From assembly GCF_007994985.1 (NCBI RefSeq), contig NZ_VOQF01000003.1, forward strand, positions 124,001 through 188,000: 64,000 bases of DNA. Direction: 5' to 3'. The translations under genes were made by a program, and so were the position numbers. Each line of letters starts with the position of its first letter. The first letter of the stretch is position 1. This DNA is from Metabacillus litoralis (GTDB taxonomy: Bacteria; Bacillota; Bacilli; Bacillales; Bacillaceae). The notes under the pieces were generated by a model. It saw nothing but the letters and a program-made list of their open reading frames with translations, was not told the DNA's origin and did no database searches. Shown one piece after another: positions 1-64,000 of the stretch.

Positions 1-681
1 TAATTCCTTAGCTTCTGTTAGTACACCTTGCTCTACCATAATATCCACTCGATGATTAATTCGGTCATATAATACATCACGATCCATCGACAATCCAATG
101 AGAGCAACATCATAAAGAAGGTGTTTTTCTTGATCGTTTATGTATTCAGACATTGGTTTTTTTGTGCACTCATATACTTCTAGTGCTCGTATAACTCTTC
201 TTGAATTATTAGGGTGTATATTTTTTGCTGACACTGGATCAATTAACACTAGCTGTTCATGTAATACTTTTTCCCCTTTTTCTTCAAGCAATTTATACAT
301 TTTCTCACGGAAGACTGGATTTGATGGTGATTCAGTGAATTGATAATCATATAAAACTGATTGAATGTATAAGCCTGTACCACCAACTATCATTGGCATT
401 TTATTACGTGAAGTAATGTTATTAATCAATGGTCTAACAGTTTCTTGAAATTCTGCAACAGAAAAATCTTCATTAGGGTTTTTTATGTCGATAAGATGAT
501 GAGGAATATTTTCCATTTCATCCTTTCTAATTTTCGCTGTACCAACATTCATACCCTTATAAATTTGCATTGAATCACCACTTATAATTTCACCGTTCAT
601 ACGATGTGCTAGATCAATGCTAAGTTTTGTTTTACCAACTGCTGTTGGTCCGATGATGACGACGAGTTTCTCTCTATCCAA
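1..681 (-). CDS. miaA: tRNA dimethylallyltransferase MiaA (partial, C-terminus off the left edge)
   Basis: MiaA transfers a dimethylallyl group to A37 of tRNAs that read codons starting with U; MiaB, also in this window, then methylthiolates the product. Reading the minus strand, 227 codons are present and the frame stays open to base 1, so the C-terminus is missing. The N-terminus has the P-loop GPTAVGKT, followed by SGDSMQIYKGM and GTAKI and then IVGGTGLYIQSV, all typical of the family. I place the start at a TTG at 681, about 9 bases after GAAAGAG; another TTG at 687 is too close to that ribosome binding site. Identification is firm, the start less so. Confidence 0.93.
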   Translation of the reverse strand, partial: MDREKLVVIIGPTAVGKTKLSIDLAHRMNGEIISGDSMQIYKGMNVGTAKIRKDEMENIPHHLIDIKNPNEDFSVAEFQETVRPLINNITSRNKMPMIVGGTGLYIQSVLYDYQFTESPSNPVFREKMYKLLEEKGEKVLHEQLVLIDPVSAKNIHPNNSRRVIRALEVYECTKKPMSEYINDQEKHLLYDVALIGLSMDRDVLYDRINHRVDIMVEQGVLTEAKEL

Positions 682-773
682 TAACAATCACTCTTTCACA
701 TAGAATAGATTCTACGTTCATCATCTTATCATGTGTTTGATGTGAACACCAGATTATTGTAACCTTTTTAATA

Positions 774-860
774 TAAATGTAAACATTTGAAAGAATATTT
801 ACTAACCCATAATTAAGTATTATGTTATTTGTTCTAATAGTTAACATAATATTATTATGG
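774..860. repeat. AT-rich inverted repeat between the DUF2294 gene and miaA
   Basis: Arms at 807-827 and 842-860 share CCATAAT and TATTATGTTA segments and can fold into a long AT-only hairpin with a 14-base loop. A smaller palindrome (AAATGT AA ACATTT) lies at 774-787. The position suits an inefficient terminator for the DUF2294 gene or a control site for miaA, but neither has a clear U-run. Function unassigned. Confidence 0.4.
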
Positions 861-907
861 TTTAATTTCTATTCATGCCTTTTGACTATTTTTTTGCCTG
901 GAAATGG

Positions 908-1279
908 TCAAGAACTAAATGTTTTCTCATAATTATTTGTTAATTTAAACACCATAATTCTCTCACCAGTACTTGTACTTATATCTGTATGAAAGCTTTT
1001 CACTTTTTCGCCAGTTATGTTTAATATAATACCCTTTAAATTCTCGACACCAGATTCAACACATGCAGTTCTTGTTCGCTTAATTGATAACAAACCATCT
1101 TTCGTTTCAGAAACTACATATTCAGCTGGTGTTAAAATTCCTTTAAGATTTATGATAATCATATCTCGTAAAATATCTGATTTAACTGTAATTGATCCCC
1201 TCCCAAGGAAATCCTTTTCCCATTGTGTAATTTCTTTACTAATTTCAGCTTCTATTGTGCCTTTAGATGTTGTTGTCAT
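908..1279 (-). CDS. DUF2294 (MpsC-like) small protein
   Basis: A 123-residue soluble protein with no signal peptide or membrane segment. The conserved blocks are an N-terminal GTIEAEISKEITQWEKDFLGRG, then DMIIINLKGILTPAEY, and near residue 70 a basic KRTRTAC. This is the DUF2294 family common in Bacilli, one member of which has been named MpsC in a Na+-linked membrane-potential system; the biochemical role is otherwise poorly known. It stands alone on the minus strand, divergent from the TerC gene, with a good ribosome binding site (GGAGG) just upstream. Family assignment is from recalled similarity; the function is open. Confidence 0.75.
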   Translation of the reverse strand: MTTTSKGTIEAEISKEITQWEKDFLGRGSITVKSDILRDMIIINLKGILTPAEYVVSETKDGLLSIKRTRTACVESGVENLKGIILNITGEKVKSFHTDISTSTGERIMVFKLTNNYEKTFSS

Positions 1280-1479
1280 ATTATCCTCCTTCTACTAAAA
1301 GCAATCATATATGTATTCGTAATATTTTACTTCAATCGCTTAAAAGGTATCCATTATCCTTTACAACCAATCTTCTTACTATTTATCAGTATTGTATTAC
1401 CAATAATCACCTATCATACACAAATCTAGATAGTACAAAATAGTTTTATGAAAATCTCTAGAACAGGAGATGACTGAAG

Positions 1480-2250
1480 ATGGATGTTGGGTTATTGTTA
1501 GAATATCTATGGGTATTAATTGTACTTATTGGTCTAGAAGGAATTTTGGCTGCAGATAATGCTTTGGTCATTGCTATAATGGTCAAGCATTTACCAGAGG
1601 ATCAACGTAAAAAGGCTTTATTCTACGGTCTTGCTGGGGCGTTCGTTTTCCGATTTGGGTCACTATTTATTATTTCATTTCTTGTAGACGTTTGGCAGGT
1701 ACAAGCGATTGGATCCATTTATTTACTATTCATTTCCCTTAATCACTTATTCAAAAAGTTTGTTCTCCGTAAAGGAGAAAATAAAGAATTAGGTAAAGAA
1801 AAACAAGGATCAAGTTTTTGGGTCACAGTTTTAAAGGTAGAGTTAGCAGACATAGCATTTGCCGTTGATGCAATTTTAGCTGCTGTAGCATTTGCCATTG
1901 CACTTCCAGAAACACCGTTACCACAAATAGGTGGATTAGATGGTGGGCAATTCTTAGTAATCTTCCTAGGTGGATTAATCGGTTTAATTATCATGAGGTT
2001 TGCAGCAGGAGTATTTGTAGGAATACTTCATAGAAAGCCTGGTCTTGAAACTGCTGCATTCTTAATTGTGGGTTGGGTTGGTGTTAAATTAGCCATTTAT
2101 ACCCTATCACATCCCGATTTAGGATATCTTCCGAAAGAATTCCCAAAATCATTAACTTGGAAAATTTCATTTTGGACTGTTTTATTTCTAATAGGGATTT
2201 TGGGTTGGTTTCTTTCTAAAGATAAAAGCAAAGAAGAAGGTATTGAATAA
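1480..2250 (+). CDS. TerC family integral membrane protein (probable metal exporter)
   Basis: A 256-residue membrane protein with about seven hydrophobic segments. The first carries GLEGILAADNALVIAIMVKHL and a central one ELADIAFAVDAILAAVAFA; these acidic, in-membrane motifs define the TerC family. In B. subtilis two relatives, YceF and YkoY, export manganese and help metalate secreted enzymes, so Mn2+ efflux is a fair inference. I cannot decide which of the two this matches, so no symbol is given. The 200-base leader was checked for the manganese (yybP-ykoY) riboswitch seen before some family members; its conserved motifs are absent. The gene ends in a strong hairpin at 2279-2315. Confidence 0.85.
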   Translation: MDVGLLLEYLWVLIVLIGLEGILAADNALVIAIMVKHLPEDQRKKALFYGLAGAFVFRFGSLFIISFLVDVWQVQAIGSIYLLFISLNHLFKKFVLRKGENKELGKEKQGSSFWVTVLKVELADIAFAVDAILAAVAFAIALPETPLPQIGGLDGGQFLVIFLGGLIGLIIMRFAAGVFVGILHRKPGLETAAFLIVGWVGVKLAIYTLSHPDLGYLPKEFPKSLTWKISFWTVLFLIGILGWFLSKDKSKEEGIE

Positions 2251-2278
2251 GAATGATCTCTAAAAGACAAAGAAATAT

Positions 2279-2315
2279 GAATGGTAAAACAGTTATCTCC
2301 ATTGTTTTACCATTC
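2279..2315. terminator. Bidirectional terminator hairpin after the TerC gene
   Basis: A perfect 12-bp stem, GAATGGTAAAAC with GTTTTACCATTC, encloses a 13-base loop. The core GGTAAAAC/GTTTTACC with a 13-base loop is repeated at 4309-4343 after mutL, which matters for the integrated-element interpretation. Confidence 0.8.
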
Positions 2316-2320
2316 TTTAT

Positions 2321-2340
2321 ATTACATCACACGTTTAATT
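2321..2340. repeat. Candidate att site, displaced copy of the mutL 3' end
   Basis: On the minus strand this stretch would read as a KRVM-stop tail like that of MutL but has no gene in front of it. It matches 4351-4370 at 16 of 20 positions in the same orientation. Confidence 0.55.
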
Positions 2341-2351
2341 ATCTATTTTCA

Positions 2352-2365
2352 CGAACGATCGTTCT
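2352..2365. promoter_or_regulatory. LexA (DinR) box-like palindrome in the element remnant
   Basis: CGAACGATCGTTCT differs from the Bacillus SOS consensus CGAAC-N4-GTTCG at one position and contains a perfect 12-base palindrome. It lies 12 bases inside the left copy of the mutL tail. No intact gene starts next to it, so it may be a relic operator. A small hairpin (TTTCTTAT/ATAAGAAA, 2382-2403) follows. Confidence 0.4.
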
Positions 2366-2403
2366 GTTTCATAGTAAGTATTTTCTTATCTATAAATAAG
2401 AAA

Positions 2404-2761
2404 TCCTAAAAATTTTTTTCGTAAAATTATTATATCAATTGGACAAACTGTGGTCATTTTGGTGGTCACTTTTTATAATGTGTTCATTTTTAAAAAGGTC
2501 CAAAAAATCAGCTTCAACTTGTAACCTAGAAATAATATCCTTTTTCTTATCCTATTATCTATACAAGATGTTCTGTGATGATAAAAGAACTATAAAAGAG
2601 GTTGGAACATAACTAATTTGCTTGTTTAAAGCAGAATAATATATAACAAAAAATAAAAAGACCGTGCTATCAAATAATTTCAAATTAGAATTAGAATGAT
2701 AGTTCGGATTTTTTCCGGCTGAAATACTTTTATCCTAGCCTCTCTTATGTAATTATATTTT
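2404..2761. other. Non-coding stretch inside the element, with a possible terminator at 2648-2715
   Basis: Apart from the GTGGTCA pair, the only structure I see is CCG..CTATCA (about 2660) pairing with TGATAG..CGG (about 2700), preceded by A-rich and followed by T-rich sequence. This would serve as a terminator for the minus-strand gene at 2762-3352. No gene of any length is convincing here. Confidence 0.4.
2449..2469. repeat. GTGGTCA repeat pair, left (candidate recombinase arm sites)
   Basis: TGTGGTCATTT is followed two bases later by GTGGTCA. The same pair in the same orientation is at 4275-4295 right after the recombinase gene. Paired short repeats near both ends of an element are typical of tyrosine-recombinase arm-type binding sites. 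Confidence 0.5.
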
Positions 2762-3352
2762 TCATTTACTTTTACGGTTTAATATCTTCATTAAGATGCT
2801 TATTCCAAAAAGCGCAAAAATAATTGAGAGAATCCATAAATAAATTGGATTCTGGCCATCTTCGGTTATTTCCTGTTGTTCTTGTTTAAGAGTTACATCA
2901 CCGGAAAGTATTTCTTCCTTTTGTTCATAATAATTATTAACTTCTTTTTTTGCTTCATTTGTTAAAGTTTCAAGTTCTTCTCTTGTAATGCTTTCATTAT
3001 GAACGTCAGCATAAATGTCTAAATAATTTCCGTAAACAATATCCTCATTATATACAAAACTTGAACTTCCACTTTCTTCTAGGTATTTATCTACCTTTTT
3101 TGCATTTAGTTTTTCATATTTGAGGTCAGTTGCATGTATAAAATAAGTGTTTGAACCAGAAGTTGTTTCTTGATCCCCTACTTTTTTTATTTCAATATAA
3201 TCTAGGTTAATTCTTGTGCCCTCTTCACTTTTAGTCCAACTAATGTCAGTTAAAATCTTCCTTAAGATGAAATTATCCTCTGCTGAAACTTTATTAAAAT
3301 TTAGAGATAAAAGAAAAGTAATAATGAATAATAGAGAAATTCTTTTTAACAC
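2762..3352 (-). CDS. Unrecognised secreted, membrane-anchored protein (element cargo)
   Basis: I do not recognise this protein. From the GTG at 3352 it is 196 residues: a short basic N-terminus, a hydrophobic signal sequence ending near VSA-ED, a mainly polar extracellular part rich in Glu and Tyr, a charged, probably helical stretch (about residues 125-160), then one hydrophobic segment (YLWILSIIFALFGISILM) and a basic tail KILNRKSK. That is a type I membrane topology. The GTG at 3352 sits 9 bases after AGAGGTG; an upstream GTG at 3364 overlaps that site and is less likely. It is divergent from the broken recombinase inside the mutL-linked element, so transfer is likely. No sortase motif or catalytic motif is visible. 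Confidence 0.6.
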   Translation of the reverse strand: MLKRISLLFIITFLLSLNFNKVSAEDNFILRKILTDISWTKSEEGTRINLDYIEIKKVGDQETTSGSNTYFIHATDLKYEKLNAKKVDKYLEESGSSSFVYNEDIVYGNYLDIYADVHNESITREELETLTNEAKKEVNNYYEQKEEILSGDVTLKQEQQEITEDGQNPIYLWILSIIFALFGISILMKILNRKSK

Positions 3353-3440
3353 TACTAAAGGCACCTCTGTCTAAGTAATTTTTCAAAATACTAGGGATTA
3401 TTATAATATTATATTTTCTAAAAATATAGTTTTTATTTAA

Positions 3441-4273
3441 GTGTATGTAATATTGCTTTGGATCCTGATAGAATCTAAGTACTACAAGGAATTACTAGAT
3501 GAAGGACTATCTGAAGAATACGTCCATTATATACACTCGATTCTTAAAACTGCAGCTCAAACAGCTATCGATTGGAAGTACCTCAAAAATAACTTTATGA
3601 ATAATGTGAAAGCTCCTAAGCGTATTAAGAAAAAAGTTGAAACCTGGTCTATTGATGAATGTAACTTATTTCTAAATAGAATGCGAGAACAAAAAGATCA
3701 TATTTTTTTGATGTATTGTTTAGCAATTTATACAGGTATGCGGCGTGGTGAAATTCTAGGTCTAAGATGGAAAGATATTGATTTTGAAAGAAGTAGAATC
3801 TATGTAGAACATTCACTATATTACATTTCTGGTGAAGGATTAGTATTACATCAACCAAAGACGACTAGTGGAAAAAGAAATATCTCCATTACGGATGAGG
3901 TTATCGAAGAATTAAAGTCTTATAGAGTAAAAAAAAGGAACAACTATTGAAAGTAGGAACGAAATTAACTGACGAGCATTTTGTTGTTTCCGCATTTAGT
4001 GGCGAACCATTAAATCCAAATACAATTCATAAGCAATTTCTATATGATACTAAATTAGCTGATCTCAAAAGGATTAGGTTCCACAATCTGAGACATACAC
4101 ATGCAACTATCATGTTAGAGATAGGTGAAAGCCCAAAAGTTGTATCCAAACGATTAGGTCATGCGAATGTTTCTATTACATTAGATAAATATAGTCATGT
4201 CACTTCAAATTTACAAACTGAATCAGCCGAGAATTTTGCAAAAGCATTAAGAAAAACTAGCTCTGAGCAATGA
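3441..4273 (+). pseudogene. Tyrosine recombinase/integrase, N-terminally truncated and frameshifted
   Basis: Two overlapping frames together encode a phage/ICE-type integrase. The first (3441-3950) has the end of the core-binding domain (KYYKELLDEGLS) and the first part of the catalytic domain, with the catalytic Arg in TGMRRGEILGLRW and the Lys in PKTTSGKRN. The second (to 4273) has HNLRHTHA, LGHANVSIT and the nucleophile in LDKYSHV. All catalytic residues are therefore present, but a -1 shift is needed at the run of eight A's at 3929-3936. The N-terminal arm-binding part, about 100 residues of the usual 370-390, is missing. Decay is the simplest reading; slippage at A-AAA-AAA is possible but cannot repair the N-terminus. 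The gene points at its presumed att site. Confidence 0.85.
3929..3936 (+). other. A8 run at the recombinase frame break
   Basis: The zero frame reads GTA AAA AAA AGG and stops at 3948-3950. Moving back one base at the A-run continues into the second half of the recombinase. The run could be a slippery site or a simple indel hotspot. Confidence 0.6.
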
Positions 4274-4274
4274 A

Positions 4275-4295
4275 TGTGGTCATTTCGTGGTCATT
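4275..4295. repeat. GTGGTCA repeat pair, right (candidate recombinase arm sites)
   Basis: TGTGGTCATTT, one base, then GTGGTCA; it begins just after the recombinase stop codon and repeats the pair at 2449-2469 in the same orientation, with one base less between units. Confidence 0.5.
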
Positions 4296-4308
4296 ACATC
4301 AAAAAATA

Positions 4309-4343
4309 AAGGTAAAACCCATATATATCAACGGTTTTACCTT
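4309..4343. terminator. Terminator hairpin after mutL
   Basis: AAGGTAAAACC pairs with GGTTTTACCTT (11 bp, 13-base loop), 8 bases beyond the mutL stop. It shares its core and loop length with the hairpin at 2279-2315. Confidence 0.75.
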
Positions 4344-4351
4344 GTTAAAAA

Positions 4352-6292
4352 TCACATCACTCGTTTAAACATCTTCTCCATCTCATACGTCGAATAATGA
4401 ACAATGATAGGTCGACCATGTGGACATGTAAACGGATCAGAGGAATGTCTTAATGTTTCTAATAAAGCAAATATCTCATCATTTCGCAAATGATGATTCG
4501 CTTTAATTGAAGCTTTACAGCTCATCATAATAGCTGCTTCTTCTCTTAGCTTTTTCAAATTAATTTTTTTATCATCTAATACCTGCTGGATGATTTCTTC
4601 TATTGTTGTTATTTCATCTCCCTTTGGAAACCATTGTGGATGTGATCTTACAATATAACTATTGCGACCAAAGGATTCGAGAAAAATTCCAACCTGAGCA
4701 AGTGTATCAAGATGCTCCTCAATAATCATCACTTCATCATTGGAGTATTCAAATGTAATAGGAACTAGAAGCTCCTGTACCTCTGACTGAATTTCTCCAA
4801 CCTTTTCTCGATAAAATTCATATTTTATCCTCTCTTGTGCTGCATGTTGATCAATGATAAAAAGACCTTGATCATTTTGAGCTAAAATATATGTCCCATG
4901 CATCTGACCTATCGGATATAAAGGTGGAATACGGTCTGTTTTTTCATCATTGTAAATTGTTTCCTCTATATCTTCTGAGAATTCATTTTGAGAAATAGTA
5001 TCTTCATTCTGACTAAATGGGCTTTCGATCGGTGCATCATTTCCATTTTCTATAACATTCTGTTGTTCATCAAAAGATCTGTTTTTTGTATCTTGTTCAT
5101 ATGTTTCTATTTTGATTGAATTCGTAATTGATGGCTTCACATCATCTAAAAATGAACTTTCTTTTATTACAGGTGTGGTAGTACCATGATTAGCCATTTG
5201 GTTATGATGACGATCTATTTCAGTGCGATGATTAAATGTAAATTGTTGCTGTTCATCAATTGATTTTGCTTTTTTGATTTTTGGTGTTTCAACAGATGGA
5301 ATTAGCTGCTGCTGTTTAAAAACATCTTTTATCCCACTTGCTATTAACTCATTTAATTCAGCTTCTTTGCTTAATCTTACCTCTAGCTTTGAAGGGTGTA
5401 CGTTCACATCAACCAGTATTGGGTCCATCTTTATTTCTAAGAAAACAATTGGAAACCGGCCAATTGGAAGTAATGTGTGATAGCCTTGCTGGATAGCTTT
5501 GACAAGAGAATAGTTTTTAATAAAACGTCCGTTAATTATCGTTGATATATAGTTTCTTGATGCTCTAGTGATCTCCGGTAGTGCTATATAGCCATTCACA
5601 TGGAAATCTAATGATTCAAGAGAGAGCTTTTTCATTTTTTTCGCAATAGTGAGACCATAAATTGCAGCTAAAACTTGGCGAACATCTCCACTTCCATTTG
5701 TGTGTAATAGCTTTTTCCCGTTATGAACAAGACGAATGGAAACCTCTGGATGCGCTAAAGCAATTCGATTAACAATATCGGTTATATTCCCTAACTCTGT
5801 ATGAATCGTTTTCATATATTTCAAGCGTGCTGGTGTATTGAAAAATAAGTTTCTAACTGTAATATCAGTACCTTTTCTACTAGTTGTTGATACATGCTTT
5901 TCAATTTTACCACCAGATAAAATGATGTTTGTTCCTGCACCCTCGCCAGTACTAGTTTTCATATCAAGTAGTGAAACAGAAGCAATACTTGGTAAAGCTT
6001 CCCCCCTAAAGCCAAGAGTACGAATTCGAAATAAATCATTTTCATCTTTAATTTTACTTGTTGCATGACGATGAAACGCATTTATACAATCATCCTGTTC
6101 AATACCGTCACCATTATCAACAATTCGCATTTTACTTAAGCCTGCTTCTTCAATATCAATTTCAATAACTGTGCTATTAGCATCAATTGCATTTTCTAAC
6201 AATTCTTTTACAACAGAAGCTGGTCGTTCAACAACTTCACCTGCCGCAATTTTATTAGATAGTGAATCATCAAGGCGTATTATCTTTCCCAA
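4352..6292 (-). CDS. mutL: DNA mismatch repair protein MutL
   Basis: MutL couples MutS mismatch recognition to strand incision. The N-terminal GHKL ATPase is complete ([36 protein letters not shown]). The poorly conserved linker spans about residues 345-450. The C-terminal domain has the endonuclease metal motif [21 protein letters not shown] and CPHGRP, so this is the nicking type found in bacteria without MutH. QELLVPI resembles a clamp-binding motif. The start is a TTG at 6292, 8 bases after the ribosome binding site AGGGTGG, giving (M)GKIIRL as in B. subtilis MAKVIQL; GTG codons at 6301 and 6304 overlap the site. It lies 46 bases after mutS, surely one operon. Its last codons form half of the att duplication described above. 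Confidence 0.96.
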
Positions 6293-6338
6293 AAGTATCA
6301 CCACCCTTTCTAGTATAGAGAAGTCTGAATCCTAATCT

Positions 6339-8939
6339 TTAAGACTTTACTTTTTTCTGGAGCTGATAAAGTTCGTTCATAGCATCTAATGGTGTCATTT
6401 CTAAAAGATTTAATGATTTTAAGAGTTCGATTGCCGCTTGCTCTTTTTTAGGTATTTGCTGTCCTTTATTTGAAGCTTGTTTTTCAACTGGAAATAATGA
6501 GAGCTGAGAATCTGAATCTGAAAAAGTCTCTTCCTTCACAATATCTTTTGTTTTCACTGGTATTGCTTCTGTTTTTTCTTTTTCTAACTCAGTTAGAATT
6601 TCTTTCGCTCTTTTTATTAGTGAACTTGGAAGATCAGCAAGTTCTGCAACATGGATACCGTAACTCTTATCTGCTGCACCTTCTTCAATTTTGTGTAAAA
6701 ATACTACACGGCCGTTCTCTTCAATAGCTTTCACATGGATATTGTTTAAGGAGTGTAATTGTTCTTCAAGAACCGTTAATTCATGATAATGCGTTGAGAA
6801 TAATGTTTTTGCTCCAATGAACTCATGTATGTGTTCTATTATTGCTTGTGCTAAAGCCATCCCATCATAAGTAGAAGTACCTCTTCCAATTTCATCAAAC
6901 AAAATTAAGCTCTGTGATGTTGCGTGAGCAATCGCATTTTTAGCTTCTAACATCTCTACCATAAATGTACTTTGTCCTGAAATCAGATCATCAGCTGCAC
7001 CTATTCTTGTGAAAATTTGGTCAAATATAGGTAGAACCGCTTTTGTAGCTGGTACATAACAACCAATTTGAGCCATAATAGAAGTTAAAGCAACTTGTCT
7101 CATATACGTACTTTTACCAGACATATTTGGACCAGTAATAAGCAACATGCCACGATCATGATTAAACGAACAATCGTTTGGTACATATTCCTGAGAATCC
7201 ATCACCTTTTCCACTACGGGATGACGTCCATCTTTAATTGATAACTCACCATTGCTTGAAAAGTTCGGCTTACAATAGTGACGATTTTCACTAACAGTTG
7301 CAAAGCATTGTAAAGCATCTAACTTACTTAAATGCTTCGCTAAACCTTGTAACCTAGGAATATAGTTTTTTACCTTTTCTCTTATATCGACAAATAACTG
7401 ATATTCTAATTCAACGATTTTTTCCTCGGCTTCTAATATTAAGGACTCTTTTTCTTTTAGATCAGGTGTTATATAGCGTTCTGCATTTGATAGAGTTTGC
7501 TTCCGCTCATAAACTCCTTCCTCTAATAAATGAAGATTTGCTCTTGATACTTCAATAAAGTAACCAAATATTTTGTTATAGCCTATTTTTAATGATTTTA
7601 TACCAGTTTTCTGCCTTTCCTGTTGCTCAAGCTGTGCAATCCACGTTTTCCCATTGCGACTTGCATCTCGGTATTGATCTAATTGACTATGATAACCGTC
7701 CTTAATAATGCTTCCTTCTTTTATGGATAAAGGAGGAGTTTCAACAATGGCTTCCTCTAATAACATCGCTAAATCAACACAAGCATCAAGTTGTTGTGAA
7801 AAGTATCCTTCTTTTTGCAATGTTAGACATAATTTTTCAATCTCTGGAACTTGCTGTAACGATTTTTTTAATTGAATCAAGTCTCTAGCATTTACATTTC
7901 CAAAAGCAACTCGCCCGGCTAAACGTTCTAAATCATAAACTTCTTTTAAAAGCTGCCTTAAATCCTCTCTTTCAAAATAATTCGCTATTAATGTTTCAAC
8001 CATCAATAAGCGTTCTTCTATTTTTGAGCGATCAACAAGGGGCTTGTCCACCCATTGCTTTAGAAGACGAGCACCCATAGCAGTCTTTGTTTCATCTAAT
8101 AGCCATAGAAGTGATCCTTTTTTCCCTTTAGAACGAATCGTTTCTGTTAGCTCTAAGTTCCGTTTTGAATATAAATCTATTTTCATTGCATCTTGTAAAT
8201 AATACACCTTAACTTGCTGAAGATGATCAAGACTTCTTTTTTGAGTACGTTCAAGATATGTTAGTAATCGATCGAACGTTTTAACAAGACGCTCGTCAGT
8301 AACTTGATTTAAAATGACTTCAAATTTAGTTGTAGTATTGGTATCAAGTTGATATGACAATGTCGCCTGACATCGGTCAACTAATTGTTTTTTCAATGAT
8401 TCAGGAAATTCATTTGAAATAACAACTTCCTTGGCCCCAACAGAATAAATTTCATTTAAAAGCTCATCAAAGCTTGCACAAATTGCAACAAGATTTTCTC
8501 CTGTCGTTAAATCACTTAAAGCAAGACCAAATTGAGAGTCAAAAACTGTTACAGAAGCAATATAGTTATTTTCTTTATCTTGTATCGCTTTCCCGTCCAT
8601 AACCGTACCAGGTGTAATTAGCTGTACAACCTCTCGTCTAACAACACCTTTTGCTTGCTTTGGATCTTCTGTTTGCTCACAAATTGCGACTTTATAGCCT
8701 TTTGTAATAAGCTGTTCAATATAGTTAGGTGCAGAATGATGTGGAACCCCACACATTGGAATTCGATCCTCTCCACCACCATCACGACTTGTTAATGTAA
8801 TTTCAAGTTCCTGAGATGCATTGATTGCATCATCAAAAAACATTTCATAAAAATCACCTAATCGAAAAAATAAAAAGGCATCTTGATAATTTGCCTTAAT
8901 CTTTAAATATTGTTGTATCATCGGCGTATATGTTGCCAT
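6339..8939 (-). CDS. mutS: DNA mismatch repair protein MutS
   Basis: An 866-residue, full-length MutS. The mismatch-reading Phe-X-Glu lies in [10 protein letters not shown] near residue 30. Connector, core and clamp domains follow, then the ATPase with Walker [11 protein letters not shown] (about residue 600), Walker [16 protein letters not shown] and the helix-turn-helix dimer contact. The C-terminal tail contains QLSLF, a likely beta-clamp binding motif. The ATG follows GGGGG at good spacing. It is the first gene of the mutS-mutL operon and is divergent from the MerR/ABC pair across a 197-base promoter region. Confidence 0.98.
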
Positions 8940-9064
8940 TTTTATCCCCCAATATCACCTAAACGTTCTATAAAAATTACATTTTATTATACCATAGATC
9001 GACAAATTCTTGGTGTTTATGCATAAGGGAAACAGAGGAATATAGAAAAAAGTAAAAAAAAACG

Positions 9065-9095
9065 TTGCAACTAACGTAACGTTAGATTTTACAAT
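9065..9095 (+). promoter_or_regulatory. MerR-type promoter with operator in a 19-bp spacer
   Basis: A -35 TTGCAA (9065-9070) and -10 TACAAT (9090-9095) are separated by 19 bases, longer than the usual 17. The spacer contains the perfect inverted repeat CTAACGT-A-ACGTTAG (9071-9085). Over-long spacer plus dyad is the hallmark of MerR-family promoters, which the regulator untwists on activation. It drives the MerR gene and the exporter behind it. Confidence 0.8.
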
Positions 9096-9136
9096 AAGAT
9101 TATAGATAAAAAGATATCTATTAAAAGGAGAGAGCC

Positions 9137-9895
9137 ATGAATACTACATATCCGATTGGAGAATTCGCAAAAAAGACTATGACCACTGTTCGTACTTTGC
9201 ATTATTATGATGAAATTGGAATCTTACATCCCTCTCTAGTTTCTGAAAAAGGTAGAAGATATTACACTGATGACGATATTATTACTTTACAAAAGATCAT
9301 TTCGCTAAAATTTTTAGGCTTCTCTTTAGATGAAATAAAAGAGTTAATAAACTCAAGTAATTGGGATTTAAAAGAGTCTTTGCAATACCAAAAGCAAAAA
9401 ATGATTGAAAAGCAATCACAAATTAAACAAATGATTAAGACACTAGATCATGCAATACACCTTGTTGATGACAATAAAAAAGTTGATTCCTCCATCTTTA
9501 TTTTTCTCATTCACATGATTCAAAATGAAGATGAACAGAAAGAATGGCTCAAAACAATTTTTGACGAAGAAAAAGTACAAAAAATGTATCTTCATAGTGA
9601 TGAAAAACAGAAACAGATTGAAAAATCTTTTTTAGAGTTTTCTTCTACACTTAAAGGTTTATATGGTAAAGATCCCGGATGCTATGAAGTACAACAACTA
9701 ATATATGAATATATACAGCTTACAGAAGAGGTTTCAGGTATGAATATCACCACATTATTAGAAGATATCCCGGAAAATATAGATGATGATCCTTGGTTAT
9801 TTCCTTCACCATTTACAAAGGAGGAAGAAGAGTGGTTAGCTAAAGCCTTCGACATTTATTTAACAAAAATAGGAGTGAACTTAAATGGACGATAA
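9137..9895 (+). CDS. MerR family transcriptional regulator (multidrug-efflux type)
   Basis: A 252-residue regulator. The N-terminal winged helix reads IGEFAKKTMTTVRTLHYYDEIGIL...GRRYYTDDD; a long coiled coil follows at about residues 75-110, and then an all-helical C-terminal half like the TipA-S type effector domain, which binds bulky drug-like ligands. The PWLFPSPFTKEEEEWLAKA ending fits that group. It is preceded by GGAGAGAG and by a MerR promoter whose operator is most likely its own target, giving autoregulation. Its end overlaps the start of the ABC exporter gene by 11 bases. The inducer is unknown; induction of the exporter by its substrate is an inference from context. Confidence 0.88.
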   Translation: MNTTYPIGEFAKKTMTTVRTLHYYDEIGILHPSLVSEKGRRYYTDDDIITLQKIISLKFLGFSLDEIKELINSSNWDLKESLQYQKQKMIEKQSQIKQMIKTLDHAIHLVDDNKKVDSSIFIFLIHMIQNEDEQKEWLKTIFDEEKVQKMYLHSDEKQKQIEKSFLEFSSTLKGLYGKDPGCYEVQQLIYEYIQLTEEVSGMNITTLLEDIPENIDDDPWLFPSPFTKEEEEWLAKAFDIYLTKIGVNLNGR

Positions 9896-11624
9896 ACAAA
9901 TCAAAGGAGAAACAGTAAAAGCATTTTGGAATATGTTAAAGAATTCAAAGCCACCAAAAGGTATCTTAATCATCGCAGTTTTATTAAGCATCGTTGAAAC
10001 AGGTTCAGGTCTTATCGTACCGCTTCTCACTAAAGATTTAGTCGATCAGTTAGCTTCATCTTCATTAGAGTTATCTATCATTCTCGTATTGGCTTTAGCA
10101 TTTGTTTTGCAAGCTGTTACGTCTGGGTTCGCTTATTATTTAATGACATATATAGGTGAAAAGGTGGTCTCATCCATTCGTGAAAGATTATGGGCTCACA
10201 TCCTCAAACTTCCGATACCTTTTTTTGATACATTTGAATCTGGTGAAACAATGAGCAGAGTCACCCAGGATACAAATACAGTAAAAACATTGATCACCCA
10301 GCATATGATTTCTTTTGTTACAGGATTAATCTCCATTTTTGCAACGATTATTATTCTTTGTATAATTGACTGGAAAATGACTGTATTCATGTTATTAGCT
10401 ATCCCTATTTCTTTAGCAGTTTTCATTCCACTTGGCAGAAAAATATTCACGATATCAAAGTTAATGCAAGATGAAATGGCGAGTTTTTCTGGTAATCTAG
10501 GAAGAGTATTATCTGAAATCCGATTGGTTAAAGCTTATCATGCAGAAAAAATAGAGTTAGAGAAAGGGAAAAAAGGGATATCTCATTTATTTGAATTCGG
10601 TCTTAAAGAAGCAAAAATCCAAGCAATTATTTCACCGTTTATGACATTTATCATGATGCTTATGTTGATTATGTTAATTGGTTATGGAGGGGTACGTGTT
10701 TCATCTGGAGAACTTTCAGCTGGCTCATTAGTAGCAATCATTATCTATATGTTTCAGATCATTATTCCTTTTAGCACAATGGCTACTGCTTTTACAGCCT
10801 TTCAAAAAGCAATGGGTGCAACAGAGAGGATCAAAGAAATTTTATCAATTGAAGTTGAAAATCCTTCAAATAAACAAATTGTATCAAACCCATCACAACC
10901 AATTGTATTTAATAAAGTATCTTTTTCCTATAATAAAGATATTATTTTGAAAAATATCTCTCTAGCTATACCTCCTGGGAAAACAACAGCTTTTGTTGGT
11001 CCCAGCGGAAGTGGTAAAACAACGTTATTTTCGCTTTTAGAACGTTTCTATCAAATTGATCATGGCGAAGTGTTCCTAGGTGATAACAATATAGTTGATT
11101 TCGATTTAGAATCTTGGAGAAGTGAAATTGGTTATGTTTCACAGGAAAGTCCTATTATGTCAGGAAGCATAATGGAGAACATAACGTATGGGATAATGAG
11201 GGATGTTTCAATTGAAGAGGTGGAGCAAGCGGCTACGCAAGCAAATGCGATGGAGTTTATTTCACGTTTGCCTCAGGGGTTAAAAACTGAGGTTGGTGAA
11301 AGAGGTATAAAATTATCAGGAGGCCAACGACAAAGGATTGCTATTGCAAGAGCATTGATTAGAAACCCGAAAATACTTTTACTTGATGAAGCCACCTCAA
11401 ATCTTGATAGTTCTTCTGAAAAACTTGTTCAAAAAGCTTTAGAAAACTTAATGATCGGAAGAACAACATTAGTTATTGCACATCGTCTTGCTACTGTTGT
11501 TGAGGCAGATCAGATTGTAGTTCTGGAAAACGGTGAAATTACAGGTATTGGTACACATAAGCAATTATTTGAAAGTCATTCATTGTATAAAGAATTAGCT
11601 GAACAGCAATTACAAACAGCTTGA
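9885..11624 (+). CDS. BmrA-like ABC multidrug exporter (fused membrane and ATPase domains)
   Basis: A 579-residue half-transporter that should work as a homodimer. Six membrane segments occupy roughly residues 25-310, and the ATPase follows with Walker A GPSGSGKTT, signature LSGGQRQRIA, Walker B ILLLDEATSNLD and H-loop AHRLAT. Much of the chain (IPFFDTFESGETMSRVT, GYVSQESPIMSG, TEVGERGI) is like B. subtilis BmrA (YvcC) and lactococcal LmrA, exporters of hydrophobic drugs. It overlaps the MerR gene by 11 bases, so the two are co-transcribed and translationally coupled. B. subtilis bmrA is not at this position, so the pair looks like a local insertion between cotE and mutS. Confidence 0.9.
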   Translation: MDDKQIKGETVKAFWNMLKNSKPPKGILIIAVLLSIVETGSGLIVPLLTKDLVDQLASSSLELSIILVLALAFVLQAVTSGFAYYLMTYIGEKVVSSIRERLWAHILKLPIPFFDTFESGETMSRVTQDTNTVKTLITQHMISFVTGLISIFATIIILCIIDWKMTVFMLLAIPISLAVFIPLGRKIFTISKLMQDEMASFSGNLGRVLSEIRLVKAYHAEKIELEKGKKGISHLFEFGLKEAKIQAIISPFMTFIMMLMLIMLIGYGGVRVSSGELSAGSLVAIIIYMFQIIIPFSTMATAFTAFQKAMGATERIKEILSIEVENPSNKQIVSNPSQPIVFNKVSFSYNKDIILKNISLAIPPGKTTAFVGPSGSGKTTLFSLLERFYQIDHGEVFLGDNNIVDFDLESWRSEIGYVSQESPIMSGSIMENITYGIMRDVSIEEVEQAATQANAMEFISRLPQGLKTEVGERGIKLSGGQRQRIAIARALIRNPKILLLDEATSNLDSSSEKLVQKALENLMIGRTTLVIAHRLATVVEADQIVVLENGEITGIGTHKQLFESHSLYKELAEQQLQTA

Positions 11625-11660
11625 AAAGGAAAACGATAACTTAATAATAGTTCTAATTTT

Positions 11661-11696
11661 TCAAACAAAACCTCTAGAAATAGAGGTTTTGTTTGA
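11661..11696 (+). terminator. Terminator of the MerR/ABC exporter operon
   Basis: A 16-bp perfect stem (TCAAACAAAACCTCTA with its complement) closed by a GAAA tetraloop; T-rich sequence follows. Confidence 0.9.
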
Positions 11697-11718
11697 TTCA
11701 TTTTACAACCTAAGAAAA

Positions 11719-11744
11719 AACTAGGAGGTAATATCCTCCTAGTT
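11719..11744 (-). terminator. Terminator of cotE
   Basis: AACTAGGAGG pairs with CCTCCTAGTT around a 6-base loop, followed on the minus strand by a T-run. The stem includes the cotE stop codon. Confidence 0.85.
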
Positions 11745-12285
11745 ACTCCTCTACATCTCCAACTAAAAACTCTGGATTTAAATCTTCAAATTCGTCATCT
11801 AATTCTTCTTCCCATTCTTCATCATCGTCGCAGCCTTCTGGGTTAACATGAACACAAACTTTAGTTTCACCAATAACTTCTGCAAGATGTTCTCTTTCAG
11901 CTTGAACGATTACTTTATTGCCATTTGGTGATATTGTTACCTCAAGGCAATTTGGCTGTTGAAGTGCTTTGCAGATAACTTCGTGTTCGTCATCAATGAA
12001 ATTGTCATCTTTGTAACGAAGTTTTATTACGTCGACATATGTTACACGTTCAGTCACAACTTCTGTTTTTGTGTTTTCGTTGTAAGAATACCAAACGTTA
12101 ATGTCATAAGTACCTTCTACTTCAACTGTTTTTCCATTCTTATGAGCATCATAATTATGGTTAATAATCCAGCCACCTAAAATGCTCGCAGGTTTTTGCG
12201 ATGGTGAAATCGTATGTGTACATTGTGTAAACTTGCGGCCTTTCGCAACAACTGCTTTTGTGATAATCTCTCTGTATTCAGACAT
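11743..12285 (-). CDS. cotE: Outer spore coat morphogenetic protein CotE
   Basis: CotE organises assembly of the outer spore coat on the forespore surface. The 180-residue length and sequence fit: [19 protein letters not shown] at the N-terminus, [11 protein letters not shown] near residue 35, and the very acidic C-terminal tail ([18 protein letters not shown]), which in B. subtilis CotE recruits other coat proteins. The gene lies between ymcA and mutS as in B. subtilis, except that the MerR/ABC pair now separates it from mutS. Expression should be mother-cell specific; a possible sigma-E -10 element is noted upstream. Confidence 0.96.
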
Positions 12286-12708
12286 TCGAGCATACCCTCC
12301 TCAATAAATCTTCATTAAATCCTATGTTAGGCTAGTAACATATGTGCTAAATAATAAAATGAATTGATGACATGAGTATCCAATTCATGAAACTTTATAG
12401 TTCATTGTATGCTGCATTGATGCAATATGTGCCTAAAAAACAAAAAAGGTGCATGTTCTTAAAAAAAGTGAAAGCCTATCTTTACTTCAACATAATAATT
12501 GCAAAGACACCAAAATGATTTTCAACTTGAATTTCTTCTAGTGTTTCAAAGAAATTTATGTCCAAATAAGCCTAAATATGCATAATTAATTAATTTTTTA
12601 TAGTCTATTTACTTGTAGTGTTTAAGGGATCCCGTTATACCGATAACCTGACTACATTAGATGTCTATTTAGAAAAGAGAATTTTACTTAATGGAAAGAA
12701 GGCATAAA
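12286..12708. other. cotE upstream region, non-coding
   Basis: About 420 bases, A+T rich. Besides the sigma-E-like element at 12404-12428 I see no gene, repeat or convincing RNA structure. Confidence 0.5.
12404..12428 (-). promoter_or_regulatory. Possible sigma-E promoter of cotE
   Basis: On the minus strand CATACAAT (12404-12411) is a perfect sigma-E -10. ATATT (12424-12428) upstream could be the -35, but 12 bases between them is about two short of the norm. B. subtilis cotE is known to have sigma-E and sigma-K promoters. The start would be about 115 bases before the ATG. Confidence 0.4.
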
Positions 12709-12740
12709 AAAGAGGCATGCGTTATTTTGCATGCCTCTTT
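12709..12740 (-). terminator. Terminator of miaB-ymcA
   Basis: AAAGAGGCATGC pairs with GCATGCCTCTTT over an 8-base loop, followed on the minus strand by TTTTATGCC. Confidence 0.85.
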
Positions 12741-12747
12741 CTTAAAT

Positions 12748-13182
12748 TTATGAACAGCTACCGCCAGTCGAGCTACGGACCTTCGAACCTGTTTCACCAG
12801 CTAAAAGGTCTCCACCAGTAGAAGAGATTACTTCATTTGTCACTTTGTTTGAAATTGTATGTGATACAAGCTGAAGTAAATCATTTACTTCAATTTGAGA
12901 ATCTTGAAATTCCTGAATGATTGGAAGTTCATCTAATTGATTTTGAATCTTTTCAATTTTTTCTTCTACCTGTTTTAAAGCTTCGTGTTTTCCATAATGT
13001 TGGAAGTTTACAGCTTGCTTTTGCAAGCTTTTTATACTTGAAATCATTTCACGGATTTTTTGATTTTCATTAATTTGTGCTTCAGCACGTTTAAAGAAAT
13101 CAACCTCGTTAGATTCAGAAATCATTTGTGCCAATTCACGTGCTTTTGCTACGATATCTTCTTTTGAATATAATGTTGTCAT
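12748..13182 (-). CDS. ymcA: RicA (YmcA), subunit of the RicAFT regulatory complex
   Basis: A 144-residue, largely helical protein of the YlbF/YmcA family. Long coiled coil-like segments (residues 15-105) carry NEVDFFKRAEAQI and KSLQKQAVNFQHYGK. With YlbF and YaaT it forms the Ric complex of B. subtilis, which binds Fe-S clusters, helps RNase Y process mRNAs and is needed for sporulation, competence and biofilm formation. The C-terminal STGGSCS has a cysteine of the kind used for cluster binding. It starts one base after the miaB stop, so the two are co-expressed. RNase Y is also in this window. Confidence 0.92.
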   Translation of the reverse strand: MTTLYSKEDIVAKARELAQMISESNEVDFFKRAEAQINENQKIREMISSIKSLQKQAVNFQHYGKHEALKQVEEKIEKIQNQLDELPIIQEFQDSQIEVNDLLQLVSHTISNKVTNEVISSTGGDLLAGETGSKVRSSTGGSCS

Positions 13183-13183
13183 C

Positions 13184-14710
13184 TTAGTTCACCTCAACCG
13201 CTTCTTCTACCATTTCTCCATTAAGCGTCCATGTTTTTGCTTTCGTTATTTTAACTTTTACAATTTGCCCAATGGCAGATTTTGGTGCCTTAAAGTTTAC
13301 TAGCTTGCTTTTCTCAGTATAACCTGCGAGAACATCAGGGTTATTTTTACTTTCACCTTCAACAAGAACATTAACAATTTTACCTTCATATTCTTTTAGC
13401 TTTTTAGCTGATGTTTCATTCACCAAAGCATTTAAGCGTTGAAGACGTTCTTTTTTCACTTCCATCGGTACATTATCCTCCATTTTAGCAGCAGGTGTAC
13501 CTTCACGAGGTGAGTAAATAAAAGTATAAGCACTATCAAACTCTACTTCTCGATATAATGAAAGTGTTTCTTCAAATTGTTCTTCTGTTTCGTTAGGGAA
13601 TCCAACAATAATATCTGTTGTTAGAGATGCATTTGGCATTGCTTCTTTAATTTTACGCACAAGCTCTAAATAATGTTCACGACTGTATTTACGAGCCATA
13701 ATCTTTAGGATGTCCGTACTACCTGATTGAACTGGTAAATGAATATGATCTAAAAGATTTCCACCTTTTGCTAATACTTCGATTAAATGATCATCAAAAT
13801 CTCTTGGATGACTTGTCGTAAAACGAAGTCTTGGAATATCAATTTTTGAGATTTCATCCATCAAGTGTGCTAAACCATACTCAATATCTTCGAAATCCTT
13901 ACCATATGCATTAACATTTTGACCAAGAAGTGTAATTTCTTTGTAGCCCTGTGAAGCTAAATGACGAACTTCTTGAATGATTTCCTCTGGACGTCTGCTT
14001 CGTTCTTTACCACGTGTGTAAGGAACAATACAGTACGTACAGAACTTATCACAGCCATACATAATGTTTACCCATGCCTTAATATTACCTTTACGGACTT
14101 TTGGAAGGTTTTCAATAACATCTCCTTCTTTAGACCATACTTCTACAACCATTTCTTTAGACATATAAGCTTCATGAAGAATGCTAGGTAGTCTGTGAAT
14201 ATTATGTGTACCAAAGATCATATCAACAAATGGGTGAACCTTTAGTATACGATTAACAACAGACTCTTCCTGTGACATGCATCCACAAACACCTAATAAT
14301 AAGTCAGGTCTTCTTTTCTTTAAAGTCTTTAAATGACCAAGCTCCCCAAACACTTTGTTCTCTGCATTTTCACGAATTGCGCAAGTATTTAAAAGAATAA
14401 CATTGGCATCTTCAACACCATCAGTTGGCTCATAACCCAGTGCCATGAAAATACCCGCCATAACCTCTGTGTCATGTTCATTCATTTGACACCCATAAGT
14501 GCGGATGTAAAACTTCTTACCTTGTCCCATTGCTCTATATTCTTCAGGAATCGAAAAACCGTCGTATTTTACTTCTTCTTTACCACGTTTTTTTGCATCC
14601 TTTAGAGAAGGAGGCATGTACACGGCTTGGAAATACTGGCTGTAGTCCTTATCGGATTTTTTGTCCGAAGGATTTACTTGAGTACTTTCCTTACGCTGTT
14701 GTTCATTCAT
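13184..14710 (-). CDS. miaB: tRNA-2-methylthio-N6-dimethylallyladenosine synthase MiaB
   Basis: MiaB adds the methylthio group to the isopentenylated A37 made by MiaA. The 508-residue protein has a Bacillus-type N-terminal extension (about 65 residues). An UPF0004 domain follows with three cluster cysteines ([22 protein letters not shown]), then the radical-SAM core with [15 protein letters not shown] (CxxxCxxC) and a C-terminal TRAM domain (from about residue 440). It is transcribed with ymcA (one-base gap). Both enzymes of this modification, MiaA and MiaB, are in the window but not adjacent. Confidence 0.97.
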
Positions 14711-14922
14711 TCTGTCATTCTCCTTTCAAACTACCTTTTACCTTTTTCTACAAAAATCATATCGTCTTAGCAAAGCTAAAAACTTTAATGGTCAGCTTTT
14801 AAAAATCTATAAAAAATTTATTGAAACATACAACTAAATAGTATATCGCTTATATTGTGAGAAGACAATCTTTAATAGAATCTGTAAGGAAATTGTACAC
14901 GTTTTTCACTAAAAATGCTAAT

Positions 14923-17082
14923 CTAGTTTTTGGTATGTGCTGACTCAAAAATAAATTGAATTTTCCCTTCTTTCCAATCTAACTTTGCATCAAACGTCTT
15001 ATCTCCTTTTTTAAATCCTTTTATTAAATTTGTTTGATCTCCCTTTAATAGTTTCTGAATATTAGTTTGTGAAATTTTCTTGCTAAGAATTATCTTTGAT
15101 ATTGTAAAATTGCATTTTGTTTGTTTATAGTTCGTACATCCGTAGAATTCACCTTTATCAACAATATCACCATCACACAATTTACATTTACCTACATTTT
15201 TCCCAATCGAGTAGCGCGAAGTAGTCCGTTGTATTGACTCAACATTAAGTCCTTCAAAGTTCCATGTTGTTGCAATAGAAATAGCATCTGACACGATTTT
15301 AGTTGATAGTTTTTTAGTTTGCTCCATAAATAAAGCTGGTGAGGCTTGTCCTTCACCTATTTCTGATAAACGTTGCTCCCATTTAGCGGTCATTTCTGGA
15401 GAAGCTAAAACATGATCACCTACAGCTTCTATAAGAACTTTCCCTTTATCTGTTGCAAATACTTGATTCTTCTTTACTTCGATGTACTTACGATCTTGTA
15501 GCATTGTAATAATCCCAGCTCGTGTTGCTTCTGTTCCCAAACCTTCAACCTTACTTAAGATTTTTTCTAATTCATCGTTATCTAAATATTTTCCAGCCGT
15601 TTTCATTAAAGTGATTAACTGACCCTCTGTATATCGTTTAGGCGGCTGTGTTTTACCTTCCTTTGTTTCAATTTTGTCTACATGCCCTTTGTCACCTTTT
15701 TGGACATTCGGAAGTAATTCATCTTTTTCTTTATCGTCTTGAAAAATAACTTTACGCCAGCCTTCTTGGATCTGTTGTTTACCCTTTGTAATAAATTCTG
15801 CACGTCCATCAACCAAAGTAGATAAAGTCGAATAATCAAAAATCGCCTTTTCATAATGTGCTGCGATTAATCTTCGAACTATCATGTCATACATTTTTTG
15901 TTCATCACCAGACATACGTTTTGGATCTCTGACTTGTTCAGTTGGAATAATGGCATAGTGATCTGTTACCTTTTTTTCATTAACATACCTTGTATTATTT
16001 AATATTGATTGTTTAGGTAAAGGAAAAAGATCTTTATACTCTTCAAATTGACTAAGCTTTGTTAATATATCCGGAAATTGTTCAGCTTCTCCTTTGGTAA
16101 CATAAGTCGAATCACTACGCGGATAAGATACGATACCTTTTTGATAAAGTGATTGAACAATATCTAATGTTTTCTTAGGTGAAAATTTAAATGCTTTATT
16201 CGCTGTTGCTTGTAAAGATGATAAATTAAAAAGTAACGGTGGTTGATATTCCTTGCGCTCAGTTATTAGCTCTTTTATTTCTGCTGGCTTATCCTGACAA
16301 AATGAGGCTATTTTTCGTGCAAGTTCCTCTTCCAACACACGCGTTTGGTTATCTTTTTGCCATTTTCCTTTATATTTCTTTCCATTCACTTTAAATGTCG
16401 CAATAATTTCCCAAAAGGGCTCAGGCTTAAAATGTTCAATCTCTTTTTCTCTTTTTACGATTAAAGCAAGTGTTGGTGTTTGTACACGACCTGCTGAAAA
16501 AACATCATTCATTCCTTTTTGCTTGAGTAGAAGCGAATATACTCTAGAAGCATTCATGCCTACTAACCAGTCTGCACAAGCACGTGAATAGGCTTCATAA
16601 TAGAGATTTTTGGTTCTTTCATCATCGAGTAATTGCCGAAAGCCTTCGAGAATAGAAGCAGGCGTTAATGATGATATCCACAGTCTTTTCAGAGGCTTTT
16701 TCACACCAGATAAGCTGATGATGTTACGAATGATTAGTTCCCCTTCTCGTCCAGCATCACCAGCATGTATGATTTCATTAACAGATGGGTTTTTAAGAAG
16801 CTGATTAACGACATTGAATTGCTTTGTTTTTGATTTTGTCACTTCATATTGAAATTTCTCTGGAATAATTGGCAACATGGAAAGCGACCATTTTTTCCAC
16901 TCAGCTTTATAAACTTCCGGTGCACTTAATTGAGTCAAATGACCGATAGCCCACGTACAATAAGCTCCATTTGGAAACAGATCATTAGGCTTTATTTCAA
17001 AATAACCATCTCTTTTAACTCTTTGAAATTGAGCGCACAGTGTTGCGGCTTGATCTGGTTTCTCTGCAATGATTACTTTCAT
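14923..17082 (-). CDS. topB: DNA topoisomerase III
   Basis: A type IA topoisomerase of 719 residues that relaxes negative supercoils and unlinks single-stranded junctions. The Toprim domain has IIAEKPDQA and HAGDAGREGELI. The catalytic tyrosine is in IVSYPRSDSTY (about residue 320), and FSAGRVQTPTLA lines the active site. The C-terminus has one zinc-ribbon-like segment (CKLCDGDIVDKGEFYGC, then C) and a short basic domain. Length and layout match Bacillus TopB, usually 720-730 residues. It stands between miaB and the dehydrogenase gene with its own upstream space; B. subtilis topB is elsewhere, so this is a rearranged position. Confidence 0.95.
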   Translation of the reverse strand: MKVIIAEKPDQAATLCAQFQRVKRDGYFEIKPNDLFPNGAYCTWAIGHLTQLSAPEVYKAEWKKWSLSMLPIIPEKFQYEVTKSKTKQFNVVNQLLKNPSVNEIIHAGDAGREGELIIRNIISLSGVKKPLKRLWISSLTPASILEGFRQLLDDERTKNLYYEAYSRACADWLVGMNASRVYSLLLKQKGMNDVFSAGRVQTPTLALIVKREKEIEHFKPEPFWEIIATFKVNGKKYKGKWQKDNQTRVLEEELARKIASFCQDKPAEIKELITERKEYQPPLLFNLSSLQATANKAFKFSPKKTLDIVQSLYQKGIVSYPRSDSTYVTKGEAEQFPDILTKLSQFEEYKDLFPLPKQSILNNTRYVNEKKVTDHYAIIPTEQVRDPKRMSGDEQKMYDMIVRRLIAAHYEKAIFDYSTLSTLVDGRAEFITKGKQQIQEGWRKVIFQDDKEKDELLPNVQKGDKGHVDKIETKEGKTQPPKRYTEGQLITLMKTAGKYLDNDELEKILSKVEGLGTEATRAGIITMLQDRKYIEVKKNQVFATDKGKVLIEAVGDHVLASPEMTAKWEQRLSEIGEGQASPALFMEQTKKLSTKIVSDAISIATTWNFEGLNVESIQRTTSRYSIGKNVGKCKLCDGDIVDKGEFYGCTNYKQTKCNFTISKIILSKKISQTNIQKLLKGDQTNLIKGFKKGDKTFDAKLDWKEGKIQFIFESAHTKN

Positions 17083-17248
17083 CTATTATCACCTTATATT
17101 ATTAATCTACGAATCATTTATCTTCTTCTACTAGTTTACTTTATTTTTGTTAAGATTAAAAATGTACGAAAATTCATTTTATAGGGTATCTATTAGCTTT
17201 GTCACTTAAAAATTTACATGAAGCATCTAAAAAACAAAAAAAAGACCA

Positions 17249-17278
17249 ACATAGTAAGGTATACAGCCTTATCTATGT
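17249..17278 (-). terminator. Terminator of the zinc dehydrogenase gene
   Basis: ACATAGTAAGG pairs with CCTTA-T-CTATGT (one bulge) and is followed on the minus strand by a long T-run (complement of 17229-17243). Confidence 0.75.
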
Positions 17279-17294
17279 CAGCTTATTTAATAAC

Positions 17295-18428
17295 TTATGG
17301 TTTTAATACAACCTTTATACACTGGTCATCATGACCGTTAAAGATTTTATATGCATGTTCTGCATCATCTAATGAAGTTTTATGTGTAATAATCTCTTGA
17401 GGATCAATTTCTTTACTCGTAATCATATCATATAGCTTTGGCATTATTGGGATAATTGGAGCCTGACCCATTTTGAGTGAAATGTTTCTTGCAAAAAAGG
17501 CTCCTAGTGGAAAGTTATTATAATTTGCTCCATAAACACCCGTAAGCTGGACTGTTCCACATTTTCTTACAGCTTTTGTTGCAATTTGTATAGCTCCTAT
17601 TGTTCCACCTTGTAGCTTTAACTTTTGCTCTATATATTCTAATGGAGATTTTTTCCCGTCCATACCAACACAATCTATCACAACATCTGCTCCACCGTGT
17701 GTGATTTCTTTCAAGTGTTCTCCCATATCAGGAAATTCTGTAAAGTTGAACGTTTCAACTTTGTTCTTTTCTTTTGCATGATTTAATCGATATGCTTCAT
17801 AATCAACAGCAATAACTCGTTTTGCGCCCTTCATCCAAGCAAACTTTTGAGCCATTAATCCTACAGGACCACTACCTAGTACGATAACTGTATCATCTTT
17901 TTTGACTTCTGCATGCTCAACACTCCAGTAAGCAGTTGGTAGTACATCTGATAAAAAAAGAAGTGACTCGTCTTCTAATTCACAAGACTCTGGAATTAAA
18001 AATGGTGTGTAATTACCAAAAGGAACCTTTAAATATTCAGCCTGTCCACCTGGATGATTACCGAATTTTTCGGTATATCCAAATAATCCACCAGAATCAT
18101 AATGAGGGTTTGAATTGTCGCATTGACTTGTTAAATCACTTTGACAATAAACACATTCCCCACAAGATACATTAAACGGAATGACAACTCTGTCACCTTT
18201 TTTTACTTTTGTTACATCTGGACCCACTTCTTCGACAATGCCCATAGGTTCATGACCAATAATATACCCTTCTGGTAATGGCATATTACCTTGGTATAAA
18301 TGTAGGTCAGATCCACAAATTGCTGTAGACGTAATTTTAACAATAATATCATCTTTTTTCTCAAGCTTTGCATCTGGTACTTCTTTGACAGCAACATTAT
18401 TTGGGCTTTGATATGTTACAGCTTTCAT
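17295..18428 (-). CDS. Zinc-dependent alcohol/formaldehyde dehydrogenase, AdhB-like
   Basis: A medium-chain dehydrogenase of 377 residues. Catalytic-zinc ligands lie in AICGSDLH and GHEPMG, and the structural-zinc cysteines in CGECVYCQSDLTSQC. The Rossmann motif is LGSGPVGL. The insertion around NFPLGAFFARN and the GGADVVIDCVGMDG segment place it with glutathione-independent formaldehyde dehydrogenases and B. subtilis AdhB (YraB), rather than with threonine dehydrogenase, which is also in this window. The natural substrate is unknown. Of two adjacent ATG codons I chose the second (18428), 7 bases after GGAG and matching the family's MKAVTY start. Monocistronic, between topB and kbl. Confidence 0.88.
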   Translation of the reverse strand: MKAVTYQSPNNVAVKEVPDAKLEKKDDIIVKITSTAICGSDLHLYQGNMPLPEGYIIGHEPMGIVEEVGPDVTKVKKGDRVVIPFNVSCGECVYCQSDLTSQCDNSNPHYDSGGLFGYTEKFGNHPGGQAEYLKVPFGNYTPFLIPESCELEDESLLFLSDVLPTAYWSVEHAEVKKDDTVIVLGSGPVGLMAQKFAWMKGAKRVIAVDYEAYRLNHAKEKNKVETFNFTEFPDMGEHLKEITHGGADVVIDCVGMDGKKSPLEYIEQKLKLQGGTIGAIQIATKAVRKCGTVQLTGVYGANYNNFPLGAFFARNISLKMGQAPIIPIMPKLYDMITSKEIDPQEIITHKTSLDDAEHAYKIFNGHDDQCIKVVLKP

Positions 18429-18631
18429 CATAACACTCCAATCTGTATCAATTCATCTAGTTAAGTATGCCCAGAATATGTATATAGATTTATTAAATTT
18501 AGGATAAAATCGATTATTAATAATTAAATCTGCTCCACTCTCAAAAAAAAAAAAAAAAGAATAACACCTATCTTTCCAAACGTAGATATCTTTCAAAAAC
18601 TCTACAATAAAACTTTTAAGGTTTATGGTTT

Positions 18632-18671
18632 AAAATAAAAACAGTACTCAGAAAAGTACTGTTTTTATTTT
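18632..18671 (-). terminator. Terminator of tdh-kbl
   Basis: A 17-bp perfect stem (AAAATAAAAACAGTACT and complement), loop CAGAAA, two bases beyond the kbl stop. An A-run of about 16 bases lies near 18543-18558. Confidence 0.9.
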
Positions 18672-18673
18672 CT

Positions 18674-19849
18674 TTATATTATTTCAAGCTCTTTTCCTGC
18701 TTTTTCAAAGATATTCAATGCTTCTTGAAGTTCTTGTTTTGTATGCTCAGCAGTAACAATTGTTCTAACACGTGCTTGCCCCTTTGCAACAGTTGGAAAG
18801 GCGATTCCTTGTGCAAAAACACCATATTCAAGTAATTTATCAGAAAATTCATGTGACAAAGCCTCATCTCCAACCATAACCGGAGTAATGGGTGTATCAC
18901 TTTTTCCGATATCAAAGCCTAATTTTTTTAGCCCGTCTTTAAAAAACCTTGTGTTATCCCAAAGTTTTTCAATTAATTCTGGTTCTTCCAATAATACGTC
19001 TATCGCCTCAATACAAGCTGCGGTAACTGCAGGTGGATGTGATGTACTGAATAAAAATGGTCTACCTTTATGAATTAAGTACTCAACGAGAGTCTTGGTG
19101 CTTGCTACATAACCCCCTAATACACCAACTGCTTTACTTAAAGTACCCACTTGAATATGAACACGTCCATCTAGACCGAAATGATTAACAGTTCCACGAC
19201 CATTTTCACCTAATACACCAGACGCGTGTGCATCATCTACCATAACTATAGCATCATATTTCTCAGCTAAATTAACAATTTCAGGAAGAGGTGCAACATT
19301 ACCATCCATCGAGAAAACACCATCAGTTACAATTACTCTTACTCTAAAATCCATTGACTCCTTTAAAGCTGTTTCAAGATCAGTCATGTCTATATGCTTA
19401 TAAACTTTTCTTGCTGCCTTCGTTAAACGAATGCCATCAATAATAGAGGCGTGATTTAATGAATCTGAAATAACAACATCATCTTTTGTTAATATTGAAG
19501 AAAGCACACCCTGATTCGTCGTAAAACCTGATTGAAAAACCAAGGCTGATTCAGTATGTTTGAAGGTTGCTAATTTTTCTTCTAACTCTTGATGCATAGT
19601 TAATGTACCTGCAATTGTTCGGACAGAACCAGTACCTGCTCCATATGTTTCTACTGCTTCTAGTGCTGCTTTACGTAAACGTGGGTGACTCGTTAAACCT
19701 AAGTAATTATTTGAGGAAAGTTGTATGACTTCTTTACCTTTTATAACAACCTTTGCACCTTGATCACTTTCTAAAGGAACTAAGCTTCTGAAAGTTCCTT
19801 CTTTTTTCATATCATCTAGTTCAGATTGTAAATATTCAAAGCCTTTCAT
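18674..19849 (-). CDS. kbl: Glycine C-acetyltransferase (2-amino-3-ketobutyrate CoA ligase)
   Basis: Kbl splits 2-amino-3-ketobutyrate with CoA into glycine and acetyl-CoA, the second step of threonine degradation. The 391-residue sequence is a class II PLP aminotransferase-fold enzyme: SSNNYLGLT near residue 43, [11 protein letters not shown], and the PLP lysine in [12 protein letters not shown]. It lies 23 bases after tdh, so the product of Tdh is passed to the neighbour enzyme. A related family, 8-amino-7-oxononanoate synthase (BioF), is similar, but the neighbouring tdh settles the call. Confidence 0.95.
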
Positions 19850-19872
19850 GTTTATCTCCTCCTATTTTCTTT

Positions 19873-20913
19873 TTATGGATGTAATACAACTTTGCCACAA
19901 TTACCTTCTATCATAAGATCAAAACCTTTTTCAAACTCTTCTAAAGAAAAGTGATGAGTGATCATTGGTTTTACATCCACTTGACCTGATTGAATTAAAC
20001 TCGAAACCTGTTGCCAAGTTTCAAACATTTTTCTACCTGTTATACCTTTTACCGTAATTCCCTTGAAAACGATATCATTTGTCACATCAAATTCAATTGG
20101 TCGAACCGGTAAGCTTAAGATCGAAACTCTCCCACCATTTGTGACCATTTTAAAACCTTGATTCATGGCTATTGGATGACCTGACATTTCACACACAACA
20201 TCCACACCGTTTCCTGCTGTCAGTTTTTGTACAACATGAAGTGGATCATCAATTTTGGAATTAACAATAGTAGTTGCTCCCATCATTTTTGCTAATGTAA
20301 GTCGATAGTCATTTAGATCAAAAGCTATCACTTGTGCTGCACCTGCTGCCTTAGCAACACCCACAGCCATAATGCCAATAGGTCCACAACCAATAATTGC
20401 TACTGTTTTCCCCACAACATCTCCTGAAAGAACAGTATGAACCGCATTACCCATAGGTTCTTGAATTGCCGCAACATCAAAAGGCATTCCTTTTGGATTT
20501 ACCCAAATATTACCTGAAGGGATTGCAACATACTCAGCAAAACATCCTTGTGTGTCCACACCAATAATTTTTGTGTTTTTACATATATGTGCCTTACCCG
20601 TTAGACATTGTGAACATTTTCCGCAAACTAAATGTGTTTCAGCTGAAACTGAATCACCAATTGAAATATTGGTTACTTTAGAGCCTATTTCTACTACTTC
20701 TCCTGAAAATTCATGACCAAAAACATATGGTGGATTTACCCGACTTTCAGACCATTCATCCCATTTATAGATATGAACATCAGTTCCACATATTGAAGTG
20801 GCCTTTACCTTAATTAACACTTCATCATCGGCTATTCTTGGAATATCAACCATCTGCACTTTTGCTCCATAACCGCGATGATGTTTTACAACCGCTTTCA
20901 TTTTTCCACTCAA
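19873..20913 (-). CDS. tdh: L-threonine 3-dehydrogenase
   Basis: Oxidises L-threonine to 2-amino-3-ketobutyrate with NAD+. A zinc medium-chain dehydrogenase of 346 residues: catalytic zinc in SICGTDVHIY and GHEFSG, structural-zinc cysteines in CGKCSQCLTGKAHIC, Rossmann motif IGCGPIG, and the Tdh-specific KGITGRKMFETW. The start is a TTG at 20913, 8 bases after AAGGGG, giving (M)SGKMKAV as in B. subtilis MQSGKMKA; a GTG at 20922 overlaps the ribosome binding site. First gene of tdh-kbl. Its position next to the 2-oxoacid oxidoreductase genes groups amino-acid and 2-oxoacid breakdown together. Confidence 0.95.
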   Translation of the reverse strand: MSGKMKAVVKHHRGYGAKVQMVDIPRIADDEVLIKVKATSICGTDVHIYKWDEWSESRVNPPYVFGHEFSGEVVEIGSKVTNISIGDSVSAETHLVCGKCSQCLTGKAHICKNTKIIGVDTQGCFAEYVAIPSGNIWVNPKGMPFDVAAIQEPMGNAVHTVLSGDVVGKTVAIIGCGPIGIMAVGVAKAAGAAQVIAFDLNDYRLTLAKMMGATTIVNSKIDDPLHVVQKLTAGNGVDVVCEMSGHPIAMNQGFKMVTNGGRVSILSLPVRPIEFDVTNDIVFKGITVKGITGRKMFETWQQVSSLIQSGQVDVKPMITHHFSLEEFEKGFDLMIEGNCGKVVLHP

Positions 20914-21280
20914 GAAAAACACCCCTTAAAGTTAAAACCTTCTTATATCTATATTTTAACATCAATATTAACTTTGTAAATATATGTGTGTTTTACCAGT
21001 GGACAAATGGTTATATATGAAATAAAATTTTATATTTTATATTTACATCTTAAATACTGAAACAAACAATCGCAAAGCACATGAGTTTACATAATATTAT
21101 TATGTTTCTTATAAAGTCTTTTCTGAAAAATTGTTGTTAATAGACATAATTATTTGTTAGAACTAAGATTTTCTCACATAAAAGGTACATTTCTTATAAG
21201 AAAAGACACCTCTAGACTTTATCCAGCGTAGTTTCCATAAGATTTCCAAATGAATACAGATTGCGATAATAGCTTAATAA
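20914..21280. other. tdh upstream region, non-coding
   Basis: About 370 A+T-rich bases between tdh and the korB terminator. It contains the perfect palindrome ACATAATA-T-TATTATGT (21084-21100 or close), whose core also occurs near 843. I see no clear promoter, riboswitch or gene. Confidence 0.4.
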
Positions 21281-21312
21281 AAAAAGATTGATGATTAATC
21301 ATCAATCTTTTT
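21281..21312 (-). terminator. Terminator of the korAB operon
   Basis: A 32-base perfect palindrome, AAAAAGATTGATGATT and its complement, ending in T5 on either strand and lying just beyond the korB stop. Confidence 0.9.
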
Positions 21313-21317
21313 AAACA

Positions 21318-22187
21318 TTACATAAATTCTGCTACTAACTTATTAAACACTTCTTCATCAATCTCTAAATCAGCTTGTGATAGTGGCTGATCACTGTAAC
21401 CAGTTAAAAGTTCTTGATAAGATTTTTGCTCAGTGTTTTGATAGATAAGTCCTGTTACTAATCCTTTATGCTTCATAAGTGTTTGCATTGCAGTTTCTTT
21501 ACTATGTGGATCATAGCCTTCCACATCTGCTAGTTTAGTTAAATTTTCTTTAAACCAATCATAAGTGTTTACTTTGTTGTAGGTAACACAAGGACTAAAC
21601 ACATTGATCAGTGAAAATCCTTTATGATTAATTCCTGCTTCAATTAAGGCTGTTAAATCTTTCAAATCAGTTGAAAAGCTTTGAGCAACAAATGTTGCAC
21701 CAGCTGTTAATGCCATTTCCATAACAGATAGAGCCGACTCAATTGAACCTTCTGGAGTACTCTTCGTTACAAAACCAGCATCACTACGAGGAGATGTTTG
21801 TCCTTTAGTTAATCCGTAAATTTGGTTATCCATAACAATATACGTAATATCTATGTTACGTCGGATAGCATGAATTGTATGACCCATTCCGATTGCAAAG
21901 CCGTCACCATCACCACCTGATGCAATAACAGTTAAATCTTTATTGGCCATTTTTACACCTTGAGCTATTGGTAATGATCGACCATGAATTCCATGGAAGC
22001 CATAAGAGTTAATGTAACCGGAAATACGACCTGAACAGCCAATTCCAGATACAACAGCTAACTCCTCTGGTGTTAAGCCTACATTTGCAGAAGCTCGCTG
22101 TATCGCAGCTTGAACTGAAAAATCCCCACAGCCAGGACACCAGTTTGGTTTTACATTATTTCGAAAATCTTTAAAAGTTGTCGCCAT
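21318..22187 (-). CDS. korB: 2-oxoacid:ferredoxin oxidoreductase, beta subunit
   Basis: The thiamine-diphosphate subunit of an enzyme that decarboxylates 2-oxoacids, probably 2-oxoglutarate, to acyl-CoA and passes electrons to ferredoxin. It begins NVKPNWCPGCGDFSV, then GIGCSGRI and the TPP/Mg motif ASGGDGDGFAIGMGH. At 289 residues it is the short beta type. The start at 22187 follows AAGGAG by 10 bases and gives MATTFKDF. It begins one base after the alpha subunit stop, so the subunits are translationally linked. Substrate preference cannot be read from sequence; 2-oxoglutarate is the usual call for this pair in Bacilli. Confidence 0.9.
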   Translation of the reverse strand: MATTFKDFRNNVKPNWCPGCGDFSVQAAIQRASANVGLTPEELAVVSGIGCSGRISGYINSYGFHGIHGRSLPIAQGVKMANKDLTVIASGGDGDGFAIGMGHTIHAIRRNIDITYIVMDNQIYGLTKGQTSPRSDAGFVTKSTPEGSIESALSVMEMALTAGATFVAQSFSTDLKDLTALIEAGINHKGFSLINVFSPCVTYNKVNTYDWFKENLTKLADVEGYDPHSKETAMQTLMKHKGLVTGLIYQNTEQKSYQELLTGYSDQPLSQADLEIDEEVFNKLVAEFM

Positions 22188-22188
22188 T

Positions 22189-23925
22189 TTATAACAACTC
22201 CTTACTTCTCGTATGAATTTCATGAGGAAGGAATGGATTACCGTCATATTTTAGTAATGATGAAATTTTCTTTGCATTCCCAACATTCATTTTTAATAAA
22301 CTTGCTAATTGACCAGTAGCGTTATTTTCAACAACAATAACTTTTTTAGCAGCTTCTACTAAGGGCTCCAATTCTTGAGTTGGAAAAGGATGGATTAAAC
22401 GTATTTGTGCATGGTTTACCTTAATCCCATCCTCTTCTAAACGAGTAATTGCTTCCTCTATTGTACCTCTAGTTGAGATATACCCAACAAGTAAAACGTC
22501 CGGATTTTCATGTTGGAGATTTTTATAAACAGGATTTTTAAACGATAGACCATCTAGTTTTCTAAGTCGCTTATCCATTTGTGCTACACGGTTGCTGGCT
22601 GATTCTGATGGCTTACCAGTTTCTTCATGCTCAACACCCGTTACATGGTGAATACCGTTTTTCATTCCTGGAATAACACGTGGTGAAACACCATCTTCTG
22701 TTACTTCAAAACGCTTGAAGTATGCTTTATTTTCTGATTCAGGTAAATCTTCCGTTAATAGCTTTCCGCGACGTATATTTATTTCACTATAATCTAATGG
22801 CTCCACAGTTTGTTTTCCTAAAGATAATTGAAGATCAGTTAAAAGAATAACAGGCACTTGATATTCCTCAGCTATATTAAATGCTTCTATTGTGTCATAA
22901 AATGCCTCTTGAACTGTACTTGGAGCCATTACAACTTTAGGAATTTCACCATGTGTGCCATATATCATTGCCATTAAATCCGATTGCTCCTGCTTTGTCG
23001 GTAATCCTGTACTTGGACCACCTCGTTGAGTATCAATAATAACAAGTGGTTGTTCTGTCATTCCTGAGAGTCCAATAGCTTCCATCATTAGTGATAATCC
23101 AGGACCAGCAGATGCTGTAAATGTACGTGCACCAGCATAATTAGCACCGATTGCCATTGTACATGCGGCAATTTCATCCTCTGTTTGAATAACAGCTCCA
23201 CCGAATTTTGGCAATTTTTCTATTAAGTATTCCATGATTTCAGAAGCAGGTGTTATAGGATAAGCTGCCATAAAGCGAGATCCACCAGCAATTGCACCTA
23301 AAGCTATTGCATCGTTACCAATCATAAACATCCGCTTATGACCATCTGCTTTTTCAAGAAACATATCTTGTCGGTTAAAACCGAGCTCATCTTTTAAATA
23401 CGCGGCACCCTTTGAAATTGCTTCCATGTTTTTTTCAACAATCTTTTCACCTTTTTTACCATATGTATCATTTACAACTTCATGATACTGATTAGGTTCA
23501 ATATCTAAAATCGCACTTGTTGCACCAATTGCAACCATATTTTTCATCAATGAAGTGCCTAATTCTGTAGCAATTTCAGTAAAAGGAACAGAATATAATG
23601 TTACATTGTCACTTTCTGGAATACTCGGCTTAAATTTAGCATCCGCAAGGACAATTCCCCCATCTCTTAGCTCATGAAAATTCACATCAATTGTTTCTTG
23701 ATCAAAAGCTACTAATATATCAAGATCATCAGAAATAGATCGTACCTGTTTTGTACTCACACGAATTTTGTTATTTGTATGTCCACCCTTAATACGAGAA
23801 GAAAAGTGGCGATATCCGTATAAAAAATAACCTAGTCGGTTTAATGCAATAGAGAAAACTTCACCAGTACTTTCAATACCTTCTCCTTGCTGTCCTCCAA
23901 CTTTCCAAGAAAGTTGACTTATCAT
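22189..23925 (-). CDS. korA: 2-oxoacid:ferredoxin oxidoreductase, fused gamma-alpha subunit
   Basis: A 578-residue chain with the gamma domain first (residues 1-185; GGQQGEGIESTGEV and the GGHT loop), then the alpha pyrimidine-binding domain (MIGNDAIALGAIAGGSRFMAAYPITPASEI, TASAGPGLSLM) and a C-terminal domain II (VLLVGYISTRGTIEEA) that contacts CoA. The gamma-alpha fusion with a separate beta subunit is the layout of KorAB-type enzymes. No ferredoxin domain is present, so a free ferredoxin must accept electrons. The start follows GAGGGGTG. Upstream lies the dipeptidase gene on the same strand with a 189-base gap, so the two may or may not be co-transcribed. Confidence 0.92.
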   Translation of the reverse strand: MISQLSWKVGGQQGEGIESTGEVFSIALNRLGYFLYGYRHFSSRIKGGHTNNKIRVSTKQVRSISDDLDILVAFDQETIDVNFHELRDGGIVLADAKFKPSIPESDNVTLYSVPFTEIATELGTSLMKNMVAIGATSAILDIEPNQYHEVVNDTYGKKGEKIVEKNMEAISKGAAYLKDELGFNRQDMFLEKADGHKRMFMIGNDAIALGAIAGGSRFMAAYPITPASEIMEYLIEKLPKFGGAVIQTEDEIAACTMAIGANYAGARTFTASAGPGLSLMMEAIGLSGMTEQPLVIIDTQRGGPSTGLPTKQEQSDLMAMIYGTHGEIPKVVMAPSTVQEAFYDTIEAFNIAEEYQVPVILLTDLQLSLGKQTVEPLDYSEINIRRGKLLTEDLPESENKAYFKRFEVTEDGVSPRVIPGMKNGIHHVTGVEHEETGKPSESASNRVAQMDKRLRKLDGLSFKNPVYKNLQHENPDVLLVGYISTRGTIEEAITRLEEDGIKVNHAQIRLIHPFPTQELEPLVEAAKKVIVVENNATGQLASLLKMNVGNAKKISSLLKYDGNPFLPHEIHTRSKELL

Positions 23926-24114
23926 GTATTTACACCCCTCTATAAAGCAATGTTGAAATTTTTATATATAACTATCAGTTTATCAATAATCTTGTCGAAT
24001 TTCATTATTATATCATCTGAAATTTCTTCAGACTACACTAAACGTATCAATTGTAGACTTTCCAACAAAAAAATACAAGAGTTTCACTTTAATATAGTAA
24101 AATCTTTGGCTATA

Positions 24115-25038
24115 TCAGAAATTGATATGTTCAAGAAAATTTCGATACATAAATTTATGTACAAGTTCTTCGTTGTAATATTTTTGAAGTTCGTTAATCA
24201 ATGTTTCATAACATGCATAATTATGTAAACCTTCTATTGTAACATCGATCCCATCAAAATCCGATCCAAATCCAAGCTGATTTTCACCTCCTAATCCACA
24301 AATATAATCCACATGTTTTATGACATCTGAAATTGTTGGATTATTTTTACTCGTTGTAAAAAATGGAACAAACGTCACACCTATCATGCCTTTATTTTTT
24401 AAAAGAGCGACAATTTGCTCGTCTCGTAGGTTTCTCACATGAGGACAAATCGAATAAGCATTTGAATGGGATGCAATCGGGTACTTCGCTATTTCTAGTG
24501 CTTCCCAAAAGCTTCTTTCACTAGCATGTGAAACATCTGTCCATAGCTGCTTTTCATTTAAATACTCAATAACACTTCGCCCAAAGTTTGTTAAACCACC
24601 ATTTCTTTTTTCATGTGCTCCATCAGCTACCAGATTAGCAAAATTCCATGTTAAACCAACAGATCTGACTCCCAATTGGTACAATATTTGCAGATTCTTT
24701 AACTGATCTCCTATCGCATCACATCCTTCTAACGTTAAAACTGCTCCAATTTCTTGATTAGTTATTTGATCAATATCTGATTTTGTTTTTATTAGTTTTA
24801 TTTCTGGATAATTCTTAACGATCTTTTCATAGAAGATCGTAATTTGTTGTAAAGCAATGTCCATTCTATTGATAAACGGAACATCTTCAGGAATAAAGAT
24901 GGCAAAACACTGGATATTATTGTTCATTTTTTTTAGTTTTGAGATTGAAACCTGGAGTCTCTCATCTTGGTATACGTCTATATCAGGTTCTCTCCATAGC
25001 TTATATAATAAATCACAATGAGCATCAAATATTTTCAT
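24115..25038 (-). CDS. Membrane dipeptidase family (renal dipeptidase, peptidase M19)
   Basis: A zinc peptidase of the amidohydrolase fold, 307 residues. Metal ligands are visible in order: HCD at residues 7-9 (FDAHCDLLYKLW), the bridging glutamate in AVLTLEGCDAIG, the histidines in LWTDVSHASERSF and PIASHSNAYSI, and the aspartate in FGSDFDGID. Family members cleave dipeptides, including those with a D-residue at the C-terminal side. No signal peptide is present, so it is cytoplasmic despite the family name. It is located between spoVS and korA, as in other Bacilli, but its cellular role there is not known. Confidence 0.9.
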   Translation of the reverse strand: MKIFDAHCDLLYKLWREPDIDVYQDERLQVSISKLKKMNNNIQCFAIFIPEDVPFINRMDIALQQITIFYEKIVKNYPEIKLIKTKSDIDQITNQEIGAVLTLEGCDAIGDQLKNLQILYQLGVRSVGLTWNFANLVADGAHEKRNGGLTNFGRSVIEYLNEKQLWTDVSHASERSFWEALEIAKYPIASHSNAYSICPHVRNLRDEQIVALLKNKGMIGVTFVPFFTTSKNNPTISDVIKHVDYICGLGGENQLGFGSDFDGIDVTIEGLHNYACYETLINELQKYYNEELVHKFMYRNFLEHINF

Positions 25039-25172
25039 TACTCAAGTCTCCTTTCCATAGTGCAACCTTATCATCTTATTTTAGATATTTCGAGAGTCGA
25101 TAAGTGAGTCTTATTGTTCGATAATCAGGTTAATAACCTTCTGTGTTAAGAACCTATAGAACATGACAAAAC

Positions 25173-25200
25173 AGGGCTTGACTCTATTGAGTCAAGCCCT
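25173..25200 (-). terminator. Terminator of spoVS
   Basis: AGGGCTTGACTC pairs perfectly with GAGTCAAGCCCT (12 bp, TATT loop), followed on the minus strand by GTTTTGTC. Confidence 0.88.
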
Positions 25201-25239
25201 TGTATTATTAACATCACATATATAAAGAATCTAACGCTT

Positions 25240-25500
25240 TCAACGCGGCTCCACAATTAACTTAATAGCTGTTCTTTCTTCGCCATCTATTAAAATATCT
25301 GTAAAAGCAGGTATACAAATTAAGTCTACACCACTTGGTGCTACAAATCCTCTAGCAATTGCTACAGCCTTTACAGCTTGATTTAATGCACCAGCACCAA
25401 TTGCTTGTATTTCTGCTCCACCACGTTCTCTTAATACCCCTGCTAATGCACCAGCTACAGAATTAGGATTTGATTTTGCTGAAACCTTTAATATTTCCAT
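25240..25500 (-). CDS. spoVS: Stage V sporulation protein S
   Basis: SpoVS is an 86-residue Alba-fold protein, highly conserved in spore formers, which affects septation and spore coat assembly. The sequence MEILKVSAKSNPNSVAGALAG...AVKAVAIARGFVAPSG is nearly invariant in the family. The start is the ATG at 25500, behind a strong AGGGGGAA; an in-frame start eight codons upstream lies on the wrong side of that site. A close sigma-H promoter match lies about 130 bases upstream, in agreement with the known sigma-H control in B. subtilis. Confidence 0.97.
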   Translation of the reverse strand: MEILKVSAKSNPNSVAGALAGVLRERGGAEIQAIGAGALNQAVKAVAIARGFVAPSGVDLICIPAFTDILIDGEERTAIKLIVEPR

Positions 25501-25837
25501 TTCTAGTTCCCCCTTAGTTTTCAATGAATCCTTGAGTGTTCATTAGAACAATCATTGGCATATCTTGTTTAAAGGCTCCCCTTACTTACCTTTAAAACAG
25601 TATTAGTTAATCATCCAATGATACTATATTCACTAGAGTTGGAAAATATTCCTGCTTGTTCGTACATTAATTCGAAATCTTCGAATAGAAGGAGGAAATG
25701 CCTATAACAAAAATCAACAGTACATCCAAGAACTAAAAAGGATTTAGTACTACAGCTGTATATCTAAGATCCAGACATTTAGTTTACAACTTAAGTTAAG
25801 CGTGAAACATGTGTTTATTGATGAAGAGCTCTTTTAC
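25501..25837. other. spoVS leader and upstream region
   Basis: A 337-base gap with the sigma-H promoter at 25628-25655 and an untranslated leader of about 120 bases. No other gene or terminator for ymdB is evident. Confidence 0.5.
25628..25655 (-). promoter_or_regulatory. Sigma-H promoter of spoVS
   Basis: On the minus strand GCAGGAATA (25647-25655) and AGTGAAT (25628-25634) match the sigma-H consensus RnAGGAWWW and RnnGAAT, with the expected 12-base spacing. Confidence 0.75.
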
Positions 25838-26632
25838 TTATTCAAAAAACATATGATCATCATTAATTAGGATACGCTCAATTTTACTGGCTTTTCCAGT
25901 TTTATCTTCTATATCAATAATAACTCCACTTAATTGTTTACGACCTTCAGCGACATCGTGGCGCACAGGTAAACTTGTTAGAAAACGTTTTAAGATCATA
26001 TCTTTATCCACACCCAATATTCCATCATAAGGACCTGTCATACCTACATCTGTTATATAAGCTGTACCTTTATCTAATATTCTATTGTCAGAGGTTTGAA
26101 CATGTGTATGTGTACCTACTACAGCAGAAACTCGACCATTCAAATACCAGCCCATTGCTTGTTTTTCACTAGTTGCCTCTGCATGAAAATCAACAAAGAT
26201 AATGGATGTTCGCTTCTGAGCTTCTTCTATCAATTCATCAGCTTTTCTAAATGGACAATCTGATGGTGGTAAAAACGCTCGACCTTGTAAATTTATAACA
26301 GCAATTTCTTTTCCCCCAACCGTAACAAAGACCATCCCTTTACCAGGGTTATCAACTGGAAAATTTGCTGGTCTGATCATTTTCGTTGCTTTATCTATAA
26401 ACTCAAAGATTTCACGATTATCCCAAGTATGATTCCCCATCGTCACTACATGTGCACCATTCTCGATAAATTGCTGGTACATTTTCTCAGTAATCCCTCG
26501 ACCGTGTGCTGCATTTTCTCCGTTGATTATTACAGCTTGCGGACGAAATTTAGTTTTTAATTTAGGTAAATACTCTTTAATCATTTCACGACCTGGTGAT
26601 CCAAAAACATCACCAATAAACAATAACTTCAT
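25838..26632 (-). CDS. ymdB: YmdB metallophosphoesterase (2',3'-cyclic nucleotide phosphodiesterase)
   Basis: A calcineurin-like phosphoesterase, 264 residues, that in B. subtilis hydrolyses 2',3'-cyclic nucleotides and influences the choice between motility and biofilm. Metal ligands are clear: LFIGDVFGSPGR, INGENAAHGRG, TMGNHTWDN and GTHTHVQTSD. It follows rny in the same direction. Here a strong hairpin (26775-26806) separates the two, so co-transcription would need read-through. Confidence 0.94.
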   Translation of the reverse strand: MKLLFIGDVFGSPGREMIKEYLPKLKTKFRPQAVIINGENAAHGRGITEKMYQQFIENGAHVVTMGNHTWDNREIFEFIDKATKMIRPANFPVDNPGKGMVFVTVGGKEIAVINLQGRAFLPPSDCPFRKADELIEEAQKRTSIIFVDFHAEATSEKQAMGWYLNGRVSAVVGTHTHVQTSDNRILDKGTAYITDVGMTGPYDGILGVDKDMILKRFLTSLPVRHDVAEGRKQLSGVIIDIEDKTGKASKIERILINDDHMFFE

Positions 26633-26774
26633 AATTGAAAGCCCTCTCTGTCATATTAATTTAAATTTCTTATAAGACTGCCTATATGTATAAATTGCTG
26701 TATTTCTTTATAAAGTTTCAATTATTTCTTAACCTATTTATGTTCCTACTTAGTGTTACACAAAAAACTCAAAA

Positions 26775-26806
26775 AATAAAGCGGTGCATCTCTGCACCAC
26801 TTTATT
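26775..26806 (-). terminator. Terminator of rny
   Basis: AATAAAGCGGTGCA pairs with TGCACCACTTTATT (one mismatch), loop TCTC; it overlaps the rny stop and is followed by T-rich sequence on the minus strand. Confidence 0.8.
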
Positions 26807-28367
26807 ATTTTGCATATTCAACTGCCCTTGTTTCACGAATTACCGTTACTTTAATATGACCAGGATAGTCTAATTCTTCTTCAATTCGTTTTCGTATATC
26901 TCTCGCTAAGCGATGTGCTTGTAAATCATCAATACTATCAGGTTTAACCATGATACGAACTTCACGTCCAGCCTGAATTGCAAATGACTTTTCAACACCC
27001 TCATAAGATTCAGAGATTTCCTCAAGCTTTTCAAGACGACGAATGTAGTTTTCAAGTGTTTCACTACGTGCGCCTGGTCTAGCAGCAGACAATGCATCAG
27101 CTGCTGCAACGATCACTGCTATAATTGACGTTGGCTCTGTATCACCATGATGAGATGCTATACTGTTGATAACAACAGGATGTTCTTTGTACTTTGTACC
27201 AAGTTCTACACCAATTTCAACATGACTTCCTTCAACTTCATGGTCAATTGCTTTACCGATGTCATGTAATAAACCCGCTCGTTTAGCTAACATCACATCT
27301 TCACCAAGTTCTGCAGCCATTAATCCAGATAAATAAGCTACCTCAGTTGAATGCTTTAATACATTTTGGCCATAGCTTGTACGGAATTTCAAACGACCAA
27401 GAATCTTAATTAAATCTGGATGCAAACCATGTACACCAACTTCAAAAGTTGTTTGCTCTCCAGTTTCTCGGATGTATTCGTCTACCTCTCGACGAGATTT
27501 TTCGACCATCTCTTCAATACGTGCAGGATGAATACGTCCATCTTGAACAAGCTTATCAAGAGCAATTCTTGCTGTTTCACGTCGAATAGGGTCAAAGCCT
27601 GATAAAATAACTGCCTCTGGTGTATCATCAATGATAAGATCAATACCCGTTAATGTTTCTAACGTTCGTATATTACGACCTTCACGTCCAATAATACGCC
27701 CCTTCATTTCATCATTTGGAAGGTTAACAACTGAAACTGTTGTTTCAGCTACATGATCTGCCGCACATCTTTGAATAGCAAGTGACAGGATTTCTTTCGC
27801 CTTTTTATCTGCCTCTTCTTTTGCACGATTTTCGCTATCTTTAATCATTATAGCGATATCATGTGTGAGTTCATTTTCTACCTTTTCAAGAATGATTGAC
27901 TTAGCTTCATCTCGAGTAAGGCTAGATACGCGTTCTAGCTCTGTTTGCTGTTTACGCACAATCTCGTCCACTTTGCTTTCCATCTCTTCAATATGCTGTT
28001 GTCTGTCATTAAGAGAATCTTCTTTTTTCTCTAGCATAACTTCACGTTTATCTAAAGACTCGTTCTTACGATCGAGATTCTCTTCTTTTTGTAATAAGCG
28101 ATTTTCTTGTTTTTGAAGTTCATTCCTTCTTTCACGAACTTCTTGTTCTGCTTCTGTTCGCAACTTATGGATTTCATCTTTAGCTTCAAGAAGCGCTTCC
28201 TTTTTCGTTGCCTCTGCATCACGTTTTGCTTCTTCAATTATCTGCTCAGCAGCATTATTAGCTCCAGCAATTTTCGCTTCTGCAATAGATTTACGAACAA
28301 AATAGCCAACAACTGCACCGACGATTAGGCCAAGCAAAATGGAGATGATTATTGATACTATGTCCAT
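26805..28367 (-). CDS. rny: Ribonuclease Y
   Basis: RNase Y is the membrane-anchored endoribonuclease that starts decay of most mRNAs in Bacillus. The 520-residue protein has one N-terminal membrane segment (about residues 5-24), a long charged coiled coil (30-190), a KH domain with [17 protein letters not shown], an HD domain with [14 protein letters not shown], and the conserved end [16 protein letters not shown]. Of two adjacent ATG codons I chose the second, 7 bases from GGAGG. RicA (ymcA) and RNase J2 (rnjB), its functional partners, are also in the window. The region upstream, where B. subtilis has pbpX, contains no gene. Confidence 0.97.
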
Positions 28368-28977
28368 CATTACACCTCCTCTTGCTATGAACTTGTTTTT
28401 CTAGATTAAAGTGTCGGCATGTACATTGTTCAATTTAAGTTGTCAACATACAGCACAAAGCTTTCTGATCATGTTGAACTTTGCGTCTTTTATAAGTTTT
28501 TAGGAAGACCATTTCAAGTACCAACATTTTGTTTGCTTTTTAAAATTCTTCAATCATCATTCTACAAAATTGTAAAATATACATCCTAATTGTAAATCTG
28601 TGAATTTTTATTGTCAAGCCTATGACCGTAGTGATTTCAGTGTTTCTAGCGAATTTGTTGAATAAATCATTAAATCAACGAGAATAATTGTTGCTTTTTG
28701 TCGAAGTGTGTCACGTGATTAGCAGATATTTTTCGACATACTATGATTATATGGAGCTTTGTAATGATCATGTAAGGTGTTACATCTTCACTCATTGATT
28801 TTACGACAATATTCAAGCAGAATCACGCTTTCAAACATTACGGGATTTCCTATGGCAGTGGTTTACCAATCTATTTAGAAGTATATTTTTGAAGAAATAT
28901 TTTTTTATAATAACTTATTTTCACCCAATAACTTAGTAATATACAAAATATTTATGTAATATTTAAATTTAAACAAA
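28368..28977. other. Long non-coding gap between recA and rny
   Basis: About 610 bases without an open frame of useful length on either strand. A TTGACA (minus strand, 28441-28446) with TACATG 17 bases on could be the rny promoter. In B. subtilis pbpX occupies this place; I see no recognisable piece of it. Confidence 0.5.
28418..28446 (-). promoter_or_regulatory. Possible sigma-A promoter of rny
   Basis: A perfect -35 TTGACA is followed after 17 bases by TACATG, a weak -10. It would start transcription about 60 bases before the gene. Confidence 0.35.
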
Positions 28978-28999
28978 AAAAGGGCATATCTGCCCTTTT
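28978..28999 (-). terminator. Terminator of recA
   Basis: AAAAGGGCA pairs with TGCCCTTTT, loop TATC, followed on the minus strand by a T-run; 9 bases beyond the recA stop. Confidence 0.88.
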
Positions 29000-29007
29000 A
29001 TACTGCC

Positions 29008-30042
29008 TTACTCTCCTAATAGGTTTAATTCTTCATTCTCAGGAGCAATTACTTCTTCATCTAATCCATAATGCTTACGGATTTTCTCTTGAATCTCAAG
29101 TCTAATTGCTGGATTCTCTTTTAGGAATTGCTTGGCATTTTCGCGACCTTGACCTAAGCGCTCTTCATTGTACGAATACCAAGAACCACTTTTTTGCACA
29201 AGATCAATATCTGTACCTAAGTCGACAATTTCCCCTTCTTTAGAGATTCCCTCACCATACATAATGTCTACCTCAGCAACTTTAAAAGGAGGAGCAACTT
29301 TATTTTTCACAACTTTAATTTTCGTTTTGTTACCAACCATGTCATTTCCTTGCTTTAGTGTCTCTGCTCTACGAACCTCTAAACGCACAGATGAATAGAA
29401 TTTAAGCGCACGACCACCAGGAGTAGTTTCGGGATTTCCAAACATTACACCAATTTTTTCACGAATTTGGTTGATGAAAATAGCAATTGTTTTTGATTTA
29501 TTAATAGAACCTGATAATTTACGTAAAGCCTGTGACATTAAACGTGCTTGAAGACCAACATGAGAATCACCCATCTCACCTTCAATTTCAGCTTTTGGTA
29601 CTAGAGCTGCAACTGAGTCAATTACAAGAATATCTACTGCTCCACTACGTACAAGAGCTTCAGCTATTTCAAGTGCTTGTTCACCAGTATCAGGTTGTGA
29701 TAATAATAGTTCATCAATATTAACACCGAGCTTTTGAGCATATACAGGATCAAGAGCGTGTTCTGCATCAATAAATGCAGCTTGACCACCTTGTTGTTGT
29801 ACTTCTGCAATTGCATGAAGAGCAACAGTGGTTTTACCAGAGCTCTCAGGACCATATATTTCTATTATTCTACCACGTGGATATCCACCTACCCCTAATG
29901 CAGCATCAAGTGCAAGTGAACCACTTGGTGAAGTTAAAATCTTTCTATCTGTTTGTTCACCTAACTTCATTATAGAACCTTTACCGAATTGTTTCTCTAT
30001 TTGTTTTAACGCCATATCTAAGGCAGCTTGACGATCGCTCAC
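29008..30042 (-). CDS. recA: Recombinase RecA
   Basis: RecA forms filaments on single-stranded DNA, drives strand exchange and triggers LexA self-cleavage. The 344-residue chain has Walker [10 protein letters not shown], the [27 protein letters not shown] block, the DNA-binding loop [20 protein letters not shown] and a short acidic tail. The start is a GTG at 30042 placed 7 bases after AGGAGG, giving (M)[13 protein letters not shown] as in B. subtilis; the frame stays open upstream but lacks a better start. A sigma-A promoter and an SOS box lie just upstream, and a terminator separates it from rny. cinA is immediately upstream, a common neighbour. Confidence 0.98.
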
Positions 30043-30073
30043 AAAATTTCCTCCTCTAAATGAATCTATAATA

Positions 30074-30102
30074 AATATAACGCATTTTATATCATTTGCC
30101 AA
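30074..30102 (-). promoter_or_regulatory. Sigma-A promoter of recA
   Basis: TTGGCA (30097-30102), 17 bases, TATATT (30074-30079) on the minus strand, about 30 bases before the ribosome binding site and just downstream of the LexA box. Confidence 0.75.
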
Positions 30103-30110
30103 GTGAAAAC

Positions 30111-30124
30111 CGAACATTTATTCG
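30111..30124. promoter_or_regulatory. LexA (SOS) box of recA
   Basis: CGAACATTTATTCG matches CGAAC-N4-GTTCG at all but one position and lies 8 bases upstream of the recA -35. Known B. subtilis recA regulation is by LexA (DinR) at such a site. Confidence 0.75.
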
Positions 30125-30242
30125 ATTGTTTTAGCTATGAAGTTTTCTTCATAATTATATTTTATCTTACTAAAAAATTCTATTTTCTCAGCATAATAAC
30201 ATGTGGAAACTCAATTTTAAAATTTATTATTTAATTTCGAAG

Positions 30243-30275
30243 AAAAAAGATCTGAATAAGTACCAGATCTTTTTT
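30243..30275 (-). terminator. Terminator of the pgsA-cinA transcript
   Basis: AAAAAAGATCTG pairs with CAGATCTTTTTT over a 9-base loop, 15 bases beyond cinA. It separates cinA from recA. Confidence 0.85.
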
Positions 30276-30289
30276 CATCAATTAGTATA

Positions 30290-31540
30290 TCATTCTATTT
30301 CATTTAATAGTTTGACCAAATAGTGACATCCATACTTTACCGTCTTTAGTCTTATTCCGTTTCTGGATCCTGCTAAATTTAAGTTATACACCTTTGTATA
30401 ATCATCACTAAGTGATATACCGATAAAGACCGTACCAACTGGTTTATTTTCCTGTGTAGTGGGTCCAGCAACACCAGTAAAGCTTATTCCTATATCACTA
30501 CCAGTAAGCTTGCGTATTTGTTTAGCCATTTCATTTGCACATTGTTCACTCACTGCACCATATGTTTCAAGAATGTGTTGATCTACTTGTAAAATTCTAT
30601 GCTTAACATCATTCGTGTATCCAACAATACTTCCGTTGAAAATGATTCCTGCACCCTCTAGTGCTGTAATATGCTCTGAAAACATCCCACCAGTTAAACT
30701 TTCTGCAGCGGCGATTGTTTTTTTCTTCTCCATCAGAATATTTTTCAGCTCATTAACAATTGTTGTTTGTTCATAACCATAGAAAAACACACCAACACGT
30801 TCATTTATTTTATTCTCTATTTCATCTAATAGCTTATTAGCTACTTTTTCGTCTTTATGCTTTGCTGTTAGTCTTAAAGTAACTTCTCCATCTGCTGCTA
30901 AAGGAGCTATTGTAGGATTGGTTTGTTGATCAATTAAATCTTGAATATCTGTTTCTAATTGAGATTCTCCAATACCAAAAAAACGTAAAACCCGTGAAGT
31001 TAATCTATCTTGAAGGCCTAATTTTTCATGAAAGTATTCTATACCATATTTATTAAACATAGGTCTCAGTTCACTAGGTGGACCAGGTAATAGCATGTAT
31101 GTTATTTCATTCACTTGGAAAGCCATGCCGGGAGCCATACCATAGTCATTTCTTAATATGTATGAACCATCTATAACAAGTGCCTGCTTTTTATTGTTTT
31201 CAGACATGACACGTTTTGTTTGAGTAAAATATTGCTCAATGCTTTGTAATGCATGTTGATCAAAGTTAAGTGTTTTACCAACTGCTTTTGAAACAGTTTC
31301 TTTCGTTAAATCATCTTTAGTAGGTCCTAAGCCTCCAGTAAATATAATTACATTAGATCTTTTTTGCGCAATTTCAATAGCTTGTTCAAGACGTGCTGGG
31401 TTATCACCAACTACTGTATGATAGTATACATTTAGACCAAGCTCTGCTAATTGCTGTGATAAAAATTGTGCATTACTATTAACGATTTGACCAAGCAATA
31501 ACTCAGATCCAACAGCAATTATTTCAGTACGAATATTCAT
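30290..31540 (-). CDS. cinA: CinA, competence/damage-inducible protein with nicotinamide-nucleotide amidase domain
   Basis: A 416-residue two-domain protein. The N-terminal MoCF-like domain (1-170) has [16 protein letters not shown] and [11 protein letters not shown] and in relatives acts as an ADP-ribose pyrophosphatase. The C-terminal domain (about 255-412) has [16 protein letters not shown] and [22 protein letters not shown], the pyridine-nucleotide amidase (PncC-like) signature that recycles NMN. In B. subtilis and pneumococcus it is expressed in competence and sits beside recA. It is 23 bases after pgsA, so it belongs to that transcript. Confidence 0.95.
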
Positions 31541-31563
31541 TGTTTACCTCCTTAGAATAAACG

Positions 31564-32142
31564 TTATTTTGAGTTAATAAACGCTTGTTTATTTTTAATA
31601 AAATAATCCCAACCAGAATAAACAGTAAAAAATGTTGCAACCCATAAAGAAATAGAAGCAAAAGGCAGATTAATAAATTCGAAAGGAATATTATGTAATA
31701 AAAGAGCTGAAATTGCTATAATTTGCGCCCAAGTTTTAATTTTACCTAACATATTAGCTGCTACTACTTCACCCTCACCTGCTAAAACAAGTCTTAACCC
31801 TGTAACTGCAAACTCACGACTAATAATAAGAATGACCATCCATGCAGGAGCAAGTTCAAGATCGACCAAGATAATGAGTGCAGCAGAAACTAATAACTTG
31901 TCTGCTAGAGGATCTAAGAATTTTCCAAGGTTTGTAACCATATTTAATTTTCTTGCATAATACCCATCAATCCAATCTGTAGTTGAGGCGATAATAAAGA
32001 TGATTGCTCCTATAAAATGTGTTAGTAAAATAGACTCTGACCCTAATGTCAATGTTCCCCATTCAAATGGAGCAAGCATAATTAGCATAAATACTGGAAT
32101 TAAGAAAATTCGTGAGATTGTTATTTTATTCGGTAAGTTCAT
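31564..32142 (-). CDS. pgsA: CDP-diacylglycerol-glycerol-3-phosphate 3-phosphatidyltransferase
   Basis: PgsA makes phosphatidylglycerol phosphate, the committed step to the main anionic phospholipid. The 192-residue membrane protein has several hydrophobic segments and the CDP-alcohol phosphotransferase motif spread over DWIDGYYARKLNMVTNLG then KFLDPLADK, with all catalytic aspartates. The ATG at 32142 follows GGAGG by 8 bases and gives MNLPNKITISR; the in-frame codons further upstream lack a ribosome binding site. It follows rodZ in the same direction, but a long palindrome lies between them. Confidence 0.95.
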   Translation of the reverse strand: MNLPNKITISRIFLIPVFMLIMLAPFEWGTLTLGSESILLTHFIGAIIFIIASTTDWIDGYYARKLNMVTNLGKFLDPLADKLLVSAALIILVDLELAPAWMVILIISREFAVTGLRLVLAGEGEVVAANMLGKIKTWAQIIAISALLLHNIPFEFINLPFASISLWVATFFTVYSGWDYFIKNKQAFINSK

Positions 32143-32204
32143 AATACATATCCTCCGTATTCGTTTGTTTGTGAAATGGTACTTTTTTTCTTCCAATTAA
32201 AACA

Positions 32205-32298
32205 GGACGACTCCGAGAATGTCAGAGCTCTCCTTAAGATATTCGTGAAACAAACTTCATACCTTAGGAGAGGTTTTAGACATTCTTTGAGTCAGTCC
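32205..32298 (-). repeat. Long imperfect palindrome between rodZ and pgsA
   Basis: Nested arms pair across 94 bases: GGACGACTC with GAGTCAGTCC (one bulge), GAATGTC with GACATTC, and CTCTCCTTAAG with CTTAGGAGAG (one bulge), leaving a loop of about 24 bases. It begins right at the rodZ stop codon and on the minus strand ends in TGTTTTAATT, so it may terminate or attenuate. Its size and layered arms are unlike the simple terminators elsewhere in the window. Confidence 0.65.
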
Positions 32299-33186
32299 CT
32301 ATTCTTTCATATAAATAATTGTAATATTTTGAGGAGTTTTCTTCGTATCCTCATATTTTAAAAGCTCACCATTGATTTTCAAATCTGTTCCAGGGACGTT
32401 GCCAACCCTCACTGTAATTTCAGATTCTGCTGAGAAATCATTTGCTTGTGTTTCTCCTTTTGGAATTTCCTCACCAAAAAAGGTTTTTCCTTTACCATTT
32501 TTAATACCCACCCATGTACGGTCTTTTGCGATGACCTCTAACTCAAACTTATCTGTTCCTGAAAGTTCATATACTGTATTTGAACCATTAACTTCTTTAA
32601 ATGTTAAGGTTTGTACAGGTTTTTCTTCCTCAGGGGGAGCACTTTCCTCATCATCAGCTACAGGTTCTTCATCTGTTATTTCTGTTTCTGTTTCTGTTTC
32701 ATCTTCAGATGCAACATTATCAATTTTCTCGAATTCACTATCATTTACTTCAGTTATGTTTGTTTCATTTTCATTTTCCTGATCATTTACCGCTGCATTT
32801 TGTCTCCAAATCCAAAAGCCAACTGCGATAATTAAAATGAGCAAAATCAAACCAAATTTAGGAAGTAACTCAACAAACTTAGACGCAGTTTTGGGTAATT
32901 CTCTTTGCGTTTTCACTCGTGAAAGTTGTTCAGGGACATCCTCTTTATATGTAGTTGGTACTTCATTCTTGAATTCCTCAAAAAGATCATCTGCATTCAA
33001 ATTAACAGCTTCAGCATATTGTTTAATAAATGCTCTTGCATAAAATTTCCCTGGCATCATAGAGTAATTACCCTCTTCAATACCTAATAAATATCTTTTT
33101 TGAATTTTTGTTATAGCTTGAAGGTCATCTAAACTAATATTTCTTTCCTCTCTTGCTTGTTTCAGTCGATTTCCTAATTCACTCAA
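32299..33186 (-). CDS. rodZ: RodZ-like cell shape protein (YmfM)
   Basis: RodZ links the MreB cytoskeleton to the membrane. The 295-residue protein has an N-terminal HTH_25 domain (LGNRLKQAREERNISLDDLQAITKIQKRYL), a basic juxtamembrane stretch, one membrane segment (FGLILLILIIAVGFWIW, about residue 115-132), an acidic Glu/Asp-rich linker and a C-terminal DUF4115 domain (LEVIAKDRTWVGIKNGKGKTFFGEEIPKG). I place the start at a TTG (33186) 8 bases after GGGGTG, giving (M)SELGNRLKQ. It follows ymfK by 16 bases. Confidence 0.9.
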   Translation of the reverse strand: MSELGNRLKQAREERNISLDDLQAITKIQKRYLLGIEEGNYSMMPGKFYARAFIKQYAEAVNLNADDLFEEFKNEVPTTYKEDVPEQLSRVKTQRELPKTASKFVELLPKFGLILLILIIAVGFWIWRQNAAVNDQENENETNITEVNDSEFEKIDNVASEDETETETEITDEEPVADDEESAPPEEEKPVQTLTFKEVNGSNTVYELSGTDKFELEVIAKDRTWVGIKNGKGKTFFGEEIPKGETQANDFSAESEITVRVGNVPGTDLKINGELLKYEDTKKTPQNITIIYMKE

Positions 33187-33202
33187 CCGTAACACCCCAT
33201 AA

Positions 33203-33994
33203 TTAAAAGTCAAAGCCTGAAAGACTTGGAGAATCAAACCTCATTTGTGGTTCTTCAACATCTTTATACGTAATTTCTTCGTCAGGATCATTGCGAATTT
33301 CTATTATATAATCGAAATCATCAATTGTATATTCTGTATTTTGAACAAAAATATCTGGATGCTCTACTACCTTGGTTGCAGATAGTCTCATGATCTCTCT
33401 AACTAACTGTAAATGCTTTTCAGATCCTCGTCTAGTAGATACTATACCATCTATAATAAATACATTATCTTCACTATATTCATCAGCAATCAACTGACTT
33501 CTAATTGTTTGCTTAAGAAGTGTTGATGAAACAAATAACCATTTTTTATTGGCATTAACACTTGAAGCAACTATTGATTCAGTTTTACCTACCCTAGGCA
33601 TTCCACGAATCCCCACTAACTTATGACCATCTTGCTTATATAATTCTGCCATAAAATCAACTAAGAGTCCAAGCTCATCTCTTACAAACCGAAATGTTTT
33701 TTTATCATCTGCATCTCTTTGTATATATCTTCCGTGTCGAACTGCTAAACGATCTCGGAGCTTAGGTACACGTAGCTTTGTAACAGTTATATTGTCCATT
33801 GTATTTAATATTGATTCAAGTCTTCTTACTTGATTATTACTTTCACACTTTAACAATAATCCTCGACGTGAATCATCTACACCATTGATCGTCACAATAT
33901 TTATTGATAACATCCCTAATAAAGATGCAACATCACCTAGAAGACCAGGTCGGTTTTTTTGTATTTCATATTCTAAATACCATTCATATGGCAA
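33203..33994 (-). CDS. ymfK: YmfK family protein (DUF3388; ACT-like domain plus P-loop)
   Basis: A 263-residue protein of unknown role conserved at this place in Bacilli. Residues 1-75 (PYEWYLEYEIQKNRPGLLGD...LSINIVTINGVD) look like an ACT ligand-binding domain. A perfect Walker A, GMPRVGKT, lies at residues 131-138, followed by FVSSTLLKQTI and a hydrophobic DNVFIIDGIVS that could be Walker B. An allosterically controlled ATPase is a fair guess, not a known fact. The start is TTG (33994) 6-7 bases after AAGGAGGG. It heads the ymfK-rodZ-pgsA-cinA run. Confidence 0.85.
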   Translation of the reverse strand: MPYEWYLEYEIQKNRPGLLGDVASLLGMLSINIVTINGVDDSRRGLLLKCESNNQVRRLESILNTMDNITVTKLRVPKLRDRLAVRHGRYIQRDADDKKTFRFVRDELGLLVDFMAELYKQDGHKLVGIRGMPRVGKTESIVASSVNANKKWLFVSSTLLKQTIRSQLIADEYSEDNVFIIDGIVSTRRGSEKHLQLVREIMRLSATKVVEHPDIFVQNTEYTIDDFDYIIEIRNDPDEEITYKDVEEPQMRFDSPSLSGFDF

Positions 33995-34179
33995 AATAAA
34001 CCCTCCTTATTAGAAGGCTCTGTTAAATTTCATAAAGATTTTGTTGCTACTGGTGGTATTAACAAAGCCATATAAATAAAAGTTCGAATCATCTTCATTA
34101 TATCATATATGATTTTTCCAAAAGATGAAAGATTTAAAAGAGGTATGAGGAAAATAACTAAGAATAAGTACATTGAAAA

Positions 34180-34201
34180 AAGAGAGGAAATCTCCTCTCT
34201 T
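34180..34201 (-). terminator. Terminator of ymfJ
   Basis: AAGAGAGGA pairs with TCCTCTCTT (loop AATC), overlapping the ymfJ stop, with a T-run after it on the minus strand. Confidence 0.8.
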
Positions 34202-34457
34202 AATTAGAACCGTTATCTTGAACAAGCTTAACCATCATGTTAGCAATAGCGTGCTGTTCTTGCTCTGACGCTACACTCCATAAATCTGCTAGTACTTTTT
34301 CTTGAGGATTTTTAGCTTCTACTTGCTTAGCTAAATAATCGCCGATTTCAAAAGCTAAATTAGAAATAACTTGATCATTCATACCTTCGTTTTGTGCATG
34401 ATCTAAACGATCACCAAGAAAACCTTTCCACTCATTCCAATTATCTAAAACAGACAT
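34200..34457 (-). CDS. ymfJ: YmfJ, DUF3243 family protein
   Basis: An 85-residue soluble, helical protein with the DUF3243 pattern: SVLDNWNEWKGFLGDRLDHAQ, then IGDYLAKQVEAKNPQEKVLADLW and EQHAIANMMVKLVQ. Function unknown. Synteny (ymfI-ymfJ-ymfK) supports the name. The ribosome binding site is a strong AGGAGG 8 bases upstream of the ATG. Confidence 0.88.
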   Translation of the reverse strand: MSVLDNWNEWKGFLGDRLDHAQNEGMNDQVISNLAFEIGDYLAKQVEAKNPQEKVLADLWSVASEQEQHAIANMMVKLVQDNGSN

Positions 34458-34537
34458 AGGAGTACCTCCTTTTTTTATTGTTACATGTGTATTATTCCTT
34501 TAGGAAAAACATTTTATTCAAATAAATAAAGAAACCT

Positions 34538-35260
34538 TTAAATCCATCCCCCATCAACTGATATTACTTGTCCAGTTATGTAAGAGGATTTTTCAGAAGC
34601 TAAAAATACGACAGCTTCAGCTACTTCGTTAGGATGCCCCAATCGACCTATAGGAATTCCTTCTGATAATTCTTCTAATTCATCTTTATTAAAATTTGAA
34701 AGCATATTGGTTGAAATTGCACCTGGAGCTATCGCGTTTACTCTCACTTTACTTGGACCTACTTCTTTTGCCAGAGCCTTTACAAAGGAATTTTGCCCTC
34801 CCTTGACCATTGAATATAAAACTTCACATGAAGCACCAGTTATTCCCCATATTGACGAAATAACAATAATATTCCCTGATTTTTTACTAATCATTGGGGG
34901 TAGTAATTTTTGCGCTAAGCGAAAAGGGCTTGATATATGTAATTGAATCATTTGATCTATTTCCTGATCATTCATATCTGTTATTAATCCATAGAAACTA
35001 TTACCGCTATTTAATACAAGTAAATCAATTGGGACTGAAATTTGATGAATTAGTTCATTAACACCAGATATAGTAGACAGGTCTGCTTGAACTGGAATGA
35101 TCTTACTTTCACTACCTGTGAATTTTTCAATAAACTCCTTAATTGCTGTTTCATTTTTATTAAAATGAACATATAGTGAATACCCTTCATTCAATAATTT
35201 TTCTGCTATGGCAGCTCCAATCCCTCCACTAGCACCTGTTATTAATGCGAATTTCCCCAT
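34538..35260 (-). CDS. ymfI: Short-chain dehydrogenase/reductase (YmfI)
   Basis: A 240-residue SDR with the cofactor motif TGASGGIG (residues 8-15), NSGN in place of the usual NNAG, catalytic Ser in ISSIWG and the YSMVK (YxxxK) pair, and a C-terminal GQVISVDGGW. It resembles 3-oxoacyl-ACP reductase (FabG), and the elongation reaction is one option, but the real fabG of Bacilli lies with the fatty acid genes, so the substrate here is unknown. It lies downstream of the M16 peptidase pair, behind their terminator. Confidence 0.88.
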   Translation of the reverse strand: MGKFALITGASGGIGAAIAEKLLNEGYSLYVHFNKNETAIKEFIEKFTGSESKIIPVQADLSTISGVNELIHQISVPIDLLVLNSGNSFYGLITDMNDQEIDQMIQLHISSPFRLAQKLLPPMISKKSGNIIVISSIWGITGASCEVLYSMVKGGQNSFVKALAKEVGPSKVRVNAIAPGAISTNMLSNFNKDELEELSEGIPIGRLGHPNEVAEAVVFLASEKSSYITGQVISVDGGWI

Positions 35261-35298
35261 TTAAATGAACTCCTTAAGGTCTTATTATATTTGGTATT

Positions 35299-35331
35299 TA
35301 AAAAGGTCTGACTATTTGTCAGACCTTTTTA
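35299..35331 (-). terminator. Terminator of ymfF-ymfH
   Basis: TAAAAAGGTCTGAC pairs perfectly with GTCAGACCTTTTTA (14 bp, TATTT loop). Confidence 0.9.
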
Positions 35332-35356
35332 GTATATCATCTATATTTTAGTCATG

Positions 35357-36643
35357 TTACTTTGGAATAACCTGACAAACTGAAAATAATTTCTCTTCCA
35401 CAGCTTCATTCAAAACCTGATTTATGTCTTCTTTTGTTAAAGATTCCAATGTAGGAACAACATCAAAGAGGTTCATATCATTAAAAGCATATCTTGTGAA
35501 TTGATTTGCAATATATTCAGGTGAATTAACAGCCCTTAAAAATGAACCAATTTTTTTCTTTTTCGTAGCATCAAACTGACTAAAATCTCCACCATCTTTT
35601 TTTGCTGTAATAAGGATATTTTTGATTTTTTCTGCCAAAAGATCTGGATTATTTGTATCCCCACCGATCATTGCAAAGCCGAAGCCTTTTTCTTCTGTAT
35701 AATCATAGCTAAATGTATCATCAATTAAGCCTTCACCATATAATTCCTCATAATGATTAGAGCTTTTACTAAAGAGCATATCTAAAATAATATTCATTGA
35801 AAGCTCATATTTTAATAATTCTTTCCCAACTCTTTTAGGATTTTTAGCTTTTAATCCTACTAAACATTTTGAGCTTTGCACATTCATTCGTAGTTTTTCA
35901 ATTGACTTATATACCTCGTCTTCTTCAATAGGGAATTCCCTTTTAATTTCTTCTTGATTTGTAAAATCCTTTTTCTGTTGATTTTCTCTAACCTGATTCA
36001 AAATTTTCTCTGGCTCTACTGCACCGACAACAAATAAAAGCATGTTACTTGGATGATAAAAAGTATTGTAACATTCATATAGCGAATCCTTTGTTATTTT
36101 AGCAATAGACTCTTCTGTTCCAGCTATATCGATTCTAACTGGATGATTTTGATATAAGTTTTGAATGAGCCCAAAATATAAGCGCCAGTCTGGGTTATCA
36201 TCATACATATTTATTTCTTGCCCTATGATACCTTTTTCCTTCTCAACTGTTTTTTCCGAAAAGTAAGGTGTTTGAACGAAATCAATTAATGTTTCCAGGT
36301 TTTTATCAACATTACTTGTGCTAGAAAATAAATAAGCTGTTCTTGTAAATGATGTAAATGCATTTGCTGATGCACCTTGTTTACTAAATTGCTGAAATAC
36401 ATCACCATCTTCTTTTTCAAAAAGCTTGTGTTCAAGAAAATGAGCAATGCCGTCTGGAACTGATATTGATTTCTCCTCATTAAGAGGCACAAATTTATTA
36501 TCGATTGATCCATATTTTGTTGTAAATGTTGCATATGTTTTGTTAAATCCTTTTTTGGGCAAAACATAGACTTCAAGACCGTTCTCCATTTTTTCATGAT
36601 AAAGTGTTTCTTCTAATTGATCAAAACGAATAGGATTTGTCAT
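35357..36643 (-). CDS. ymfH: M16 family zinc peptidase YmfH (active-type subunit)
   Basis: A 428-residue inverzincin. The zinc motif HFLEH lies at residues 68-72, and the distal glutamate region is EKEKGIIGQEINMYDDNPDW. Its neighbour ymfF overlaps its start by 4 bases (ATGA) and lacks the motif, so the two probably make a heterodimer in which YmfH cuts and YmfF helps bind substrate, as in other two-subunit M16 peptidases. Natural substrate unknown. Relatives process small peptide precursors, which is a lead only. Confidence 0.9.
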   Translation of the reverse strand: MTNPIRFDQLEETLYHEKMENGLEVYVLPKKGFNKTYATFTTKYGSIDNKFVPLNEEKSISVPDGIAHFLEHKLFEKEDGDVFQQFSKQGASANAFTSFTRTAYLFSSTSNVDKNLETLIDFVQTPYFSEKTVEKEKGIIGQEINMYDDNPDWRLYFGLIQNLYQNHPVRIDIAGTEESIAKITKDSLYECYNTFYHPSNMLLFVVGAVEPEKILNQVRENQQKKDFTNQEEIKREFPIEEDEVYKSIEKLRMNVQSSKCLVGLKAKNPKRVGKELLKYELSMNIILDMLFSKSSNHYEELYGEGLIDDTFSYDYTEEKGFGFAMIGGDTNNPDLLAEKIKNILITAKKDGGDFSQFDATKKKKIGSFLRAVNSPEYIANQFTRYAFNDMNLFDVVPTLESLTKEDINQVLNEAVEEKLFSVCQVIPK

Positions 36644-37917
36644 ACATTCCCCCCCATTCCTTTAAGAAAATAAATAGTATCCAGTTCAATTTTGTTAGCT
36701 ACCTGTATTACCTCTTCTTTTGAAACATTATCAATGCCATTTAGATAGTCATCAAAGGAGCGATGAATGTTAGCAATCACATTATGATAGACGATTTCAA
36801 CTAAACCATATGGTGTATCAACTGTTTCAAGCAGCTGGTTTCGGATCACAGCCTGTGTTTGCTCAAATTCTTCATTTGAAAATTCACCATTTTTCATGGC
36901 ATTCATTTGTTCTTTTATAATTGTCACAGCCTGCTTATAATTCTGTTCTTCAATGCCTGACATTACCATTAATAGCCCTTTATGACTCTCAACTCTAGAT
37001 GCCGCATAATATGCTAAACTTGCTTTTTCACGGACGTTTATGAATAGCTTTGAATGAGAAAATCCTCCAAAAATTCCATTAAACACTTGAAGAGCATAAT
37101 AATCATCATCTTTATACGTACTATTTGTTCGATATCCTATATTTAACTTCCCTTGTTTTACATCCTGCTCTTCAAAAACCTCTGTTTCCTTTACAGACTT
37201 TTGCTTTTCTGGTTCAGCTGTTCGCTGAGAAGTATTAGTAAAGTTAAAATATTTCTTAACAAAACCTTCTACTTCTTCTTGCTTTGTATCACCCACAACA
37301 TACATGTCGATTTTGTCAGATGTTATTGATGTTTTGTAATATTCATATAGAGTTTCACCAGTGATTTGATCAACTTGATTAATTTCACCATTTACATGTA
37401 GAGCATAAGGTTCATCTTTACACATTTCTTGAACTAATCGTAAATTTGAATATCTCATTTTATCATCATAAACTGCCTGAATACGTTGTTTAAGAGTACG
37501 TTTCTCCTGTGTTACAACATCTTCTTTAAAAACTCCATTTTCGATAACAGGTTCAAGTAAAATCTCTGATAATAATTTCACTGCTTTTTCAAGTAATGGA
37601 GATGAGTCCTTTAAAAATTTTTCATTTGCAATTTCCATCCGGAATGAAATGATATGATTCTCACCTTTTTTTGCAAGATCAACATGTAGTGTTGCTCCAT
37701 ATAATTCATCTAAATGCTGTCTTAGACTTGTGCTCGTAGGATAAGACTTTGTACCTCTCTGAAGAACATAAGGCAATAATGCTCTATTAGTAACATCAGT
37801 TTCATTCAATGGTGCTAATAGCTTTAGTACAATTGTATTTGTTTTAAATTTTGTTGTAGAAATAGTATGTAATGACATTCCGTTTATTTCTACAAGTTGC
37901 TCATCTATGTACGACAT
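36640..37917 (-). CDS. ymfF: M16 peptidase-like protein YmfF, catalytic motif lost
   Basis: A 425-residue protein with the M16 fold. It reads RGTKSYPTSTSLRQHLDELYGATLHVDLAKKG where active members have HxxEH followed by the same layout; the motif is replaced by LLPYV (residues 47-51), so it should not bind zinc. The R/Y-containing C-terminal motif (YYAASRVESHKGLLMVMSG) is retained. The start is an ATG at 37917 behind GGAGG; the 24 in-frame codons upstream have no site. Translationally coupled to ymfH. Confidence 0.9.
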   Translation of the reverse strand: MSYIDEQLVEINGMSLHTISTTKFKTNTIVLKLLAPLNETDVTNRALLPYVLQRGTKSYPTSTSLRQHLDELYGATLHVDLAKKGENHIISFRMEIANEKFLKDSSPLLEKAVKLLSEILLEPVIENGVFKEDVVTQEKRTLKQRIQAVYDDKMRYSNLRLVQEMCKDEPYALHVNGEINQVDQITGETLYEYYKTSITSDKIDMYVVGDTKQEEVEGFVKKYFNFTNTSQRTAEPEKQKSVKETEVFEEQDVKQGKLNIGYRTNSTYKDDDYYALQVFNGIFGGFSHSKLFINVREKASLAYYAASRVESHKGLLMVMSGIEEQNYKQAVTIIKEQMNAMKNGEFSNEEFEQTQAVIRNQLLETVDTPYGLVEIVYHNVIANIHRSFDDYLNGIDNVSKEEVIQVANKIELDTIYFLKGMGGNV

Positions 37918-38041
37918 TTTGAACCTCCTTTTATTGACAGTTTTGCTTGTAATTATAACAATACGAGGATAATAAAGGAAATAATACACTTTTTTACTCT
38001 TTAATTAGTCTTTCTAAGCAATTTATTATTTATACATAATT

Positions 38042-38083
38042 AAAGAAGACTGACAAAGGGGATCCCTTGAGTCAGTCTTCTTT
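38042..38083 (-). terminator. Terminator of the MFS exporter gene
   Basis: AAAGAAGACTGAC pairs perfectly with GTCAGTCTTCTTT, and inside it AAGGG-GAT-CCCTT extends the stem. The GACTGAC/GTCAGTC part resembles the outer arms of the palindrome at 32205-32298. Confidence 0.85.
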
Positions 38084-39320
38084 ATGCAAGCTTTGGCATC
38101 TGTTTTGAATTAGGATCTTTTTCGTTGCCTTTATTGGGCTTAATAAAGAGTAGAACCACCATTACTGCTATCAAGCTGCTTCCAGCAGAAATATAATAAA
38201 TGAGATGCTCAGATGCTGTCATAAAATAAGAATATGCAGGTGGACCTGCAGCAACACCGATAAATCTCATTGAACTATATATGGAGGTAATTGTTCCTCT
38301 TTCTTCCTTTTCAATACCTTCTGTTATCATTGCATCTAAACTTGGTAGCGTAGCCCCTATACCTATACCAGTAAAGACTAAAAATGAAATAAGAAAGATA
38401 ATGGAGTGTTGAATTCTTAACGCTATAAAAGAAATAGCAACAGTTCCCATTCCAACAATCATCACTGTCTTCATTAACTGCTGATTTTGACCTATTTTTT
38501 TTCCTGATACAAAAGAGCTTATTGATAATGCTAATAATGGAATCGCAAGTACAAGACCTTTCTGAATACCATCAATTTTGTATTGTTTTTCTAATATATC
38601 TGATAAATAAAACAGAACTCCAAATAAAACAAACATTATGATACAGCCTACTGCAAAAATAGAATATAACCATCTACCATTTTTCTTAAAAATATCTTTC
38701 ACACAGTGAGTAAACTCTTTGAATGATTGTTTTTCCTGTTTCTTTTTCTTGGGTATTTTAACTAATAGAAAAACGAGCAATACACTAATTCCACTAAAAA
38801 AAGGAATAAACCAAAATGGCAGGTACCATAAAAAAGAGGCTAGTGCAGCACCAATTATTGGACTTAATACTTTCCCTGCAGTATTTGCCGTTTCAGTTAA
38901 ACCAAGCCCAGCGCTTATTTCATCATCATTTTTAAACATATCACCTATTAATGGCATCACAACTGGAGCTGCCCCAGCAGAACCTATCCCTTGTAAAATC
39001 CGTCCTAATAATATTATAAAAAATGGGTCATCTATCTTCCATGCAGCCCATCCCGATACCGCTCCTCCAATACCTGCAATAATTAAACAAGGAACCATTA
39101 CAACTTTTCTTCCAAAACGGTCTGATAAATAACCTGCTATTGGAATTAAAATAATTGCAACGATAGAGTAGACCGTGATAATAAGGGAAACTTGAAAAGA
39201 GCTGATATCTAATTTTTTTGCTATGAGAGGTAGCACTGGAATTAGCATAGAATTTCCCAAAGTCATAACAAGTGGAACAGATGATAATGCAAGTAAGTCA
39301 AGCTTCTTTCCTGATCCCAT
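38082..39320 (-). CDS. ymfD: MFS transporter, YmfD-like (possible siderophore/drug exporter)
   Basis: A 412-residue major facilitator protein with 12 predicted membrane segments. The loop 2-3 signature GYLSDRFGRKVVM and the exporter motif in segment 5 (GLGLTETANTAGKVLSPIIGA) place it among drug/proton antiporters. The position between ymfC and ymfF matches B. subtilis ymfD, reported to export the siderophore bacillibactin. No siderophore genes are in this window, so the substrate here is unproved. A nup operon now separates it from the GntR gene. Confidence 0.8.
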   Translation of the reverse strand: MGSGKKLDLLALSSVPLVMTLGNSMLIPVLPLIAKKLDISSFQVSLIITVYSIVAIILIPIAGYLSDRFGRKVVMVPCLIIAGIGGAVSGWAAWKIDDPFFIILLGRILQGIGSAGAAPVVMPLIGDMFKNDDEISAGLGLTETANTAGKVLSPIIGAALASFLWYLPFWFIPFFSGISVLLVFLLVKIPKKKKQEKQSFKEFTHCVKDIFKKNGRWLYSIFAVGCIIMFVLFGVLFYLSDILEKQYKIDGIQKGLVLAIPLLALSISSFVSGKKIGQNQQLMKTVMIVGMGTVAISFIALRIQHSIIFLISFLVFTGIGIGATLPSLDAMITEGIEKEERGTITSIYSSMRFIGVAAGPPAYSYFMTASEHLIYYISAGSSLIAVMVVLLFIKPNKGNEKDPNSKQMPKLA

Positions 39321-39489
39321 TTTGTCTTCTCCTTGTCTTATTATTTATTTGATACCAAGTTCATTTTGTGTAATTTCGCCCTAACATATACTGGGATTTA
39401 GTAACAAATCTCATTATGTATGACCCTTTACATAAGGCGCCTTTCTAAAAATTAGGGTTCTGTTCACCTCGTTATTCGATAAACAAATG

Positions 39490-39530
39490 AAAAAAAAGCT
39501 TCCACAAAATAAATTGTAGAAGCTTTTTTT
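39490..39530 (-). terminator. Terminator of the nup operon
   Basis: AAAAAAAGCTTC pairs with GAAGCTTTTTTT, extended by ACAA/TTGT across one mismatch, 8 bases beyond nupQ. Confidence 0.88.
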
Positions 39531-39538
39531 CAATACTA

Positions 39539-40498
39539 TTATCTTTTACCTTTTTCATACGGTGTTCCTAAAGCTTTAGGAGAATCTGCTCGCCCAATAA
39601 ATCCTGTTAGAGCTAAAATTGTTAATACATAGGGTAGAATAAGCAAATAAACCGTTGGAATATCTTTAAGCAATGGTATCGTGCCACCAATAATACTTAA
39701 ACCTTGTGCTAAGCCAAAGAACAATGCTGCTCCCATTGCTCCAAGTGGATGCCATTTACCAAATATAACAGCAGCAAGAGCCATAAAGCCTTGTCCACTT
39801 ATTGTTGCATGACTAAAGTCTCTAGCGATAATTGTTGCATAAACTCCACCGCCAATTCCAGCAAAAGCTCCACTTAGAATAACACCTATATACCTCATTT
39901 TTGTCACATTAATTCCCATTGTATCAGCAGCCATTGGATGTTCACCGACTGAACGTAGACGAAGACCAAATGGTGTCTTGAATATAACATACCATACAAT
40001 AAATGCAGCGAATATAGCTATATACGAAGTAATGTAACCTCCAGAGAAGAAGATATCACCAATTATTGGAATATCACTTAAAAAAGGTACATCCATTTTA
40101 TTAAAGCTAATTGTGATTCGATCTGTTTGTCCTTTTTCATAAATATTCTTCACTAAGAACAATGATAAACCAAGTGCTAAGAAGTTAATAGCAACACCAC
40201 TAACAACCTGATCAGCTTTAAATGTAATTGAAGCTACGGCATGAAGCAAAGAAAAAACGCCTGCTGCAATCATCGCAGCTAATATAGAAAACCATGGTGT
40301 GGCATTTCCTAATATGTCAGCAAACTGCAAGTTAAATATTATACCTACAAAGGCCCCAATAATCATTAAGCCTTCAAGTCCAATATTTACAACACCAGAT
40401 CTTTCACTAAAAACTCCACCTAGTGCAGTGAAAATAAGTGGTGCTGCAACGAATAATGCAGTGGGAATGATGATCTCTAGAGCTTGTAATATACTCAC
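39539..40498 (-). CDS. nupQ: Nucleoside ABC transporter permease NupQ
   Basis: A 319-residue permease of the BmpA-linked (YufQ/BPD_transp_2) type with about eight hydrophobic segments. Conserved stretches are ERSGVVNIGLEGLMIIGAF near the N-terminus and the cytoplasmic coupling loop TPFGLRLRSVGEHPMAADTMGI. It starts with GTG one base before the end of nupP, preceded by AGGAGG. Pairs with NupP; the operon imports guanosine in B. subtilis. Confidence 0.92.
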   Translation of the reverse strand: MSILQALEIIIPTALFVAAPLIFTALGGVFSERSGVVNIGLEGLMIIGAFVGIIFNLQFADILGNATPWFSILAAMIAAGVFSLLHAVASITFKADQVVSGVAINFLALGLSLFLVKNIYEKGQTDRITISFNKMDVPFLSDIPIIGDIFFSGGYITSYIAIFAAFIVWYVIFKTPFGLRLRSVGEHPMAADTMGINVTKMRYIGVILSGAFAGIGGGVYATIIARDFSHATISGQGFMALAAVIFGKWHPLGAMGAALFFGLAQGLSIIGGTIPLLKDIPTVYLLILPYVLTILALTGFIGRADSPKALGTPYEKGKR

Positions 40499-41545
40499 TT
40501 ATTTCCCCTCCTTTTTAAAACGAAGTAAAATCCAGCGGATAAAATAGCTAGAAGCTACAAAGAAGATAATAAGCGCAATAATAATCTCAACAAGCTCATT
40601 TGGAACACCAGCCTCAGAAGGCATATTTAATGCTCCTACCTTTAAGCCTCCAAATAAAGCTGCTGCTAAAATAATTCCAATAGCTGCATTTCCTCCAATT
40701 AAAGCTACTGCTATACCATCAAATCCGATACCAGTAAACCCGCCTTTTACTGAAACATATTCAAAAGTACCTAAACCTTCCATGGCACCTGCTACACCAG
40801 CAAAGGCTCCAGAAATAACCATAGATAGAATAATATTACGATTCACGTTCATACCTGAGTAATGAGCTGCATCGTGATTAAATCCTACTGCTCGAAGTTC
40901 ATACCCTTTTGTTGTTCTTTCGAGTAAAAACCACATAATAAACGCAGCAATTAGTGCAATAAATATACCATAATGCATACGAGAATAATCAGTCATATTT
41001 TCGAAGAACTCAGATCGTAATGATGCAGTTGGGAAAATTTTATCTGATTTATCAGCATTATCTGTCATAACATTACGTATTAAAGCATTTGTAACATGCA
41101 ATGCAATATAGTTCATCATAATTGTGACGATAACTTCATGCACCTTAAATCTTGCTTTTAAAAATCCAGGAATAAATCCCCAGAATGCACCAGCTAAACC
41201 AGCAGCAATTATGGCTAATGGAATATGAATGATTGCAGGTAATTCAAATGCAACCCCGACCCATACAGCGGCTAACCACCCAACTATTACTTGTCCTTCT
41301 ACACCAATATTAAAAAGACCTGTACGAAAAGCAAATGCAACAGCTAAACCTGTTAAAATATAAGGAGTTAATTGTCTAATTGTTTCACCAATATAATATG
41401 ATTCCCCAAAAATCCCATACCATAATGCACTATATCCTGCTATAGGATTATACCCACTAACAAGCATGATAATTGCACCAAATAATAATCCTAAAAATAC
41501 AGCAATAACTGGAATTAATAAGTTCATATAACGATTTAGATTCAT
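40499..41545 (-). CDS. nupP: Nucleoside ABC transporter permease NupP
   Basis: A 348-residue permease paralogous to NupQ. The parallel stretch reads FRTGLFNIGVEGQVIVGW, and the coupling loop TKGYELRAVGFNHDAAHYSGMN. About ten hydrophobic segments. Its ATG overlaps the nupO stop by four bases, so translation is coupled. Confidence 0.93.
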   Translation of the reverse strand: MNLNRYMNLLIPVIAVFLGLLFGAIIMLVSGYNPIAGYSALWYGIFGESYYIGETIRQLTPYILTGLAVAFAFRTGLFNIGVEGQVIVGWLAAVWVGVAFELPAIIHIPLAIIAAGLAGAFWGFIPGFLKARFKVHEVIVTIMMNYIALHVTNALIRNVMTDNADKSDKIFPTASLRSEFFENMTDYSRMHYGIFIALIAAFIMWFLLERTTKGYELRAVGFNHDAAHYSGMNVNRNIILSMVISGAFAGVAGAMEGLGTFEYVSVKGGFTGIGFDGIAVALIGGNAAIGIILAAALFGGLKVGALNMPSEAGVPNELVEIIIALIIFFVASSYFIRWILLRFKKEGK

Positions 41546-43071
41546 GATAGCTTACCTTCTTTCTGACGTTTACTACCAGCCATTAAAAGGCCTAGCTCTT
41601 GTTCAGTTGTTTCTTTAGGATCTACTATATCTATTATTTCACCTTCGTAAATAACAGCAACACGATCACTAACATTCAAAATCTCATCAAGTTCAAAGGA
41701 GATAAGAAGAACCGCTTTTCCATTATCACGTTGTTCAATAAGTCGACTATGAATAAATTCAATTGCTCCAACATCTAATCCTCGAGTAGGCTGAGCAGCT
41801 ATTAAAAGATCTGGATTACGATCTACTTCACGTCCGATGATTGCTTTTTGCTGATTACCACCAGACAATGCTCTTGCTAAAGTAGATATACTCGGTGTTC
41901 TTACATCAAACTCTTTTATAAGTTGTTTTGCTTTCTCATAAATGTTTTTATAATTTAAAACACTTCTTTTAGAAAATGGTTGATGATAATATGTTTGTAG
42001 TACCATATTTTCACCAATCGGAAAGTCAAGAACAAGGCCGTGTTTATGACGATCCTGTGGAATATGTCCAACACCCTTTTCTGTTATTTTGCGAGGGTGC
42101 ATATTCTCTATTTTCTTATCATTTAATTTAATTGAACCTGAATCGACTTTTCTTAATCCTGTAATCGCTTCAATTAGTTCTGTTTGTCCGTTACCATCAA
42201 CACCAGCAATTCCAACAATTTCACCTGCTCGTACTGACAAATTCAATGATTTCACTTTAAATACTTGACGATTATCCTTTACGTTAAGGTTCTCAATCGT
42301 AAGAACATCTTGTTTTGGCTTAGCTACTGTTTTTTCTGTAGTAAAAGAAACTTCTCTTCCTACCATTAACGATGCAAGTTCATTTGGATTTGTCTCTGCT
42401 ACATTAACTGTCCCTATTCCTTCTCCCTTTCGGATAACAGTTACACGATCACAGACTTCCATTATTTCTTTTAATTTATGTGTAATTAAAATAATTGATT
42501 TACCCTCGTTAATCAGTGTTTTAAATATTTGAATTAATTCTTTTATCTCTTGAGGTGTTAACACCGCAGTTGGTTCATCAAAAATTAAAATTTCAGCACC
42601 ACGGTACAGTGTTTTTAAAATTTCAACCCTTTGCTGCATTCCAACAGAAATATCAGCTATTTTTGCTGTAGGATCAACTGACAGACCATAACGCTCTGAA
42701 ATCTCTTTTACTTGTTTTTCAGCTTCTTTTAAATTAATTGAACTACCTTTTTTTGGTTCGTTACCTAAAATAATATTTTCTGTTACAGTAAATGTGTTAA
42801 CAAGCATAAAATGCTGATGAACCATTCCAATACCTAGATCATTAGCAATATTGGGATTGGTAATATCAACTTTCTTTCCTTTAACTTTTATTTCACCTTT
42901 TTCAGGTTGATAAAGTCCAAAGAGTACGTTCATTAATGTTGATTTACCTGCCCCATTTTCTCCTAATAGAGCATGAATTTCTCCTTTTTTTACCTGTAAC
43001 GTTATATTGTCATTTGCTACTATGCCAGGAAATTCTTTACGAATATTTAGCATTTCAATTACATAGTCCAA
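41542..43071 (-). CDS. nupO: Nucleoside ABC transporter ATP-binding protein NupO (two ATPase domains)
   Basis: A 509-residue tandem ATPase. The first domain has Walker A GENGAGKST, signature ISVGMQQRVEI and Walker B ILIFDEPTAVLTPQE. The second has GVDGNGQTE in place of a true Walker A, signature LSGGNQQKAI and AAQPTRGLDVGA, so the second site is probably impaired, as is usual for sugar/nucleoside importers of this class. The start is a TTG 9 bases after AAGGAG; an ATG three bases earlier is in another frame. Confidence 0.93.
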   Translation of the reverse strand: MDYVIEMLNIRKEFPGIVANDNITLQVKKGEIHALLGENGAGKSTLMNVLFGLYQPEKGEIKVKGKKVDITNPNIANDLGIGMVHQHFMLVNTFTVTENIILGNEPKKGSSINLKEAEKQVKEISERYGLSVDPTAKIADISVGMQQRVEILKTLYRGAEILIFDEPTAVLTPQEIKELIQIFKTLINEGKSIILITHKLKEIMEVCDRVTVIRKGEGIGTVNVAETNPNELASLMVGREVSFTTEKTVAKPKQDVLTIENLNVKDNRQVFKVKSLNLSVRAGEIVGIAGVDGNGQTELIEAITGLRKVDSGSIKLNDKKIENMHPRKITEKGVGHIPQDRHKHGLVLDFPIGENMVLQTYYHQPFSKRSVLNYKNIYEKAKQLIKEFDVRTPSISTLARALSGGNQQKAIIGREVDRNPDLLIAAQPTRGLDVGAIEFIHSRLIEQRDNGKAVLLISFELDEILNVSDRVAVIYEGEIIDIVDPKETTEQELGLLMAGSKRQKEGKLS

Positions 43072-43222
43072 ACATGCTCACTCCTTTATCCTGAACAACA
43101 TAAATATTAATTTTTTTTGCTTATACCTTGAATAAAAATCAGCAAATTCAAATCTTTCATTACATATGTACTACTAAATTGACTTAGATAAAAGATTTGA
43201 ATTTATCGATTTTCAGGAATAA

Positions 43223-43310
43223 GGGCTGACATAATTAACTCCCATCTCTCTAACACTTTTTTATTTCTTTTTTGCAAGAGAGATTTGAGATTTCACTATT
43301 TAGTCAGCCC
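43223..43310 (-). repeat. Intercistronic stem-loop between nupN and nupO
   Basis: GGGCTGAC (43223-43230) pairs with GTCAGCCC (43303-43310), and inside it ATCTCTCT (43244-43251) with AGAGAGAT (43277-43284). It sits just after the binding-protein gene and on the minus strand is followed by TTATTCC. Such structures commonly protect the upstream mRNA or partly stop transcription so that the binding protein outnumbers the transporter. Confidence 0.65.
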
Positions 43311-43326
43311 ATTCCATTTTAAACTC

Positions 43327-44403
43327 TTATTTTGTAGGTACTTCAATTTCACCATTAAGAATTTTTTCTTCGTATTCTTTAACTTTTGTTTTAATTTCAT
43401 CACTTAGATGCTGATCACTCGGAGCGATACCAATAGCACCTTCTTCGATTCCATACTCAATAACTTCGCCACCTGGGAATTCATCAGCTGCAGCTTTTTC
43501 AGCTAAATCTTGAACAGCAACGTCAACACGTTTTACCATAGATGTTAAAGTAATGTTAAATTCTTCTCCGTCTTTTGTTTTACCATTACCTTCTTCGTAT
43601 TGGTCTTTATCAACACCAATTACCCAAAGTTCACGAGTTGGATCTTCAACTTTCAAATCAATTGCTTCTGAAAATACACCATTACCAGTTCCACCTGCTG
43701 CATGATAAATAATATCTGCGCCTAAACCGTACATGCTTGAAGCAATTTGCTTACCTTTTGCCGCATCACCAAATGAACCAGCATATTGAATTTCAACTTT
43801 TGCATCAGGATTTACTGCTTTAACACCTTCAACAAAACCAACTTCAAATTTCTTAATTAAGTCACCTTCAACTCCACCAACAAAACCAACTTTATCTGTT
43901 TTTGTTGTTAAACCAGCTACAACACCTGCTAAGAAAGAACCTTGATGCTCTTTAAATGTAATACTAGCTACATTAGGCTGTTCTACAACACTATCAACAA
44001 TTGCAAATTTTGTATCTTTTTGTTGTTGAGCAATTTCATCTACAGCGGGTTGAAGTAAATATCCAATTCCATAGATAAGATCAAAATTCTTACGAGCTAA
44101 CGTATTTAAGTTAGTTGCATAATCTGCATCACTTTGAGATTGAAGATAGTCATATCCACCAGTCCCTTTTTCAAGACCATTAGCATCACCATACGCAGTT
44201 AAGCCTTCCCATGCAGATTGGTTGAATGATTTATCATCAACTCCACCTATATCCGTTACCATTGCAACTGAGAAGTTATCTTTTGCTTCACCAGCACCTT
44301 CTCCGCCACCAGCTTCTTCCTTCTGATCTCCGCCACCACAACCTGCTAAAAGAGTACCAGCAGCTAGTAATAATGATAATGCTAAACCATGTTTTTTCTT
44401 CAT
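43327..44403 (-). CDS. nupN: Nucleoside-binding lipoprotein NupN (BmpA/Med family)
   Basis: The substrate-binding lipoprotein of the guanosine-type transporter, 358 residues. A basic start and hydrophobic signal end in the lipobox LLAGC, so Cys22 should be lipidated; a Gly/Glu-rich spacer follows. The mature part begins [22 protein letters not shown], the BmpA signature, with [21 protein letters not shown] in the middle. The gene is preceded by a strong AGGGGGC-type ribosome binding site and by an unusual leader. Guanosine as ligand is from the B. subtilis homologue; I cannot read specificity directly. Confidence 0.93.
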
Positions 44404-44432
44404 CTTTTTAAAGCCCCCTCAATAATTTAAGT

Positions 44433-44507
44433 ATAAGTATTACATTTTACTAAAAAATGATAGTCTATTCGAGAACAACCACCTCCTTGAAGTTATGTAA
44501 TACTTAT
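44433..44507 (-). promoter_or_regulatory. nupN leader: 13-bp inverted repeat enclosing a Shine-Dalgarno-like sequence
   Basis: ATAAGTATTACAT (44433-44445) and its exact complement (44495-44507) flank 49 bases. In the loop, the minus strand reads AAGGAGGTGG (44488-44479), a near-perfect anti-16S match that is not placed to start any gene: the nearest start, a TTG three bases later, opens a 12-codon frame. It resembles the STAB-SD mRNA-stabilising elements known from Bacillus leaders. The repeat may form an RNA stem or bind a regulator. Confidence 0.5.
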
Positions 44508-44548
44508 TTATATTAGATAACTTTAGGTAAAAAAGCAGAAATATTGGA

Positions 44549-44563
44549 GATTTTCTCACAATG
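44549..44563. promoter_or_regulatory. Weak CodY-like site upstream of nupN
   Basis: GATTTTCTCACAATG has four mismatches to the CodY consensus AATTTTCWGAAAATT. B. subtilis nupNOPQ is known to be CodY-repressed, which is the only reason to list it. Confidence 0.3.
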
Positions 44564-44645
44564 TTTTATATTTTTTCACATAAAGCTCTGAATAACACAG
44601 TAAAATTGATAGTTTTATAAAAAGGTCATCCCTTTTATTCTTAAC

Positions 44646-45371
44646 CTATATTCTCTTTCTTACTACATGGAAACTAAAGTTATCAGCTCTAAAATAATTT
44701 AAAGAGTATAAAATTGGTCGATCTTCATCATCGAAATGCATCTGTTTTAGCAATAATAATGATGTTTCAGGGTCACATTCTAAAATAGGAGAAATTTTAT
44801 CATGGTATCCTATCGGTTCAATATGGGTCACTGCATAGCTTATATAAATACCAGCTTTTTCTTCTAAAACCTTTAATAATGATTCCTGTTCATGTTCAAA
44901 AGTATCTGGAAGCAGGTCAGTAGGTATTTTATCAAGACAATAGACTACTGGTTCAGCGTTAGCAGTCCTAACTCTTTCTAGTAAAAAGATATCCTCTTCC
45001 TTTTTACACTTAAATCTTTTTACATCATCGTCTGTAGCTCCTATGATTGACGATGAAAGAAAAACGGTTCCAGGAATTGAGTTAGCTTGTTCAATCATAC
45101 CTGTAACACTATTTAATTGTTCGATACCAGAAGTAAAACGTGGTTTCGCATTCACAAATGTACCGACCCCATGCCTTCTGATGATAACGTTTTCTTCTTC
45201 TAATGTTCGAAGTGCTTCTCTTAAAGTAGCTCTACTTACACCTAAACTTTTTGAAAGCTCAAATTCAGAGGGTAATTTCTCTTTTTCTTTGTATGTACCG
45301 TTTTCTATATCCTCTTTTATCTTATCAATCACTTGTAGGTACAAGTGCCGATTATCAGATTTTATGGTCAT
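44646..45371 (-). CDS. ymfC: GntR/HutC family regulator (YmfC, NupR-like)
   Basis: A 241-residue repressor. The N-terminal winged helix has [41 protein letters not shown]; the C-terminal UTRA effector domain follows from about residue 90. In B. subtilis the gene next to spoIIIE (ymfC) has been linked to control of the nupNOPQ operon, which there is at a distant locus. Here the operon lies directly downstream of it, which supports that role. A perfect palindrome just upstream may be its own operator. Confidence 0.87.
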
Positions 45372-45406
45372 TCATCCACCCCCAATTTATCCGCTAACTA
45401 TAAGAG

Positions 45407-45420
45407 ATCAGACATCTGAT
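45407..45420. promoter_or_regulatory. Palindrome upstream of ymfC (possible operator)
   Basis: ATCAGA-CA-TCTGAT, a perfect 6-2-6 dyad, lies 36 bases before the ymfC ATG, immediately upstream of TATAGT, a fair -10. A repressor bound there would block the promoter. Confidence 0.4.
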
Positions 45421-45820
45421 GTTATACACCTTTCTCTAATCGAAATTACTATATCACGTTTTATGCTAGAAATAAATAGAAACTCTTCAAATTTGTCGAA
45501 AGAAGAGAAATAAAATATTTAAGTTTGAGGTTATTGTTAAAAAGTTTAATACCATTCTCTAGCATTAGCCAATTCTCTCCATATATTTCATCTAATATTT
45601 TACTCTTAATGTCGTAATTTGTCGATTTTAAAATAAATTTAAAATATTAAGATAATTACTATTGTTACTCCTATATAAACTAATACGATAAAAAAATTGC
45701 TTTATATTCAAAGTTTCAACTCTTCTAGAGTGATTGTTTTGAAGTAGCACTTTTACTATTGCTGTTTGAGCAAGCTTTTAGATTTTGATTATCTAGTTTA
45801 AAGAAAGCAAGTAATAAAAA
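45421..45820. other. A+T-rich spacer between ymfC and spoIIIE
   Basis: About 400 bases. No gene, promoter of quality or repeat recognised. Confidence 0.5.
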
Positions 45821-45849
45821 AAGTGATGGTTATAGTTTAACCATCACTT
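45821..45849 (-). terminator. Terminator of spoIIIE
   Basis: AAGTGATGGTTA pairs perfectly with TAACCATCACTT, loop TAGTT, with a T-run following on the minus strand. Confidence 0.88.
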
Positions 45850-45918
45850 CCATATTCTCTCCTAATTCACATGTAGCAAGTTCACTATCCATAGATTTTC
45901 TGCTTAAGTTCTTGCTAT

Positions 45919-48294
45919 TTAAGAAGTAAGTTCTTCATGTTTTTCCTTTGATATTAGGACGTCACGTGGTTTACTTCCCTCATAGGGACCTACCACACCT
46001 CTTTCTTCCATTGCATCTATTAATCTAGCTGCTCTTGTATATCCAACTCGAAATCGACGTTGAAGCATTGATACAGATGCGGTTTGCATATCCACAACAA
46101 GTTGTACAGCATCATCATACAAATCATCTGTCACTTCAGTTTTCGTCTCAACAACCTCTGTTGGGATCATTTCCTCCTGATATTGAGCTTTTTGTTGAGC
46201 AATAACAAAGTCTACTGCTTGTTCAACTTCTTCGTCTGATAAAAATGCTCCTTGTACCCTAACAGGCTTTGATGCTCCAACAGGTAGAAATAGCATATCA
46301 CCTCTACCAAGTAGCTTCTCAGCTCCACCCATATCAAGAATTGTTCTTGAATCTGTTTGTGATGATACACTGAACGCGATACGAGACGGAATGTTCGCCT
46401 TAATTACACCTGTAATAACATCTACTGATGGACGTTGTGTTGCTATTATCAAATGAATACCAGCGGCACGGGCCATTTGAGATAATCTTGTTATCGAATC
46501 TTCCACATCTGAAGAAGCAACCATCATTAGATCTGCAAGCTCGTCCACAATTACTACGATATAAGGAAGTTCCGGCTGTTTTGCTAATTCCTCCTGATTA
46601 TTTCTTCTAATTATCTCATTATAACCTTCAATATTACGTGTTCCCGTATGTGAAAACAACTCATATCTTCTTTCCATCTCATTAATCACTTTTTTTAGTG
46701 CCTGTGATGCTTTCTTAGGATCAGTTACTACAGGTGCTAAAAGATGAGGAATACCATTATAAACATTCAATTCAACCATTTTGGGATCTATCATCATTAA
46801 TTTCACTTCATGTGGCTTAGCTCTCATTAAAATACTTGTAATGATTCCATTAATACATACACTTTTACCACTTCCAGTAGCACCGGCTACTAACAAATGA
46901 GGCATTTTATTTAATTCAGCCAAAACAGCATCACCTGAAATATCTCGACCTAGTCCAATTAAAAGTTTTGCGTCAGGTCGATCATTAGATTTGGATTCTA
47001 ATACTTCTCTTAAAGAAACCATCGCTACTTCAGAATTAGGAACTTCAATTCCTACTGCTGATTTACCTGGGATAGGTGCCTCAATTCTTATATCCTTTGC
47101 AGCTAATGCTAAAGCTAAGTCATCACTTAAATTGACAATTTTACTTACCTTTACACCTACATCAGGATAGACTTCATATTTTGTTACAGCAGGACCTAAA
47201 TGAACTTGTGTAACTTTTGCTTTCACTCCGAAACTTTGAAATGTTTTTTCTAATTTTCTCGCATTTTCATAGATATTCTTTTTATCTGCCGCTTGAGAAT
47301 TATGTTTTGGTGCTTTTAATATTTCTATTGATGGCAGCTCATAATCTTTATTTTCTACCTCTACAAATGCCATAGGCTGAAGTACTTCCTGATTTAGATC
47401 TTGAGTTTCTTCGGCCACCACACTTTGTGTGTTTGAAGCATTACTTTGAGCTTTATAATCATTATTTGTATCCATTGTATGAATAATCATTTCCTGAGCT
47501 GGTTTTTCCGGCTCTGAGCTATCAGAGAAGCTTGAAATAATTGGCTGCAGTTCATCTTCTTCAACTTCATGTTCCATTTCATTTTCTTTCTTTTCTTTTT
47601 GTTCAGCTCTTTTCTGTTTTTGTTCTATTCGTTTTTTCTCCCATGCTTCGGGGAGACCCTTCATATCATCGATAAATCCTAGTGTTTGATTTTTAATAAA
47701 ATTCCCTACGGGTTGAAGTAGTTTGGTAAGTGTACCTTGTAAAGAACGACCAGTAATTAAAATAATTCCTATTACTATTAAAACAACAGCAATAATTCTC
47801 GATCCTGCCTCAGCAAATAAATAATATGAAGCTGCAAATAATATTGCACCAAGCATACCACCGCCTAAATCAACCGAACTAGCTTCCCCTCTTACATCCA
47901 TCCAAAATAGCTCAAGGGTATTTGAAAGGACACTCGGAGAAACAAATGTTCCATTGTGAGAAAGCATTTTAAAAAGGGTTACATGGCTTAATAATAAAAG
48001 TGATGCAGTTATACAGAAAATACCTGCCATTTGTCTTGAAAATAAAGGAGGTATTTGTCTTTTCCAAATTAAATATAGTGAGAATAATACAATACCAACT
48101 AAAAAGAGCATATACCACTCACCACTAAAAAAACGAAATAGATGGACAAAGGCTGTACCTACAAAACCTAATTTGGATATTGCTATAAGAGCTATTGCTA
48201 ATATAATTAAACCTGAAAGCTCAAATTTTAATATACGTTTCCAGTCATCCTTCGGTTTTCGTTGTTTTCTCTGTTTTCCTTTTCTTTTTGTCAT
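45919..48294 (-). CDS. spoIIIE: DNA translocase SpoIIIE (FtsK family)
   Basis: SpoIIIE pumps the forespore chromosome through the asymmetric septum. The 791-residue protein has a basic N-terminus, four or so membrane segments (residues 25-185), a charged linker (to about 330), the motor with Walker [12 protein letters not shown] and Walker [13 protein letters not shown], and a C-terminal gamma winged helix ([28 protein letters not shown]) that reads the SRS orientation sequences. The place between ylzJ and ymfC is that of B. subtilis spoIIIE, rather than its paralogue SftA. Confidence 0.96.
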
Positions 48295-48357
48295 TTATAT
48301 CACCTATGTATAGTAATCTGTTTACTATTTTTAAATTTTTTTGCTGCAAGAAAGAAA

Positions 48358-48374
48358 GCAGCCATAATGGCTGC
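48358..48374 (-). terminator. Terminator after ylzJ
   Basis: GCAGCCA-TAA-TGGCTGC followed on the minus strand by TTTCTTTCTT; it separates tepA-ylzJ from spoIIIE. Confidence 0.6.
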
Positions 48375-48383
48375 CTATCTCTT

Positions 48384-48632
48384 TTAATTCATTATACCAT
48401 AATTCCCTTGATTGGTAGAAATGGACATTGTAACTTTTTGTCCAGGACATATTGCAGAGTCTAAATAGTGATTAGGATCACTGCTTAATATTCGGACAAT
48501 TTCAAATTGAGAATTTGTTGTTTCTTGAACAAGAAGTTGTACACCATTCACTTCAACAATCGATTGCTTTTTATATTCTTCTTCTAATGTTGGAAACATG
48601 TGTTCACTCGGTACCATTGTGTAAAAGATCAT
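48384..48632 (-). CDS. ylzJ: YlzJ-like protein
   Basis: An 82-residue protein of the YlzJ family, of unknown function, always found after tep[15 protein letters not shown] and [12 protein letters not shown] are its conserved parts, and [14 protein letters not shown] near the C-terminus. It overlaps the 3' end of tepA by four bases. Confidence 0.85.
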
Positions 48633-49366
48633 TGTAGCATCGTGTCCTCATCATTAGATTTTTCTAACAAACTATTTAGTTTTTGTATAGCTTGACCTAC
48701 ACCACCGACTTCATCAATTAAACCATATTCAACTGCATCCTTACCAACAACATTTGTCCCAATATCACGTGTAAGATTCCCTTTTGAAAGCATTAGTTCT
48801 TTAAATTTCTCGTCAGTAATATTTGAATGCTTTGTAACAAAATTAATAACTCTTTCCTGCATTTTATCAAGATATTCAAATGTTTGAGGAACACCAATAA
48901 CAAGTCCTGTTAATCTTACTGGATGAATTGTCATTGTAGCTGTTTCAGCAATAAATGAATGGTCACATGATACAGCAATTGGTACACCAATTGAGTGACC
49001 TCCACCTAGTACAATTGAAACAGTTGGCTTTGATAAAGATGAAAGCATTTCAGCAATGGCTAAACCAGCTTCAACATCTCCGCCAACAGTATTTAGAATA
49101 ACTAATAAACCCTCAATATTAGGATTTTGCTCAATAGCAACAATTTGCGGAATAACATGTTCATATTTAGTTGTTTTATTTTGTGGTGGTAGCTGTATAT
49201 GTCCTTCTATTTGACCTACAATTGTTAAACAATGGATTTTAGAATCACTGCCCATTTGCGGCACATTTGTTTGACCTAACTGTTGAATTTTTTCAACTAT
49301 TGAGCTTTCCTTACCTTCTTGTTTTTCAGTGCCTTCACCCTGTATGTAACGATCATTATTTTCCAC
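48629..49366 (-). CDS. tepA: TepA, ClpP-fold protease-like protein
   Basis: A 245-residue ClpP/crotonase-fold protein of the TepA (translocation-enhancing) family. The serine region [16 protein letters not shown] and the histidine in [12 protein letters not shown] are present, and the ClpP-like [16 protein letters not shown] helix follows. TepA was described as aiding protein export in B. subtilis and as a SASP-related germination protease; its true substrates are uncertain. The start is a GTG at 49366, 5 bases after AGGGTGG, consistent with the known length; the frame stays open 30 codons upstream. Confidence 0.9.
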
Positions 49367-49601
49367 GTAAGCCACCCTTTCATAATCATTCTGTTTCTTA
49401 GTATTTACAAGGGTGGCTATTTCATGCAAATGAAAACTTAGAATAGGTAATTGCATGAAATAAAGGCTTAATGTTGATTTCTAGCTGAGAGGAATTGCCT
49501 TTTTAAAAATGATGAATGTAGAGCTATTTCATTCTTAGTAAAAAACGAATACATGTAACAAAACTCAACAGAAAAATTTAGTAGAGCGTAAAATAAAAAG
49601 A

Positions 49602-49630
49602 CTAACTCAATATAAATAAATGTGAGTTAG
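49602..49630 (-). terminator. Terminator of rnjB
   Basis: CTAACTCA pairs with TGAGTTAG (13-base loop), with the minus strand continuing TCTTTTTATTTTA. Confidence 0.75.
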
Positions 49631-49654
49631 CCTATTATTTGTCCAAATAAACCC

Positions 49655-51316
49655 TTACACTTCCATAATAATTGGAAGAATCATTGGTCTTCTTTTCGTT
49701 TTCTCGTAAAGGAACTGATTTAAAGATTCTCTAATATTTAACTTTATCTGTGACCACTCAATAGCTTGTTCACGCATACTTCTTTCCACAACATTAGAAA
49801 CAACTTTTGTTGCATTTGCAATAAGCTCTTCTGATTCACGGACATAAACAAAGCCTCTTGTAATAATTTCTGGTCCAGAGTTTATTTTCTTACGTTGTTT
49901 ATCAAGTGTAACAACAACAATCAAAATTCCATCTTGAGATAATAATCGTCGATCTCGTAATACAATGTTTCCTATATCACCAACTCCAAGACCGTCAATT
50001 AAAACATTACCAGACGGTACCTTGCCACCTGTATAAACATGGTTACCCTTAAACTCAATAACTTCACCTTTATCAACTAAAAATATATTTTTATCTTCCA
50101 ATCCAATTTGTTTTGCTAATTTTGCATGTGCTTTCTGCATTTTGAATTCACCATGTATTGGAATAAAATATTTAGGTTTTGTTAAATTAAGCATTATTTT
50201 TAATTCTTCCTGATGTCCATGTCCAGATACATGAACTTGCTTCTCACCAAATACAACATTTGCTCCAGCTCTAAATAGTAAGTCTATTGTTCTTGAGAAA
50301 ACTAACTCATGTCCAGGCATAGGTGTAGCAGCAATTAAAACAGTGTCTCCACTTCGAACATTAACTTGCTTATGAGTTTGTTTCGCCATTCTTGATATAA
50401 CTGCTAGTGGCTCACCTTTGTTACTAGTTGTTAAAATAGCTATTTCTTTTTGTGGATGCTTGTCTATTTCATTAATAGAGATAAATAATTCATCCTCAAC
50501 ATCAATATATCCTAAGTTAATTGCCAAGTTTAAAATATTTCTCATATTTTTACCAACAACAGCTAATTTTCTGTTATTCTTAACAGCTGCATTAATAACT
50601 TGTTGAATTCTATGCAAATTTGAACCGAAAACAGCAACAATCACTCTTCCATCTGCATTGTACATAACATCAGAGATTTCTTCACCAACGAGTGCTTCTG
50701 AGCCAGAGTAGCCTGGTTTTTCTGCATTTATACTATCTGATAGTAGACACAGAACACCTTCTTCACCTATTCTAGCAATTTTACCAATATCCATATAATT
50801 ATCACCAACTGGAGTTTGGTCAAATTTGAAATCACCTGTGTGAACAATTGCGCCCATTGATGTAGAAAAACTAATTCCGACTGAATCAGGAATACTATGG
50901 TTTGTTTTGAAAAAAGTTACTTTTGTGCTTGAGAATGATAAAACAGTTTCATTATTTATTTCTTTAACTAAAACAGATTGACTCATACGATTTTCTTTTA
51001 ATTTCTCACCGACTAATGCTAATGTTAACTTAGTACCGTAAATAGGTACATGGATATGATGTAGCAGATTGAAAATTCCTCCGATACTTTCATCATGTCC
51101 ATGAGTAAGGAATATACCTTTTACTCGATCTTTATTTTCTTTAAGATACGTGATATCTGGTATGACCATATCAATACCAAGCATTTCATCTCCTGGATAC
51201 ATTAATCCTGAATCTACAACAAAAATATCTGAATTAATTTCCACAACAAACATATTTTTACCGACTTCACCAACACCGCCTAAAGCGATTAATTTAATTT
51301 TTTCTGTCTTTTCCAT
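49655..51316 (-). CDS. rnjB: Ribonuclease J2
   Basis: RNase J2 is a beta-CASP metallo-beta-lactamase nuclease that pairs with RNase J1 in mRNA and rRNA processing. Domains run in order: beta-lactamase (1-200), beta-CASP (about 210-370), rest of the lactamase (GHGHQEELKIML, PIHGEF), and a C-terminal domain from about 450. The metal motif is HGHDES (residues 72-77) where active J1 enzymes have HGHEDH: the final Asp-His pair is Glu-Ser. Weak or absent catalysis is therefore expected, in keeping with the reported low activity of J2. Gene order (dapA-rnjB-tepA) also identifies J2. Confidence 0.94.
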   Translation of the reverse strand: MEKTEKIKLIALGGVGEVGKNMFVVEINSDIFVVDSGLMYPGDEMLGIDMVIPDITYLKENKDRVKGIFLTHGHDESIGGIFNLLHHIHVPIYGTKLTLALVGEKLKENRMSQSVLVKEINNETVLSFSSTKVTFFKTNHSIPDSVGISFSTSMGAIVHTGDFKFDQTPVGDNYMDIGKIARIGEEGVLCLLSDSINAEKPGYSGSEALVGEEISDVMYNADGRVIVAVFGSNLHRIQQVINAAVKNNRKLAVVGKNMRNILNLAINLGYIDVEDELFISINEIDKHPQKEIAILTTSNKGEPLAVISRMAKQTHKQVNVRSGDTVLIAATPMPGHELVFSRTIDLLFRAGANVVFGEKQVHVSGHGHQEELKIMLNLTKPKYFIPIHGEFKMQKAHAKLAKQIGLEDKNIFLVDKGEVIEFKGNHVYTGGKVPSGNVLIDGLGVGDIGNIVLRDRRLLSQDGILIVVVTLDKQRKKINSGPEIITRGFVYVRESEELIANATKVVSNVVERSMREQAIEWSQIKLNIRESLNQFLYEKTKRRPMILPIIMEV

Positions 51317-51545
51317 GATTTAATAAATCCTCCCCGCTGAAGTACCCGTTCACCGTCACTTAGAGATATTATAACTGATGAAAGAAATGGAATACAAGGA
51401 AATTTTCACCGTATAATATTTTTACTAATTCTCTTATTGAAAGTTTGTTACAAATTAACCTATATACCTGTTAGAAACAGTGAATGTAATGCAAATCACA
51501 ACAGCAACAGCTTCTACTACTAAAGATTTGCAATAAAACAAAAAT

Positions 51546-51617
51546 AGAGCAACACTTACTACATATCACTAGTTATCCAGAGTCATGAATAACTTGATAT
51601 CTTGTAAGTGTTGCTCT
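51546..51617 (-). terminator. Terminator of the asd-dapG-dapA operon
   Basis: AGAGCAACACTTAC pairs with its exact complement across 44 bases, inside which AGTTAT/ATAACT extends the fold; on the minus strand TATTTTTGTTTT follows. Confidence 0.8.
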
Positions 51618-51632
51618 TATTTTTATAAAACC

Positions 51633-52511
51633 TTATCTTAAATTTTGATCGATTGTTTCCATTAGTTCTATACGTTCAGCACTTGTTAATGGTAATAATG
51701 GTAAACGAACAGATCCTACATCTAATCCTTTAACTTGAAGTGCCGTTTTAACAGGGCCAGGATTAGGAACAGCAAATAATTGCTTCATGATTGGTAGAAG
51801 TGTCCGGTGCAGTTTAGAAGCACCAGCATGATCTCCGTTCTCAAATGATGAGATCATTTCTTGCATTTCTTTACCAATTATATGAGATGCTACAGAAACG
51901 ACACCAGTTCCACCTATAGATAGGACAGGAATTGTTAATCCGTCATCTCCAGAATATAAGTGAAAATCATCACTAGTTTTAGCAATGATGTCTGCCATTG
52001 CATCAAGATTACCACTAGCATCTTTAATAGCCTTAACATTAGGTAGTTCTGCAAGACGAACAATCATATCAACCGACATATTTACAACACTACGTCCAGG
52101 TATGTTATATAACATAATTGGAAGCTTCGTTGATTCTGCTATAGATTTGAAATGTTGGTACATTCCTTCTTGACTAGGTTTATTATAATAAGGTGTTACA
52201 AGCATTATAGCATCTACGCCTGCTTCTTCTGCTTGTTTAGTCAATTTTATTGAAGCTGCAGTGTTATTACTTCCTGTTCCTGCAATTACAGGGATTCTCC
52301 CATTTACTTCTTTTACTGTATGTTTAATTAAAGCAATTTTTTCTTCTGTACTTAATGTAGGTGATTCACCTGTTGTTCCTGCTACTACTAACGATTCCGT
52401 ACCATGGTTAATCAGATAATCAATTAAAGTAGATGTTTTCTGAAAATCAATATTTCCGTTCTTATCGAAGGGAGTTACCATAGCTGTAGAAAGTTTACCA
52501 AAATGACACAT
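51633..52511 (-). CDS. dapA: 4-hydroxy-tetrahydrodipicolinate synthase
   Basis: DapA condenses aspartate semialdehyde with pyruvate, the first step specific to diaminopimelate, lysine and dipicolinate. The 292-residue TIM barrel has AGTTGESPTL near residue 45, the tyrosine in LYNIPGRSV and the Schiff-base lysine in AIKDASGNL. The start is the ATG at 52511, 8 bases after AAAGGAG. Last gene of the asd-dapG-dapA group; its product feeds DpaA/DpaB upstream in the same cluster during sporulation. Confidence 0.95.
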   Translation of the reverse strand: MCHFGKLSTAMVTPFDKNGNIDFQKTSTLIDYLINHGTESLVVAGTTGESPTLSTEEKIALIKHTVKEVNGRIPVIAGTGSNNTAASIKLTKQAEEAGVDAIMLVTPYYNKPSQEGMYQHFKSIAESTKLPIMLYNIPGRSVVNMSVDMIVRLAELPNVKAIKDASGNLDAMADIIAKTSDDFHLYSGDDGLTIPVLSIGGTGVVSVASHIIGKEMQEMISSFENGDHAGASKLHRTLLPIMKQLFAVPNPGPVKTALQVKGLDVGSVRLPLLPLTSAERIELMETIDQNLR

Positions 52512-52601
52512 TACCTTCACTCCTTTTGTTGCAATCTAACTAATTAAAGCTTATGAGAAGCTTTATTTATATTTATAAATCCAATAAAAAACTGATCTAC
52601 T

Positions 52602-53816
52602 CTATTTTGATAGATTAAACGCCTCATGTAAAGCATTAACTGATTTTATCATATCTTCTTCTTTTACAAGTACCCAAATTGTTGTATGGCTATCAGCTGA
52701 TTGAAGAATTTGTATTCCTCTTTCGGATAATGCAGTAACTATTTTTGCTGTAACACCTGGTACACCCATTATCCCTGCGCCTACTGTAGATACTTTTGCA
52801 CAATGTCTGTTTACAATTGGGTCATAACCTAGGTCCTGTAAAATGTTGATGGCATGATCTGTCTCTTTATCTATTACAGTATAGATAACCGCTTTTGGCG
52901 TTATATTAAAGAAATCTACACTAATTCCTTCATTTGCCATCGCTTTAAAAACTTCTGTCTGTACATCATAGTGTCCTTCTTTTGCTTGAACTTTTATTTG
53001 GGTAACATTTGATACATGAGCGATACCGGTAATAAGTCGTTCACATACATCACTACCTCTATTAGCAGAAGAATTAGACGTGACAAGTGTTCCTTCTGAT
53101 TTTGAATAGGTTGATCTTACACGAATAGGCACTTCTGCTTGCATAGCAATTTCAACTGCTCGAGGGTGGATCACCTTTGCACCTTGATAAGCAAGATTAA
53201 CTATTTCAGTATATGTTACCTTTGAAAGAGGTTTTGCATTTTCCACAATCCTTGGATCTGCTGTCATCACACCTTCAACATCTGTGAAAATGTCAACAAA
53301 CTCTGCTCCTAATGCTGCTCCTAATGCTGCTGCTGAAGTATCACTTCCACCTCTACCAATTGTTGTTGTATCTCCTTTGATAGAAGCTCCTTGGAATCCA
53401 GCTACTACTACAACATCGTGGGATGAGAGTGTTTCTAACAATCTCTCACAATTCATTTCAAGGATTTTTGCATTCGTGTGTTCTTCATTAGTAATAAAAC
53501 CAGCTTGAGCTCCTGTTAAGGAAGTTGCATTAATGTTTTGTTGATTTAACATACTTGAAAAAACAATAGAGGAAATGACCTCTCCACATGACAGAAGCAT
53601 ATCTTGTTCACGATTCGATATATTTTCTATGCCACCGTATAGAAGATCGTTTAATGTATCAGTTGCATACGGATCTCCTTTACGACCCATTGCTGAAACT
53701 ACGACAACTACTTTATATCCTTCTCCAAGTGCTTCTTGAATATGATAAAGTGCCATCTGACGACTATCATCATCCCTTACAGAAGTACCACCAAATTTTT
53801 GAACTATAATTTTCAA
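52602..53816 (-). CDS. dapG: Aspartokinase I
   Basis: Phosphorylates aspartate at the head of the aspartate pathway. The 404-residue protein has the kinase domain (VQKFGGTSV, GRGGSDTSAAALG, FTDVEGVMTADPR) and two C-terminal ACT domains (from about residue 270). The single-chain form and its position between asd and dapA identify the DapG isozyme, which in B. subtilis is feedback-inhibited by meso-diaminopimelate, rather than the lysine-sensitive LysC. Confidence 0.95.
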   Translation of the reverse strand: MKIIVQKFGGTSVRDDDSRQMALYHIQEALGEGYKVVVVVSAMGRKGDPYATDTLNDLLYGGIENISNREQDMLLSCGEVISSIVFSSMLNQQNINATSLTGAQAGFITNEEHTNAKILEMNCERLLETLSSHDVVVVAGFQGASIKGDTTTIGRGGSDTSAAALGAALGAEFVDIFTDVEGVMTADPRIVENAKPLSKVTYTEIVNLAYQGAKVIHPRAVEIAMQAEVPIRVRSTYSKSEGTLVTSNSSANRGSDVCERLITGIAHVSNVTQIKVQAKEGHYDVQTEVFKAMANEGISVDFFNITPKAVIYTVIDKETDHAINILQDLGYDPIVNRHCAKVSTVGAGIMGVPGVTAKIVTALSERGIQILQSADSHTTIWVLVKEEDMIKSVNALHEAFNLSK

Positions 53817-53887
53817 ATTAAAACACCTCTACTATAGACGTGAGAGAAGAGAGCCGGAATTACCCCATGCTCTCTTCCAAATAAAGA

Positions 53888-54931
53888 TTAAACTAATTTT
53901 AACTTAACCAGACTTTCCGCAATTTGAACAGAATTCCATGCAGCACCTTTTAAAAGATTGTCTGAAACAATCCACATATGGAAACCATTATCACGATCAA
54001 GATCTTTACGGATTCTACCAACAAATACATCATTTTTCCCTACGCAATCTGCTGGCATCGGGTATAACTGCTGTGATGGATCATCTTGTAAAGTAATACC
54101 GTCAGATTCTTTTAATAGCTGTTTAACCTGTTCTGCAGAAACATTTAAATCATCAATTTCAACATAAACAGACTCAGAATGTCCTGTTTCAACAGGCAAA
54201 CGAACACAAGTTGCTGCCACATGTAATTGAGACATATCCATAATTTTCTTAGTTTCATTAATCATTTTCATTTCTTCAAAAGTAAAGCCATTGTCTTGGA
54301 ATTTATCAATTTGTGGAATTGCATTAAAGGCAATTTGATAGTGTTTTTCATCACCTTTTACAGGTAAAATTTCAGGAGAAAATGAATCCCCATTTAAAAT
54401 AGCCTGTGATTGTTCTCTTAATTCATTTATTGCAGCAGCACCTGCTCCTGACACAGCTTGATAAGTTGATACAATCACTTTACTTAAGCCATATTGTTTA
54501 CGAAGAGGTTCAAGTGCTACAACCATTTGAATCGTTGAACAATTAGGGTTTGCAATAATTCCATTATGGTTTTTCAATGCTTCTTCATTAACCTCAGGAA
54601 CAACCAATGGTACATTTTCATCCATACGATATGCACTCGTATTATCTACAACAATTGCGCCACGTTTAACAGCTTCTGGTGCTAGCTCTTTTGACACACT
54701 TCCACCTGCGCTAAATAATGCAATTTGAACACCTTCAAAGCTATCAGGTGTTGCTGTTTGAACTGTATATTCTTCATCTCTAAACGTCACTTTCTTACCA
54801 GCTGAACGTTCAGAAGAAAGCAATGTTAATTTTGAAATTGGAAAATTACGTTTTTCTAAAGTATTGAGCATTTGTTGCCCAACTGCTCCCGTTGCTCCGA
54901 CTACTGCTACATGATAACCTCTTGCTTCCAT
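53888..54931 (-). CDS. asd: Aspartate-semialdehyde dehydrogenase
   Basis: Reduces aspartyl phosphate to the semialdehyde with NADPH. The 347 residues contain [10 protein letters not shown] at residues 10-19, the nucleophilic cysteine in [10 protein letters not shown], and the substrate-binding region [13 protein letters not shown] with histidine. It follows dpaB and precedes dapG, so the sporulation and vegetative lysine genes are contiguous. It lies outside the 4-base overlap of dpaA/dpaB and can be read with them. Confidence 0.96.
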
Positions 54932-55057
54932 TAAACTCTATCTCCTTCCAGCTATAATTAAACATAAATTATAGCTTCAAATCTTTTACGTATTATTCTA
55001 TCACATTACTAGTCGTATTGATTGAAAAATTTTTTATAATTTATTTGAATTGTTACA

Positions 55058-55660
55058 TTATTTCTCAAGATCTTTGAATTTCTCTACAACAACTGGTTGA
55101 AATTGTTTTCCAGCCATAGCTGCTAACACTGTATCAAGTAATGATTCCATTCTAGCAACCATAGAATTTGGTTTTTTATCAGGCGCATCCTGACCAAATG
55201 GAATAAAGTAAATATCTTTAGTTGCCATTAATTTCATTAAATTCACACCATTTAAGCCTAATGCATCATTTGTTGAAATTCCTAACACAACTGGTCGATG
55301 AGTTCTTAACGTTGCTTTAGCAGCCATTAACACTGGTGAATCTGTCAAGGCATTTGCAAATTTACTCATGGAATTCCCTGTTAAAGGAGCAATTACCATG
55401 CAATCTAGAGGGCGCTTAGGTCCAAGTGGTTCTGCTGATACAATAGAATCAACAACCTCATTGCCTGTTAGCTTTTCAATTTTTTCTACCCATTCACCAG
55501 CTTCACCAAAACGTGTTGTCGTATTTTTCATCGTATGTGAAACGACTGGTACAACCTCAGCACCTTCGTCAAGTAGAGATTTGATTTGTGGATATACTTC
55601 TTCATACGTACAATGAGAGCCAGTGATTCCAAACCCTATTCTTTTACCTGTAAGTTTCAT
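55058..55660 (-). CDS. dpaB: Dipicolinate synthase subunit B
   Basis: The 200-residue flavoprotein-like subunit (also SpoVFB) needed, with DpaA, for making dipicolinic acid in the mother cell. GFGITGSHCTYEEVYPQ at the N-terminus and APLTGNSMSKFANALTDSPVLMAAKA in the middle are typical of the flavoprotein fold; a bound flavin is inferred from the family. Its start overlaps the dpaA stop by four bases, ensuring matched production. Confidence 0.95.
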   Translation of the reverse strand: MKLTGKRIGFGITGSHCTYEEVYPQIKSLLDEGAEVVPVVSHTMKNTTTRFGEAGEWVEKIEKLTGNEVVDSIVSAEPLGPKRPLDCMVIAPLTGNSMSKFANALTDSPVLMAAKATLRTHRPVVLGISTNDALGLNGVNLMKLMATKDIYFIPFGQDAPDKKPNSMVARMESLLDTVLAAMAGKQFQPVVVEKFKDLEK

Positions 55661-56559
55661 GAAGAAAACCCCTTTCTATTCTTTTTAACCTCTTCCAAAA
55701 GCTGTGTTAAAACATTTGCAACAATCTGCCCTGCTGTTTTTGGTGCAACAATACCAGGTAGACCGGGAGCTAATAATGCTTTAATTCCTCGTTTTTCTGC
55801 ATAACGAAAATCAGTACCACCTGGCTTAGAAGCCAAATCTACTATTAATGTGTGAGCAGGCATATTAGAAATAACACTAGAAGTTACAACAAGATGTGGA
55901 ATGGTATTAATACACACATCAATTTCTGAAACATGATCTTCAATATCATTTAGCTGAAATGGTGTAAGACCCATTTCACTAATTCTTGCTAAATGTGCAG
56001 TATCTCTTGCCCCTACTTTTACATTAGCTCCTAATGCAGCAAAAGTTCTTGCAACACTCATTCCAACCCTTCCAAGACCTAATACAGCAATATTTGATCC
56101 GTGAATTGTAATATCAGTGTGTTGAATGACCATCATAATTGTTCCTTCAACAGTAGGAATAGAATTGTAGATTGCTACATCATCACGTTTAAACAATTGA
56201 ATTAATTTTCTATTTGTATTTTCAACAAGACTATTTAGATAATCATTCGTAATACCAGAATAGATAACACAATGATCTGGTGTTCTTTTTAGTAGATCTT
56301 CACTAAATTTAATTTCAATATTGGAAAAAACAGTATCTATAATCCCTTCTTTATCCGTCCCAGGGATTGGTAGAATAATCGCATCTATTTCTTCAAATTG
56401 AACATCTTCAATTTTTACTTTTGTAGCACCTGTAAATCCATGATCTAATTGATCAAAGCCTATCAGGGATAGTTTTGCCTCTAATTCCGTTAATTTCCGG
56501 ATAACTTCTAGCTGACGGGCATCACCACCGATTACAGCTATATTCAATCCTGTTAACAT
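55657..56559 (-). CDS. dpaA: Dipicolinate synthase subunit A
   Basis: The 300-residue dehydrogenase-like subunit (SpoVFA). It has an N-terminal IAVIGGDARQLEVI and an NAD(P)-binding Rossmann core IAVLGLGRVGMSVARTFAALGANVKVGARD (about residues 155-185). With DpaB it oxidises dihydrodipicolinate to dipicolinate, which is stored with calcium in the spore core. A sigma-K-like promoter lies about 75 bases upstream, consistent with late mother-cell expression. Confidence 0.95.
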   Translation of the reverse strand: MLTGLNIAVIGGDARQLEVIRKLTELEAKLSLIGFDQLDHGFTGATKVKIEDVQFEEIDAIILPIPGTDKEGIIDTVFSNIEIKFSEDLLKRTPDHCVIYSGITNDYLNSLVENTNRKLIQLFKRDDVAIYNSIPTVEGTIMMVIQHTDITIHGSNIAVLGLGRVGMSVARTFAALGANVKVGARDTAHLARISEMGLTPFQLNDIEDHVSEIDVCINTIPHLVVTSSVISNMPAHTLIVDLASKPGGTDFRYAEKRGIKALLAPGLPGIVAPKTAGQIVANVLTQLLEEVKKNRKGFSS

Positions 56560-56633
56560 AATAAAATTTCACCTTCTTTTTTGGCAATGTTATCTATATA
56601 GATTTTTTAAGCTATCAGGATAACTTACTTCAA

Positions 56634-56661
56634 CATTCTATGTAGGTAATCTATTATAGGT
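56634..56661 (-). promoter_or_regulatory. Sigma-K-like promoter of dpaAB
   Basis: On the minus strand ACC (-35) is followed after 16 bases by CATAGAATG, one base off the sigma-K -10 CATAnnnTA. Known regulation of spoVF is by sigma-K. Confidence 0.6.
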
Positions 56662-56900
56662 GAATGAACTGAAGGAATTTTGAGATGTGTTTTATAAAGA
56701 GGTTTGTTGATTTTTTATACCTCTTTTTCAGAAACTTTAGAATTTGAAATTCAAGATGCACAGTAAACATGTGCGTTTAGGCTCCTGAACTAAGCTTTTG
56801 AAGATCAGTAAGTGGATTGCTGATGGCCTTATTAATAGAAAACAATCACATGTAACAAAAATACACTATGACGTTTATAGGAAAAAAGTAGAAGATCATA
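56662..56900. other. Spacer between dpaA promoter and ymxH terminator
   Basis: With the promoter it makes a 378-base gap. I see no other gene or site; an AT-rich TTTATAAAGAGG/CCTCTTT pair near 56692-56730 could form a weak hairpin. Confidence 0.4.
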
Positions 56901-56933
56901 AAAAAACGACTAGCTTTTGCTAATCGCTTTTTT
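56901..56933 (-). terminator. Terminator of ymxH
   Basis: AAAAAACGACTAGC pairs with GCTAATCGCTTTTTT (two mismatched positions), TTTT loop, directly beyond the ymxH stop. Confidence 0.8.
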
Positions 56934-56937
56934 AATA

Positions 56938-57198
56938 TTAGGAATCAATCTTTTCAATTTGTTCATTAGGGATATCTAAGATAATCATGTCAGTTCCAAT
57001 TTTTTTTATGTGTTGCCAAGGAACTCTTATTTCATTTCCTTGCTTTCTTAATCCAAACCATTTTAATGAAGGAATAATAAGAGTTGTTATTTGCCCCGTT
57101 TGTTCATTAATTTCAAGATCAGTTTGACCTAATACCCCTAAACGCTCAGCACGTTTTACATCCACAATTTCTTTTCCACTTAATTCACTTAACCTCAT
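56938..57198 (-). CDS. ymxH: YmxH (YlmC/YmxH family, PRC-barrel)
   Basis: An 86-residue PRC-barrel protein; MRLSELSGKEIVDVKRAERLGVLGQTDLEIN and FGLRKQGNEIRVPW are typical. Family members occur in spore formers and are linked to sporulation; function unknown. The start is the second ATG (57198), 7 bases after AAGGGGG; the first ATG touches that site. Confidence 0.92.
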   Translation of the reverse strand: MRLSELSGKEIVDVKRAERLGVLGQTDLEINEQTGQITTLIIPSLKWFGLRKQGNEIRVPWQHIKKIGTDMIILDIPNEQIEKIDS

Positions 57199-57240
57199 GT
57201 CCATTCCCCCTTACTACTATCATATCGTTACTAAACATAA

Positions 57241-57275
57241 AAAAATGCCTACAATTTTCAATTGCAGACATTTTT
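57241..57275 (-). terminator. Terminator of mlpA
   Basis: A 16-base arm AAAAATGCCTACAATT pairs with AATTGCAGACATTTTT (two G-U or mismatched positions), TTC loop; it lies between mlpA and ymxH. Confidence 0.8.
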
Positions 57276-57402
57276 TATTCTTAATTTATAACTTAGATAC
57301 AGCTATTGATAGTTGTAGTGTATACTTTTCAGACATAAGCATACAACAGCGAACTGACGACGACATTCGAAAGCTTTTTTTCCCGGACTTTTAGAACTTC
57401 CT

Positions 57403-58641
57403 CTATTGAAGTTTGCTCGGAAGCTTACCATCAGGACTAATCAACGAAACAGAATACGAATCAGTAAACAGTTGATTTGCTAATGCATTTACACTTTCTT
57501 CACTTACTTCATTTACTTTTTCAATTATTGAGTCTAAAGAACGGTGTCGACCAAGAACAAGTTCATTTTTTCCATTTCTACTCATTCGGCTATTTGTACT
57601 CTCGAGACTTAGCATTAAGCTACCCTTCATTTGCTCTTTACTATTAGCTAATTCTTTAGAAGTAATTCCCTCTCCCTTTAAAGTAGCTAAGGTTTCTTCG
57701 ATTGTTTCATACAATTGATTAAGCTGATTGCTTCCAGTACCACCATATATAGTAAGCAAGCCATTATCTGCATATGAGGAATGATAGGAAAAGACTGAAT
57801 AAGCTAAGCCTTTTTGTTCTCTTACATCTTGAAATAAACGACTACTCATACTTCCACCCAGAATGTTATTTAGAACAATTAAACTATAGATATTTTCATG
57901 TCCTACCTCTAATCCATTAAACCCTAAACAAAGATGTGCTTGTTCTGTATCTTTTTGTCTAGAAAATTTCTGATCCATAAACCCAGGCTTTTCAAAAGTA
58001 CGTTTTGTTGAACCAGTTTCATAAGAACCAAATAATTTTTCAACATTTTTAATAAAATCTTCTGACACATTTCCCGCAACAGAAATGACTACATTATCAG
58101 GTGTATAATGAGAATTCATATACTCTCTTAATGTGTCACCATTAAAGGATTGTAAAATCTCTTCCGTACCTAGTATTGGATAACCAAGTGGGTGATTACC
58201 ATATGTAGCCCGACTTAAAATATCATGAACTATATCATCAGGCGTATCTTCATACATTTTGATTTCTTCGTAAACTACATTTTTTTCTTTTTTTAATTCT
58301 TCTTCATCAAATGTTGAATGGAAAAACATATCTGATAAGACATCTAATGCATATTGTGCGTGCTCATCCAACACTTTTGCATAATAACAAGTATATTCTT
58401 TAGATGTAAATGCATTTACTTGACCACCAATACTATCAAAGGATTCAGCAATTTCTCGGGCAGTCCTTGTTTTTGTCCCTTTAAAAAACATATGTTCTAA
58501 AAAGTGAGAAATTCCATTGTTATGCTCGTTCTCATTTCTAGATCCTGTACCAATCCAAACTCCAATAGCGACTGAGCGAACAGTAGGTATATTTTCTAAT
58601 ACAATTCTTACTCCATTTTGGCAAGTATATTTTTTGATCAA
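57403..58641 (-). CDS. mlpA: M16 zinc peptidase MlpA (YmxG)
   Basis: A 412-residue processing-peptidase-like enzyme. The zinc motif HFLEH is at residues 46-50 (ISHFLEHMFFKGT) and the third ligand in the EKNVVYEEIKMYEDTPDD region. The C-terminal half (YSVFSYHSSYADNGLLTIYGG) closes the clamshell. Unlike YmfF/YmfH it works as a single gene product. In B. subtilis, MlpA has been linked to control of protease gene expression. It is 26 bases after ylxY. Confidence 0.94.
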   Translation of the reverse strand: MIKKYTCQNGVRIVLENIPTVRSVAIGVWIGTGSRNENEHNNGISHFLEHMFFKGTKTRTAREIAESFDSIGGQVNAFTSKEYTCYYAKVLDEHAQYALDVLSDMFFHSTFDEEELKKEKNVVYEEIKMYEDTPDDIVHDILSRATYGNHPLGYPILGTEEILQSFNGDTLREYMNSHYTPDNVVISVAGNVSEDFIKNVEKLFGSYETGSTKRTFEKPGFMDQKFSRQKDTEQAHLCLGFNGLEVGHENIYSLIVLNNILGGSMSSRLFQDVREQKGLAYSVFSYHSSYADNGLLTIYGGTGSNQLNQLYETIEETLATLKGEGITSKELANSKEQMKGSLMLSLESTNSRMSRNGKNELVLGRHRSLDSIIEKVNEVSEESVNALANQLFTDSYSVSLISPDGKLPSKLQ

Positions 58642-58667
58642 ATTAGCTCCTCCTTCATAGATGCTGC

Positions 58668-59648
58668 TTATTCATCGCTCTTTTTCTCATTTGTTGCTAA
58701 TCTCTCTTCATCAGCCATCATTGAAATAGATCCGAATGAGTAGCCTTTTTTCCTTATAGACAGTATTAGAGTTTCAAGGCTCTCGGACGTAGGTGAAGTT
58801 GGATGCATTAAGATTAAAGCACCATTATGCACCTTACTTGTTACCCTTTCTACTAACACATGAGGCTCTGGACGCTGCCAATCGATTGTATCAACAGTCC
58901 ACATGACAGTATTCATTGACATTTGATCTGCTATTTTTACTACTTCGTCTCTGAGACTTCCACTTGGTGGAGCAAACCATGTTGGAGTTACATCTGTAAC
59001 AGATTTAATGACTTCACTTGTTTTTGAAAGCTGTTCTTTGATATCTACTGTTGATAGCTTACTCATATCAGGGTGTGTATACGAATGGTTTCCTACTTCA
59101 TGCCCTGCATCCACAATCATTTTTGCCATTTCAGGGTTTTCTTTGGTCCATCTACCTTCTAAAAAGAAAGTTGCTTTCACATGGTATTTATTTAATGTTT
59201 CGAGCATATCAGGAATATATTCATTTCCCCATGCAACATTAATCAAAAAGGATACCATTGGTTTATCCGGATGACCACGATACATAGGTTCTGCTGGTAA
59301 ATCTTCTAAATGAACTTCAGGCGATATTTGACGAAAAACAAGGAGTTTTTCGTTAAATTCTCCTTTTACCTTCATTTTTTTGTATGATTCTTCAACATCA
59401 ACCTCTAATCCGTTATAACCTGGAGTAGCCTTCCATACTTTATGAACTTCTGCATTTTGAGCAGGGATATGATAATTCTTAGCTTTCTCAACAATTTCTT
59501 TATGTAAACTGTCCTGATGTTTCATTACAGTAATATCTGCATGTTTCATCTGATCAACATAAGAAGAAGTAAATGGATTTTCAATAAATCCAATACTGAC
59601 TGTTAAAATTAAGACAAACCCAATGAAATGAATGATTTTCCTTTGCAT
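58668..59648 (-). CDS. ylxY: YlxY, polysaccharide deacetylase-like sporulation protein
   Basis: A 326-residue exported protein. A basic start and hydrophobic stretch (residues 6-21) form a signal or anchor. A NodB-type domain lies at about residues 130-305. Motif 2, HSYTH, is intact (residues 188-192), but motif 1, TFDDG in active deacetylases, reads INVAWG, so the catalytic and a metal-binding aspartate are missing. This feature is shared by YlxY proteins as I recall them, so a binding rather than catalytic role is likely. It is first in the ylxY-mlpA transcript. Confidence 0.9.
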   Translation of the reverse strand: MQRKIIHFIGFVLILTVSIGFIENPFTSSYVDQMKHADITVMKHQDSLHKEIVEKAKNYHIPAQNAEVHKVWKATPGYNGLEVDVEESYKKMKVKGEFNEKLLVFRQISPEVHLEDLPAEPMYRGHPDKPMVSFLINVAWGNEYIPDMLETLNKYHVKATFFLEGRWTKENPEMAKMIVDAGHEVGNHSYTHPDMSKLSTVDIKEQLSKTSEVIKSVTDVTPTWFAPPSGSLRDEVVKIADQMSMNTVMWTVDTIDWQRPEPHVLVERVTSKVHNGALILMHPTSPTSESLETLILSIRKKGYSFGSISMMADEERLATNEKKSDE

Positions 59649-60049
59649 TAAATATCCCCCTTTTTACTAAAAAATATGTAAAAAGAGGACAAGGTAGAAC
59701 AAGAAAAGGTCTGATAACTCAAATAAGAAGTGTAGATAATGTGTAAAAATAAAAGTCAGTGGGTGTTTCTTCAAATACTAGTTGAAAAATGCAAATCTTT
59801 ATCTCCTGTTTATCTAGGTAAAAGGAAACAACTATCTCTTTTGTACCATATCATACGAAACTAATTCTTTAAAGTAAATGTACTTAACGCAGATTATTAA
59901 TTATTTGCTGTTTTCTGCATACTATGTAGCTTTTCACATATTATAGACTCATTCACTCACCGAAGACAGATTTATTCTCTTGCAAACACCAGCATAAAGA
60001 ATGAAAGAAACTTGCAGAAAAAAATCAGTATTGTTATGTAAATTGAAAA
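59649..60049. other. Spacer between pnp and ylxY
   Basis: About 400 A+T-rich bases, presumably with the ylxY promoter. No recognisable gene, promoter or repeat. Confidence 0.5.
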
Positions 60050-60072
60050 AAGCCCGGTACAAAGCCGGACTT
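60050..60072 (-). terminator. Terminator of pnp
   Basis: AAGCCCGG pairs with CCGGACTT (one G-U), 7-base loop, with T6 following on the minus strand. Confidence 0.8.
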
Positions 60073-60076
60073 CTTT

Positions 60077-62203
60077 TTAACCTTTTTGTTCTGACTTTTC
60101 CTGTTGTTCTTTTTGCTCTTTCAGAACCGCTTTTCTAGATAAGTTCACTCTGCCTTGTTTATCTATTTCAGTTACTTTAACAAGTAGTTCATCACCAATA
60201 GAAACAACATCTTCTACTTTACCTACTCGCTCTTCAGCTAACTCAGAAATATGAACTAAGCCATCTTTCCCATTAAAGATTTCAACAAAAGCTCCAAACT
60301 TCTCAACACGTTTAACTTTACCTAAGTACATTTGTCCAACAACAACTTCACGAATAATGTCTTCGATAATTTTCTTAGCTTTTTGGTTCATCTCTTCATT
60401 AACTGATGAAATAAAGACAGTGCCATCTTGTTCTATATCTATTTTCACACCAGTTTCTTCGATAATTTTATTTATTTGTTTTCCGCTTGGTCCAATAACA
60501 TCTCTAATCTTATCTGGGTTAATAGCCATCGTTAAGATCTTCGGTGCATAAGCAGAAAGCTCACCTTTTGGCATAGGAATTGTATCAAGCATAGATTTTA
60601 AAATTTCCATACGACCTTTTTTGGCTTGTTGTAATGCTTCCTCAAGGATTTCACGAGAAAGACCATCAATTTTAATATCCATTTGTAAAGCTGTAACACC
60701 TTTTTCAGTTCCAGCAACTTTAAAATCCATATCACCTAATGCATCTTCCATACCTTGGATATCTGTTAATACTGAGTAATGCTCTCCAGATTTAACAAGA
60801 CCCATTGCTATTCCAGCAACTGGTGCTTTAATTGGAACACCTGCATCCATCATAGCTAAAGTACTAGCACAAATACTTGCCTGTGATGTAGATCCATTTG
60901 ACTCAAGCACTTCTGATACTAGACGAATGGTATAAGGAAAATCTTTTTCAGAAGGAATGATTGGTTCTAAAGCTCTTTCTCCTAAAGCACCATGTCCGAT
61001 TTCACGACGACCTGGCCCTCTCATTGGACCTGTTTCACCTACACTGAATTGTGGGAAGTTATAGTGATGCATGAAACGTTTTGATTCTTCAATTCCTAAG
61101 CCATCTAAAATCTGAACATCACCTAAAGCACCTAATGTACAAATACTTAAAGCTTGTGTTTGTCCACGTGTGAATAATCCAGATCCATGAGTTCTAGAAA
61201 GTAAACCAACCTCAGAGTATAATGGACGAATTTCGTCTACACCACGGCCATCAGGTCTGATTTTTTCTTCTGTTATTAAACGGCGAACTTCACCTTTTAC
61301 AATTTTAGAAAGAATTTGTTTTACTTGTTTTAACGTGCTTTCGTCAGCTTCTTTATTTTCATACTCAGCAACAACTGCATTTCTTACATCTTTAATTGCA
61401 GCTTCTCTAGCATGTTTTTCTTGAACCTGAATTGCTTGAAGTAAATCCTTTTCAGCCATTTCACGAATTTCTTTTTCTAGTTCTGCATCTAATTCAAAAA
61501 GCTCAATTTGTGTTTTTTCTTTCCCTACTGCTGCTACAATTTCTTCTTGGAATTCAATTAATCGTTTAATTTCATTATGACCAAACATAATAGCTTCAAG
61601 CATCGTTTCTTCAGGTACTTCTTCTGCACCAGCTTCAACCATGTTTATTGCATCTTTTGTTCCTGCAACAACTAGGTGAATATCGCTTTGATCAGCTTGT
61701 TCGACCGTTGGATTAATAACATATTCATTATTAATACGTCCAACAGTTACACCTGCGATTGGACCTTCAAATGGTATATCAGATACACATAATGATAATG
61801 AAGATCCAAACATTGCAGCCATTTCTGAAGAACAATTTTGATCTACACTCATTACAATACTGATAACTTGTACTTCATTTCTAAAACCATCTGCAAATAA
61901 TGGTCGAATCGGACGATCAATTAAACGACTAGCCAAGATTGCTTTTTCACTTGGACGCCCTTCTCTTTTGATAAACCCACCTGGAATTTTCCCAACTGCG
62001 TATAAACGCTCTTCATAATTAACTGTTAGTGGAAAGAAATCTAGAGGCTTTGGTTCCTTTGAAGCAGTAGCGGTACTTAATACAGCTGTATCACCATATC
62101 GAATTAAAACAGCTCCATTGGCTTGCTTAGCTAGTTGACCAATCTCAACAGTAAGTTTACGGCCAGCCCAGTCTATGGAAAACTTTTGCTTTTCTTGTGC
62201 CAT
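60077..62203 (-). CDS. pnp: Polynucleotide phosphorylase
   Basis: A 3'-5' phosphorolytic RNA exonuclease, 708 residues. Two RNase PH domains (about 10-140 and 310-475; the active one has [16 protein letters not shown] and [18 protein letters not shown]), a helical linker, then KH ([18 protein letters not shown], about 555) and S1 ([34 protein letters not shown]) domains. It follows rpsO, the classic pair. It is a partner of RNase Y and RNase J in RNA turnover. Confidence 0.97.
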
Positions 62204-62330
62204 ATATGTAAAACTCCTTCTCTAATTTAATTGCTTTATGTACTAGTATTGACCATTTAAATTGAACATATCAATTTCATTTTTATATGTAAATAGATTT
62301 TTGTGATATTCAAATTTAAATACACTAAAA

Positions 62331-62350
62331 AAGCGGGAAAAATCCCGCTT
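62331..62350 (-). terminator. Terminator of rpsO
   Basis: AAGCGGG pairs with CCCGCTT, 6-base loop, T-rich on the minus strand; 10 bases beyond rpsO. Some read-through into pnp is likely. Confidence 0.8.
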
Positions 62351-62359
62351 CTAAAGTAA

Positions 62360-62629
62360 TTAACGACGTAAACCAAGCTTGTTGATTAACTCACGATAGC
62401 GAGTTACGTCTTTATTACGTAGGTACGTTAATAAGTTACGACGTTTACCTACCATTTTTAAAAGACCGCGACGTGAATGGTGGTCCTTTTTGTGAACACG
62501 TAAATGATCATTTAAGCTATTGATGTCCTCTGTAAGGATAGCAATTTGAACTTCTGGTGATCCAGTATCAGACTCATGTGTTTTATACTGAGCGATTAGT
62601 TCATTTTTACGTTCTTGAGTGATAGCCAT
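62360..62629 (-). CDS. rpsO: 30S ribosomal protein S15
   Basis: Binds 16S rRNA at the three-way junction of helices 20-22 early in 30S assembly. The 89-residue sequence [36 protein letters not shown]...[17 protein letters not shown] is typical. The ATG at 62629 follows GGAGG by 9 bases; an in-frame GTG three codons earlier overlaps the site. Its leader appears structured (see below). Confidence 0.98.
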
Positions 62630-62652
62630 CCTTTTCACCTCCTTAATTTTAC

Positions 62653-62707
62653 AAAACCCCAGTTACCGAGCAATCGTTGGTGAATCGATTTGCCAAGCAA
62701 TGGTTTT
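62653..62707 (-). promoter_or_regulatory. Structured rpsO leader, candidate S15 autoregulatory site
   Basis: AAAACC (62653-62658) pairs with GGTTTT (62702-62707), and GCAATCG (62670-62676) with CGATTTGC (62686-62693, one bulge). Between them short G+C segments could give a multi-branched fold. S15 leaders in Bacillus and Geobacillus bind S15 and repress translation; the match here is by shape and place only. Confidence 0.5.
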
Positions 62708-62753
62708 AAGTTACATTAATTAGAATACTATTTTTCTCATCATAAAGCAAGAA

Positions 62754-63701
62754 CTAAACAAGTTTTTTTTCGAAGAATTGTATTGTAGCTGCTTTATCTA
62801 GCTTGATTTGCTCAATGAGTTCTTCTACATTATGAAACTTTTGTTCACTTCTTATACGTTTAAACCAAAAAACTGTTACATTTTCACCGTAAATTTCATT
62901 ATTAAAGTTAAAAATATGAACTTCTACACTTGGTTTCAGAGGTTTTTCTTCATGAAAAGTTGGTTTATAACCAATGTTACATACACCTTCGTATACTTGC
63001 TTTTTTATGTTAATTGTTACTGCATAAACACCTGTAGGTGGAATAATATAGTCATCAAATACTTCTACATTTGCTGTTGGAAAACCGATTGTTCGTCCTC
63101 TTTTATCACCATGAATCACTCTACCTTTGGTTGAGTGAGGCCTGCCAATCAATGTCTGAGCATAAGCAACATCCCCACTTCTAATTACTTCGCGAATTAA
63201 AGTAGAGCTTATTTTCCGATCATGATCCGTTTGTTTTTCAACAGTTGTATGTAAGAACTGTTCTCTTGAGTGAAAAGGAATTGTTTCCATCGTTCCCTTT
63301 CCTAAATGACCATATGTAAAATCAAAACCTGCAACAACATGCTTGACATTTAAGTTAATGATAAATTCATCTACAAATTGTTGTGGTAATAGTGCTGCAA
63401 ATTCTCTTGTAAATTCTACAATAAATAATATATCTACATTCAAATTTTCTATAGTTTGAATTTTATCTTCCAAAGGTGTGATGTAATCAATACCTATTTC
63501 TTTCCGAAGTACAACTAATGGATGTGGATTAAATGTCATCACTGCACTTTTAACACCCATCTTGTCAGCAATTTCCTTTGCTTTTAAAATGACCTTTTGA
63601 TGACCTTTATGAACACCATCGAAATATCCAAGTGCTAGCACCATTTCATCAAATTCATTTTTTTTAAAATTATGTGGATAAGACAGTTTAATAAGTTTCA
63701 T
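62754..63701 (-). CDS. ribF: Bifunctional riboflavin kinase/FAD synthetase
   Basis: Turns riboflavin into FMN and FAD. The N-terminal nucleotidyltransferase (1-185) has LGYFDGVHKGHQ, FNPHP and STLIREVIRSG; the C-terminal kinase has GRPHSTKGRVIHGDKRGRTIGFPTANV and PPTGVYAV. Length, 315 residues, is usual; in B. subtilis the gene is called ribC. It lies between truB and rpsO as in most Firmicutes. Confidence 0.96.
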   Translation of the reverse strand: MKLIKLSYPHNFKKNEFDEMVLALGYFDGVHKGHQKVILKAKEIADKMGVKSAVMTFNPHPLVVLRKEIGIDYITPLEDKIQTIENLNVDILFIVEFTREFAALLPQQFVDEFIINLNVKHVVAGFDFTYGHLGKGTMETIPFHSREQFLHTTVEKQTDHDRKISSTLIREVIRSGDVAYAQTLIGRPHSTKGRVIHGDKRGRTIGFPTANVEVFDDYIIPPTGVYAVTINIKKQVYEGVCNIGYKPTFHEEKPLKPSVEVHIFNFNNEIYGENVTVFWFKRIRSEQKFHNVEELIEQIKLDKAATIQFFEKKLV

Positions 63702-63766
63702 AGTTAATTCACCTTTTTCTCACTTATAACACCATACTTTTTAAGAACACTACACCTTAACCTAGC

Positions 63767-64000
63767 TCAAATCAATAAAACTTTAATTGGTTTCATTAAA
63801 GTTTGTTTAGTAGGGTGCTTAGCATAGATCGCGATACAATGACTATTCTTATTATAAACAGCAATAGGAGCTCCAATTTCAAGTTGCTCAAACTCATTAG
63901 GTAATTCTAGAACAGCGCCATTTTTAACTTTCTCTGCTAGGTTATCATGGATAATTAGTTTCGGCAAATCTTTTAACGCTTCACCAATTGATATAAGTGA
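63767..64000 (-). CDS. truB: tRNA pseudouridine synthase B, C-terminal fragment
   Basis: The minus-strand frame is open to the right edge, leaving 77 C-terminal residues. ISIGEALKDLPKL, then NGAVLELPNEF and CIAIYAKHPTKQTLMKPIKVL match the C-terminal RNA-binding domain of TruB, which makes pseudouridine 55 in the T-loop. The catalytic part is outside the window. The neighbouring ribF supports the call. Confidence 0.88.
   Translation of the reverse strand, partial: SLISIGEALKDLPKLIIHDNLAEKVKNGAVLELPNEFEQLEIGAPIAVYNKNSHCIAIYAKHPTKQTLMKPIKVLLI

Follow-up and report, generated by a model that had tools for sequence, protein, structure and literature searches.

Integration that restores the 3' end of the target gene is a known mechanism. 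Prophages and islands of the TIGER/Islander type, carrying tyrosine integrases, lie in the 3' ends of protein-coding or tRNA genes, and the locus described here resembles them in having an integrase beside one att site, a direct repeat of a gene 3' end, a gene end restored by the element, and arm-type repeats inside both ends. It differs in its target, here the 3' end of mutL together with the terminator. We met no printed report of integration at this site; literature searches for integration into mutL yielded only streptococcal islands at the 5' end, and the main texts of two island papers do not contain the word mutL. The SpyCI islands of Streptococcus pyogenes also integrate at mutL, and the relevant passages of four reports place them at the 5' end of the gene, between mutS and mutL, where they can silence mutL (PMC3430984, PMC4701971, PMC6036120, PMC8115907), while a passage of the last describes mutL as still transcribed in emm4 (PMC8115907). 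In contrast, the element analyzed here lies at the 3' end and leaves mutL whole. Streptococcal islands at mutL are also mentioned in passing in parts of PMC3675006 and PMC7487436. Three further candidates (PMC3948429, PMC6929445, and PMC8074189) were set aside as reports of a mutL target, the passages naming mutL being concerned with other matters. The locus can also be compared with the tyrosine recombinases that possess an arm-binding domain: a relative in Niallia combines an Arm-DNA-bind_4 domain with a catalytic domain, and direct arm-type repeats are present, but the copy studied here lacks the arm-binding domain.

The stretch of DNA analyzed (the window) covers 64 kb of a Metabacillus genome (G000). 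Between the host gene terC on the far side (1480-2250, + strand; PF03741, 7e-46) and the target gene mutL (4352-6304, - strand; MutL_C, PF08676, 1e-49), positions 2279-4369 very probably hold the decayed remains of an element that had integrated there and was probably phage-derived; its tyrosine integrase would have recombined attP with attB at the mutL 3' end. The mutL reading frame is intact and encodes 650 aa with a full MutL_C domain. An FxR motif presumably lies at the very C-terminus of MutL. The MutL motifs named in the relevant part of PMC10366529 are DQHA, ACR, and CPHGRP only.

The end of mutL is present twice, as attL (hairpin and last mutL codons, 2279-2338) and as a second copy, attR (4311-4369). 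The attL core, ATTACATCACACGTTTAA at 2321-2338, repeats the codons with which mutL ends (KRVM-stop) and is identical at 16/18 positions to the attR core, which forms the last codons and stop of mutL (4351-4369; ATCACATCACTCGTTTAA at 4351-4368). A search of both strands of the window allowing up to three mismatches returned these two cores only (chance mean 0.10), and two matches were obtained in 0/100 shuffles. Hairpins of the form GGTAAAAC-N10-16-GTTTTACC were likewise found at 2283-2311 and 4311-4341 and nowhere else in the window (chance mean 0.00). The distal hairpin (2279-2315, with 13-bp perfect arms) is read as the displaced mutL terminator on the attL side, and the proximal one (4311-4341) as the present mutL terminator on the attR side. 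The initial annotation, which had proposed an integrated remnant at this site, correctly placed the repeat copies in the same orientation about 2,030 bp apart and located both hairpins, but gave each a 13-base loop, whereas the spacers measure 13 and 15 bases. Since the copies differ at 2/18 core positions and in the spacer and outer stem of the hairpins, the crossover point cannot be placed.

Inside both att sites lie short direct repeats, which are putative integrase sites of the P arm (GTGGTCA at 2450 and 2462, and GTGTTCA, with one mismatch, at 2480; 2450-2486, + strand) and of the P' arm (GTGGTCA at 4276 and 4287; 4276-4293, + strand). GTGGTCA pairs occur at two places only in the window (chance mean 0.00). 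Their distances from the core are fixed: the left sites were found at +127-129, +139-141, and +157-159 in 5/8 left ends examined, the other three having no recognised GTGGTCA site, and the right sites at -76 to -74 and -65 to -63 in 9/12 right ends (four of the nine through a one-mismatch site), with a single site in two of the remaining ends and none in one. The same spacing was observed in M. litoralis, Niallia, and Bacillus swezeyi. From this layout we deduce that the three left-arm and two right-arm repeats were probably bound by the integrase. The repeats at 2450-2486 and 4276-4293 do not appear in the initial annotation. In Heyndrickxia ginsengihumi, three GTGGTCA copies (C20:936/948/966) show a similar mutual spacing; the closest stretch resembling the core, however, lies at 91 bases instead of 127-129, and this left end was therefore not counted. 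A strict attR pattern was detected in 6/397 Bacillales genomes, G000 included, against 0/397 for the reversed-pattern control; all six matches lie at the mutL end, a location partly built in, since the pattern includes part of the mutL tail. Two arm patterns of the GTGGTCA type gave 0 contigs each in a scan of IMG/VR.

The integrase gene itself (3468-4273, + strand) is a pseudogene missing the arm domain and part of the core-binding domain. Its frame shifts near an A-run at ~3930, and PF00589 matches in both reading frames within 3441-4273 bear out the earlier proposal of a tyrosine recombinase aimed at mutL, though the gene is decayed. The only other gene described between the repeats, a 200-aa cargo gene (2762-3364, - strand) with hydrophobic stretches at both ends, as judged by eye, was called an orphan in the initial annotation; it had no match in Pfam, PHROGs, or NCBIfam, and relatives were found, away from mutL, in four other Metabacillus genomes (150 genomes searched). 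No phage gene was recognised between the att sites of the window element, and relaxase or transfer genes, as expected of an ICE, were absent from the proteins searched in this element and in its Niallia relative.

A scan of genome contigs for the integrase returned 36 loci, including the query itself; seven adjoin the end of mutL or a duplicate of that end, among them all five loci with at least 75% identity. In Niallia sp. NCCP-28, the same ends enclose a 15.1-kb phage-derived element. It carries endolysin, ParM-like, and Abi_alpha genes as well as the two-domain integrase mentioned above, which has one frameshift; no head gene was found among the proteins searched, except for one weak coiled-coil match. 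Insertions are stacked or serial in B. swezeyi, with an integrase remnant immediately left of the cores at 2406 and 6558 of L082, and stacked in H. ginsengihumi, with a remnant immediately left of the cores at 6684 and 10447 of L085. The Niallia element and the serial copies of B. swezeyi are the larger elements with the same tail duplication and a related integrase for which the initial annotation had suggested a search. No clear attL was found in G012 and G013; in G012, a second core with two mismatches lies inside the cargo, without a clear hairpin.

The conserved left end of the element (2317-2597) is 83% identical over 278 bp to M. litoralis and 91% and 89%, in two pieces, to M. crassostreae, and the similarity ends at 2596/2597 in both. 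Among close species, mutL tracks the host tree but the adjoining element end does not, and the switch falls at the core in 150-bp windows. Thus, G000 and G011 share 77-84% identity in the integrase and right end versus 97-99% in the adjoining mutL, and G000 and G003 share 94-95% over the element's final 300 bp versus 86-89% in the adjoining mutL. The left arms of G000 and G011 are 90-100% identical, as expected from vertical descent, and the discordance is therefore confined to the right end. Between the conserved ends, the material is entirely different in three Metabacillus species, and a 947-bp block with a SUKH gene is 93.6% identical in G003 and G012 despite mutL genes that agree at 87/192 fourfold sites. 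This mosaic, together with the five arm sites all recognisable in G000, would also fit another reading, in which the piece is not the stub of a dead prophage but one of a family of small mobile cassettes (an integrase end with exchangeable cargo) that a related integrase moves in trans. We consider such a cassette unlikely, because swapping by homologous recombination within the conserved ends accounts equally well for the mosaic, no free form was seen, and no intact integrase of this lineage was found, all copies examined being broken or truncated.

Thirteen Metabacillus genomes without an integrase or arm pairs at mutL were read 5.2-8 kb downstream. A single tail had been predicted for relatives lacking the element, and 12 of the 13 had no second tail at up to three mismatches. 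The exception, G008, has the two tails without a recombinase that had been named as evidence against integration: its second tail (one mismatch) lies 2,057 bp away, with no convincing integrase match. A gapped comparison shows the flank of G008 to be similar to the left arm of the window element, with a score against G000 or M. crassostreae that was reached in 0/2000 shuffles, whereas an ungapped one shows no similarity; because of this resemblance, we read G008 as a footprint that has lost its integrase. A single tail joined directly to terC was found in no genome; the 59-genome survey is a non-random set of near relatives, with reads of 0.75-2.5 kb that fall under the 2.0-kb spacing in about half. 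G008 could alternatively point to a mutL tail copied by tandem duplication or homologous recombination with no part played by the integrase. The different histories of the left and right ends would agree with this, and they do indicate that homologous recombination has acted at the locus. However, copies in other species end at the same codons beside unrelated inserts, the core has an integrase remnant directly to its left in B. swezeyi and H. ginsengihumi, and left-arm-like sequence follows the second tail of G008, which makes such an origin highly improbable. Least probable of all, and rendered very unlikely by the spacing of the arm sites, are look-alike, unrelated terC and mutL terminators or tails with an integrase remnant there by chance: both hairpins do lie where terminators belong, and GGTAAAAC-type terminators are found 3' of mutL in integrase-free Metabacillus (e.g., G019 and G004), so that either hairpin could be the ancestral one, but the distal copy holds KRVM-stop codons that a terC terminator would not need, and GTGGTCA lies at fixed distances on both sides in several genera.

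Integration at the mutL 3' end, as originally proposed, is thus supported by the arm-site layout, its recurrence, the Niallia element, and the discordance between mutL and the element. The tyrosine integrase would have joined the element's attP to attB at the mutL 3' end. Because attP would have brought its own last mutL codons, stop, and terminator hairpin, mutL would have been restored and the old tail and terminator displaced by ~2 kb, to their present position beside terC. The integrase gene would then have decayed, losing its frame and the N-terminal domain for arm binding, with both att ends staying recognisable, and the window element should therefore not mobilise itself. Within Metabacillus, what lies between the element ends has been exchanged. 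As the element would supply the last mutL codons and the terminator, each insertion or excision would rewrite the end of a mismatch-repair gene. The att layout combines a core with three arm-type repeats on the left and two on the right, all at fixed distances, and can be used to trace elements that have otherwise vanished by their footprints, as in G008, G289, and G352.

The mutL 3' end is a recurrent site used by two integrase lineages, so that recurrent integration sites now include one at the 3' terminus of a conserved gene for DNA repair. Besides the lineage of the window (A-type, GTGGTCA repeats), a second one (B-type), with TGCCCAC repeats and phage genes, is found at the same mutL gene end. 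It is conceivable, though we propose it only tentatively, that this end is a general docking site in Bacillaceae where the two lineages stack phages and small cargo elements and that, in Metabacillus, the disabled element persists as a fixed pair of conserved ends, with toxin/immunity and other cargo being swapped among species in the interval that they enclose. No named phage could be assigned to either type, the matches to phage records all being below 60% identity (38% for the top match of each integrase). Integrases of the B-type that are intact might be useful as tools for insertion in Bacillaceae. The integrase tree comprised 49/50 gathered rows (L116 was left out), some of them cut at the first Met, and its class "other" denotes the lack of mutL within a flank of 1.5-6 kb. 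Two separate lineages meet at this short stretch, and close relatives of the second lie at another gene, which makes the site well suited to studies of the evolution of target choice. The B-type-like integrases of G240 (63%) and G353 (61%), whose flanks gave no mutL match, adjoin an LLM-oxidoreductase-like gene (named by eye), and targeting of mutL is therefore not common to the whole B group.

The window genome (G000) belongs to the same genus as M. litoralis SaN21-6 (G003) and M. crassostreae DSM 24486 (G011). It carries a 2-kb insert between terC (1480-2250, plus strand) and mutL (4352-6304, minus strand), the latter followed in order by a mutS-like gene of 866 aa, named by eye, also on the minus strand. 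The initial annotation had described a duplicated mutL tail and hairpin, and this was borne out: across the 64 kb there are exactly two copies of the 18-mer (2321 and 4351) and exactly two of the hairpin (2283 and 4311). The 13-base spacer assigned to both hairpins was found in the first only, the second having 15 bases. A tyrosine integrase pseudogene lies between the repeats, with PF00589 matched in both of its frames. It is devoid of an arm domain, since N-terminal queries from full-length relatives align with the window copy only from about residue 113 on. The second gene of the insert (2762-3364, minus strand, 200 aa) gave no family match, and its relatives were found in four other Metabacillus genomes, away from mutL, among 150 genomes searched. 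It is very probable that 2279-4369 is a decayed integrated remnant at the mutL 3' end.

GTGGTCA repeats were detected inside the left end (2450 and 2462, plus GTGTTCA at 2480) and the right end (4276 and 4287). In the window, GTGGTCA-N3-6-GTGGTCA occurs at only two places, which are the two element ends (chance mean 0.00). Measured from the core start, the left sites fall at +127 to +129, +139 to +141, and +157 to +159 in five of the eight left ends examined (G000, M. litoralis, Niallia sp. NCCP-28, and two of B. swezeyi). They were not recognised in the three others (M. crassostreae, P. butanolivorans, and H. ginsengihumi), and the corresponding stretch is deleted in M. crassostreae. The right sites were found at −76 to −74 and −65 to −63 in nine of 12 right ends, four of these nine having one mismatch in at least one site; two of the remaining ends have a single site and one has none. 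Lambda-type integrases have arm sites around the att core, and the repeats, which show the same layout, are putative integrase arm sites by this analogy. Just inside attL, CGAACGATCGTTC (2352-2364) is the sole CGAAC-N4-GTTC in the window (chance mean 0.13), and related forms occupy this position in both M. litoralis and B. swezeyi. The sequence resembles a Bacillus LexA/SOS box and is a candidate site for the regulation of excision.

The integrase scan of genome contigs returned 36 loci, one being the query's own. The integrase adjoins the mutL end or its copy in seven of them (M. litoralis, M. crassostreae, Niallia, P. butanolivorans, B. swezeyi, P. frigoritolerans, and H. ginsengihumi), including all five with at least 75% identity. 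A strict attR pattern matched six of 397 genomes from the order, including G000, and its reversed control matched none of the 397. All six matches end in mutL, a location that is partly built in because some of the mutL tail is included in the pattern; its independent part is the arm pair at the right distance. No integrase match was found in the loci of two of these six genomes (G289 and G352), which are bare footprints. A left-arm pattern without mutL letters matched one genome of 397, H. ginsengihumi, on the same contig as its mutL, and missed G000 because the third site of the latter has a mismatch.

Several relatives carry more than one insertion or a fuller element. In B. swezeyi, three cores stand in series (567, 2406, and 6558 of locus L082), two with an integrase remnant immediately to their left, and the most distal core has kept one right-arm site. 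The order in H. ginsengihumi is A-type integrase (the lineage of the window), core copy, B-type integrase (a second lineage, with TGCCCAC repeats), and mutL; a 213-bp stretch within its A-type gene (L085:6271-6483) runs in the opposite orientation to the remainder of that gene. The fullest A-type element is that of Niallia, which spans 15.1 kb from a core at 24673 to another at 39817 of the stretch read. It encodes an Rv2525c-like/LysM endolysin, a ParM-like partition protein, Abi_alpha (abortive infection; L250:7143-7988), which is likely anti-phage cargo, and an integrase with Arm-DNA-bind_4 and one frameshift. This gene content makes a phage origin of the A-type lineage probable; among the element proteins searched, none was convincingly recognisable as a head protein.

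Integrase-free sites were surveyed in near relatives, 59 of 60 of which gave a mutL match. Integrase sequence of either type was found behind mutL in eight of the 59 (G000, G003, G011, and G012; G009, G010, G024, and G049), amounting to only 19-20 aa in G010 and G024. G013 has arm sites alone, and 50 genomes have neither. None of these 50 has a second core (at most 3 mismatches) in the 0.75-2.5 kb read, often less than the 2-kb spacing. Among 13 Metabacillus genomes read over 5.2-8 kb, 12 have no second core, and one, G008, has such a core 2,057 bp away, with 1 mismatch. An arm pair is absent from G008, and its two integrase-like matches are weak, short, and elsewhere (E 0.006 and 0.43). Strictly, G008 is an instance of what the initial annotation listed as evidence that would argue against an integrated element, a relative lacking the recombinase with both copies still present. 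However, the bases following the second core of G008 are similar to the left arm of both G000 and M. crassostreae (0/2000 shuffles reach either score), the corresponding figures being 2/2000 against M. litoralis and 85/2000 against B. swezeyi. From this sequence resemblance, we read the second tail of G008 as the putative footprint of an A-type element. In G008 (L267), the interval from mutL to the second tail contains a spore-germination-permease-like gene (by eye), and G013 has a similar gene behind its mutL.

The B-type lineage also uses this site. Metabacillus G009 has an open 374-aa B-type integrase at mutL with arm, core-binding, and catalytic domains, and two further 45-bp tail copies on another contig, 98% and 91% identical to the tail of the window. 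The 98% copy is followed by endolysin, tail, and virion genes, and we infer that the two contigs join. A pattern of the last ten mutL codons matched three IMG/VR contigs: one starts with the mutL tail and has a 370-aa integrase and TGCCCAC repeats behind it; a 40-kb contig has the tail beside a holin-like gene; and the third carries a mutL fragment, a short recombinase, and a terminase-like gene (last names by eye). Order-wide, six of eight loci at least 56% identical to the G009 integrase are at mutL and two (G240 and G353) are elsewhere, this count being without a ninth match (G049, second place), which has no locus. In the latter pair (L178 and L181), close B-type integrases lie beside an LLM-class oxidoreductase-like gene and not mutL, which amounts to a switch of target inside a single integrase group. 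A 49-row integrase tree unites the A rows in a single clade (100/100), which a 100/100 branch separates from the B rows. On this tree, four changes are required for the label "mutL", at least three forced by well-supported branches; mutL-end targeting therefore changed several times, and two origins are favoured.

Known integrase elements at gene 3' ends share the mechanism of the present element. Streptococcal mutL islands, as described in PMC3430984, PMC4701971, PMC6036120, and PMC8115907, use the 5' end of mutL, whereas the element described here uses the 3' end. No report of the mutL 3' end as an integration target was found in the portions of the literature searched, nor any mention in the main texts of PMC12884075, PMC12424338, and PMC8138268; the target may be present, unremarked, in supplements or island databases.

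Identity profiles between species were computed in 150-bp windows. For G000 against G011, identity is 77-84% along the integrase and right end, and 97-99% in mutL next to them. Between G000 and G003, the integrase remnant is 79-89% identical in its first half and 94-95% in its last part, and the adjoining mutL 86-89%, falling to 59% in a variable linker. By segment, the right end (4274-4351) is 84% identical to G011 and 92% to G003, and mutL 96% and 83%, respectively. In mutL, G000 agrees with G011 at 198/228 fourfold sites and with G003 at 121/206; in the integrase, G000 and G003 agree at 15/27 such sites over the first part and at 31/37 over the last. The right end is therefore a mosaic, the last part of which departs from the host relationship, a pattern that points to movement in addition to descent. 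The left arm is 90-100% identical between G000 and G011, as expected from descent.

In the material enclosed by the conserved ends, G000 showed no DNA similarity to G003 or to G011. As cargo, G000 has the 200-aa gene, G003 a peptidoglycan-binding WHH-nuclease toxin with a SUKH immunity protein (L079:3408-5514), and G011 an Rhs-like tip (by eye) with a 119-aa protein. In G012, a SUKH gene lies next to an integrase stub (L067:17916-18509), with no toxin match in the stretch searched. A 947-bp block including this gene is 93.6% identical between G003 and G012, whose fourfold sites agree at 38/45 in SUKH and 87/192 in mutL. Finally, a degenerate repeat starting GAGGTTGGAACATAA / GAGGCTCGGACATAA, with a T-rich hairpin, was seen by eye at 2598-2745 of the window and at L083:4470-4570; it lies at differing points in G000 and G011 and looks like a small dispersed repeat.
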